Assembly (NCBI GenBank): GCA_017549185.1
Contig: JAFYVJ010000002.1
Coordinates: forward strand, 1-39,690
Direction: 5' to 3'
Source of the DNA: Roseburia sp.
GTDB taxonomy: Bacteria > Bacillota > Clostridia > Lachnospirales > Lachnospiraceae
DNA: 39,690 bases
Below are positions 1 to 39,690 of the stretch, one piece after another. Below the pieces are notes generated by a model. It did not search any database, had not been told where the DNA came from, and saw nothing but the letters and a program-made list of their open reading frames with translations. A program made the position numbers and the translations under genes. Position 1 is the stretch's first letter. Each line of letters begins with the position of its first letter.

Positions 1-332
1 GCTATTGGAAAAATCCAATGTCTACGAATCAAGCCCCTTCTCAAACAGTTGACGTTGCGGATTACGTTTTGTCAAAGCCCCCTATAAGTGATTCTAAGAA
101 ACCTCCAAGGGCACTGTCCGTGTCTATGCAGATAGTTCTCCCAAATTGTCCAACCTTTGGTGGAGACAAAATATCACGTTTCCGGCATCTGCGAAATTAG
201 AATTTCAAACTTTGCGAAACCACAACCTAAATTTACTGTTTAAAATATTGCACTTATATAGAACTTTCAGCGAGATAATCCTGCGGTCGGTGCGTATTCT
301 AAGACCTCGCTAAACGAAAGTTTAGTGTAGCA
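1..332 (-). repeat. Dispersed RNA-like repeat, copy A (left edge)
   Basis: Noncoding stretch homologous, on the minus strand, to copies at about 29.7 kb and 39.5 kb. Reading on the minus strand it opens with AAACTTTCGTTT (312-323), 14 bases after the stop of the HTH gene at 338. Positions 146-257 match copy B (29764-29875) at 108 of 112 positions without gaps. GCAGAT and ATCTGC can close a stem around a smaller hairpin. The distal end holds an ATTGGA/TCCAAT hairpin at the window edge, so the element probably continues outside. A 60-codon reading frame here has no ribosome binding site and is not taken as a gene. Confidence 0.75.
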
Positions 333-337
333 AATAA

Positions 338-673
338 TTAATTTTTAACAGGGTGTTGTAAAAGAATGTTTACGGCACCTTGTAGTTCCGGATGTGCACG
401 ATAGGATTTGACCAATGCACGTTCTTGAGAACTGATCTGAAATTCAATGCTTTCTCCATAACCGAAGGCAGATAAAATATTTTGAATATTATATAATTCG
501 CATAAGGTCAAGAGAATATCGGCATTGGGTTGCGACTGACCGCTTTCCCATCCATAGATAGTTTTGGGAGCGGCCTTGATTTGGCGCTCGCTAAGGAGGA
601 AGGAGACATCTTTGACAGAGTAGTTATTTTTCTTTCGATATTCTTTTAATACATTTGCAATATTCTTTTTCAT
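338..673 (-). CDS. XRE-family helix-turn-helix regulator
   Basis: A 111-residue putative DNA-binding protein. Residues about 5-65 form a Cro/CI-type HTH: NVLKEYRKKNNYSVKDVSFLL, then KTIYGWESGQSQPNADILL with the usual W-E-x-G-x-x-x-P recognition-helix pattern. The tail (RALVKSYRAHPELQGAV) resembles the short C-terminal segment of small Firmicutes XRE repressors and has no peptidase or sensor domain. An AAGGAA site lies 8 bases before the ATG, and TTGACA/TATGAT lies further upstream. It is divergent from another small HTH gene at 833 and is followed by repeat copy A in the same orientation. The target is unknown; self-regulation and control of the divergent gene are guesses from position. Confidence 0.85.
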   Translation of the reverse strand: MKKNIANVLKEYRKKNNYSVKDVSFLLSERQIKAAPKTIYGWESGQSQPNADILLTLCELYNIQNILSAFGYGESIEFQISSQERALVKSYRAHPELQGAVNILLQHPVKN

Positions 674-709
674 ATCTAAATTTCCTTAATATACCATATT
701 CGTAATCGT

Positions 710-739
710 ATCATATCCCTAAATTTCTTATTATGTCAA
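710..739 (-). promoter_or_regulatory. Promoter of the XRE gene
   Basis: On the minus strand TTGACA (734-739) and TATGAT (710-715) are separated by 18 bases, giving a near-consensus vegetative promoter about 37 bases upstream of the start codon. An ATTCT-N9-AGAAT inverted repeat (774-792) in the same divergent region could be an operator, but this is weak. Confidence 0.6.
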
Positions 740-832
740 CAAATTCTGTGAATACAAGAAAATACCTATTGTAATTCTTGTTAGACGAGAATAGAATGTT
801 ATTGAATCCTAAAATATGGAGATGAATAAGAT

Positions 833-1051
833 ATGGAAAAATCAGCGGTCACAGAGTTCTTTTTAAAATATTTTGAGAAAAACAGAATTGACATAGAGGA
901 AATTTCTGAGAAAACGGGAATCAAAAAAGAAAAGCTTTCTGAGAATTATAGGTATCCATTAACATCGGAGGAATTCCTTGAATTATGTTTTTTTCTGGGG
1001 ATAAAACCAGAAGAGATACGAGAAGCGATTAAGAGGGAATCGTATGAATAA
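833..1051 (+). CDS. Small HTH-like protein
   Basis: A 72-residue protein with a compact helical pattern. IDIEEISEKTGIKKEKLSE reads like the first two helices of an XRE HTH, and PLTSEEFLELCFFLGIKPEEI like the last helices, as in minimal Cro-like proteins. Nothing follows the HTH. A GGAGATG ribosome binding site precedes the ATG by about 10 bases. It lies 47 bases before spoVAD and points the same way, so the two may be co-transcribed. This is the slot where spoVAC is usually found. Function is unassigned; a DNA-binding role is inferred only from the fold pattern. Confidence 0.65.
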   Translation: MEKSAVTEFFLKYFEKNRIDIEEISEKTGIKKEKLSENYRYPLTSEEFLELCFFLGIKPEEIREAIKRESYE

Positions 1052-1098
1052 TTATCCATTATGCCAAACATACTAAAAGAAAAAGGTGGTGTGTTTGG

Positions 1099-2109
1099 AT
1101 GCAGATGGGAAAACAAAGCCTCTTTTTTGAAGAGGCTCCTTATATTATCAGCAGTGCAAATATTGTGGGAACGAAAGAAGGAATGGGACCATTAAAGGAC
1201 TATTTTGATGTGATAGGCGGAGATGATCAGTTTGGTCAGAATACATGGGAAGAAGCAGAGAGTACATTACAGAAAGAAGCTTTGACTATGGCAGCAGGAA
1301 AGGCGAAAAAGACAATGGAAGAGATTCGTTATCTTTTTGCAGGAGATTTACTTGGACAGACGATTGCAACTAGCTTTGGACTTATGGATTTTAAGATTCC
1401 GTTGTTTGGGTTGTATGGAGCCTGCAGTACCTGTGGGGAGTCATTGTCGCTAGGTGCTATGTGTGTGGCAGCTGGGTACGCAGACTGTGTGGCGGCAGTT
1501 ACTTCCAGTCATTTTGCCAGTGCAGAAAAGCAATTTCGTTTTCCATTGGAATATGCCAATCAGCGGCCGAAGTCTGCTACCTGGACAGTTACAGGAAGTG
1601 GTGCATTTATATTGGGGAAAGAAAAATCTAAAGCGAAAATCACAGGAATTACAACAGGTGTCATTGAAGATTATGGTATTAAAGACTCTATGAATATGGG
1701 AGCAGCTATGGCACCAGCAGCTAGGGCAGTTATCCGTCAGCATTTCAAGGATTTTGACAGAAAACCAGAGGATTATGATTTGATTATAACAGGTGATTTG
1801 GGTACGATAGGTCAGGAAATACTGATAAAACTTTTAAAGGATGACAGATATGATATATCTCAGGTGCACAGGGACTGTGGGATTGAGATTTATGATAGTA
1901 AAACACAAGGAACCGGAGCAGGCGGTTCAGGTTGTGGATGTTCTGCAGTGACACTAAGTGCATATTATTTAAAACAGATAAAAGAGGGAGTATTGAAGCG
2001 TATTTTGTTTGTTCCGACAGGAGCTTTGCTCTCTACCGTATCTTTTAATGAAGGGATGTCTGTGCCGGGAATCGCTCATGCGGTGGTAATCGAACATGAA
2101 GTCAATTAA
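1099..2109 (+). CDS. spoVAD: Stage V sporulation protein AD
   Basis: A 336-residue thiolase-fold protein of the SpoVA complex, which moves dipicolinic acid (Ca-DPA) into the forespore core during sporulation and out during germination; SpoVAD is the DPA-binding subunit on the inner spore membrane. Family marks are GPLKDYFD near residue 30, GACSTCGESLSLGA (107-120) where thiolases carry the nucleophilic cysteine, and CGIEIYD followed by the glycine-rich GTGAGGSGCGCS (about 266-277). Length matches the family. AAGGTGG lies 10 bases before the ATG. spoVAE follows after 40 bases. No spoVAC lies directly upstream, unlike the common AC-AD-AE order. Confidence 0.95.
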   Translation: MQMGKQSLFFEEAPYIISSANIVGTKEGMGPLKDYFDVIGGDDQFGQNTWEEAESTLQKEALTMAAGKAKKTMEEIRYLFAGDLLGQTIATSFGLMDFKIPLFGLYGACSTCGESLSLGAMCVAAGYADCVAAVTSSHFASAEKQFRFPLEYANQRPKSATWTVTGSGAFILGKEKSKAKITGITTGVIEDYGIKDSMNMGAAMAPAARAVIRQHFKDFDRKPEDYDLIITGDLGTIGQEILIKLLKDDRYDISQVHRDCGIEIYDSKTQGTGAGGSGCGCSAVTLSAYYLKQIKEGVLKRILFVPTGALLSTVSFNEGMSVPGIAHAVVIEHEVN

Positions 2110-2149
2110 ATCGCATTTTGCTTTGCAAAACAAGGAGTAGGAGGATTAA

Positions 2150-2506
2150 ATGGATTATATCAATGCATTCTGGATAGGTGGGCTGATTTGTGCCCTTGTT
2201 CAGATTTTGATGGAAAAAACAAAACTTTTGCCAGGACGTATTATGGTGTTGTTAGTCTGTACCGGGGCGGTGTTAGGAGCGATACAGATTTATGAACCTT
2301 TTACAGAATTTGCCGGAGCCGGGGCAAGCGTTCCGTTGTTGGGGTTTGGGAATGTGTTGTGGAAAGGTGTGAAAGAGGCTGTGGATGAGTTTGGCTTTTT
2401 GGGAATATTTATGGGTGGTTTTAAAGCCAGTGCAGTGGGAATTTCGGCCGCACTGATTTTTGGCTATCTGGCTAGTATTTTTTTCCAACCTAAAATGAAG
2501 AAGTAG
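2150..2506 (+). CDS. spoVAE: Stage V sporulation protein AE (membrane subunit)
   Basis: A 118-residue, very hydrophobic protein matching the SpoVAE (SpoVAEB-type) subunit of the DPA channel. About four membrane segments are visible, starting at AFWIGGLICALVQILME (residues 6-22), RIMVLLVCTGAVLGA, the GFGNVLWKGVKEA to FGFLGIFMGG region, and SAALIFGYLASIFF near the end. The family-typical GAGASVPLLGFG lies between segments two and three. It is translated from a strong AGGAGGATTAA site preceded by a TTTTGCTTTGCAAAA mini-hairpin like those before glyA and the gene at 20011. The operon seems to end here, before a MITE-like element. Confidence 0.92.
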   Translation: MDYINAFWIGGLICALVQILMEKTKLLPGRIMVLLVCTGAVLGAIQIYEPFTEFAGAGASVPLLGFGNVLWKGVKEAVDEFGFLGIFMGGFKASAVGISAALIFGYLASIFFQPKMKK

Positions 2507-2528
2507 TGTTACTGTTTATAAAGTAATT

Positions 2529-2702
2529 GTAACAGTTCAGCCATGCAAGTTCGATTTGGCTGTTTCACAGCCTTTCTCGCTGCATACGCAGCTAAAAATC
2601 TCACTTTTGGCAGAACGCCATGTTCAAAATATACAAAAACTTTTCGTATGCAAATAAATTTGCACTCAAAATTTGTATATTTTGACATGGCTGAACTGTT
2701 AC
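2529..2702. repeat. MITE-like element with 17-bp perfect terminal inverted repeats
   Basis: The left end GTAACAGTTCAGCCATG (2529-2545) is exactly complementary to CATGGCTGAACTGTTAC (2686-2702), 174 bp apart. The right half holds another near-perfect hairpin in which TCAAAATATACAAA pairs with TTTGTATATTTTGA. Flanks 2520-2528 and 2703-2711 agree at 7 of 9 bases, consistent with a decayed target duplication. No transposase is encoded; a 70-codon frame across the element and its right flank has no Shine-Dalgarno and is rejected. The terminus is close to that of the 143-bp element (GTTACTGTTCA against GTAACAGTTCA), and a solo GTTACTGTTTA sits at 2508-2518. Confidence 0.8.
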
Positions 2703-2800
2703 AAAATAATCTTGAAAAATACGGTCGAAAGTACTACAATTCTTTTATGCAGTGACTTATCAGATAAAAAAGTTACTTGAAGCGGAATTGGAGCACGTAT

Positions 2801-3142
2801 ATGAATAAAGAGACATTAATTGCGGCAAATGTAGATTATGAGAATGGAATCAAACGTTTTGCCGGAAATGAAGTACTTTATGAGAAGTATTTATTAAAAT
2901 TTAAAGACGACGTACATTATGAGGCTGTCATAACTGCGTTTGCGTCAGGTGATTTCGATACCTTGTTAAAAGAGGCCCACACCTTAAAAGGAGTTGCTGG
3001 CACGTTAGGATTGATAGATATTTATCAGAATTGTGCAGATATTGTAGTTGCATTACGTGGCGAGAGAACCGAACTGGTACCGGAAAAGATTGCTTTGTTG
3101 CAAGATGCCTATAAAAAGACAATAGATGCATTTGTCAGATAG
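2801..3142 (+). CDS. Orphan histidine phosphotransfer (HPt) domain protein
   Basis: A 113-residue single-domain protein. The HPt signature is clear in AHTLKGVAGTLGL (about residues 54-66), with the phosphorylatable histidine followed by LKG and the conserved glycines, inside a four-helix-bundle pattern (EVLYEKYLLKF before, LQDAYKKTIDAF after). Such proteins relay phosphate between receiver domains of hybrid kinases and response regulators. No kinase or receiver lies nearby, so the partners are unknown. The chosen ATG has TTGGAG 7 bases upstream; a TTG start 24 bases earlier would add MKRNWSTY but has no good site. The uxuA promoter overlaps its last codons. Confidence 0.85.
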   Translation: MNKETLIAANVDYENGIKRFAGNEVLYEKYLLKFKDDVHYEAVITAFASGDFDTLLKEAHTLKGVAGTLGLIDIYQNCADIVVALRGERTELVPEKIALLQDAYKKTIDAFVR

Positions 3143-3160
3143 GGTAAATTATGATATAAT
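3132..3160 (+). promoter_or_regulatory. uxuA promoter
   Basis: TTGTCA (3132-3137), a 17-base spacer and a perfect TATAAT (3155-3160) lie 39 bases upstream of uxuA and overlap the 3' end of the HPt gene. No TGTATACA operator is visible at this promoter, unlike at gntR and the second transporter. Confidence 0.75.
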
Positions 3161-3198
3161 ATAAAATGTTTTAATTTTATTTTTAAGGAGGAGACGAT

Positions 3199-4284
3199 AT
3201 GCCAATGCAGATGGGGTTCCGTTGGTATGGCGAAGGTAATGACAAAATCAGCCTTAACTATATCAAGCAGATTCCTGGTGTAACAAGCATTGTTTGGGCT
3301 TTACACCACAAAATGCCTGGTGAGGTTTGGGAAGTTGAAGAAATTGCTGAGGTAAAGAAACAACTTGATGAGTATGGATTTAATATGGACGTTGTTGAAT
3401 CAGTCAATGTACATGATGATATTAAGATTGGTCTTCCAACTCGTGATCAGTATATTGCAAACTATATCCAGACAATTAAAAACCTTTCACAGTTTGGTGT
3501 TAAGGTAATTTGTTATAACTTTATGCCAGTATTTGACTGGACACGTACAGATCTTTTCCATCCAATTGGAGATGGTTCTACAGCTCTTTACTATGAGGCA
3601 AGCCGTATCCATGATGATCCTAAGGAAATGGCTGATTACATCTTAAACAACTTAGGTGGAATGACATTTCCAGGTTGGGAGCCAGAACGTATGGCTAAAT
3701 TAGATGAATTATTTGCAGCATACAAAGAAGTTGACAAAGAAAAATTATGGGCTAACTTAAAATATTTCTTAGAGGCTATTATGCCTACATGTAAAGAATG
3801 TGACATTAAGATGGCTATTCATATGGACGATCCACCATGGGATATCTTTGGTCTTCCACGTTTATTAACGTGTGAAGAGAATATCGAACGTTTCTTAACA
3901 ATGGTTGATGATCCATACAACTGCTTAACATTATGTTCAGGAAGTTTAAATGCTAATCCAGACAATAACGTAGCAGATATCGTTCGCAAATATTGCGATC
4001 GTATCGCATTTGCTCACATCCGTAACGTAAAACATTTCGAAAATGGTGACTTCTCAGAAGCAAGCCACCGTGACTGTGATGGTGATACAAGAATTCTTGA
4101 TATCTTAAAAGCATACCATGACTGCGGTTACGAAGGATATATTCGTCCGGATCATGGTCGTCATCTTTGGGATGAAGAACCGGGTAACGTACGTCCTGGA
4201 TACGGATTATACGATCGTGCACTTGGTATCATGTACATGTTAGGTGTATGGGATATGTTAGATAAGCAGAAAGCTGAGAAATAA
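3199..4284 (+). CDS. uxuA: Mannonate dehydratase
   Basis: A 361-residue cytoplasmic enzyme that dehydrates D-mannonate to 2-keto-3-deoxy-D-gluconate in glucuronate breakdown. The TIM-barrel metal-site motifs are present: HMDDPPWDIFGLPRL from residue 208, HIRNVKHF at 273-280 and RPDHGRHLW at 316-324. Length fits the Firmicutes type (about 360) rather than the longer E. coli form. AAGGAGG lies 8 bases before the ATG. Codon use looks strongly biased, suggesting high expression. A FadR-type regulator is convergent and two GPH symporters follow, making a hexuronate block. uxuB, uxaC, kdgK and kdgA are not in the window, so the rest of the pathway must be elsewhere. Confidence 0.95.
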   Translation: MPMQMGFRWYGEGNDKISLNYIKQIPGVTSIVWALHHKMPGEVWEVEEIAEVKKQLDEYGFNMDVVESVNVHDDIKIGLPTRDQYIANYIQTIKNLSQFGVKVICYNFMPVFDWTRTDLFHPIGDGSTALYYEASRIHDDPKEMADYILNNLGGMTFPGWEPERMAKLDELFAAYKEVDKEKLWANLKYFLEAIMPTCKECDIKMAIHMDDPPWDIFGLPRLLTCEENIERFLTMVDDPYNCLTLCSGSLNANPDNNVADIVRKYCDRIAFAHIRNVKHFENGDFSEASHRDCDGDTRILDILKAYHDCGYEGYIRPDHGRHLWDEEPGNVRPGYGLYDRALGIMYMLGVWDMLDKQKAEK

Positions 4285-4300
4285 AGTACATTAACGATGA

Positions 4301-4366
4301 AACAGGGGATGTTGCAAAATGAATTGTTTAGTGCACTAAATGATTCATTTTACAACATCCCCTGTT
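4301..4366. terminator. 66-bp near-perfect palindrome between uxuA and gntR
   Basis: Two 33-base arms centred at 4333/4334 differ at three positions, two of which still allow G-U pairs. It starts 16 bases after the uxuA stop and ends 2 bases before the gntR stop, so it can act on both convergent transcripts. There is no T-tract, so termination efficiency is uncertain. Its GATGTTGCAAAAT and TTTAGTGCAC segments also occur behind proC (30502-30535) and in weaker form before repeat copy B. Confidence 0.7.
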
Positions 4367-4368
4367 GC

Positions 4369-5058
4369 TTATGTACGGAAATATTCCGGATGTTTATGAA
4401 GTTCTAATGCACTTGCATTGAACCCATCGTAAATATGATGAGAAATCAAATCAGAAAGTTTTTCATAATCCTGTCTTGAAATGGCGTCCCAAATAGCCAC
4501 ATGGTCGTGATATAACCGAAGCAAATCTCCTTTTTCACTTTGATTGATAAAAGTACGGAAACGTTCATATTGAGAATTAATCATACCAAAGAAAGTGACA
4601 ATATTTTGTTTGCCGGCTAATTCATAGAGGGTATGATGAAAACGATTATCGGCAATGATAAAAGCACGACTGATTTCTTCAATAGGTAAATCGGATTTGA
4701 TGATTTGCTTCTGCTCTTGAAGAATTAGCTGGATACGATATTCATGAGATTTATCATGTGTGGCAGCTAAGTCTTTAAAAAGAGACTGTTCCACTACCTC
4801 ACGCATATATAAAATGTCAGAAATCATGTCAAGGTCAATTAAAGAAACAAATGTACCGATATGTGGTTTGATTTCTAAAAGTCCTTCGGCCTCTAATGCC
4901 TTAAATACGTCACGAACAGGTGTCCTTGAGATATGATATTTTTCAGCAGTTTCGATTTCGCTTAAAGCTGTACCAGGTGGAAGCTCTAGGTGTAATATTT
5001 GTTCTCTGATATCCTGATATATGACCTGTGAAGAACAGACTTTTCTACTGGTTGCCAT
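4369..5058 (-). CDS. GntR/FadR-family (FCD) transcriptional regulator, likely hexuronate-responsive
   Basis: A 229-residue regulator. Residues 12-72 are the winged HTH (IYQDIREQILHLELPPG, then SRTPVRDVFKALEAEGLL). From about residue 80 an all-helical FCD ligand domain follows, with the metal/ligand-site pattern DNRFHHTLYELAG (152-164) and a C-terminal HHIYDGF. FCD regulators such as UxuR, ExuR and LgoR bind sugar acids and recognise TTGTATACAA-type palindromes. Exactly such palindromes occur around its own promoter and before the second transporter. It is convergent with uxuA and divergent from the first symporter. The ligand (mannonate, fructuronate or glucuronate) is inferred from neighbours. 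Confidence 0.9.
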   Translation of the reverse strand: MATSRKVCSSQVIYQDIREQILHLELPPGTALSEIETAEKYHISRTPVRDVFKALEAEGLLEIKPHIGTFVSLIDLDMISDILYMREVVEQSLFKDLAATHDKSHEYRIQLILQEQKQIIKSDLPIEEISRAFIIADNRFHHTLYELAGKQNIVTFFGMINSQYERFRTFINQSEKGDLLRLYHDHVAIWDAISRQDYEKLSDLISHHIYDGFNASALELHKHPEYFRT

Positions 5059-5086
5059 AGTAAATGATACCTTTCTACTCTTTTGT

Positions 5087-5100
5087 ACATGTATACATGT
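5087..5100. promoter_or_regulatory. GntR-type operator in the gntR leader
   Basis: ACATGTATACATGT is a perfect 14-bp palindrome with the same TGTATACA core as the sites at 5147-5185, 6836 and 6957. It lies just downstream of the gntR -10 box, where a bound repressor would block transcription, which suggests autoregulation. Confidence 0.65.
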
Positions 5101-5114
5101 GATGCTATGCCTGC

Positions 5115-5143
5115 ATTATAGACCATATGGCGGAAATAATCAA
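5115..5143 (-). promoter_or_regulatory. gntR promoter
   Basis: On the minus strand TTGATT (5138-5143), a 17-base spacer and TATAAT (5115-5120). TGTATACA sites flank it on both sides: one after the -10 and three immediately upstream of the -35. Confidence 0.7.
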
Positions 5144-5146
5144 CAT

Positions 5147-5185
5147 TTGTATACAAGTGAGTGTATACAAGTGAGTGTATACAAG
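5147..5185. promoter_or_regulatory. Array of three TGTATACA operators with 14-bp period
   Basis: Three TGTATACA palindromes are centred at 5151.5, 5165.5 and 5179.5, within exact direct repeats of GTATACAAGTGAGT. They lie between the gntR promoter and the first GPH symporter, so they could control both divergent genes. A half copy of the 143-bp element begins 27 bases to the right and separates them from the symporter gene. Confidence 0.75.
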
Positions 5186-5211
5186 TGAGTAGATAGATTG
5201 TATGTGGTATT

Positions 5212-5274
5212 GTTACTGTTCACTCAGCAGCTAATCATTTACTGATTTGCTGTGTAAGAACATGATACAAGAGT
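5212..5274 (+). repeat. 143-bp MITE-like element, left-half copy
   Basis: GTTACTGTTCACTC and the following bases match the first 63 bp of the full copies at 22418 and 33800 (the latter inverted) with few differences, ending at GAGT. The right half is missing. It sits in the control region between the operator array and the first symporter. No convincing promoter for that gene was found on its downstream side. Confidence 0.75.
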
Positions 5275-5371
5275 ATTTGGTTAATTAGTGAAAGGAATAC
5301 AGTTTTTTGTATAGTAAAGGGAGAACCTGCACACACTTGTTAAGACTAGTGTAAAATAGGAGGCTGCTAAT

Positions 5372-6769
5372 ATGGTGCAGAAACAGAAGCAGAAGATAGA
5401 AAAACCCTTTGGAATGCGTGATAAAATTGGATATTTGTTTGGAGACTTCGGAAATGATTTTACATTTGTTTTATCATCGAGCTTTTTGATGAAATTTTAC
5501 ACAGATGTAATGGGAGTAGACGGTTTTGTGGTAGGAATTGTCATGATGGTTGCTCGTTTTGTGGATGCGTTTACAGATGTAACGATGGGACGTATCTGTG
5601 ACCGGAGTAAGATGACAGCAGTAGGAAAGTTTAAACCGTGGATTCTTCGTATGTGTGGTCCGGTAGCGATAGCATCGTTTCTGATTTATCAAAGCGGATT
5701 TGCAGACTGGGGGATGGGATTTAAAATAGGATGGCTTTTTGTAACATATATTTTATGGGGCTCTGTTTTTTATACTTCTATTAATATCCCCTATGGCTCT
5801 ATGGCATCCTCTATTTCAGCGGAACCGGGAGATAGACAATCTTTATCTACGTATCGGACAATGGGTGGAACTTTGGCCGGATTAATTATCGGTGCTCTGG
5901 TACCGATGCTTGCGTATGATGATGTGAATGGAAATAAGATACTGAATGGTTCTAGGTTTACGATAATTGCCGGAATTTTTTCTGTATTGGCAGTGATTTG
6001 TTATTTGCTTTGTTATTATCTGGTGTCAGAACGTGTGCGAAGCGAGTCTTATGAAGCAAAAGGAAGTCAAAACGGTACATTACAAATGCTTTGGAGTGCC
6101 GTAAAAAACAGAGCACTCATATCTATTATCGCAGCATCTGTCGTAATGCTTTTGGCACAGCTCACCATGCAGTCTATGGCGAATTATGTGTATCCTAATT
6201 TTTATAGAAGTACAGTGGCACAATCCGCATCCAATGTAGTAATGTTGATTTCAATGGCAATTGCAGCCGGGATAGCTAGGCCGGTAGCAGAGCGGATTGG
6301 AAAAGCTGAGTTGAGTGCGTTATCAAATGCACTTGCGGCAGGTGTCTGTATTCTCTTGTTTTTCATAAGACCGCAGAATGTATGGATATATGTGTTATTT
6401 ATGGCACTTTGCTGGATAGGACTTGGTATGTTTTCCATTGTTTCTTGGGCATTGATTACGGATGTAATCGATTATTCAGAGATTTTGAATGGCAGAAGAG
6501 AGGATGGTAGTGTATATGCGTTGTACTCATTTGCTAGAAAAATTGGTCAGGCAGCGGCGGCAGGTACATCCGGCTTTTTGCTTACGTGGATTGGGTATAC
6601 ACAAGAAAACGCATTCGAAACAAGTGTAGTAAATGGAATTTATAATATATCTACTTTGGTTCCGGCAATTGGATTTACGTTGTTGGCACTGATTTTGTGG
6701 TTGTGGTATCCATTACACAAGAAACAGGTAGATGAAAATGTAGAGATATTAAGGAAGAAGCGAGGATAA
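5372..6769 (+). CDS. GPH-family sugar/hexuronide:cation symporter
   Basis: A 465-residue membrane protein with 12 predicted hydrophobic segments. The N-terminal KIGYLFGDFGNDFTF and FLMKFYTDVMGV, followed by FVDAFTDVTMGRICDRS, are characteristic of glycoside-pentoside-hexuronide symporters (MFS_2; GusB, MelB, XylP relatives). A second conserved stretch is WALITDVIDYSEILNGRREDGSVY around residue 365. It should import a glucuronide or hexuronate with Na+ or H+. The ATG follows TAGGAGG by about 9 bases. It lies downstream of the triple operator array and is divergent from gntR. Substrate specificity cannot be read from sequence. Confidence 0.9.
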   Translation: MVQKQKQKIEKPFGMRDKIGYLFGDFGNDFTFVLSSSFLMKFYTDVMGVDGFVVGIVMMVARFVDAFTDVTMGRICDRSKMTAVGKFKPWILRMCGPVAIASFLIYQSGFADWGMGFKIGWLFVTYILWGSVFYTSINIPYGSMASSISAEPGDRQSLSTYRTMGGTLAGLIIGALVPMLAYDDVNGNKILNGSRFTIIAGIFSVLAVICYLLCYYLVSERVRSESYEAKGSQNGTLQMLWSAVKNRALISIIAASVVMLLAQLTMQSMANYVYPNFYRSTVAQSASNVVMLISMAIAAGIARPVAERIGKAELSALSNALAAGVCILLFFIRPQNVWIYVLFMALCWIGLGMFSIVSWALITDVIDYSEILNGRREDGSVYALYSFARKIGQAAAAGTSGFLLTWIGYTQENAFETSVVNGIYNISTLVPAIGFTLLALILWLWYPLHKKQVDENVEILRKKRG

Positions 6770-6823
6770 TTTCATAAAACAAAAGATTGTGCAAAAAATC
6801 TATAAAATTGTGCAAAATGTAAT

Positions 6824-6867
6824 GCCTTCGAACTACTTGTATACAAGCGAGGTCGAGGGCCATTTTT
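6824..6867 (+). terminator. Terminator between the two symporters, carrying an operator palindrome in its stem
   Basis: GCCTTCGA (6824-6831) pairs with TCGAGGGC (6853-6860), followed by CATTTTTATG. The apical part is the perfect palindrome CTTGTATACAAG (6836-6847), the same core as the GntR sites. The segment can be an intrinsic terminator as RNA and a repressor site as DNA. An 83-codon frame covering 6789-7040 is rejected because it spans this terminator and the next promoter. Confidence 0.65.
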
Positions 6868-6950
6868 ATGTGGAAAGGTTGCTTCTATGTAATATTGCAC
6901 AAAAAGCAGTATCATATATTGGCGAATACAATGAAATGAAAGGAGATACA

Positions 6951-6979
6951 TTGACGCTTGTATACAAGGGTGTTATACT
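6951..6979 (+). promoter_or_regulatory. Promoter of the second symporter with GntR operator in the spacer
   Basis: TTGACG (6951-6956), a 17-base spacer and TATACT (6974-6979). The first 12 bases of the spacer are the perfect palindrome CTTGTATACAAG (6957-6968). A repressor bound there would exclude RNA polymerase. The leader is about 75 bases, ending in an AGAAGGAGA ribosome binding site. Confidence 0.85.
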
Positions 6980-7058
6980 ATTTTTAATCGTGGAAACGAG
7001 GGTGTGGCGTTTCTGTGTGCGAAAAATGTTTTATTTTTAGAAGAAGGAGAATTTAATT

Positions 7059-8636
7059 ATGAAACCAGTTAATCCAAAGTATCTTGGCGAAAATGGTATC
7101 CACCGCGTTCCGTTGTGGCGTATTGGTGGTTTCGCTTGTAACAACCTTGCGACTAACATGTATATGTTCCTTATGATGTATGTATCATATTACTTAGTTG
7201 GACTTGTAGGTGTTGTTGTAGTTATTGCAACATCATTCTCAACAATGATGAGAATTTGGGATGGTGTAACAGATCCGTTTGTAGGTTTATTAGTTGACAA
7301 GACAAATGGAAAATTTGGTAAGAACAGACCATTCATGGTAATTGGTAATCTTATTCTTGCTGTAACAAGCTGGATTTTATTCAACTGTACACATCTTATT
7401 GGTGAAACGGTGTTGATTCCAACTGAAGTTGATGGCGTAACCTATATGGTTCAGGATCCAAATGCTCCTGCATCATTATTACGTTTTATTTTCTTTATTG
7501 TTATTTCTGCTATTTATTATATTGGATATACATGTCAGTGTGTAGTTACAAAATCTGCACAGTCATGTTTAACAAACGATCCAAAGCAGAGACCACTTTT
7601 TGCTATTTTTGATAGTGTATTTGTAATCTTTGGTTATATTGGAGTTGGTAGTATCTTAATCCCTTCTCTTGGTAGAAAATATGGTGGATTTTACAATGCA
7701 GAACTTTTCAAAGATTTATGGGTAGTTGTAGCAATTGTATCTGCTATTTTAACAGTGATTGCTGTTATTTCTATTGCTCCAAAGGATAGGGCAGAATTCT
7801 TTGGTATTTCAAAGAAAACACAGAAGATTGGTTTGAAAGAATACTGGGATACATTAAAGAACAACCGTGCAGTTCAGATGCTCGTTGTATCAGCTTCTAC
7901 AGATAAACTTGCAACATCTACTAGAACATCCTCTGTAACACTTGTTTTATACGGTGTAGTTACTATGGGGGGTGTAGTAGGTAACGAACTTGTAAATGGT
8001 TCATTTGCGGTATTATCATTGTTGGGTGCTGTTTTTGCAGCTGTGGCTATCGGTATTTTCGCTACACGTCTTGGACAGAGAAAAGCTATGCTTATTGGTT
8101 CTTGGGGCGGAATTATTTTAAATGCATTGCTTGGTTTATTATGGTTATTTGGTGATGCAACTAGCATGTTAACTACAAACGACAAAGGCGAAATGGTATT
8201 TGTATGGAGTTTATTCGCTATTATTCATTGCGTATTAACTCTTATAAACTCAGCTTTCCAGGGTATTTCTGGTAATATTGTAATTCCTATGACGGCTGAC
8301 TGTGCTGACTACGAAGTATATCGTACAGGAAAATACGTGCCTGGTATGATTGGAACATTATTCTCATTCGTAGATAAGTTAATCTCATCTGCCGCACCAA
8401 TGATTGCAGGTCTTGTATTTGCAGCAATTGGATATTCAAAGGTATTACCAAGTGCGGAATCAGCATATTCAACATCATTACATTATGCAGCAGTATTCTT
8501 AATGTATGGTATGGTTATTCTTGGATTAATTTGTAACGTAATTGCACTTAAATTCTATCCACTTACAAAAGAAAAGATGGAAGAAATTCAGGCTGAAATC
8601 GCTGAAATTAAAGCAAAAGCTATGAGTGAAGAATAA
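7059..8636 (+). CDS. GPH-family sugar/hexuronide:cation symporter
   Basis: A 525-residue membrane protein of the same superfamily as its upstream neighbour but clearly divergent and 60 residues longer. The N-terminal half holds LVGVVVVIATSFSTMMRIWDGVTDPFVGLLVDKTNGKFG (the conserved D-x-x-x-D-P-x-x-G pattern split over the loop). The C-terminal half holds PMTADCADYEVYRTGKYVPG, matching the conserved loop before the last helices. An insert with polar residues (TEVDGVTYMVQDPNAP, about 125-140) sits between helices 3 and 4. It ends in a KEKMEEIQAEIAEIKAKA helix. Codon use resembles uxuA. Its promoter carries a GntR-type operator. Substrate is probably a hexuronate or glucuronide. Confidence 0.88.
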   Translation: MKPVNPKYLGENGIHRVPLWRIGGFACNNLATNMYMFLMMYVSYYLVGLVGVVVVIATSFSTMMRIWDGVTDPFVGLLVDKTNGKFGKNRPFMVIGNLILAVTSWILFNCTHLIGETVLIPTEVDGVTYMVQDPNAPASLLRFIFFIVISAIYYIGYTCQCVVTKSAQSCLTNDPKQRPLFAIFDSVFVIFGYIGVGSILIPSLGRKYGGFYNAELFKDLWVVVAIVSAILTVIAVISIAPKDRAEFFGISKKTQKIGLKEYWDTLKNNRAVQMLVVSASTDKLATSTRTSSVTLVLYGVVTMGGVVGNELVNGSFAVLSLLGAVFAAVAIGIFATRLGQRKAMLIGSWGGIILNALLGLLWLFGDATSMLTTNDKGEMVFVWSLFAIIHCVLTLINSAFQGISGNIVIPMTADCADYEVYRTGKYVPGMIGTLFSFVDKLISSAAPMIAGLVFAAIGYSKVLPSAESAYSTSLHYAAVFLMYGMVILGLICNVIALKFYPLTKEKMEEIQAEIAEIKAKAMSEE

Positions 8637-8668
8637 AATACATACCATCTTAGATAATATGTAAACAG

Positions 8669-8765
8669 CTAGTCATCGGATGAGCACCCGATGACTAGGC
8701 GCTGGAGGAATCCAGCGCCTGTTATATATCTATAAAGAAGTGTTTTGTAGCTATATAACAGGCGC
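8669..8765 (+). terminator. Cluster of three perfect, partly exclusive hairpins
   Basis: Stem 1: CTAGTCATCGG (8669-8679) with CCGATGACTAG (8688-8698). Stem 2: GCGCTGGA with TCCAGCGC around a GGAA loop (8699-8718). Stem 3: GCGCCTGTTATATA (8715-8728) with TATATAACAGGCGC (8752-8765). Stems 2 and 3 share GCGC (8715-8718), so they cannot both form fully. No T-tract follows. It probably ends or stabilises the symporter transcript, or forms a switch before the gene at 8862. Confidence 0.6.
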
Positions 8766-8861
8766 TAGAAATTTGGGTATCAGAGATAAAATAAATGTTA
8801 TATTCTATGAATAAGAGAGCAGTAGTGAAGTGTATAAGGATGTTAGAGAGGAGTTTTATAA

Positions 8862-9230
8862 ATGGATAAGAACAAAGAAAAAGGTGATACCATTGTATCG
8901 GATATTATGGTAGCACAACAGGAATTAAATGAATTAAAAGAACAGTATGGTATTCAGGAAGAAGAAAAGGGACTAAAAAAAGCGATTTCAAGTTTTTTTG
9001 ATAAAAGAGAGGCACAGGCACAGATTCCGATAAAAAAGAAGACCTATATCTGGCTGGCAGTACTTTTGGGCTGGTTGGGCGGACATCGTTTTTATACAAA
9101 ACAGTATGTGACAGCGGTGTTATATTTGCTGACATGTTGGACAGGATTTTCGCTTTCTATGACACTTATTGATCTTATGATTGTCCTTCCAAAGAAACAG
9201 GATGAGAATGGAAATATCTATTTGTTCTAA
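8862..9230 (+). CDS. TM2 domain membrane protein
   Basis: A 122-residue protein. Residues 1-65 are polar and charged with helical heptad-like segments (VAQQELNELKEQYGIQEEE). The C-terminal half is a TM2 domain: KKKTYIWLAVLLGWLGGHRFYTKQ, then YVTAVLYLLTCWTGF and TLIDLMIVL, with the typical G-x-x-G-x-H-R-F-Y turn. The function of bacterial TM2 proteins is not established. An AGAGGAG site precedes the ATG by 10 bases. A terminator follows at 9272, so it is probably a single-gene unit. Confidence 0.8.
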   Translation: MDKNKEKGDTIVSDIMVAQQELNELKEQYGIQEEEKGLKKAISSFFDKREAQAQIPIKKKTYIWLAVLLGWLGGHRFYTKQYVTAVLYLLTCWTGFSLSMTLIDLMIVLPKKQDENGNIYLF

Positions 9231-9271
9231 GCGAAAAATAGAAAAGAACATATGTGGATATGTAATAGGAT

Positions 9272-9325
9272 ACTTCCTAAGCAGACGTGGTAAATAACCG
9301 AGTAGGCTTGGGAGGTTTTTGTTTT
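9272..9325 (+). terminator. Intrinsic terminator after the TM2 gene
   Basis: ACTTCCTAAGC pairs with GCTTGGGAGG (about 9272-9315, one bulge and wobble pairs), followed directly by TTTTTGTTTT. Confidence 0.75.
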
Positions 9326-9404
9326 AGAAAGATTGTGTTAAAATTAGTTTTTTATTTTGCGTGCATTTCATATGATGTATGGAAAAAGAAAAACTGAGGT
9401 AAGT

Positions 9405-9809
9405 ATGAATTTAGGGAAACGGATTAAAGTGCGAAATGAAAAAAAGAATCTTACAACGGTAATGGTTAAAAGTCTGATTCTGATGTATGTAATCAGTGGT
9501 TTTTTATTATTTTTGCTGGCATTACTTTTATACAATTTGGAGTTAAGTGAAGCAACAGTGAAAATTGGTATCATCGTGATTTATATTCTATCTGGATTTA
9601 TAGGAGGCATTTGGAGCGGAAAACAGATGCAGGATAGAAAGTACCTATGGGGCCTTATAAATGGAGGGATTTATTTTGTGATGCTGTTTTTGGTAGCAAT
9701 GATAGTAAGGTGGGGAACTGGTGAGGTGACAGAAATGGAACCGGTGAGAGTTTTGGCAACACTAGTATTGTGTGCAGTATCAGGTATGGCAGGGGGAATG
9801 TTAAGTTGA
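9405..9809 (+). CDS. TIGR04086-type membrane protein
   Basis: A 134-residue integral membrane protein with four hydrophobic segments (SLILMYVISGFLLFLLALLLY; VKIGIIVIYILSGFIGGIWSG; GLINGGIYFVMLFLVAMIVR; VLATLVLCAVSGMAGGML). The paired glycine-rich ends of segments 2 and 4 match the TIGR04086 family, whose genes commonly sit beside yajC or secDF in Clostridia; the family has no assigned function. The ATG at 9405 has GAGGT 5 bases upstream. Frames starting at 9357 or 9372 would add a basic tail without a site. secDF follows after about 100 bases, while yajC and the usual six-cysteine peptide genes are absent here. Confidence 0.75.
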   Translation: MNLGKRIKVRNEKKNLTTVMVKSLILMYVISGFLLFLLALLLYNLELSEATVKIGIIVIYILSGFIGGIWSGKQMQDRKYLWGLINGGIYFVMLFLVAMIVRWGTGEVTEMEPVRVLATLVLCAVSGMAGGMLS

Positions 9810-9831
9810 CCTTTTTTATTGTGGAGAAATA

Positions 9832-9840
9832 TGATACAAT
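9832..9840 (+). promoter_or_regulatory. Possible extended -10 promoter before secDF
   Basis: TGATACAAT carries the TGn extension plus TACAAT, 73 bases before the secDF start. No good -35 lies 17 bases upstream, so it would rely on the extended -10. secDF could also be read through from the preceding gene. Confidence 0.4.
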
Positions 9841-9912
9841 AAAAAGATAGAGCAGTCGACGGAAGTAATTAGTTGTGACTGTTTAAAGTATACATAAGAA
9901 AGGATAGTAATT

Positions 9913-12072
9913 ATGAAAAAAGGAAAGTCGATGGTGGTGATGGCTTTGGTCCTTGCCGCAGTAGTAGGGCTGAGCTATTATGCTTCTTTGATATTATCTG
10001 CAACACGTGATAAAGGAGACATGGCTATTCCACTGGGATTGGATTTATCAGGTGGTGTATCTATTACCTATCAGATTGTAGATGAAAACCCTACAGAAGA
10101 GGATATGAGTGATACGATTTACAAGCTTCAGAGACGTGTAGAAGGATATAGTACAGAATCTTCCGTATATCAGGTGGGAGATGACCGAATTACGGTAGAA
10201 ATTCCGGGCGTGTCGGATGCAAATAAGATTTTAGAAGAGTTGGGTAATCCGGGAACATTGGAATTCACCACAGAAGATGGTGATACTTTTATGACGGGAG
10301 ACCAGATAAAGAATGCAGAAGTTGCAGTTGTTGAAGATTTATACGGTAATAAAGAATATGTAGTGGCACTTACAATGACGGAGGAAGGTGCTAAAATTTT
10401 TGCTGAGGTTACAGAAAAAAATTTGGGCAAGTGTCTTCCAATTATTTATGATGGCGAAGAAATCAGCACTCCTTATGTACAGAGTGCGATTACGGGTGGC
10501 CAGGCACAGATTTCTAATATAGGTTCTTATGATAAAGCGAATTTACTGGCAACACAGATTCGAGTGGGTTCTCTTTCTTTAGAGTTACAGGAGTTGGAGT
10601 CGTCTGTGGTAGGGGCACAGTTAGGTGGCCAGGCGATTGCAACAAGTCTTAAAGCAGCAGTGATAGGATTGATGTTGGTTATGCTTTTTATGAGCGTAAT
10701 GTATAGAATACCGGGAGTGGCAGCATCTATTGCACTTGTATCTTATACTACAATAGTAATTGCGATTTTATACTTGTATGAGATTACATTAACATTGCCT
10801 GGTATTGCAGGTATTATTTTAGGAATAGGTATGGCAGTAGATGCAAATGTAATTGTATTTTCGCGAATCAGAGAAGAAATTGAAGAAGGTATGAGTGTAC
10901 TGACTTCGATTAAATCAGGATTTCAGAAGGCAATGTCTGCTATTCTTGATGGAAATATTACCACATTTATTGCAGCACTCGTGTTAATTGGAATGGGTTC
11001 TGGAACGGTAAAAGGTTTTGCGTATACGTTGATGATAGGTATTTTAGTATCTATGTTTACTGCGATGGTTGTGACTCGTTATGTGTTGTATGCACTATAT
11101 GGTCTGGGATTTCAGGATGAGAAATATTATGGAAGAGAAAAAGTGCAGAAAAGTTTCGAGTTTATCGGTAGGAAAGGTTTGTTTTTAGGTATTTCTATAC
11201 TTGTTATTTCGATTGGACTTATTTTTATGGGAATCAATCAGGTAAAAGGAAATGGAATATTAAACTTTGGATTGGATTTTGTGGGAGGAACGTCTACTAC
11301 TGTAGAGTTTAATGAGGATTATACCATTGAGGAGATTGAGACAAATATTATTCCGGAAGTAGCAGAGCTTATTGATTCTAATAATATTCAGGCAAATAAG
11401 ATGGAAACTACTACCCAGGTGACGATTAAAACACCTGCATTGTCGTTAGAACAACGTGATGCGATAAACGAACTGTTGGTGAATAAGTTTGGTGCGAGTG
11501 AGAATTCTATTCAGTGTCAGAATATTAGTTCGCTAATCAGTGAAGAAATGCGTTTGGATGCAGTGGTGGCAGTGATAGTATCCTGCATATGTATGTTGAT
11601 TTATATCTGGGTTCGTTTTTCGGATATTCGATTTGCAACGAGTGCAATAGTAGCGTTGGTTCATGATGTACTTGTTGTAATCGGAGTATATGCTGTGTTG
11701 CGTATTTCTGTGGGAAGTACCTTTATTGCATGTATTCTTACTATTGTGGGATATTCCATTAATGATACCATCGTTATTTTTGACAGAATTCGTGAGAATT
11801 TGGCACCGGTGAAGGGGGAGCATACGCCGGAAGTGTTACGAGAAGTAGCAAACCGCAGTTTGACACAGACGTTATCTAGAAGTATCCATACATCTATAAC
11901 TACATTTATTATGGTTTTGATGCTTTTTATATTAGGTGTGGCGTCAATTCGTGAATTTGCACTTCCTCTTATGGCAGGATTGATTTGTGGGGCATATTCT
12001 TCTGTGTGTGTTGCTACTCAAATCTGGTATATTTTGAAGGTGAAATTCCCAACAAGAGAAGAGGAAGAATAG
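9913..12072 (+). CDS. secDF: Fused protein translocase subunit SecDF
   Basis: A 719-residue membrane protein fusing SecD and SecF, which use the proton gradient to pull exported proteins through SecYEG. The SecD part starts with one membrane helix (residues 6-28), then LGLDLSGGVS (about 42-51), an extracytoplasmic domain to about 240, and helices 2-6 with GIAGIILGIGMAVDANVIVF and IREEIEEGMS. The SecF part begins near residue 415, carries NFGLDFVGGTSTTVEF, and ends with helices containing TIVGYSINDTIVIFDRIREN. Both halves are complete, so this is a natural fusion as in Bacillus. AAAGGA lies 8 bases before the ATG. A DUF1294 gene follows 3 bases after the stop. Confidence 0.95.
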   Translation: MKKGKSMVVMALVLAAVVGLSYYASLILSATRDKGDMAIPLGLDLSGGVSITYQIVDENPTEEDMSDTIYKLQRRVEGYSTESSVYQVGDDRITVEIPGVSDANKILEELGNPGTLEFTTEDGDTFMTGDQIKNAEVAVVEDLYGNKEYVVALTMTEEGAKIFAEVTEKNLGKCLPIIYDGEEISTPYVQSAITGGQAQISNIGSYDKANLLATQIRVGSLSLELQELESSVVGAQLGGQAIATSLKAAVIGLMLVMLFMSVMYRIPGVAASIALVSYTTIVIAILYLYEITLTLPGIAGIILGIGMAVDANVIVFSRIREEIEEGMSVLTSIKSGFQKAMSAILDGNITTFIAALVLIGMGSGTVKGFAYTLMIGILVSMFTAMVVTRYVLYALYGLGFQDEKYYGREKVQKSFEFIGRKGLFLGISILVISIGLIFMGINQVKGNGILNFGLDFVGGTSTTVEFNEDYTIEEIETNIIPEVAELIDSNNIQANKMETTTQVTIKTPALSLEQRDAINELLVNKFGASENSIQCQNISSLISEEMRLDAVVAVIVSCICMLIYIWVRFSDIRFATSAIVALVHDVLVVIGVYAVLRISVGSTFIACILTIVGYSINDTIVIFDRIRENLAPVKGEHTPEVLREVANRSLTQTLSRSIHTSITTFIMVLMLFILGVASIREFALPLMAGLICGAYSSVCVATQIWYILKVKFPTREEEE

Positions 12073-12075
12073 AGA

Positions 12076-12327
12076 ATGATAATATATGTAACGGTAATAA
12101 ATATGATAGGATTTGCAATGATGGGGATAGACAAAAGTCGTGCTAAAAAGGGTGAATGGCGTATTCCGGAGAAAACATTATTTGCGTGTGCATTGTTAGG
12201 AGGGAGTTTGGGAACTACCTGCGGAATGCATGTGTTCCATCATAAAACGAAGCATTGGTATTTTAAATATGGGATGCCTTTGATTTTGGTGTTACAAGTA
12301 TATCTTATAAATGGTATAATTAAATAA
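12076..12327 (+). CDS. DUF1294 membrane protein
   Basis: An 83-residue protein with the DUF1294 pattern: a helix with NMIGFAMMGIDKSRAKKGEWRIPE, the second helix LFACALLGGSLGTTCGMHVFHHKTKHWYFKYGMP split over its loop, and a final helix LILVLQVYLING. The G-W/E-RIPE and F-H-H-K-T-x-H-x-x-F motifs are diagnostic. The family's function is unknown. Its start lies 3 bases after the secDF stop and its ribosome binding site (GAGGAAG) lies inside the end of secDF, so the two are co-transcribed. Confidence 0.82.
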   Translation: MIIYVTVINMIGFAMMGIDKSRAKKGEWRIPEKTLFACALLGGSLGTTCGMHVFHHKTKHWYFKYGMPLILVLQVYLINGIIK

Positions 12328-12351
12328 TATAGCAAGTAAGTGGTTTCATAA

Positions 12352-12380
12352 TTGACCATATTGGGGAAGTCCTATATAAT
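12352..12380 (+). promoter_or_regulatory. glyA promoter
   Basis: TTGACC (12352-12357), a 17-base spacer and perfect TATAAT (12375-12380). Transcription would start near 12387, giving a leader of about 195 bases that contains both 70-bp repeat units. Confidence 0.8.
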
Positions 12381-12430
12381 GGTGATTGTTACAAAGACAG
12401 ATGTTTTTTGTGGAGAGACAGAAGATAACA

Positions 12431-12570
12431 AGGAGGCCAAATCCTCTCCTCACCAGAGGTTAAACTCTGCAAGCAGAGCTGGATTTTGCTTCGCAAAACA
12501 AGGAGGCCAAATCCTCTCCTCACCAGAGGTTAAACTCTGCAGGCAGAGTTGGATTTTGCTTCGCAAAACA
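12431..12570 (+). repeat. Tandem duplication of a 70-bp hairpin/Shine-Dalgarno module in the glyA leader
   Basis: Units 12431-12500 and 12501-12570 are identical except for two substitutions (68/70). Each starts with AGGAGG, then holds a GAGG/CCTC pair able to mask that site, a CTCTGC/GCAGAG hairpin and a TTTTGC-TTC-GCAAAA hairpin ending just before the next AGGAGG. The third AGGAGG (12571-12576) is the true glyA site. The leader thus displays three Shine-Dalgarno sequences but only one start codon; the two upstream ones lead to no convincing reading frame. Confidence 0.85.
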
Positions 12571-12581
12571 AGGAGGATAAT

Positions 12582-13820
12582 ATGTATACATTAGAAGATA
12601 TCCAGGCAGTTGATATGGAAGTTGCACAGGCGATTACAGATGAATTTGAGAGACAGAGCAGTCATATCGAATTAATCGCATCTGAAAACTGGGTTAGTCC
12701 GGCGGTTATGTCTGCAATGGGCAGTGTTATGACGAATAAATATGCAGAGGGATATCCTGCAAAACGTTATTATGGTGGATGCGAGTGTGTAGACGTAGTA
12801 GAAGAGTTAGCAAGAGAACGTGCGAAAGAATTATTTGGTTGTGACTATGTCAATGTTCAGCCACATTCAGGTGCACAGGCTAATATGGCAGTACAGTTTG
12901 CTATCTTAGAGCCAGGCGATACTGTTATGGGTATGAACTTAGATCATGGCGGACATTTGACACATGGTTCACCAGTGAATTTCTCTGGTAAATATTTCCA
13001 TATCGTGCCATATGGTGTAAATGATGAAGGTTTTATTGATTATGATGAAGTTAGAAGACTTGCGGTAGAATGTAAGCCGAAGATGATTATTGCAGGTGCT
13101 TCTGCTTATGCAAGAACTATCGATTTTAAGAAGTTTAGAGAGATTGCAGATGAAGTAGGTGCAGTATTGATGGTAGATATGGCACATATTGCAGGCCTTG
13201 TTGCAGCAGGTCTTCATCCAAACCCAATTCCATATGCAGATGTTGTTACTACTACAACACATAAGACTTTACGTGGACCTCGTGGTGGTATGATTTTATG
13301 TAATCAGGCGGCAGCAGACAAGTACAATTTTAATAAAGCAATTTTCCCAGGTATTCAGGGTGGACCTTTGATGCATGTAATTGCTGCGAAAGCAGTATGC
13401 TTCAAAGAAGCATTACAGCCAGAATTTAAAGAGTACCAGCAGCAGATTATTGATAATGCACAGGCACTCTGTAAAGGACTTATGGACAGAGATATTAAGA
13501 TTGTATCTGGTGGCACAGACAATCATTTGATGTTAGTAGATTTAACAAGTTACAATCTGACAGGAAAAGAATTAGAGAAATTGTTGGATTCTGTTAACAT
13601 TACTTGTAATAAGAATACAATTCCAAATGATCCAAAATCTCCATTTGTAACCAGTGGTGTACGTCTTGGAACACCTGCAGTTACTTCCCGTGGATTAAAG
13701 ACAGAAGACATGGATCAGATTGCAGAAGCTATTGCTATGATGATTAAAGAAGGCGAAGCAGCAGCACCAAAGGCAAAAGCTATTGTAAAAGCTTTGACAG
13801 AAAAATATCCATTAAAATAG
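12582..13820 (+). CDS. glyA: Serine hydroxymethyltransferase
   Basis: A 412-residue PLP enzyme interconverting serine and glycine with tetrahydrofolate, the main source of one-carbon units. The PLP-lysine segment [14 protein letters not shown] lies near residue 225. The N-terminal [10 protein letters not shown], the substrate-site [15 protein letters not shown] and the C-terminal [19 protein letters not shown] are all conserved. The start is set at the ATG 5 bases after AGGAGG (12571-12576); a frame opening 33 bases earlier would run back through the ribosome binding site and is rejected. The gene has its own promoter and is followed by a strong hairpin at 13917. Confidence 0.97.
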
Positions 13821-13916
13821 AAACACTGTGTACATAAAAGAGATGGATTATATTGTTAGCAGTGATTTGAAAGAAATAGAATTTTAGGAATTTTGACTTT
13901 AGTATAATGTAAATAT

Positions 13917-13999
13917 AAACAGAAAAAAGTGGGAATATCTGGTATTTTTTTGCGTACTTAGTAGAAAGAAATACCCGATATTCCCACTTTTTTCTGTTT
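13917..13999. terminator. 31-bp-stem hairpin after glyA
   Basis: The arms 13917-13947 and 13969-13999 are complementary at 30 of 31 positions around a 21-base loop; the right arm ends in CTTTTTTCTGTTTT. The stem is far longer than needed for a terminator. A TATAAT (13903-13908) stands only 8 bases before it, so a transcript could begin at the hairpin itself. The stretch 13821-14215 has no gene; it holds this hairpin and the next operon's promoter region. Confidence 0.75.
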
Positions 14000-14091
14000 T
14001 AATACCATAATGTTAAGATCAAATGATTAAATGAAAATTTTTTGTAACAATTTTGAAAGAGAATCCTAAGAAAATCTTAAACATTGAGACC

Positions 14092-14120
14092 TTGAAATTT
14101 AGGTCAATTTTATATACATT
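14092..14120 (+). promoter_or_regulatory. Probable promoter of the six-gene transport operon
   Basis: TTGAAA (14092-14097) with TACATT (14115-14120) at 17 bases; other AT-rich -10 choices (TATATA, TATAAA) overlap. The -35 lies inside an imperfect inverted repeat ATTGAGACCT...AGGTCAAT (14083-14108) that could be an operator. The leader would be about 90 bases. Confidence 0.5.
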
Positions 14121-14215
14121 ATATAAAAGAAACTATGAATGTACTGAATAGTTACGAAAAATCATACACAGGTATGTTTAGCATAGTGTCAAATGTTTAT
14201 GTGGAGGGAATAGAT

Positions 14216-16675
14216 ATGAGAAAAGTGAATGTAAAAAAAGGATTGGCAGCGACCCTGATACTTAGTATGGGGATTGGTCTGACTGCCTGTGGAGGTGAAG
14301 AAACTGTCAGTTCAGATGTGAAGTATTATCGTGCAAATTATCTAGAAGATTTGCCGGAGACTTATATGAATTTAAATGGTACGCCGGTGTTGCAAGGTGA
14401 TACGATATTCTATGCAGCGAATAATGAGGATTATACAAAGTATGGAATATATTCTTATAACCTGACGACCAAAGAAGAAAATACATATTATGAGAAAGAA
14501 GAAAATATGAATAGTGATCCATATGCAGGTGGTATGTATGTGGAACGTTATGTAGTGGACGAGGAAGGCAATATCTATCTGTATGTGCAGGCATGGGAAG
14601 TGGATGATTCTGATGTGCAGGATTGGAGCAGTGCTACGTTGGATGATGTGTTGAATTTCATGGTAGAGAGCTGGGGCTATGCGGATACAGATGCAGCATT
14701 AGTAGATTGGAATGAGTATCATGTAAAGGGTTACCAGGAACAGGAAGGTTATACTGATGCGGAAGGCAATATTGACTATGCTAAGGTTATGACAGAGTGG
14801 AGTGCAGGTTATGCACCACGTACATATAGTTATGAAGTAAGAAAACTGGATCTGGCAGGCAATGAAGTATATGCTATGCCGGTAGAGGTTGAGGCAGAAG
14901 ACGGATATTCTTATGTGATTGATATGATAGCAGATGCTGATGGTACATTATATATGTATATGAATCAGTATAGCGAAAGCACCATGAAGGATGAATATTT
15001 TATAACTGCATTTGATGCTACGGGCAAACAAATGGGAAAATATGTCATGGATAATTATGGAAATGGTCTGGTTACATTGGCAGATGGCAGAATCGGTGCA
15101 TTAGCTTGGGATGATACGAGTTCGGATTATTTGATTAATGTATTGGATTCGAAGACTATGCAGGTAGCAGAAACGATTAACTTAGGTGATAATTATGTGA
15201 ATGAGCTTATACCACTGGATGAAGAGAATTATTTGGTTACAGACGGTGGCGGGGTATATAAGTTTAATCTTGCCACACAGGAAAAAGAATTATATTTTAA
15301 CTGGGTTGATGCTGATATTATAAGTAATAGTGTAAGAGGTTATCAGATGTTAGAGGATGGAAAACTTTTGGTATCGACTCAGACCTATGATTATGTGACC
15401 TATGAAAGTTTAGATGAAATTGCAATTATAGAAGAAATTCCGGCGGAAGAAGCAGCAAAAATTAAATCTGTTACATTGGCGTGTATTTATACAGATGATC
15501 AGTTAGAACAGAGAGTGATTAATATTAATAAAAAGAATCCAGAGACTCGTATTCGTATTAAGCAGTTCTATCAGGATTACTCAGAGATGGATTATGAAGA
15601 TGCGATGGCAGGTTTTATGACAGCGATGGCCTCTGATCCGGAAGTGGATATTGTATTCTTCAATGGTTCTACACCGTATGCAGATATGATGAATTTTGCA
15701 TCAAAGGGATTGTTAATCGATTTAAATAGTTTCATGGATGCGGATGAAGAGATTAAAAGAGAAGATTTAATGGGTAGTGTATTAGATGCATGTACTTATA
15801 ACGATATGTTAGTTGGTCTTCCAACCGGTTTTAGTGTCCGTACGGTAGTTGGTAAAGTGTCTGATGTTGGTACAGAACCGGGCTGGACATTTGCTGACAT
15901 GAAGGCGTTATTAGAGTCTAAAGAGCCGGGAACACAGCTCTTCTATGGAAGAACACGTGATTGGGCACTTCAGATGTGTTTGAATTTAGGATATAAACAG
16001 TTTATTGATATGGAAAATGTAAACTGTAATTTTAATTGTCCGGAATTTGTAGAAGTATTAGAATTTGCAAAGCTTTTCCCGGAGGAATACGAATGGGTAG
16101 AAGGTGAGGATGAGACACAGCTCATGCACGAAGGAAAGGTGTTGCTTGCGGATTATAACCTTTCTGATTTTGTACAAATTCAGCTTTATACAGAGATTTT
16201 TGGCGACAAACTTACCTATATTGGATATCCAACCATTGAAGGTAATGGTGCATTGATGAGTCTTGGACAAAGTTTTGGTATTACTAAAAACTGTGAGCAG
16301 ACGGATGTGGCATGGAAACTGATTCGTGAATACTTCCTTCCGAAAGGAGAAAATGAAAATTATTATAGCTATAATTTCTCCATTCGTCAGGATGAGTTTG
16401 ATAAATTCTGTGAACAGGCAATGTCAGAAGATAATAATGGCAGCTGGGGCTGGGGAGATTTTGAAGTAGAGATTCATCCGGCTACACAGGAGCAGGTAGA
16501 TGAAGTAAAGAATTTAATTGCAAATACGACAGCAATAGATGGTGCGATTTCTAATGATATTATGAACATTATTAATGAAGAAGCGGCAGGATTCTTCTCT
16601 GGTGATAAGACAGCAGAAGCAGTAGCAGAGACGATTCAGAGTCGTGTATGGGTATATTTAAGTGAAACAAATTAA
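14216..16675 (+). CDS. Lipoprotein with propeller-like N-terminal part and extracellular solute-binding C-terminal part
   Basis: An 819-residue surface lipoprotein. The signal peptide MRKVNVKKGLAATLILSMG leads to the lipobox LTAC, cysteine 25. Residues about 30-410 contain repeated beta-rich units resembling propeller blades (GIYSYNLTTKEENTYY; FDATGKQMGKYVMDN; VLDSKTMQVAETINLGDN; GVYKFNLATQEKELYF). From about 416 a family-1 solute-binding domain follows (IKSVTLACIYTDDQLEQ; DPEVDIVFFNG; GLLIDLNSFMD; MLVGLPTGFSVRTVVGK), roughly 400 residues, the length of a complete binding protein. The start at 14216 has GGAGGG 7 bases upstream; an in-frame ATG 81 bases earlier lacks one and would bury the signal peptide. 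The two permease genes overlap onward. The ligand is probably an oligosaccharide but is unknown. Confidence 0.82.
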   Translation: MRKVNVKKGLAATLILSMGIGLTACGGEETVSSDVKYYRANYLEDLPETYMNLNGTPVLQGDTIFYAANNEDYTKYGIYSYNLTTKEENTYYEKEENMNSDPYAGGMYVERYVVDEEGNIYLYVQAWEVDDSDVQDWSSATLDDVLNFMVESWGYADTDAALVDWNEYHVKGYQEQEGYTDAEGNIDYAKVMTEWSAGYAPRTYSYEVRKLDLAGNEVYAMPVEVEAEDGYSYVIDMIADADGTLYMYMNQYSESTMKDEYFITAFDATGKQMGKYVMDNYGNGLVTLADGRIGALAWDDTSSDYLINVLDSKTMQVAETINLGDNYVNELIPLDEENYLVTDGGGVYKFNLATQEKELYFNWVDADIISNSVRGYQMLEDGKLLVSTQTYDYVTYESLDEIAIIEEIPAEEAAKIKSVTLACIYTDDQLEQRVININKKNPETRIRIKQFYQDYSEMDYEDAMAGFMTAMASDPEVDIVFFNGSTPYADMMNFASKGLLIDLNSFMDADEEIKREDLMGSVLDACTYNDMLVGLPTGFSVRTVVGKVSDVGTEPGWTFADMKALLESKEPGTQLFYGRTRDWALQMCLNLGYKQFIDMENVNCNFNCPEFVEVLEFAKLFPEEYEWVEGEDETQLMHEGKVLLADYNLSDFVQIQLYTEIFGDKLTYIGYPTIEGNGALMSLGQSFGITKNCEQTDVAWKLIREYFLPKGENENYYSYNFSIRQDEFDKFCEQAMSEDNNGSWGWGDFEVEIHPATQEQVDEVKNLIANTTAIDGAISNDIMNIINEEAAGFFSGDKTAEAVAETIQSRVWVYLSETN

Positions 16676-17576
16676 ACTCTTTCAGAAAAAAGAAAAAGTG
16701 AATAAACAAGAAAAGAAACAGAAAAAGGATAGGGTGTCAGGGTTGTTCCTGGCACCTAGTCTTATCGGGGTATTATTATTTTTTGTGCTTCCGTTTTTGG
16801 TAGTGATTTTTTATTCCTTCGTGGATAATTCTATCAGTAAGCAATTTGTGGGATTTGCTAATTACGTGAAAGTGTTTCAGAATAATGCATTTCGGACAGC
16901 GGTTGGGAATACGTTGCTTTTTTCAGCAATAGCAGTGCCACTGGCAGTGGTGTTGGGTTTAGCGTTGGCAACACTGCTTGATGCGGGGATTCCGATGAGA
17001 AGCCAACTTAGAAGTGCATTTCTTACTCCACTTATGGTGCCGATTGCATCAGTGGTATTGATTTTTCAAGTTTTATTTGATTATAATGGTGTGGTAAATG
17101 AGATACTTGTAAAATTTGGTGGAGCACAAATAGACTGGCTAAAGTCATCGTCAGGATTGTTTGTTATCATTCTGTTGTTTTTATGGAAAAATTTAGGCTA
17201 CAATATGATATTGTTTTTGTCAGCCATGGGTAATATTCCTAAGGATGTTGTGGAAGGGGCTAAATTAGATGGTGCAGGTGCCTTTAAAATATTTTGGTAT
17301 ATTAAGTTGCGTTACTTATCGCCGATGATTGTGTTTACTACGATTCTTTCTATTATTAATTCTTTCAAGGTATTTAGAGAAGTATATTTGCTGACAGGAG
17401 AATACCCGGTAGGGACGCTGTATATGTTGCAACATTATATGAACAACACTTTTGCATCAGCGGATTATCAGAAACTATCTACCGCGGCGATATATATGTC
17501 AATTGTGATGATTATCATTATTGGTGCAATGATTTTATTTGAAAATCACTATGGAAAGGATCTTGAGGAAGAATGA
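16662..17576 (+). CDS. Carbohydrate ABC transporter permease, MalF type
   Basis: A 304-residue permease with six hydrophobic segments, starting at LFLAPSLIGVLLFFVLPFLV. The EAA loop that contacts the ATPase is clear: NIPKDVVEGAKLDGAGAFKI, with the conserved E-G-A-x-x-D-G-A core and P near its end. It has a lysine-rich cytoplasmic tail before the first helix. The GTG start overlaps the end of the lipoprotein gene by 14 bases; later GTGs at 16698 and 16734 are possible, the last with AAGGA close upstream. The next permease overlaps by 4 bases. It should form a heterodimer with that protein; no ATPase gene lies nearby. Confidence 0.88.
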   Translation: MKQIKLFQKKEKVNKQEKKQKKDRVSGLFLAPSLIGVLLFFVLPFLVVIFYSFVDNSISKQFVGFANYVKVFQNNAFRTAVGNTLLFSAIAVPLAVVLGLALATLLDAGIPMRSQLRSAFLTPLMVPIASVVLIFQVLFDYNGVVNEILVKFGGAQIDWLKSSSGLFVIILLFLWKNLGYNMILFLSAMGNIPKDVVEGAKLDGAGAFKIFWYIKLRYLSPMIVFTTILSIINSFKVFREVYLLTGEYPVGTLYMLQHYMNNTFASADYQKLSTAAIYMSIVMIIIIGAMILFENHYGKDLEEE

Positions 17577-18469
17577 CAAAGAGAGCGAAAAGAAAGGCGT
17601 TTGTCACGAAGGTGTGCCTGTTATTTCTTGCAGTCGTTACTGCAATACTTTTTCTAACCCCGATTGTGTTGACCATTACCAACTCTTTTATGTCCGCTTC
17701 GGAAATATCATCGAACTATGGTGTGATTTTTCAAAACGCGACCAATGATGGAAAAACATATATATCAGAAACGGTTAATTTGAAATTTATTCCTGATATG
17801 GTGACCTTCTCGCAATACATAACAACATTATTTAAGAGTCCGGATTATTTGTTAAAATTCTGGAATTCGATAATCCTTGTAGTGCCGATTGTGGTGTTTC
17901 AGTTGGTTGTGGCAGTGTTTGCTGCCTATGGATTTACCAAAACAAAAGGAAAACTTTCTGCTATTGTTTTTTTTGCATATATTATTTTAATGATGATGCC
18001 TTATCAGGTGACATTAGTTCCCAATTATTTGGTGTTGAATTGGATGAATTTGCTCGATACGAATTGGGCGATTTGGCTTCCGGGTATTTTCTCTCCATTT
18101 AGTGTGTACTTGATTACAAAGTATATGAAGCGAATTCCGGTATCGTTATTAGAAGCGGCAAAGATTGATGGTGCCAATGAGTGGCAGGTATTTGCCAAAA
18201 TATGTGTGCCGATTTGTAAGGGAATTATTACGTCTTGTGCGATTTTAGTATTTATTGATTATTGGAATATGGTAGAACAGCCATTGTTATTTTTTAGTGA
18301 TACGGACAAATACCCGTTGTCGATCTTCCTTTCAAAGATTAATGCAGGTGAGGTGGGATTGGCATTTGCAGTAGCTACTGTTTATATGGTGCCGAGTTTA
18401 TTGATTTTCCTTTATGGAGAAGAACAGTTAGTAGAAGGTATTGCATATCAGGGCGGTGTAAAGGGATAA
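17573..18469 (+). CDS. Carbohydrate ABC transporter permease, MalG type
   Basis: A 298-residue permease. Hydrophobic segments begin at VCLLFLAVVTAILFLTPIVL; the EAA loop is LLEAAKIDGANEWQVFAKI, followed by a conserved proline, and PYQVTLVPNYL lies in the middle helices. Its extracytoplasmic loop after helix 1 (about residues 35-85) is larger than in standard MalG homologues. It starts by an ATGA overlap with the MalF-type gene, so the two are translationally coupled. The adaptor gene follows after 17 bases. Confidence 0.88.
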   Translation: MTKRAKRKAFVTKVCLLFLAVVTAILFLTPIVLTITNSFMSASEISSNYGVIFQNATNDGKTYISETVNLKFIPDMVTFSQYITTLFKSPDYLLKFWNSIILVVPIVVFQLVVAVFAAYGFTKTKGKLSAIVFFAYIILMMMPYQVTLVPNYLVLNWMNLLDTNWAIWLPGIFSPFSVYLITKYMKRIPVSLLEAAKIDGANEWQVFAKICVPICKGIITSCAILVFIDYWNMVEQPLLFFSDTDKYPLSIFLSKINAGEVGLAFAVATVYMVPSLLIFLYGEEQLVEGIAYQGGVKG

Positions 18470-18486
18470 GTATAGGAGTAGAGACG

Positions 18487-19950
18487 ATGAGTGAAAGAAA
18501 AGAAAAAATAAAAAGCATAGCCATTGTATTTTTAAGTATTATGTTGGTGTTGACATTTTTCTCTAATACAATCATGAATTACTCTCTGGTAGAAGTTAGT
18601 ACCCAGGGGGTATATGGTGGTTCCATTACTACCAAAGTCAGAGGAAGTGGAACTGTTGAGGCAGCGGAGGTAGTGTCTATTGAGGCTGCATCCGGCAGAA
18701 AAATTGAAACCATCAACGTGAAAACCGGAGCAGAGGTAGCAGAAGGAGATATTCTGTTTGTTTTAGGTGCCGGAGATAGTGATGAACTTGCGACAGCAAA
18801 AACTGCATATGAACAGGCGAAGGATCAATATGAAAAAAATATTTTGCTGGCAGGAATTACGGTAGCAGAGCGTCAGGTGATTGAAGCAGGTAAGTTTGGT
18901 TCTTTATCAGACAGACAAAATGCATTAACAAATTCGCAGGATGATGTGAAAAAACTTTTGGTGCAAAAAAAAGAGATAGAGTCGTACTTTACCCAAAGAG
19001 ATAAAGCGGAGGAAGCACTTGATACAGCGAATGCTAAGTTAGAGATGGTGGAAGCTATTCTGAAATTAGCTGATAATGGTGTAGATGATGGGGAAAGTGA
19101 GCCAACTGCGGCAGAAGCAGAGCAGGCAAGAAAAGACAAGGCAAGTGCACAAAAAACGATTGCGGCAAAAGAAAAGGAAATAAAAAATATTAACTATCGT
19201 TTAGGTGAATATGCTTATACCTATGATGAGTTGAATCAGTTAATCGAAGAAAACAGTGCATCAGAAGGTTTGGCGGGTGAATTTATACAACAAATCGAGT
19301 TGAATGCAGAATACGAAGCACTTTGTGAATTGAAGGAGAAAGTAGATGAACTAACGGGAACAGGTGGAGATAAAGAAATCAAAGCACCGATGGCAGGAAC
19401 GGTTGCTAAGGTTAATTATTATGCAGGTCAGACCATCAAAGAGGATACCGTTGTTATTGAAATGAAACCTGAAAATGAGGCATATACCATGCAGTTTGCT
19501 GTGTCTCAAACACAGTCAAAACGTATTAAACCGGGTGATCCGGCAGAGATTTTGTACAACTGGGGCAGAGATGAGATTACAGCGAGAGTAGCTACTGTGC
19601 AACGAGATCCAATGAATCGGGAGTCTTACATTGTAACTTGTGAATTATTTGGAGATGTAGGAGTAGGTGATTATTATACGGTGTCTATTGGACAACAGAG
19701 TGCAGATTATGATTATGTAGTTCCGACTAGTTGTATTCGTGAGGATTCAAATGGAAAGTTTGTATTAATTGTGGAAGCAAAGAGTACACCGTTAGGTAAT
19801 CGTTATTATGCGAGAAGAGTAGATGTGGAAATTATTACATCGGATGATTCGCAGTCTGCAATCATAGGTGCATTTGATGGATATGTATATGTGATTACAA
19901 CTACGTCAAAACCGGTAGAAGAAAATCAGCAGGTTCGACTTGCAGAATAG
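18487..19950 (+). CDS. HlyD/MacA-type membrane fusion (adaptor) protein
   Basis: A 487-residue protein anchored by one N-terminal helix (SIAIVFLSIMLVLTFFSNTI, about residues 11-30). A biotinyl-lipoyl-like half follows (TTKVRGSGTVEAAEVVSIEA; GAEVAEGDILFVLG). Then come long charged, alanine-rich coiled-coil arms (about 100-285), a second lipoyl half (IKAPMAGTVAKVNYYAGQTI), beta-barrel and membrane-proximal parts (IKPGDPAEILYNWGRDE; VPTSCIREDSNGKFVLIV). This is the MacA/HlyD/YtrF-partner architecture. In Gram-positives such adaptors act with MacB-like or ABC exporters. Here it follows two sugar-type permeases and precedes a reduced MacB-like protein, an unusual pairing. Confidence 0.85.
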   Translation: MSERKEKIKSIAIVFLSIMLVLTFFSNTIMNYSLVEVSTQGVYGGSITTKVRGSGTVEAAEVVSIEAASGRKIETINVKTGAEVAEGDILFVLGAGDSDELATAKTAYEQAKDQYEKNILLAGITVAERQVIEAGKFGSLSDRQNALTNSQDDVKKLLVQKKEIESYFTQRDKAEEALDTANAKLEMVEAILKLADNGVDDGESEPTAAEAEQARKDKASAQKTIAAKEKEIKNINYRLGEYAYTYDELNQLIEENSASEGLAGEFIQQIELNAEYEALCELKEKVDELTGTGGDKEIKAPMAGTVAKVNYYAGQTIKEDTVVIEMKPENEAYTMQFAVSQTQSKRIKPGDPAEILYNWGRDEITARVATVQRDPMNRESYIVTCELFGDVGVGDYYTVSIGQQSADYDYVVPTSCIREDSNGKFVLIVEAKSTPLGNRYYARRVDVEIITSDDSQSAIIGAFDGYVYVITTTSKPVEENQQVRLAE

Positions 19951-20010
19951 GAGGTAAAATACCCTCTTCATTAGTGAGGATGTATTTTGCTTCTCAAAAC
20001 AAGGAGGATT
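19951..20010 (+). promoter_or_regulatory. Diverged copy of the hairpin/Shine-Dalgarno module
   Basis: The segment runs from GGAGG after the adaptor stop to AAGGAGG before the next ATG, and contains CCCTCTTCATTAGTGAGG and TTTTGCTTCTCAAAA. Its order and endings match the 70-bp units before glyA, with a shortened middle. Confidence 0.6.
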
Positions 20011-21051
20011 ATGAAACGATATAGAAAAATAATGGTTTTATTGGCATTTGTCCTTGGTACTATGCTGCTTGCCTGTATAGAACGTGGTATTATGGGAAGT
20101 CTTGCAACACAAAAACTAGCTGAACGATGGTCCAAAGAAGAGGAGTTTGCTCAGCTTGCCTGTTATTTTACAGAAGATGCTTTTTTTGATGAAAGTCAGA
20201 TTCTTTCGGTGGAGTGGAATCTCGTGAGTGCTATGGAAGAGGCATCTATTACTAGTGAAAATGAGCATGGTGGAAGAAATTGGATGGATGCCTATTCTAC
20301 GCAGGGAAAATTAGTTGTTGGTTCAAGCAGAGGAAGTATGGAAGTTCGTGCGTTTGGTGTGGGTGGAGAGTTCTTTCAGTTTCATCCGCTGATGCTATTG
20401 GATGGAAATTATTTTGATGCTACGGACGAGAATGAGGATGGGGTAGTTATTGATGAGATGGTAGCCTGGCAGTTGTTTGGTTCAAATAATGTGTCCGGCA
20501 TGGAAGTGGAGATTAATGGTGCCCTATATCCGATTCGAGGAGTCGTAAGAAGTGATGTGGGGATTTTCTCGGAAGCAGTAAAAGAGGAGGCTCCTACGAT
20601 TTATGTAGCGTATCGTCTTTTGGAAGGAGAGGATAATTCGCTTCCGATAGAGTGTTATGAAGTGCTGGTCGCTAATCCTGTGGAGGGATTCGCAAAAGAT
20701 GCAGTGACAAAAGCATTGGGCATGACAGAAGAAAATTATGAATTGATAGAGTGTTCAACACGTTTTGACTTGTTACATCGGTTTGAGGTACTTAAGAATT
20801 TTGGGATTCGCTCCATGACGACGAAGAATATCGTATTTCCATATTGGGAGAATCGTGCAAGAGGTTATGAAGATATTTCGGCATTATTTCTTGTATTAGA
20901 AATGATTTGTATGATTTATCCGGTTTGCTGGTTGGTGAAAAAATTATATGGTTATTGGAAATGCCGTAAGGAAATAAAGAAAAAGTTGCAACTATTCAGA
21001 GTCAAGGCAATTTTCAAAAATAGTTACAAGAAGTTAAAAAATGTAGAGTAG
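20011..21051 (+). CDS. MacB-like extracytoplasmic-domain membrane protein, reduced permease part
   Basis: A 346-residue protein with an N-terminal helix (IMVLLAFVLGTMLLACIERG, about residues 7-26). The extracytoplasmic domain resembles the MacB periplasmic core: EFFQFHPLMLLDGNYFDATD, then VVIDEMVAWQLFGSNNVSG and VEINGALYPIRGVV. After it only one clear helix remains (ISALFLVLEMICMIYPVCWL, about 289-308), followed by a basic tail. Full MacB/FtsX permeases have three helices after the core domain, so two are missing. The start is the ATG after AAGGAGG; the frame opens 24 bases earlier. It lies directly downstream of the MacA-type adaptor and could be a non-transporting partner of it. Confidence 0.7.
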   Translation: MKRYRKIMVLLAFVLGTMLLACIERGIMGSLATQKLAERWSKEEEFAQLACYFTEDAFFDESQILSVEWNLVSAMEEASITSENEHGGRNWMDAYSTQGKLVVGSSRGSMEVRAFGVGGEFFQFHPLMLLDGNYFDATDENEDGVVIDEMVAWQLFGSNNVSGMEVEINGALYPIRGVVRSDVGIFSEAVKEEAPTIYVAYRLLEGEDNSLPIECYEVLVANPVEGFAKDAVTKALGMTEENYELIECSTRFDLLHRFEVLKNFGIRSMTTKNIVFPYWENRARGYEDISALFLVLEMICMIYPVCWLVKKLYGYWKCRKEIKKKLQLFRVKAIFKNSYKKLKNVE

Positions 21052-21067
21052 TTTGGAGATTTGGTTC

Positions 21068-22231
21068 ATGAAACGAATCGTAATGATGGTAGGTGGTGTC
21101 GAAACATTAGAATATTTTTCTTATCAAATGGGTAAGACTTTTGCAAAAGAAGGTTATCTGGTGTTTTATTATGATTTGAAAGATGAAACGACAAGTGCGA
21201 AACGATTGAGAAAGTTTATACGAACCGGAGATACGATATTGGTGACGTTTAATTTTGAAGGGCTGGAAAAGGAACCGGGCGTATATAAAGAAGGCGTTGG
21301 ATATGTGTGGGATGAGTATCGTATTCCGTGTTATAATATTATTGTGGATCATCCGTATTATTATCATGACCGGCTGTCGGATTTGCCGAAAGAATATCAC
21401 CATATTAGCATTGATAAGTTTCAGGAACAGTATTTTAAAAAGTTTTATCCGGAATATCACCACTTAGGATTTTTGCCGCTTGCAGGAACTGAACTGCCGA
21501 GAGAGCAATGTGAACGTTACATGGATGTTATTATGACGGGGAACTATACGCCACCATCGTTTTGTGAAAAGCACATCCATTGGATAAATGAAGAGTATGC
21601 AGCTTTTTATCAGGGGATTATTGATGATTTGATTGCACATCCCAATCAGACAGTAGAAGAAGCGGAGTTGTTGGCTTGCGAACGGGAAATGGGCTACACT
21701 ACATATGATGAGATTCGTATCGCTATGCATCGAATGATTTTTATTGATTTGTATGTGAGGAATTATTGGCGTGGTGAGGCAGTAAAGGCATTGGTCGATG
21801 CAGGGATAAAGGTAGATGTGTTTGGAAAGGGATGGGAAGAATTGAACTGTGAAAGACCAGAGAATCTTCATATTCATCCTCAGACGACCTCTCTTGCCTG
21901 TTTGCAACACTTACAGCATGCTAAGGTTTCTTTGAATGTAATGCCATGGTTTAAGGATGGAGCACACGATCGAGTATTTAACTCAATTTTAAATGGGGCA
22001 GTATGTGTTTCAGATAAGAGTAAATATCTTTGTGAAGAATTGCAGGATGGAGAAGGCGTTTGCTATTACGAGTTAGAAAAAATAGAAAATTTGCCACATA
22101 TCGTGAAAGATTTGCTGCAAAATGAAAAGAAAATGCAAGGTATAGTGGAAAAAGGTGTTGGAAAAGTGAGGGAAAATCATAGCTGGGATGCTAGAGCAAA
22201 ACAGATTATAAATTGGATAGAGAGTATTTGA
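21068..22231 (+). CDS. CgeB-like glycosyltransferase (GT-B fold)
   Basis: A 387-residue cytoplasmic protein. The N-terminal half starts MKRIVMMVGGVETLEYFSYQ and contains DTILVTFNFEGLEKEPG and YNIIVDHPYYYHDRL, as in the DUF3880/CgeB-type group. The C-terminal half has GIKVDVFGKGWEELNCERP, then SLNVMPWFKDGAHDRVFNSI and GAVCVSDKSKYLCEEL, which matches the nucleotide-sugar half of the Glyco_trans_1_2 family. Donor and acceptor are unknown. The chosen ATG has GGAG 10 bases upstream; a TTG at 21053 is the alternative. It is the last gene of the operon, followed by a terminator 7 bases after the stop. Confidence 0.78.
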   Translation: MKRIVMMVGGVETLEYFSYQMGKTFAKEGYLVFYYDLKDETTSAKRLRKFIRTGDTILVTFNFEGLEKEPGVYKEGVGYVWDEYRIPCYNIIVDHPYYYHDRLSDLPKEYHHISIDKFQEQYFKKFYPEYHHLGFLPLAGTELPREQCERYMDVIMTGNYTPPSFCEKHIHWINEEYAAFYQGIIDDLIAHPNQTVEEAELLACEREMGYTTYDEIRIAMHRMIFIDLYVRNYWRGEAVKALVDAGIKVDVFGKGWEELNCERPENLHIHPQTTSLACLQHLQHAKVSLNVMPWFKDGAHDRVFNSILNGAVCVSDKSKYLCEELQDGEGVCYYELEKIENLPHIVKDLLQNEKKMQGIVEKGVGKVRENHSWDARAKQIINWIESI

Positions 22232-22237
22232 GAAAAG

Positions 22238-22275
22238 GTCCGAAAAGTTATAAACTTTTCGGACTGTTTGTTTTC
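22238..22275 (+). terminator. Intrinsic terminator of the transport/glycosyltransferase operon
   Basis: GTCCGAAAAGTT (22238-22249) pairs perfectly with AACTTTTCGGAC (22253-22264) around a 3-base loop, followed by TGTTTGTTTT. Confidence 0.9.
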
Positions 22276-22283
22276 AACAAAGA

Positions 22284-22341
22284 AATTTAGAAAAATAGTA
22301 GTCATTTATACAAGCATAATGTCTGCTATTTTTTCTAAATT
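22284..22341. repeat. Second hairpin in the 22.3-kb intergenic region
   Basis: AATTTAGAAAAATAG (22284-22298) pairs with CTATTTTTTCTAAATT (22326-22341) with a one-base bulge. It may back up the terminator, or act for transcripts coming from the right. The stretch 22232-22587 otherwise holds a TATAAT (22399-22404) and the 143-bp element, but no gene. Confidence 0.55.
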
Positions 22342-22417
22342 GCCTTGTCTCAAATTGTTTCATTTTATGGATGCTTTTTTATCTGATTTTTGATATACTA
22401 TAATCTGAAAAAAGCTG

Positions 22418-22560
22418 GTTATTGTTCATTCAGCAGCTAATCATTTACTGATTTGCTGCGTAAGAACATGATTCAAGAGTGAGCAGGCTCTTTTTGCGAA
22501 GCAAAACTATAAATGAGCCTGCGAATCGTTACTGTTTACGAGGTACGAGTGAACAGTAAC
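22418..22560 (+). repeat. 143-bp MITE-like element, full copy with 8-bp target duplication
   Basis: The ends GTTATTGTTCATTC and GAGTGAACAGTAAC are inverted repeats. AAAAGCTG stands directly on both sides (22410-22417 and 22561-22568), an exact 8-bp target duplication. Inside are a GCAGC/GCTGC hairpin, a GCAGGCTC/GAGCCTGC stem enclosing TTTTGCGAAGCAAAA, and a third end-like sequence GTTACTGTTTACGAG (22528-22542). It carries no reading frame. It separates a possible promoter (TATAAT at 22399) from the lipoprotein gene at 22588. Confidence 0.85.
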
Positions 22561-22587
22561 AAAAGCTGGAAAGGCATGATTGAATAA

Positions 22588-23610
22588 ATGAAAAAAGGAA
22601 TTTTTTATAAATACATAGTAATGGCATTGTTGGGAATTAGTATCCTAACAGGGTGCGGCAATGAAAAGGAAGAGAGTAAGGCATCTTATCGTCAGATGGG
22701 AATTGAATATATGGAACAGGGAGATTATGCGAGTGCTATCGAATCTTTTGATGCAGCATTAAGTCAAGGTGTTGGTACGATAGGGGCAAATGAACTCGAT
22801 ATCGCGTATTATAAGGCGGCTGCCCAGCATGCAGGTGGTGATACAGAAGCGGCATTTGCTACATATAATGCGATTATTGATTTTGATAAGAATGCGTATG
22901 AGGCATATTATTTAAGGGGCTGTTTATACTGTAAACAGGGTGATGTGGAAGCTGCTAAGTCTGATTTTGCAAATGCAGTGAAAATCTGCGATAATGATTA
23001 TAAATTGTATATTAATATATATGAGAACTTGAGTCTGTTAGGTGAGACAGAAGAAGCAGAGGGATATTTAAACCAGGCAATGGCAATCGGTGGAGAAGAA
23101 GTGGTTAATCATGAATACCGGGGGCAGATTTATTATTTATTGGGTGAGTATGACAATGCAATTACAGAACTGAATACAGCGTTGGAAGCAGGGAGTACTT
23201 ATGCGAATTTGTATTTAGCAAAAAGTTATGAGGATAAGGGAGATCCTGCTACGGCAGAGGGATATTTTAAGACTTATATTGCGGCGGTTCCGGCGGATGC
23301 GGTGGCATTAAATGAGCTGGGTGAAATTATGTTGGAAAAAGAAAGATATGCAGAAGCGGTGCTATATTTTGAACAAGGGCTTGTATGTGAGGTGATTCCT
23401 AACACACGTGCTTTGATGCACAATTTAGTAGTGGCTTATGAATATAATGGTAATTTTGACAAGGCGTGGGAAGTGATACAGCAATATGTATCGTTGTTTC
23501 CGGGAGATGAAGAGGCCCAGCGCGAGTATATTTTCCTGAAAAATCGTCAGATGAAGGACGAACCTGTAAATGAACCGGAAAGTATGGAGAATACAGAAGA
23601 ACCATTGTAA
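22588..23610 (+). CDS. TPR-repeat lipoprotein
   Basis: A 340-residue lipoprotein with signal peptide and lipobox LTGC (cysteine 23). About six tetratricopeptide units follow, for example YMEQGDYASAIESFDAAL, AYYLRGCLYCKQGDVEAAK, YLLGEYDNAITELNTALEAG, ELGEIMLEKERYAEAVLYF and AYEYNGNFDKAWEVIQQYV. The tail is acidic (EPVNEPESMENTEEPL). TPR lipoproteins scaffold protein complexes outside the membrane; the partner is unknown. The only Shine-Dalgarno-like sequence (GGAAAGG) is 13 bases upstream, and a four-codon frame ATG-ATT-GAA-TAA (22576-22587) ends directly at the start codon. Confidence 0.82.
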   Translation: MKKGIFYKYIVMALLGISILTGCGNEKEESKASYRQMGIEYMEQGDYASAIESFDAALSQGVGTIGANELDIAYYKAAAQHAGGDTEAAFATYNAIIDFDKNAYEAYYLRGCLYCKQGDVEAAKSDFANAVKICDNDYKLYINIYENLSLLGETEEAEGYLNQAMAIGGEEVVNHEYRGQIYYLLGEYDNAITELNTALEAGSTYANLYLAKSYEDKGDPATAEGYFKTYIAAVPADAVALNELGEIMLEKERYAEAVLYFEQGLVCEVIPNTRALMHNLVVAYEYNGNFDKAWEVIQQYVSLFPGDEEAQREYIFLKNRQMKDEPVNEPESMENTEEPL

Positions 23611-23650
23611 TCATGAGGTTGCTGAATAGTTACAGATAAAGTGAGGAGTT

Positions 23651-24895
23651 ATGGCAGAATTATTTGATATAGAAGAGATAGAAGAAAAGGTTATTCTAGT
23701 AGGTGTAAGTGAACAGGACGGAGATGATGCAGAAGATTCTGTATCGGAGCTGGCAGAGCTAGTGAAGACTGCAGGTGCGACGGTAGTTGGGACTATGATT
23801 CAAAAACGTGAGATGCGTCATCCGGGCACTTATATTGGAACAGGAAAAGTGTCGGAGCTAGCTGAGTTGATTCAGATACTAGGAGCAACAGGCATTGTCT
23901 GTGATGATGAATTGACACCGGCACAACTTAAGAATTTGGAAGATTTGTTAGATACAAAGGTAATGGACCGAACTTTGGTTATTTTGGATATTTTTGCGGC
24001 ACGAGCGAGTACTAGTGAAGGTAAAATTCAGGTAGAATTAGCACAGCTTAAATATCGTTTGGGACGATTGACAGGTCTTGGTCGTTCCATGTCGCGTCTA
24101 GGTGGTGGTATTGGAACCAGAGGTCCGGGTGAGAAAAAACTGGAAATGGACCGTCGTTTGATTAAGGATCGCATTGCCCAGTTGAATCGGGAGTTAAAAG
24201 AAGTGCGTATGCATCGTGACGTAACGAGAGCACAGCGCGAGAAAAATGCCAAGCCGGTAGCTGCAATCGTAGGTTATACCAATGCAGGTAAGTCTACATT
24301 GCTTAATACATTAACGGACGCAGGAGTGTTGGAGGAAGATAAACTTTTTGCAACGTTAGATCCGACAACACGTGTGTTAGAATTAAAAGGGCGTCAGGAA
24401 ATTTTGTTGACAGATACGGTTGGATTTATTCGCAAACTGCCACATCATTTGATTGAAGCATTTAAGAGTACATTAGAAGAAGCAAAATATGCAGATTATA
24501 TCCTGCATGTGGTGGATGCTTCCAACCCACAGATGGATAAACAGATGTTGATTGTGTATGAGACATTGTATAACTTAGATGTGAAAAATAAAACGGTGAT
24601 TACATTGTTTAATAAACAGGATGCTAGAACAGACAGTGAACCGTTGCATGATTTTAAGGCAGACTATACACTTTCAATCTCTGCTAAAAATGGAACCGGT
24701 TTAGAAGAACTAAAAGAGTTGTTGTGTGAGATTTTACGAGAGAATAAGGTTTTGGTAGAACGAGTGATTCCATATGACAAAGCAGGAATTATTCAGCAGA
24801 TTCGCAAGTCGGGAGAACTGCTAGAGGAAGATTATCGAGCAGAAGGAATTTATGTGAAGGCGTATGTGCCAATGGAAGTATATGGCAGATTGTAA
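23651..24895 (+). CDS. hflX: GTPase HflX
   Basis: A 414-residue ribosome-associated GTPase that splits or rescues stalled 70S ribosomes under stress. The N-terminal HflX domain includes RHPGTYIGTGKVSELAEL, followed by the linker KYRLGRLTGLGRSMSRLGGG and GIGTRGPGEKKLE. The G domain has P-loop GYTNAGKST (about 207-215), switch II DTVGFIRKLPHHLIEAFKST and NKQD; SAKNGTGLEEL is the G5 part. The C-terminal domain is complete. GAGGAG precedes the ATG by 5 bases. It lies 40 bases after the TPR lipoprotein gene and could be read with it. Confidence 0.95.
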   Translation: MAELFDIEEIEEKVILVGVSEQDGDDAEDSVSELAELVKTAGATVVGTMIQKREMRHPGTYIGTGKVSELAELIQILGATGIVCDDELTPAQLKNLEDLLDTKVMDRTLVILDIFAARASTSEGKIQVELAQLKYRLGRLTGLGRSMSRLGGGIGTRGPGEKKLEMDRRLIKDRIAQLNRELKEVRMHRDVTRAQREKNAKPVAAIVGYTNAGKSTLLNTLTDAGVLEEDKLFATLDPTTRVLELKGRQEILLTDTVGFIRKLPHHLIEAFKSTLEEAKYADYILHVVDASNPQMDKQMLIVYETLYNLDVKNKTVITLFNKQDARTDSEPLHDFKADYTLSISAKNGTGLEELKELLCEILRENKVLVERVIPYDKAGIIQQIRKSGELLEEDYRAEGIYVKAYVPMEVYGRL

Positions 24896-25020
24896 TCTAG
24901 ATAGACGAAATTTTTTGCTGAATATATAGAAGGTTTTGGTTTAAAAGTAATCTGCTAAGTAGATGGTATGTTATAAAGGTAATAAAATAGTTATAAAATA
25001 CAAGGATGGGAGAAGGTGCC

Positions 25021-26298
25021 ATGCGAATACTTATTAAAAAGGGACGGGTAATCAATCCGGCGACAGGAACAGATGAAGTTTTAGATTTATTGATAGAAGA
25101 CAATAAAGTTATAAAAATGGAAGCAGACATTGTTGAAAAGGCAGAACGTATAGTAGATGCAACCGGATGTTTTGTAATGCCTGGATTTATTGATTTACAT
25201 GTACATTTTAGAGATCCGGGATTGGAACATAAAGAAACGATTGAAACAGGTTCAAAAGCGGCTGCCGCTGGCGGTTACACTACTGTTTTTGCAATGCCGA
25301 ATACAAAACCGGTAGCAGACAATGCGGATGTAGTAAATTATGTGCACAATAAAGCAAAAGAAGTAGGGCTTACCAATGTGTCACAGGTAGGAGCCATTAC
25401 AAAAGGGCAGGAAGGAGCAGAGCTTGCTGACATCGAAGAGATGGCAAAAGCCGGTATTATTACCATTAGCGAAGATGGTAAATCCGTTATGAATTCTCAG
25501 TTGTACCGTGAGGCGATGGAGATTGCGGCGAGACTGGGGCTTACCGTTTTGGCACATTGTGAAGATATTAATTTAGTAAATGGTGGAGTGGTAAACGCAG
25601 ATGCACATACCACAAAGCTTGGATTGAGTGGTATTACTAATTCAGTAGAGGACGTTATCGTAGCTAGAGATATTATGTTAAGCAGAGATACAGGAGCAAA
25701 ATTACATTTGTGCCATTGCTCGACAAAAGATTCTGTAACCATGGTAAAACTGGCGAAGGAAGAGGGGCTACATGTTACAGCAGAGGTGTGTCCGCATCAT
25801 TTTGTGCTGACTTCTGAGGATATCGAGAATCCGGAAGATACTAATTATAAGATGAATCCACCGCTTCGTACTAGAGAGGATGTAGATGCATTAATTGCAG
25901 GTTTGCGAGATGATATCATGGATGTTATTGCAACGGACCATGCACCACATGCCTTTGAAGAGAAGAATACGAACATGAAGAAAGCACCATTTGGTATTGT
26001 AGGTATCGAAACAGTAGCTGCATTGACCTATAGTGAGTTGGTGAAAACGGGTATCTTATCGCCAATGCAGATGGCAGAAAAAATGAGCTATAATCCTGCA
26101 AAGGTGGTAGGCATTGATAAGGGAGATATTCAGCCGGGGAAGGTGGCGGACTTAGTCATTTTTAATCCGAATGAGACTTATAAAATTGATAAAAATGAAT
26201 TTTTGAGTAAAGGGAAAAATACTCCGTTCCATGGCAGAGAAGTGACAGGACGTGTGCGTATGACTATCATGGATGGAAATATTGTTTTTGAGCGCTAA
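25021..26298 (+). CDS. pyrC: Dihydroorotase
   Basis: A 425-residue zinc amidohydrolase of the class I/PyrC type of Firmicutes, closing carbamoyl-aspartate to dihydroorotate in pyrimidine synthesis. HVHFRDPG (from residue 60) carries the first metal ligands, followed by YTTVFAMPNTKPVAD; LAHCED and LHLCHCST carry further ligands, and ATDHAPHAFEEK (about 304-315) the catalytic aspartate. The start at 25021 gives the family's usual MRILIKKGRVINP and has GGGAG 8 bases upstream; an ATG at 25006 overlaps that site. It opens the pyrC-pyrK-pyrD cluster. Confidence 0.95.
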   Translation: MRILIKKGRVINPATGTDEVLDLLIEDNKVIKMEADIVEKAERIVDATGCFVMPGFIDLHVHFRDPGLEHKETIETGSKAAAAGGYTTVFAMPNTKPVADNADVVNYVHNKAKEVGLTNVSQVGAITKGQEGAELADIEEMAKAGIITISEDGKSVMNSQLYREAMEIAARLGLTVLAHCEDINLVNGGVVNADAHTTKLGLSGITNSVEDVIVARDIMLSRDTGAKLHLCHCSTKDSVTMVKLAKEEGLHVTAEVCPHHFVLTSEDIENPEDTNYKMNPPLRTREDVDALIAGLRDDIMDVIATDHAPHAFEEKNTNMKKAPFGIVGIETVAALTYSELVKTGILSPMQMAEKMSYNPAKVVGIDKGDIQPGKVADLVIFNPNETYKIDKNEFLSKGKNTPFHGREVTGRVRMTIMDGNIVFER

Positions 26299-26415
26299 AC
26301 GACGAGAATATCAAGATAATTAGTGTGCATTCTGCTTGTAGAAAATGTACACTGATTGGCTTGGTATTAGAGTGCAACGGACACTGAGAAATTTCAATTT
26401 TGAGGTGCTCGTCGT
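26299..26415 (+). ncRNA. Branched RNA-like structure between pyrC and pyrK
   Basis: ACGACGAG (26299-26306), directly after the pyrC stop, pairs perfectly with CTCGTCGT (26408-26415). Inside, ATATCAAG (26308-26315) pairs with CTTGGTAT (26360-26367), and ATTAGTGTGCATT (26319-26331) with AATGTACACTGAT (26344-26356), mismatches being G-U. A weaker CAC...AATT/AATTTTGAGGTG hairpin fills the third arm. No T-tract follows and no PyrR-binding consensus was recognised. It may be a processing or stability element, or a switch, before pyrK. Confidence 0.6.
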
Positions 26416-26461
26416 GTTATTAGTAGATATATGACACATTTATAGAAAGGAAAGCAGTAAC

Positions 26462-27232
26462 ATGCCAGAAAAATTTGAAGAAATTGTAAGTATTATCAGT
26501 CAGGAAAAAATTGCAGAAGGAATCTATGACATGTGGCTTGGTACAGAAGAAATTGCAGCCCATGCCAAAGCAGGACAATTTGTATCCGTATATTGTAATG
26601 ACGGAACCAAATTACTTCCTAGACCAATCAGTATCTGTGAAGTGAATAAAGAGGAAAAAGCAATCCGTCTTGTATATCGTGTAGCGGGTGGCGGCACAGC
26701 GGAGTTTAGTCAGATGAAAGCAGGCGAGACGCTTCGTGTTTTAGGACCGTTGGGAAATGGGTTCACGTTGGGTGAGAAGAGTGCATTCTTAATCGGTGGT
26801 GGTATCGGTATCCCGCCGATGTTAGAGCTTGCAAAAGAATTAAACTGTGAAAAGCAGATTGTAGTAGGTTACCGTAACGACGAGCTTTTCTTGGTTGATG
26901 AATTAAAGCAGTATGGTGAAGTAATCGTAGCGACAGAAGATGGAAGTGTTGGTACAAAGGGAAATGTATTAGATGCAATCCGCGAAAACGGTTTGAAAGC
27001 AGATGTTATCTATGCTTGTGGACCTACTCCAATGCTTCGTGCATTGAAACAGTATGCAGCAGAGAATGATATCGAATGCTGGATTTCTATGGAGGAACGT
27101 ATGGCATGTGGTATTGGTGCATGTTTAGCTTGTGTATGTAAATCAAAAGAAAAAGATCATCATACGAATGTAAACAATAAACGTATCTGTAAAGAAGGCC
27201 CTGTATTTAGAGCGGAGGAGGTAGAACTATAA
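26462..27232 (+). CDS. pyrK: Dihydroorotate dehydrogenase B, electron-transfer subunit
   Basis: A 256-residue FAD/[2Fe-2S] protein passing electrons from the FMN subunit PyrD to NAD+. The FAD-binding domain has LLPRPISICEVNKE and RVAGGGTAEFSQM; LGPLGNGF and FLIGGGIGIPPMLELA start the nucleotide-binding domain; YACGPTPMLRAL follows. The iron-sulfur cysteines are in MACGIGACLACVCK (about 215-228) with the last in RICKEGPVF. GAAAGGAAAG precedes the ATG. Its stop overlaps the pyrD start by one base (TAATG), consistent with the two subunits forming a complex. Confidence 0.95.
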   Translation: MPEKFEEIVSIISQEKIAEGIYDMWLGTEEIAAHAKAGQFVSVYCNDGTKLLPRPISICEVNKEEKAIRLVYRVAGGGTAEFSQMKAGETLRVLGPLGNGFTLGEKSAFLIGGGIGIPPMLELAKELNCEKQIVVGYRNDELFLVDELKQYGEVIVATEDGSVGTKGNVLDAIRENGLKADVIYACGPTPMLRALKQYAAENDIECWISMEERMACGIGACLACVCKSKEKDHHTNVNNKRICKEGPVFRAEEVEL

Positions 27233-28140
27233 TGAACATGAAAGTAGATTTATGTGGAGTAACCTTAAATAATCCGGTTATGACAGCCTCTGGAACTTTT
27301 GGTTCAGGAGCAGAATATTCTGAATTTGTAGATTTGAATAAATTGGGTGCAGTTGTGACAAAAGGTGTAGCAAATGTGCCATGGCCGGGTAATCCCACAC
27401 CACGCGTGGCAGAGGTTTATGGTGGTATGCTTAATGCAGTTGGTTTACAGAACCCTGGTATCGATGTGTTTTGTGAAAGAGACATCCCGTTTTTGAAAAA
27501 ATACGATACTAAAATTATCGTAAATGTATGTGGACATTCCACAGAAGAATACATAGCAGTAGTAGAACGTTTGCGTGACCAGCCGGTTGATTTATTAGAA
27601 ATCAATATTTCCTGCCCGAACGTAAAAGAAGGCGGTATTGCTTTTGGTCAGGACCCAAAGGCTGTGGAAGCTATCACAAAAGAAATGAAAAAATATGCAG
27701 CGCAGCCGGTTATCATGAAGCTTTCTCCAAACGTAACAGATATCACAGAGATGGCGAGAGCAGCAGAAGCAGGAGGTGCGGATGGTTTGTCATTAATCAA
27801 TACTATTACCGGTATGAAGATTGATATCCATCGTCGTAACTTTGTATTGGCAAACCGTACAGGTGGTATGTCAGGTCCGGCGATTCATCCAGTAGCAGTG
27901 CGTATGGTATATCAGACAGCACAGGCTGTAAAACTGCCAATCATCGGTATGGGTGGTATTATGAATGCAGAAGATGCAATTGAGATGATTTTGGCTGGTG
28001 CAACAGCAGTTTCTGTTGGTACAGCAAACTTTGCAAATCCAAAGGTAACAGAGCAGATTGTGGATGGTATCAGAGATTATATGGAAATGTATAAAGTTGC
28101 TGATATTAAAGAGTTAATTGGTGCAGTACATGACAGATAA
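27232..28140 (+). CDS. pyrD: Dihydroorotate dehydrogenase B, catalytic subunit
   Basis: A 302-residue FMN enzyme of class 1B oxidising dihydroorotate to orotate with PyrK. NPVMTASGTFGSG at the N-terminus, NAVGLQNPG, the catalytic-cysteine segment EINISCPNVKEGG (about 124-136), IMKLSPNVTDI, LSLINTITGMKID and IIGMGGIMNAEDAIEMI are all family motifs. GGAGGAGG lies 10 bases upstream. The last codons begin a 32-bp tandem duplication. Confidence 0.96.
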   Translation: MNMKVDLCGVTLNNPVMTASGTFGSGAEYSEFVDLNKLGAVVTKGVANVPWPGNPTPRVAEVYGGMLNAVGLQNPGIDVFCERDIPFLKKYDTKIIVNVCGHSTEEYIAVVERLRDQPVDLLEINISCPNVKEGGIAFGQDPKAVEAITKEMKKYAAQPVIMKLSPNVTDITEMARAAEAGGADGLSLINTITGMKIDIHRRNFVLANRTGGMSGPAIHPVAVRMVYQTAQAVKLPIIGMGGIMNAEDAIEMILAGATAVSVGTANFANPKVTEQIVDGIRDYMEMYKVADIKELIGAVHDR

Positions 28141-28178
28141 ACTGTCTAGCAGATAAGTAACTAGACAGATAAACTGTC
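28132..28178. repeat. 32-bp tandem duplication with GACAG/CTGTC hairpins after pyrD
   Basis: GACAGATAAACTGTC occurs at 28132-28146, across the pyrD stop, and again at 28164-28178, 32 bases apart. Each copy is a small hairpin, and CTGTCTAG (28142-28149) can instead pair with CTAGACAG (28161-28168). No T-tract; a weak transcription or processing boundary is possible. Confidence 0.55.
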
Positions 28179-28241
28179 AGATAGATAACAGTCAGACAAA
28201 TAAAATATCAGATTAAGTTAAAAAAGAGAAGGAGAGTTGTC

Positions 28242-29645
28242 ATGGGAATTTTTAAGAAAAAATCAGATTTAATTCATTCAGTTGCAGAGTTACAACCAGT
28301 AGATTATTCTGCAAATCCAGAAGTGGAGAAAATATATAATCGTTTATTAAAAGGAAGAACACAGTTTGAAATAGCTATGAGTAAAGATATTGAAGCTGTG
28401 ATGCAGATTAGTTCGTTAGATTTGGTTCTTACACAGGGAACGGATAGTTTGCTAGATGTTGCAGGGCATGTAGAACATGCTACATCTATGATTATGGATG
28501 CTGCAGAGAGTTCATCGTTAGTGGCAGCACAAGTAAATTGTCAACATGAAGAACTGACAAAGACGATTATAGATGCATCTGAAGATACTTCCGAAGTGTA
28601 TAAGAAGATTGAAGCTGGACAGGATGAGCTTTCTAATATCAAAGGATTATCTACTGTGACGATCGAAGAATCAAGAGAGATGCAGAAAGATATGGATGCT
28701 CTTTTAGACGTAATTGAGCACATGAATGAAGTGATTTCAGGTATTAATGCGATTTCGTCACAGACAAATCTGTTGGCGTTAAATGCGTCTATTGAAGCTG
28801 CGAGAGCAGGAGAAGCAGGAAAAGGCTTTGCGGTAGTCGCAGAAGAAATTCGTAAACTTGCAGAAGAAACCCAGACGATGACGGCTAATATGGGAGATTT
28901 CGTTGAGAAAATTAAACATGCATCTCATAAGAGTTCAGAGAGTGTTTCTAGCACGATCAAAGCATTGGGAACTGTAACAGAAAAGATTGAAAACGTTTGG
29001 GAAATTAATGATGAGAATAAACGACATGTTTCCAGAGTAAATGATTCTATCAGTTCTCTTGCAGCAGTAAGTGAAGAAATCAGCAGCTCGATGAATGAGA
29101 TGGAAGCACAGGCAGAAAATATCAAGATTCAGTGTGCAGAACTGACTGGAAGTGCAACAAAATTACAAGACATTAGCAAGGGATTAAAAGAATCTACCAA
29201 ACCGGTTGTTCAGATTGAAAAGGTGCTTTCAGAAGCGACAAAACAAATGGGTGAAATGACGGACGATGCATTCTTCCGTATGCAATATAAAGAGTTTGCA
29301 GGATATATGGACCGTGCTATTGCTGCACATGAAGCATGGCTTGCAAATTTAAAGAGAATGGTAGAGGAAGGGACAATTTTGCCATTACAGTTTGATGCCG
29401 CAAAATGTGGATTTGGCCACTTCTATTATTCAATGACACCAAAGACACCAGAAATCCGTGAGATTTGGAAAGAAGTAGAAGGAAAACATAAAAAGTTCCA
29501 TGAATTTGGTAAAGCTGCAAAAGATGCTATTATGAATGAGAATTATTCAGTTGCAAACCAAAAATATAAAGAGGCAGAAAACTACTCACGAGAACTTATT
29601 GCAGAATTTAAGAAGATGAGAGAAATTGCTTTGAAGAAAGCATAA
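28242..29645 (+). CDS. Soluble methyl-accepting chemotaxis protein with CZB domain
   Basis: A 467-residue chemoreceptor lacking membrane helices. The cytoplasmic signalling hairpin contains the conserved tip [20 protein letters not shown] and [20 protein letters not shown] (about 167-207), flanked by long coiled coils. The C-terminal part (about 350-440) is a chemoreceptor zinc-binding domain: the AHEAWL histidine, KCGFGHFYY with the C-G-F-G motif, and [12 protein letters not shown] supplying two more histidines. CZB receptors sense zinc state or oxidants such as hypochlorite. A GAAGGAGAG site lies 6 bases before the ATG. Repeat copy B follows. Confidence 0.93.
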
Positions 29646-29673
29646 AATTATCTTGCTTTAATGTGAGGACTAC

Positions 29674-30048
29674 TGCAAAATTGAACATTTGTTACATTAA
29701 ACTTTCGTTTGTTGAGGTCTTAAAAAACGCACTGACCACAGGATAATCTCGTTTATAATCTTTATAAGTGCAATATTTTAAACAGTAAATTTAGATTGTG
29801 GTTTCAAAAAGTTTGAAATTCTAATCTCGCAGATGCCGGAAACGTGATATTTTGTCTCCACCAAAGGTTGGACAAAATGAAAACAAAGGTGACTGCATAT
29901 TACGGACTACCCGTGTGACTTTTTGTAGAATCCCTTACATGCTGATGTTGACAAAATGTACTTCACCAAAGTCACATCTTTGAAAAGGGACCCGACTCAT
30001 AGGTATTAGAATCATCCAATATCTATAGGTCGGGTCCCTTTGCATTTT
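29674..30048 (+). repeat. Dispersed RNA-like repeat, copy B (complete)
   Basis: The best-preserved copy. A leader resembling copy A (CATTTGTTACATTAAAC) leads to AAACTTTCGTTT (29699-29710); the core 29764-29875 matches copy A at 108 of 112 bases. It closes with GGGACCCGAC (29987-29996) pairing perfectly with GTCGGGTCCC (30029-30038) around an inner stem, followed by TTTGCATTTT, as in a terminator. No reading frame is conserved between copies. It lies in the same orientation as the chemoreceptor gene, starting 29 bases after its stop. Confidence 0.78.
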
Positions 30049-30115
30049 AATGATAAGTAGAATGCTCTATTTCATACCTTGATGAAGCGAAAATATCAGC
30101 ATATTATTGAATTTT

Positions 30116-30169
30116 ATATCAAAAACTCTCTTAAAAAATCATTTTTTTGATATGATAAGAGGATTTTTT
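30116..30169. other. Alternative AT-rich hairpins
   Basis: ATATCAAAAA (30116-30125) pairs with TTTTTGATAT (30144-30153). Alternatively CTCTT and AAAAAATC (30128-30140) pair with AAGAG and GATTTTTT (30157-30169). The second ends in a T-run and could be a terminator. It lies in the long intergenic region between copy B and proC. Confidence 0.45.
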
Positions 30170-30226
30170 GTATAACACAAATATAAGTAGCATTATAACC
30201 ATAACTTCAAGAAGTCATTATGCACG

Positions 30227-30273
30227 TTGGGTATTAGCCTTTCCGTATTCCTGTATAATACCCAAGTTTTTTT
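30227..30273 (+). terminator. Strong intrinsic terminator in gene-free DNA
   Basis: TTGGGTATTA (30227-30236) pairs perfectly with TAATACCCAA (30256-30265), followed by GTTTTTTT. No coding gene ends nearby; the closest upstream transcript would be copy B or an unannotated RNA. Confidence 0.7.
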
Positions 30274-30274
30274 G

Positions 30275-30398
30275 AAAATTGGGTATAGAAAATTGTCTTT
30301 TATATTCAGTATCCAATTTTGTTGAATAAAGAGCTATTTTTATCTGTTTTTCTGAGAGTTTTGGGTATAAAAACCAATCCGAGTTCTATGATACCCAA
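30275..30398. repeat. Two further hairpins with TTGGGTAT stems
   Basis: AAAATTGGGTAT (30275-30286) pairs with GTATCCAATTTT (30309-30320). TTGGGTAT (30361-30368) pairs perfectly with ATACCCAA (30391-30398). With the terminator at 30227 this makes three consecutive hairpins sharing one stem sequence, so arms of different hairpins could also pair with each other. Confidence 0.55.
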
Positions 30399-30489
30399 CT
30401 ACTAAAATTCAAAATCACAAATAGTTTGAAATACCAAAGAATCTTCTATAAATAAAGTATTCATTGTTCTCCTATGTCTGCATTCCGAC

Positions 30490-30535
30490 AAACGAAAGTT
30501 TAATGCACTAAATGATGAATTTTGCAACATCGCTG
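30490..30535 (-). repeat. Short fragment of the repeat leader behind proC
   Basis: On the minus strand GATGTTGCAAAAT, CATTTAGTGCATT and AAACTTTCGTTTG follow the proC stop by 2 bases. The last part is the start of repeat copies A, B and C; the first part equals the arm of the palindrome at 4301. With copy B in opposite orientation this forms an inverted pair bounding 29.7-30.5 kb. Confidence 0.65.
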
Positions 30536-30537
30536 TT

Positions 30538-31356
30538 CTAATTTTTTGAGACAGTCATATCTTTTGATTTTTGTACACAGGCTCTTTGGGCGGTTATTAT
30601 GGCATTGCGGAATCCATTTGCTTCTAAAGAAGCTACGGCTTCAATCGTAGTGCCACCAGGAGAGCATACCGCATCTTTTAAGTCGCCAGGATGTCTACCG
30701 GTTTCTAGAACCATCTTTGCAGAACCTAATACGGACTGGGCTGCAAAGTTATAAGCCATTGCACGAGGCATTCCATCAGCTACAGCAGCGTCTGCCATAG
30801 CTTCAATAAACATATAAACGTAAGCTGGAGAAGAACCAGAAACACCAACGACGGTATCTATCATACTTTCTGTGACAATTTCAGCTTTTCCAAAACATTC
30901 AAATAACTGTTTTACCAGAAAGAGTTCTTCATCAGAGACATTTTGATTGCAACAAAGGGCACTCATTGATTCACCGACAAGAGCAGGTGTATTTGGCATG
31001 GCACGAACTAACTTAATGTCAGAACCTAAAAGCAATTCGATAGATGCGATACTTTGCCCAGCAGCAATTGATACAACAATACAATCCTTTTTCAATGCAG
31101 AAGCGATAGATGGGAGTACTTCTGCAAATTTATTTGGTTTAATGGCTAAAAATAAAATATCACTATTGTTTACAGCTTCCTCATTAGAACCTGCTGTACG
31201 AATCCCATACGCGGAATGAAGATTTTTAAGAGCAGTGGCAGAATAGTCACTTGCAATCACCTGTTCTGGTTCTACGAGGCCTGATTTGCAGATTCCGCCA
31301 ATCATTGCACTGCCCATGTTTCCGGCACCGATAAATCCAATTACTTTTTTTGTCAT
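30538..31356 (-). CDS. proC: Pyrroline-5-carboxylate reductase
   Basis: A 272-residue NAD(P)H enzyme making proline from pyrroline-5-carboxylate. The Rossmann start GFIGAGNMGSAMIGGI, the middle LFLAIKPNKF and VSIAAGQSI, RAMPNTPALVGESMSAL, and the ProC signature near residues 225-245 (HPGDLKDAVCSPGGTTIEAV) are complete. GGAGG lies 11 bases before the ATG. A GGGTTC/GAACCC hairpin (31397-31414) lies upstream. The gene is followed by a leader fragment of the dispersed repeat. Confidence 0.96.
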   Translation of the reverse strand: MTKKVIGFIGAGNMGSAMIGGICKSGLVEPEQVIASDYSATALKNLHSAYGIRTAGSNEEAVNNSDILFLAIKPNKFAEVLPSIASALKKDCIVVSIAAGQSIASIELLLGSDIKLVRAMPNTPALVGESMSALCCNQNVSDEELFLVKQLFECFGKAEIVTESMIDTVVGVSGSSPAYVYMFIEAMADAAVADGMPRAMAYNFAAQSVLGSAKMVLETGRHPGDLKDAVCSPGGTTIEAVASLEANGFRNAIITAQRACVQKSKDMTVSKN

Positions 31357-31415
31357 AAAATAAAATCCTCCATAACTGAAATACTAAGTAGTCATAGGGT
31401 TCTCAGCCGAACCCG

Positions 31416-31458
31416 TTTAAAAATGCATTATTTTGATATGAAATAAGGTATTTTTAAA
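31416..31458 (-). terminator. Terminator of the acyltransferase gene
   Basis: TTTAAAAATGCATTATTT (31416-31433) pairs with AAATAAGGTATTTTTAAA (31441-31458) at 16 of 18 positions, 28 bases after the acyltransferase stop; on the minus strand the stem ends in ATTTTTAAA. The stem is AT-rich, so strength is uncertain. Confidence 0.55.
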
Positions 31459-31485
31459 ATCTTTGACATAAAAATAAAAAAGTGG

Positions 31486-32523
31486 TTATACTACATATTT
31501 TCCAAGTATTGGAATATTTTTCATAATCCACGCAGCAAGTAGGGATAATCCAAAAACTCCAAGGAAAAATACTGGAAGTAAAATATATCCTCCAAATAAT
31601 AGAGGGGTAATATGAAACCATTTATAAGCAAGATTTAAAAATACAGTATGAACTAAATACATTCCGAAATAATAATCACGAAGTTGGGAACAAATGCTAA
31701 AGTCATGCTGACTAAAAGAAGCCAGATAATAAATAATGATAGACATAGCGATAATAACAGGAGATTCATAACTCCAGTAATAATTTCCGGCTATTACACA
31801 ATTGTAAATCAAAAATAATGCTAGCACAATTAGTGTTGCAATGGAAATCTTTTTATAAGAATCTGTTTTTGGGGCATATGTATGAATATAATAACCACAC
31901 ATATAGTAAAAAAGGCAGACACCTGTAACCGGCATCATAAAACCGAATTCTATTTGCCATGCATTTTCAAGAGTCGGTAACAGGCTGCCGATTATAAAAA
32001 GGAGAATCAGCAGATACAAATAGACTTGCTTGCTAGCATGTGCTGTAAAAATTTTTAAAAGAGGTAAAAACAGATACAAACCAATTAACGCGAATAAGTA
32101 CCACATGTGTGCCCAGGAATTGCCACAAAGCATATTTAAAAAACCTTGCCAGAGAAAGGTAACGGAAAATTTCTTATGAACAATTACCAATTCCATAATT
32201 GCGAAAAATGTGCCAAATAAAACCAGTGCCAATACAATTTTTCGTAAATATTTCTGGAGAAGAACTTTTATTGGAAGTTCTTTTTCCGGGGAAAGGAACA
32301 GTGTTCCGGAAATCATAAAAAAGATAGGTACACCCACTGTACAAAAAGATTTTAGAGAGTGATAAATTCCGGATTGCTGGATGGTCATCTGTTCCGGTAT
32401 GGTATCTGTAATACCAGAGATGATATGTAATAAAATTACGCAGGATATGGCGGTAAAACGCAATAAATCCAGATAAGGAATCTTGGTATATTTCATACTG
32501 CCTGTGGCAGAAGCTGACTTCAT
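31486..32523 (-). CDS. Acyltransferase-3 family membrane protein
   Basis: A 345-residue integral membrane protein with about ten hydrophobic segments and the PF01757 pattern: YLDLLRFTAISCVILLHII with the catalytic-type histidine after LL, then GVPIFFMISGTLFL and WYLFALIGLYLFLPLLKI. Such proteins O-acetylate or succinylate polysaccharides, peptidoglycan or lipids. The only local candidate substrate is the polysaccharide made by the glf cluster, which is an inference. GGAGG lies 8 bases before the ATG. It is divergent from mutY. Confidence 0.85.
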   Translation of the reverse strand: MKSASATGSMKYTKIPYLDLLRFTAISCVILLHIISGITDTIPEQMTIQQSGIYHSLKSFCTVGVPIFFMISGTLFLSPEKELPIKVLLQKYLRKIVLALVLFGTFFAIMELVIVHKKFSVTFLWQGFLNMLCGNSWAHMWYLFALIGLYLFLPLLKIFTAHASKQVYLYLLILLFIIGSLLPTLENAWQIEFGFMMPVTGVCLFYYMCGYYIHTYAPKTDSYKKISIATLIVLALFLIYNCVIAGNYYWSYESPVIIAMSIIIYYLASFSQHDFSICSQLRDYYFGMYLVHTVFLNLAYKWFHITPLLFGGYILLPVFFLGVFGLSLLAAWIMKNIPILGKYVV

Positions 32524-32633
32524 GGGAATGGCCTCCTATAGTGGAAAAATATTATAAAATAATATTTACGGAAAATGGGAGATATGTCAAGTGAAAAGGG
32601 GAATTATTTGGAAAATCTTGTAACAGTTTTGGG

Positions 32634-32662
32634 GTGACGATAGACGGTTTGCGTTGTATAAT
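32634..32662 (+). promoter_or_regulatory. mutY promoter, apparently leaderless
   Basis: GTGACG (32634-32639), a 17-base spacer and TGTATAAT with perfect TATAAT (32657-32662). The mutY ATG is at 32669, only 7 bases after the -10, so the transcript would begin at or beside the start codon. Confidence 0.65.
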
Positions 32663-32668
32663 AGAGCC

Positions 32669-33793
32669 ATGTTGAAAGAATTTGATTTATCGATATTAAC
32701 GGAACCATTGTTGGAATGGTATGAAAAAAATAAAAGAACATTGCCGTGGAGAGAATGTGTGTCACCATACAGAGTGTGGGTGTCAGAAATTATGTTGCAA
32801 CAGACCAGGGTAGAAGCAGTAAAACCGTTTTTTGAACGTTTTACCAATCGTTTACCGGATATCCGTTCACTGGCAGAGTGTCCAGAGGATGAATTGCTGA
32901 AATTATGGGAAGGATTAGGTTATTATAATCGTGTACGGAATATGCAAAAAGCAGCGATTCAGGTAATGGAAGAATATGAAGGAATGTTGCCGGCAGATTA
33001 TGAGACACTTTTGCATTTAAAGGGAATCGGTAGTTATACAGCAGGTGCAATTGCTTCCATTGCATATGAGAAACCGGTACCGGCAGTAGATGGGAATGTA
33101 TTGCGTATTTTAACCAGAGTAGCGGAAGATGATACGGATATTATGAAAGCGTCTTTTAGAAAGCAGGTAGAACTACAACTGATGGAATATATGCAGAGTG
33201 AGGCATTCGTAGGAAAAAGTCCGGCAGATTATAATCAGGCGTTGATGGAATTAGGAGCTACAGTATGCCTGCCAAATGGTGCACCTAACTGTCAGGAGTG
33301 TCCGTGGAGAGAATTGTGTCAGGCAAGAAAAAATAATAGTATTTCTGAATTACCGGTAAAAGCAAAGGCGAAACAACGCCGTATAGAGAAGCGGACAGTG
33401 TTTGTGATTCGTGATGGAGAGAGAGTAGCGATTCGTAAAAGACCAAAGAAAGGGTTACTAGCAGGACTTTATGAACTTCCAAATGTGGAGGGACATTTAT
33501 CGCAGGAAGAGGCACTTTTATATGTCAAGGAACAATCGCTTTCGCCTATTAGGATTCAAAAATTACCGGAAGCAAAACATATTTTTTCCCATGTAGAATG
33601 GCAGATGCAAGGATATGCAGTTTTAATAGAAGAGCCGGAGCAGATACAATCGTTTTTGTATGTAGAAGCAGTTACATCAGAACAGCTATATGCCATTCCG
33701 GCTGCATTCGCCGCATATGCAAAATTTATGGGAATTAAAATTGGGCAGGAACGTTTCTTGGATGTGGATACTTCAGAGATATTGCTTAGATAG
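32669..33793 (+). CDS. mutY: Adenine DNA glycosylase
   Basis: A 374-residue base-excision enzyme removing adenine opposite 8-oxoguanine. SEIMLQQTRVEAV (about 42-54) holds the catalytic glutamate; the helix-hairpin-helix LHLKGIGSYTAGAIASIAY leads to VPAVDGNV with the catalytic aspartate. Four cysteines in CLPNGAPNCQECPWRELC (about 200-217) bind the 4Fe-4S cluster (C-x6-C-x2-C-x5-C as expected). The C-terminal NUDIX-like domain recognising oxoG runs from about 240 to the end. The frame extends to a TTG at 32654, but that lies inside the -10 box. No ribosome binding site precedes the ATG. A 143-bp element abuts the stop. Confidence 0.95.
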   Translation: MLKEFDLSILTEPLLEWYEKNKRTLPWRECVSPYRVWVSEIMLQQTRVEAVKPFFERFTNRLPDIRSLAECPEDELLKLWEGLGYYNRVRNMQKAAIQVMEEYEGMLPADYETLLHLKGIGSYTAGAIASIAYEKPVPAVDGNVLRILTRVAEDDTDIMKASFRKQVELQLMEYMQSEAFVGKSPADYNQALMELGATVCLPNGAPNCQECPWRELCQARKNNSISELPVKAKAKQRRIEKRTVFVIRDGERVAIRKRPKKGLLAGLYELPNVEGHLSQEEALLYVKEQSLSPIRIQKLPEAKHIFSHVEWQMQGYAVLIEEPEQIQSFLYVEAVTSEQLYAIPAAFAAYAKFMGIKIGQERFLDVDTSEILLR

Positions 33794-33799
33794 CAAAGA

Positions 33800-33942
33800 G
33801 TTACTGCTCACTCGAACCTCGTAAACAGTAACGATTCGCAGGCTCATTTATAGTTTTGCTTCGCAAAAGGAGCCGGCTCACTCTTGAATCATATTCTTAC
33901 GCAGCAAATCAGTAAATGATTAGCTGCTGAGTGAACAGTAAC
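33800..33942 (-). repeat. 143-bp MITE-like element, full inverted copy
   Basis: Same length and structure as the copy at 22418, in reverse orientation. The ends are GTTACTGCTCACTC and GAGTGAACAGTAAC. Flanks AGCAAAGA (33792-33799) and AGCAAAAG (33943-33950) match at 6 of 8, a probable aged target duplication. It begins 6 bases after the mutY stop and lies upstream of the glf promoter. Confidence 0.83.
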
Positions 33943-33983
33943 AGCAAAAGAATATGATTCAGAAAGTCTTAAGAAAAAATAAA

Positions 33984-34012
33984 TTGGATTATAGGAAAAA
34001 AAGTTGTATAAT
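33984..34012 (+). promoter_or_regulatory. Promoter of the glf polysaccharide cluster
   Basis: TTGGAT (33984-33989), a 17-base spacer and TGTATAAT with perfect TATAAT (34007-34012), 73 bases before glf. It lies 41 bases to the right of the inverted 143-bp element. Confidence 0.75.
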
Positions 34013-34084
34013 AAGTAAAGATATAATATTGCCTAAGTATGCCCAAATTTGAGGGCTGCATAAACAGAAAGGTTTAATGAAAAT

Positions 34085-35233
34085 ATGTACGATTGTATAG
34101 TAATCGGAGCAGGTGTTGCTGGTGCGGTAGTAGCCAGAAAACTAGCTGAAGAAGCAGATAAAAAAGTGTTGATTATAGAGAGAAGAAATCATATTGGTGG
34201 TAACTGTTACGATGTGGCAGATGCACATGGTGTTTTAATTCATGAGTATGGTCCACATATTTTTCACACTAATTTGGATGAAGTATATGAGTTCTTTACA
34301 CGTTTTACGGAGTGGTATGCATTTGGACATGAAGTTGTGGCAAAGGTTGGAGAGGAATTGATTCCGGTTCCGTTCAACTTAAATACGCTACATATGGTTT
34401 TTGATAAGGAAAAAGCAGATCGTTTAGAACAGAAATTAATCGCTGAATACGGAGAGGGCAGTCGTGTTCCAATTATGAAGCTTCGCGAGAATGAAGACGA
34501 AGATGTAAGAGAGATTGCACAGTTTGTCTACGAGAATATTTTCTTGAAATATACCATGAAACAATGGGGACAGAAGCCGGAGGATATTAATCCGGAAGTA
34601 ACGGGGCGTGTGCCGGTGTTGGTTTCTTATGATAACCGCTATTTCCAAGATAAATATCAGGGTGTTCCCAAATACGGTTTTACGCCAATGTTTGAGAAAA
34701 TGTTAGATCATGAGAATATTGAGGTATTGTTAGATACAGATTGTAAGGAGTTACTTACTTTTAAGGGCGATGAGATCTATTTTAAAGGGGAAGTGTTTGC
34801 TGGAGAGGTTATTTATACAGGTGCAATAGATGAGTTATTTGACTGTTCGTTTGGCAGGCTCCCATATCGTTCTTTGGATTTTAGATTTGAACATTTAGAT
34901 ATGGAATCTTATCAGGGGCATAGTGTGGTAAACTATACGGTAAGTGAAGATTTTACCCGAATTACAGAGTTTAAATATTTAACAGGTCAGTCAGATGCAA
35001 AGGGAACTACTATTGTAAAAGAGTATCCATTTGCTTATACTGGTGCAGAAGGCGAGATTCCATATTATGCCATTATGAATGAGGAAAACAATGCTCTTTA
35101 TGAGCGTTACAAAGCGTTAGTAGCAGGATATAAGAATTTTTACCTGTTAGGTCGATTGGCAGAATATAAGTATTACAATATAGATGCTATGGCAAAGAAA
35201 GCATTAGAACTTGCAGATAAAATTATGTCATAG
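34085..35233 (+). CDS. glf: UDP-galactopyranose mutase
   Basis: A 382-residue flavoenzyme converting UDP-galactopyranose to UDP-galactofuranose. The FAD-binding start CIVIGAGVAGAVVARKLAEE, IGGNCYDVAD, and HEYGPHIFHTNLDEVYEF are diagnostic, as are KYTMKQWGQKPEDI, RDDNR-type SYDNRYFQDKYQGVPKYG, and the C-terminal GRLAEYKYYNIDAMA. Length is typical (about 370-390). GAAAGG lies 12 bases upstream. It leads a co-directional glycosyltransferase cluster, so the polymer likely contains galactofuranose. Confidence 0.95.
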   Translation: MYDCIVIGAGVAGAVVARKLAEEADKKVLIIERRNHIGGNCYDVADAHGVLIHEYGPHIFHTNLDEVYEFFTRFTEWYAFGHEVVAKVGEELIPVPFNLNTLHMVFDKEKADRLEQKLIAEYGEGSRVPIMKLRENEDEDVREIAQFVYENIFLKYTMKQWGQKPEDINPEVTGRVPVLVSYDNRYFQDKYQGVPKYGFTPMFEKMLDHENIEVLLDTDCKELLTFKGDEIYFKGEVFAGEVIYTGAIDELFDCSFGRLPYRSLDFRFEHLDMESYQGHSVVNYTVSEDFTRITEFKYLTGQSDAKGTTIVKEYPFAYTGAEGEIPYYAIMNEENNALYERYKALVAGYKNFYLLGRLAEYKYYNIDAMAKKALELADKIMS

Positions 35234-35256
35234 AAAGAATAGAGGTTAAATGGGTT

Positions 35257-36270
35257 ATGAAGTTATTGACATTTGCAATTCCATGTTACAACTCAGCCGC
35301 ATATATGGAAAAGTGTATTGATTCTCTTCTTCCAGGCGGTGAAGATGTAGAAATTATTATTGTAAATGATGGTTCTACTAAGGATAATACAGCAGAGATT
35401 GCGGACAGATATGCGAAAGAATACCCTAGTATTGTAAAAGCAATTCATCAGGAAAATGGTGGTCATGGTGAGGCTGTAAATGCAGGTATCCGTAATGCTA
35501 CAGGTCTTTATTTTAAGGTGGTGGATAGTGACGACTGGGTAGATGGTGAGGCATATACTAAGATTTTGACTACGCTAAAAGCATTAGCTGGTGGTGAAAC
35601 AACATTGGATATGCTGCTTTCCAATTATGTCTATGAAAAAGAAGGGGCGAAGCATAAAAAGGTTATGCGTTATAGTGCAGTGCCTGCTGATAAAATGATT
35701 GGTTGGAAGGATACCAAATTTTTTAAAGGACAGTATATTCTAATGCATTCCGTTATTTATCGAACCCAGTTACTTCGAGAATGTGGATTAGTGCTTCCAA
35801 AGCATACTTTTTATGTAGATAATATTTATGTGTATAAGCCGCTTCCGTTAGTAAGAAATATGTATTATCTAGATGTGGACTTTTATCGTTATTTCATTGG
35901 TAGAGATGACCAGTCTGTGAATGAAAAGGTTATGATTGGTCGAATTGATCAACAGATTAGAGTGAATAAAATTATGGTAGAAGCTTTTGATTTATGGAAG
36001 GTTTCAGATAAAAAGCTTCGTAAATATATGTTTAATTATTTAGAAATTATTACAATGGTTTCCACGATTATGTTGATTCGCTCCGGTACGGAGGAGAATC
36101 TGCAAAAGAAACGTGATTTGTGGAAATACATCAAAGATTACGATATTCGTTTATTCCACAAGTTAAGAAAGGGGATTTTGGGGAATACTATGAATCTGCC
36201 GGGAAAAGCCGGCAGAAAGATTTCTGTTGCTGCATATAAGATTTCCCAGAAGGTAATAGGGTTTAACTAA
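35257..36270 (+). CDS. Family 2 glycosyltransferase
   Basis: A 337-residue GT-A enzyme. The start is MKLLTFAIPCYNSAAYMEKC; EIIIVNDGSTKDNTAEI gives the first aspartates, NGGHGEAVNAGI the acceptor-side motif, and VVDSDDWVDGEAY the metal-binding D-x-D. The C-terminal 130 residues are basic and lack clear membrane helices. It is 23 bases after glf and 24 before the phosphotransferase gene. Sugar specificity is unknown. Confidence 0.88.
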   Translation: MKLLTFAIPCYNSAAYMEKCIDSLLPGGEDVEIIIVNDGSTKDNTAEIADRYAKEYPSIVKAIHQENGGHGEAVNAGIRNATGLYFKVVDSDDWVDGEAYTKILTTLKALAGGETTLDMLLSNYVYEKEGAKHKKVMRYSAVPADKMIGWKDTKFFKGQYILMHSVIYRTQLLRECGLVLPKHTFYVDNIYVYKPLPLVRNMYYLDVDFYRYFIGRDDQSVNEKVMIGRIDQQIRVNKIMVEAFDLWKVSDKKLRKYMFNYLEIITMVSTIMLIRSGTEENLQKKRDLWKYIKDYDIRLFHKLRKGILGNTMNLPGKAGRKISVAAYKISQKVIGFN

Positions 36271-36294
36271 CAAAAGATTTGTAAGGAGTCGACA

Positions 36295-37704
36295 ATGTAT
36301 AAAAAAGAGAGACGAAGCTGGGTGAAGCATTTAGACTTCACACTGTTGGATATTCTCCTGGTACAGATTGCATTCCTGGTGTCATATGCTGTTCGTTTTG
36401 AATTGGGATGGGCCTATGGAGAGGAACTTTACAGTCATTTAGCGATAGTAACGGTGCTGATTCAGGTATGTATTATATTTTTTACAGAACCATATAAGAG
36501 CATTTTACGAAGAGACAAAGTACAAGAGTTTAAGGCTGTTATAACACAATGTACGATGGCATTTCTTGGAATTATTCTTTTCATGTATGCAACGAAACAG
36601 TCTGCCGCATATTCCAGACAGATGTTGTTTATGTTCTGGGGTATTTCCATGGTGTTCTGTTATATGGGACATATATCTTTGAAAATTGTGGTAAGAAACC
36701 ACATCATGGAAGATAAGAATCGTTCGGTGATGTTGCTTGTTACTACAAATGATAAAGTAGAGTCTTGTATTATTGATTTTGAGCATACGCTTTATCGTAA
36801 TTATGTAATAAAAGGAATTGTGATTACAGATGTAGCGAGACAGGGAGATGTGATTCGACAGGTACCGGTTGTGGCGAATGCGGATAATTTTATAGAATAT
36901 ATTCGCACGAATGTGGTGGATGAAGTATTTATTAATGGTGACAGTATCAGTAGTAGCGAAGCTTTGGCAGAAGAATTGTTAGAGATGGGGCTAATCGTAC
37001 ATTTTAATCTGGTGCATGAATCCAAATTGATGCCAAATAAAATGGTGGAAAAATGTGGACCATATTTGGTACTTACCTCTAGTATGTGTATTGCATCGCC
37101 GAGACAGTTACTGATTAAGCGTTGTATGGATATTGTAGGTAGTCTGGTAGGATTAATATTTGCAGGTATTGCATTTATTATTTTTGCACCTATTATAAAA
37201 AAACAGTCTCCGGGACCGATTTTCTTTTCGCAGATTCGTGTAGGAAAAAATGGAAGGAAGTTTAAACTTTATAAATTCCGTTCTATGTATACTGATGCAG
37301 AAGAACGAAAAAAGGAATTGATGGAAAAAAATCAGATGCAGGGGTTAATGTTTAAGATGGAAGATGATCCTCGTATCTTCCCAATAGGGAAATTTATGAG
37401 AAAATTTTCGATAGATGAATTGCCACAGTTCTGGAATGTTTTAAGAGGTGATATGAGTCTAGTGGGAACTAGACCTCCGACTTTGGACGAGTTTGAACAG
37501 TATGAGACACACCATCGTGCACGACTTGGTAATAAGCCGGGATTGACTGGTATGTGGCAGGTGAGTGGTAGAAGTAAGATTACCGATTTTGAAGAAGTAG
37601 TAAGTTTGGATACGGCTTATATTTCTAATTGGAATCTGGCGATGGATGTTCGTATTTTATTTAAAACGGTAAAGGTAGTGCTTCTTGGAAGAGGAGCAGA
37701 ATAA
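36295..37704 (+). CDS. Polyprenyl glycosylphosphotransferase (initiating enzyme of polysaccharide synthesis)
   Basis: A 469-residue membrane enzyme of the WbaP/WcaJ/CpsE group, loading the first sugar phosphate onto undecaprenyl phosphate. Four N-terminal helices (about 15-125), a Rossmann-like middle part (VMLLVTTNDKVES; IKGIVITDVA), one more helix near 290, then the PF02397 catalytic domain: IKRCMDIVGSLVGLIF, QSPGPIFFSQIRVGKNGR, LYKFRSMYTDAEERK, IDELPQFWNVLRGDMSLVG, TRPP and NKPGLTGMWQVSGRS. GTAAGGAG precedes the ATG. Whether it transfers galactose, glucose or GalNAc phosphate cannot be read. Confidence 0.93.
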   Translation: MYKKERRSWVKHLDFTLLDILLVQIAFLVSYAVRFELGWAYGEELYSHLAIVTVLIQVCIIFFTEPYKSILRRDKVQEFKAVITQCTMAFLGIILFMYATKQSAAYSRQMLFMFWGISMVFCYMGHISLKIVVRNHIMEDKNRSVMLLVTTNDKVESCIIDFEHTLYRNYVIKGIVITDVARQGDVIRQVPVVANADNFIEYIRTNVVDEVFINGDSISSSEALAEELLEMGLIVHFNLVHESKLMPNKMVEKCGPYLVLTSSMCIASPRQLLIKRCMDIVGSLVGLIFAGIAFIIFAPIIKKQSPGPIFFSQIRVGKNGRKFKLYKFRSMYTDAEERKKELMEKNQMQGLMFKMEDDPRIFPIGKFMRKFSIDELPQFWNVLRGDMSLVGTRPPTLDEFEQYETHHRARLGNKPGLTGMWQVSGRSKITDFEEVVSLDTAYISNWNLAMDVRILFKTVKVVLLGRGAE

Positions 37705-37716
37705 AGAGATAATTAG

Positions 37717-37745
37717 CAGGAAATTGTATAATGTACAATTTCCTG
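37717..37745 (+). terminator. Perfect 12-bp hairpin after the phosphotransferase gene
   Basis: CAGGAAATTGTA (37717-37728) pairs with TACAATTTCCTG (37734-37745) around a 5-base loop. There is no T-tract, so it may shape mRNA levels within the cluster rather than end transcription. Confidence 0.5.
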
Positions 37746-37794
37746 TAATAATATTAGCGGAGTTTGCAGGTATTAGAAGGGCATGGTTATTAAT

Positions 37795-38619
37795 ATGAAG
37801 GATTTAAGTATTACGATAGTCTCGTATCATAATGAAGACGATGTGAAAAAAGCGGTGGCTTCTATTGAAAAATATACACCATCGTCTATTAGTAAACAGA
37901 TATATATCGTAGATAATACAGATAGTTATGAACCGTGTGATGTAGTAGAAAATGTTCAGAATTTTAAAGATGAAACAGGAACAGAAGTACAAAAAAAGGA
38001 ATTATATGAATTGGTGCAACAGTATAAGGATGTCACTTATGTCTCCACAGGAAAAAATCTGGGATTTGGAGGCGGACATAATTATATATTAGAGATGCTA
38101 GAATCGAAGTATCATGCCATTGTGAATCCGGATATTATTTTAGAAGAAGATGCATTTTCTGAGTTGATATCATTTATGGATGATGAAAGTATTGGTATGT
38201 GTGTGCCACGGTTGGTAGATGAAGAAGGTAACCTTTTAGGTGTGTATCGCAGAGAGCTGACGGTGTGGGATATGTTTATCCGTATGTTTTTAAAAGGTGC
38301 ATTTAAAAAGCGTCAGGCGTATCATACCATGCAGGATATGGATTATACAAAAGTGTTTGATGTACCATTTGCGCAGGGAAGTTTTTTGTTGATTCGTACG
38401 GAATTGTTTAAGCAGTTGAAGGGATTTGATGAAAGATTCTTTTTGTATATGGAAGATGCTGACTTGTGTAAGCGTTTGAATCAAATATCACGTTTGTGCT
38501 ATTGTCCGCATGCTACAGTTATTCATAAATGGGAAAAGGGCTCTCACAAAAATGGTAAGTTGTTTAAACTGCATGTACAGTCCATGATTTCTTATTTTTG
38601 TAAGTGGGGCTGGCGATAA
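37795..38619 (+). CDS. Family 2 glycosyltransferase, rhamnosyltransferase-like
   Basis: A 274-residue GT-A enzyme of the WbbL/RfbF-like group. MKDLSITIVSYHNEDDVKKA opens the fold; KNLGFGGGHNYILEM is the classic N-x-G-F-G/A-x-G-x-N motif; HAIVNPDIILEEDA has the D-x-D equivalent, and FAQGSFLLIRTELF with GFDERFFLYMEDADLCKRL is diagnostic of rhamnosyltransferase-like members. A start at 37783 would add four residues but sits only 1 base after AGAAGGG; 37795 is 13 bases away, so the start is not certain. Confidence 0.85.
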   Translation: MKDLSITIVSYHNEDDVKKAVASIEKYTPSSISKQIYIVDNTDSYEPCDVVENVQNFKDETGTEVQKKELYELVQQYKDVTYVSTGKNLGFGGGHNYILEMLESKYHAIVNPDIILEEDAFSELISFMDDESIGMCVPRLVDEEGNLLGVYRRELTVWDMFIRMFLKGAFKKRQAYHTMQDMDYTKVFDVPFAQGSFLLIRTELFKQLKGFDERFFLYMEDADLCKRLNQISRLCYCPHATVIHKWEKGSHKNGKLFKLHVQSMISYFCKWGWR

Positions 38620-38727
38620 TATAATACATAAGGTAACAGTTTGATCATAGACAGAATGATAAGCTAATTGTATTCGTGAAGATGGCGTGGACAGAATGTT
38701 ACTGCAGAGAGAAAGAGGTATGGTATA

Positions 38728-39462
38728 GTGAAGCGTATTTCAGTTGCAATGATTTCTTATCAAGGCGAAAAGTACATAGAGGAACAGTTAGATTCCATTT
38801 TAGCAATTCTCGGTCCAAAGGATGAAGTAATTATATCGGATGATGGTTCTACAGATCGAACGAGAGAGATTCTGGTTCGTTATGAAAGTCAGGATGAGAG
38901 AGTACGTATGATTAATGGACCAAAGGCCGGCGTGAAGAAAAATGTAGAGAATGCATTACGTGCTTGCGAAGGTGAATATATTTTTCTTGCAGATCAGGAT
39001 GATATCTGGATGCCGGAGAAAGTGGAATGTGTATTAGAGGCATTCAAAAGAGATGGAGTAGGCCTTGTGATACATGATGCAACTGTAACAGATGGAAGTT
39101 GTCAGAAAGTAATTTTAGAGTCGTTTTATAGCTTAAAAGGATCTGGGGCAGGTGCTATTAAGAATATATGGAGAAATACGTATATTGGTTGTTGTATGGC
39201 ATTTAAAAGAGATATTTTAGAAGAAGTTCTACCGATTCCGGATTACATAGAGATGCATGACCAGTGGATTGGAGTAATCAACGACCAGCTAAAGAGAGGC
39301 ACCAGCTTTATTCCTCAGAAACTTATCAAATATAGACGTCACGGCAACAATGCATCTGAGATGTCACACTACTCGATTCCACGTATGCTAAAGAATCGTA
39401 TTTTCTTTGTATGGGCACTATTAACAAGGCGTTTTCGAAAAAGCAATCGTTCAGAAAAATAA
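38728..39462 (+). CDS. Family 2 glycosyltransferase, RgpB/EpsO-like
   Basis: A 244-residue GT-A enzyme. ISVAMISYQGEKYIEEQLDS, EVIISDDGSTDRTREIL, the alpha-rhamnosyltransferase-like YIFLADQDDIWMPEKVE, and the C-terminal MHDQWIGVINDQL and RRHGNNAS are characteristic. The start is GTG with AGAGG 9 bases upstream. It lies 108 bases after the previous transferase. Its TAA stop forms the first bases of repeat copy C. Further cluster genes such as a flippase or polymerase, if present, lie beyond the window. Confidence 0.87.
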   Translation: MKRISVAMISYQGEKYIEEQLDSILAILGPKDEVIISDDGSTDRTREILVRYESQDERVRMINGPKAGVKKNVENALRACEGEYIFLADQDDIWMPEKVECVLEAFKRDGVGLVIHDATVTDGSCQKVILESFYSLKGSGAGAIKNIWRNTYIGCCMAFKRDILEEVLPIPDYIEMHDQWIGVINDQLKRGTSFIPQKLIKYRRHGNNASEMSHYSIPRMLKNRIFFVWALLTRRFRKSNRSEK

Positions 39463-39690
39463 ACTTTCGTTTGGCGTAATAGATAGAGAACGCACCGACC
39501 TCAGGATTATCTCGTTCGAGAAACTATAGAAAGTGCGAATATTTTAAATAGTAAATTTAGTTGTGTTAGAGAAAAGTTTAGAAATTCTTTTCGCAGAATG
39601 CCGGAATAACGTTTTGTGTCCACCAACGCGTTGAACAATTTGGAAGAACTATCTGCATAGCACGAACAGGTGCCTGTTGCAGCTTCCTAA
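39461..39690 (+). repeat. Dispersed RNA-like repeat, copy C (right edge, truncated by window)
   Basis: It begins with AAACTTTCGTTTG overlapping the stop codon of the last glycosyltransferase. CGCACCGACCTCAGGATTAT, the core, and the later ATTTGGAAGAACTATCTGCA agree with copy A, but the middle has diverged. GCAGA/TCTGC pairing is kept. The inner hairpin keeps pairing with changed bases (CAAC/GTTG instead of CC/GG with A-T). The element continues past the window. Confidence 0.72.

Follow-up and report, generated by a model that had tools for sequence, protein, structure and literature searches.

A dispersed long DNA palindrome at gene ends in a Roseburia genome and two sister species

Quasi-palindrome correction is a process known for short repeats. 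It reportedly proceeds by strand misalignment (van Noort 2003). The dispersed element that we describe here from Roseburia sp. would share with it a copying at the DNA level by which imperfect inverted repeats come closer to perfection, and differs in that its arms are 110-300 nt long and its mirrored stretch extends to gene ends. REPs measure tens of bases; at 531-632 nt the element lies far beyond that. REP palindromes are reported to be targets of insertion sequences (PMC1525189), and the element resembles them in its apparent insertion into palindromic extragenic DNA (PMC1525189). Prokaryotic MITEs are non-autonomous and have terminal inverted repeats, size variants, foldable transcripts and, in several families, a terminal TA (PMC10969869, PMC2229807). 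The element is like these in its terminal inverted repeats, its size variants and transcripts that would fold, and is probably non-autonomous too; it is unlike them in that nearly all of it is inverted repeat (223-245 bp of pairs in the sister species) and that no parent insertion sequence was identified among two transposase families. The pneumococcal SPRITE, RUP and BOX elements are small interspersed repeats with predicted stem-loops, nearly confined to one species and a close relative and significantly over-represented between convergent genes; they are typically shorter than 200 bp (BOX is modular, 67-637 bp), and SPRITE lies near 3' ends and is terminator-like, its target duplication not being established there (PMC3049150). 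By that published description, our element is similarly restricted to a few relatives, placed in convergent gaps and able to form stem-loops, and it differs in its site-specific outer arms, its long arms of two types and its nested palindromes (PMC3049150). No description of the element itself was found in the open-licence literature, a scope outside which most subscription papers fall.

The window is a whole stretch of 39,690 nucleotides that makes up one entire contig (G000:C16) of an assembly of 78 contigs and 70% completeness. A preliminary description had placed in it a dispersed, RNA-like element of about 350 nt in three copies, A, B and C. What was taken for that RNA is one arm of a much larger inverted DNA repeat: the interval 29674-30048 comprises the left arm and apex of copy B, which runs on to 30501 (Table 1), and copies A and C are halves cut off by the contig ends. 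Many of the underlying observations hold. Copy B starts with AAACTTTCGTTT at 29699-29710, now joined by the inverted end AAACGAAAGTTT at 30490-30501, and self-comparison gives a 14-nt terminal inverted repeat. Similarity to copies A and C exceeds chance (E 2.6e-70 and 1.2e-23), the core match to copy A spans 117 nt at 96% (29759-29875 against 146-262), and the ATTGGA/TCCAAT pair of copy A is found at the window start. The absence of a conserved reading frame is borne out as well: no ATG/GTG/TTG ORF of at least 60 aa lies within 29646-30537, the lack of coding capacity expected of a MITE. The proposed terminator-like 3' hairpin survives in part. Its perfect stem, GGGACCCGAC at 29987-29996 with GTCGGGTCCC at 30029-30038, is present, but it is the centre of the palindrome, its T-rich tail is weak (TTTGCATTTT), and a simple scan for terminators, whose limit to loops of 3-8 may make it miss such an apex, left the apices of copy B and of the complete copy C65 uncalled.

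Table 1. Positions of the element, its parts and neighbouring features in the window
Feature	Position	Strand	Description
Copy B, whole element	29699..30501	.	803 bp, AAACTTTCGTTT to AAACGAAAGTTT
Left arm, copy B	29699..29980	+	type-1 arm, homologous to 9 further type-1 arms in the genome
Apex hairpin, copy B	29981..30044	.	stem GGGACCCGAC/GTCGGGTCCC; 64-nt self-inverted match
Right half, copy B	30045..30501	.	atypical 'type 3', no mirror of the left arm
Outer arm left, copy B	29669..29698	+	
Outer arm right, copy B	30502..30531	-	
Copy A	1..323	-	type-1 arm and part of apex, cut off by contig end
Copy C	39461..39690	+	type-2 arm, cut off by contig end
66-nt hairpin between convergent ORFs	4301..4366	.	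like copy B outer arms, core absent
Left flanking gene of copy B	28242..29645	+	MCP signalling and CZB domains
Right flanking gene of copy B	30538..31356	-	pyrroline-5-carboxylate reductase dimerisation and F420_oxidored domains
Second repeat, ~145 nt	22418-22560; 33942-33800; 5212-5274	+; -; + (partial)	

Copy B is itself atypical. Its type-3 right half matches G000:C14:175336-175854 at 92%, with partial matches at the starts of contigs C33 and C13. The stop codons of its flanking genes lie 53 nt ahead of it on the left and 36 nt from it on the right, and in the intervals between, its two outer arms are 69% alike, probably because they are what is left of a terminator hairpin that belonged to the gap itself. 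The 66-nt hairpin elsewhere in the window may correspondingly be an empty or deleted form of the element. Another dispersed repeat, MITE-like and unrelated to the element, also lies in the window; it measures about 145 nt, has ends like GTTACTGTTCAC/GTGAACAGTAAC and is partially matched three more times in contig C14. At 12427-12566 the window has two tandem copies of a 70-nt unit at 97% identity.

In this genome only C65 is assembled complete, symmetrical and full-length; most other copies are contig-end halves. C65 (C65:21574-22205) forms a 632-nt hairpin of -330 kcal/mol (z -31.8, 20 shuffles), in which the left arm is of one type and the reversed right arm of the other, the two being 84% identical over an alignment with 28 gapped columns. 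Complete units here and in the sister species span 531-632 nt. A single arm has no such fold: 29699-29978 of copy B reaches z -0.61, with 44 of 200 shuffles folding equally well, and the C5 arm z -1.06, with 30 of 200. Since lone arms fold like shuffles, the structure lies between the arms. By inspection, an alignment of 20 arms, which excludes the short copies and four right arms of type 3, divides into 10 of type 1 and 10 of type 2, the equality expected if every full element carries one of each. The linker that follows AAACTTTCGTTT takes a few recurring forms that are found with both arm types alike, as if the inner part flips relative to the outer part. Apex hairpins that differ in sequence remain paired (B, C14a, C75e = C8s, C65). 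Some shorter hairpins belong to this family or at least share its tip, namely C4, C45, C14 (147.7 kb), C35, C51, C52 and C54; read by eye, the short forms in this genome may be internal deletions with junctions TGCA, AAAC/GTTT, TCTCG and ATAATC.

The repeat occupies at least a dozen places in this genome. Among the 30 matches listed in a search with copy B, 4 fall in the window; the other 26 are spread over 23 places, contig-end halves being counted separately; elements are fewer than places because several matches are pieces of one copy and many are such halves. The tip AAACTTTCGTTT occurs exactly at 33 places genome-wide (0 for a reversed control) and stands at both ends of B, C65 and C14a, as the terminal inverted repeats of a MITE would, and, again as for a MITE, the dispersed copies adjoin unrelated genes. 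TTGCAAAATTAAT, with one mismatch allowed, occurs at 41 places; by eye, the 20 stretches fetched yielded one half-like hairpin (L119), the rest being coding DNA or ordinary hairpins. A one-off look-alike exists too: the inverted-repeat element at 600-1330 of L039 (G000:C19), whose arms measure about 125 nt (87%), has the same AAACGAAAGTTT tip and is otherwise unrelated in sequence.

The element sits just after gene ends, mostly between convergent genes. Under a rule that asks for an ORF of at least 90 codons, directed toward the arm and with its stop within 100 nt, 26 of 31 arms pass, compared with 1606 of 4120 (39%) random intergenic flanks (p 4e-7). Arms at contig ends pass in 16 of 18 cases. 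The five misses are C64e, C49e, C14a_R, C4_R and C45_R, and among two-ended copies the right side has no ORF ending within 100 nt in three of six (C4, C45, C14a). A codon-score gene caller, which omits some genes that the ORF rule sees, has 23 of 31 arms faced by a gene, 22 of them at 0-87 nt past the stop. The 32 nt just beyond the tip motif, compared over 11 elements, have a mean likeness of 0.49 between elements and 0.64 within an element, and none of 600 re-pairings reached the latter value; this is expected if the outer stretches belong to the host gap's own hairpin. Arms contain 18 of the 156 contig ends of this genome, and the element accounts for these breaks in the assembly.

Long hairpins are not a general property of such gaps. 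We surveyed 426 kb of this genome, 380 kb of its relative G067 and 400 kb of a genus member that lacks the element, G047, and these three surveys reject the idea that all convergent gaps in these genomes are giant palindromes. Here, a hairpin of at least 60 bp occurs in 1 of 16 convergent gaps (copy B) and 0 of 193 others. The corresponding counts in G067 are 4 of 18 and 1 of 137, a rate that is not unbiased because its contigs were picked for holding copies; those 5 gaps of 155 are four element sites and a site orthologous to an occupied one in a further relative, G021. In G047, hairpins of this length were absent from 20 convergent and 159 co-directional gaps, and 1 of 21 divergent gaps (G047:C1:1-400000, L213-L232) holds one of 103 bp, so long hairpins are not exclusive to the element. 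The median longest hairpin of convergent gaps is 27 bp in G000, the present genome, and 24.5 in G067.

With a complete copy as query, the family appears in 2 of 61 other genus members at 70-78% identity: G067 (7 matches, 5 loci) and G021 (2 matches, 1 locus), which are also the nearest by the reductase gene adjoining copy B (72% and 71%). A stricter pattern had no match among the 61, and copy B as query had none in 23 other genus members, a set that includes G021 and is without G067, and gave one 61-nt match in another family. Each of the six sister loci is a complete palindrome, 531-593 nt long and with 223-245 pairs. The cores agree with one another at 69-95% and differ from those of this genome by about a third. 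The outer 110 nt of each arm behave otherwise: left and right of one site agree at 0.77-0.87, and different sites at 0.59 vs 0.56 when shuffled, that is, they are unrelated. On 8 of 12 sister sides (L186 left, L187 left and both sides of L189, L190 and L191) the hairpin reaches to no more than 30 nt from the stop of an inward-pointing ORF; the other four sides are L186 right, L187 right and both of L188. The flanking genes are co-directional at L186 and L188 and convergent at the remaining four loci, the right gene of L189 having been found in two of three flank analyses. Judged by eye, the outer arms of L186 and L191 mirror the coding end of the neighbouring gene.

Further afield, the whole element had no match in phage and plasmid collections, nor did three patterns in viral contigs. 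An exact pattern of 20 fixed bases found one place among 84,980 species, in an Acidobacteriota assembly, which we take as chance, and a search of the family, with 2 candidates per genome scored, gave matches in 4 of 396 other genomes, each 26-41 nt long. In two further genus members, G045 and G047, the AAACTTTCGTTT tip was rejected as the same element, being part of a different hairpin. These two genomes have a repeated hairpin around AAAAACTTTCGTTTTT (L092-L094, L096-L099, L101) with a stem unrelated to the element. G067, for its part, has ordinary-looking terminators with the common stem GGGACGGTTCTTTTG (G067:C1:187535-187640 and G067:C9, L211, about 1460-1510), perhaps another small repeat family.

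Comparison of orthologous sites bears on mobility. The G021 locus (G021:C42) is the same site as G067:C1:30504-30638, its flanking genes being 91.6% and 92.9% identical in DNA. The core is present in G021, and G067 has instead a gap of 135 nt in which the same outer arms form a 72-bp hairpin, an empty orthologous site of the kind expected for a MITE; insertion in the one and deletion in the other would both give this state. A CTTTTTT direct repeat flanks the core in G021, and it fits insertion with duplication and deletion by slippage equally. Most element ends are flanked by TA, which is itself palindromic and indistinguishable from flank, and there is no clear target-site duplication. Next to a partial copy (C18) and a short one (C14b) stand genes whose G067 orthologs (80% and 84% identical) are followed by an ordinary terminator. 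C3 was set aside as a comparison, since its G067 match (60%) is to the second gene from the element and not to the adjacent one. The site of copy C appears occupied in both genomes, because its preceding gene is 71% identical to that preceding the G067_C1 palindrome. We infer insertion rather than deletion at each site, and the many copies beside unrelated genes, together with the occupied and empty pair and the ordinary terminators of G067 at C18 and C14b, support mobility of the element. The mobility that the preliminary description offered as one of two readings is thus supported.

The other reading, selection on RNA structure, requires an account of why the arms stayed matched while their sequence changed. 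A comparison of five non-redundant copies shows a double change at 45 of the 143 core pairs, against a mean of 15.6 and a maximum of 27 in 200 shuffles and 3-7 when partners were slid by 1-3 columns, a control over which the true pairing is favoured because the structure was derived from the same sequences; all seven copies give 63 over 167 pairs. Strong pairing and double changes of this kind, downstream of stop codons, are what a structured non-coding RNA or conserved 3'-UTR element would leave if the palindrome's transcript were functional and its pairing under RNA selection. That reading is also helped by the two subfamilies of this genome, in which 6 of 26 differing columns changed identically in both arms, 2 differently in both and 18 in one arm (another 38 columns were passed over; when slid, the arms share on average 0.14 identical changes and never more than 1), and by the short copy C14b, in which transitions make up 7 of 10 arm mismatches. 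The details of the changes nonetheless argue against it. Of the pair cells, 602 are unchanged, 57 are double Watson-Crick, 14 are one-sided wobble and 35 are broken; of the 49 arm mismatches in C65, 34 are transversions (3/10, 7/12 and 6/15 in short copies); and over four two-armed copies, on the strand read, G.U and A.C mismatches number 17 vs 19 (10/5, 1/6, 1/4, 5/4), about equal and so without wobble bias. Lone arms are unstructured, and the outer arms, though unrelated in sequence, are well paired too. Rfam (4227 families) gave no match at gathering score for the window, L035, L036 or L039, and nothing credible at E up to 10, the best sub-threshold scores being far under gathering; for this reason HEARO/omegaRNA or another described class, raised earlier as a possibility, is not supported. 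Many double changes with few wobble intermediates suggest arm-to-arm DNA copying more than RNA selection, which is the weaker explanation because such intermediates are scarce and the compensation, strong as it is, lies between the arms of a giant palindrome and not within a 350-nt unit. We regard a functional RNA as unlikely.

Placement and apex structure could also be explained by domestication, with copies kept because their apex and outer stems end transcription of both neighbours. The 22 of 31 arms at 0-87 nt past the stop of a scored gene and the pairing of apices unlike in sequence agree with such a bidirectional terminator; ordinary hairpins occupy most convergent gaps of the same genomes, however, the scan with its loop limit called neither apex of B and C65, and an ordinary terminator takes its place at two sites in the sister, which leaves this explanation distinctly improbable. 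Somewhat more has to be granted, in what we still consider a doubtful proposal, to site-specific long palindromes that predate insertion and serve as its target, the outer arms owing nothing to the element. The empty G067 site retains its unique 72-bp hairpin without the core, and the minimal hairpins C35, C51, C52 and C54 have unlike stems. Yet the long-hairpin gaps of G067 (5/155) are all element sites or the ortholog of the G021 site, and the arms of L186 and L191, by eye, mirror a neighbouring coding end in a manner resembling outward copying. Inverted chimeras from assembly or library preparation might be suspected from the arms at contig ends (18/156), but the arms are unequal and their neighbours differ, and two other assemblies contain complete palindromes, with double changes between species, so that an artefact is scarcely credible.

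We consider it probable that the element is a non-autonomous, MITE-like palindrome nested in terminator hairpins, and that inverted copying has homogenised its arms and perhaps lengthened them outward. The unit would be an inverted pair of unequal arms, type 1 facing type 2, around a short apex hairpin, and would spread by insertion into gaps 3' of genes, mostly convergent ones, inside the gap's own terminator hairpin. The arms may be kept alike by DNA-level copying, through template switching or gene conversion within the hairpin, and in the sisters flanking DNA may have been copied outward in inverted order up to the stop codons, giving rise to site-specific outer arms. The mirrored coding ends in L186 and L191, judged by eye, are the main support for outward copying; the copying mechanism, the enzyme and any effect on transcription are presumptive. 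IS630 and IS30 are not supported as partners: in the 70%-complete assembly there was no DDE_3 (IS630-type) match, and the IS30 model had one weak match below its cut-off. More tentatively, we can envision a self-enlarging palindrome, which is possible and on balance not the expected outcome: a core lands in a terminator, repeated inverted copying of the flanks, which replication or repair would carry out, yields a stop-to-stop palindrome that evolves in concert, and the core may leave while the site-specific palindrome stays.

Well-studied bacteria tolerate long DNA palindromes poorly or do not maintain them stably. A small clade nevertheless retains palindromes of 531-632 nt at gene ends, with arms that match. 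The family provides a natural system in which arm-to-arm DNA copying is measurable apart from RNA selection, and it carries a warning that strong "covariation" within a repeat is alone no proof of a functional RNA.
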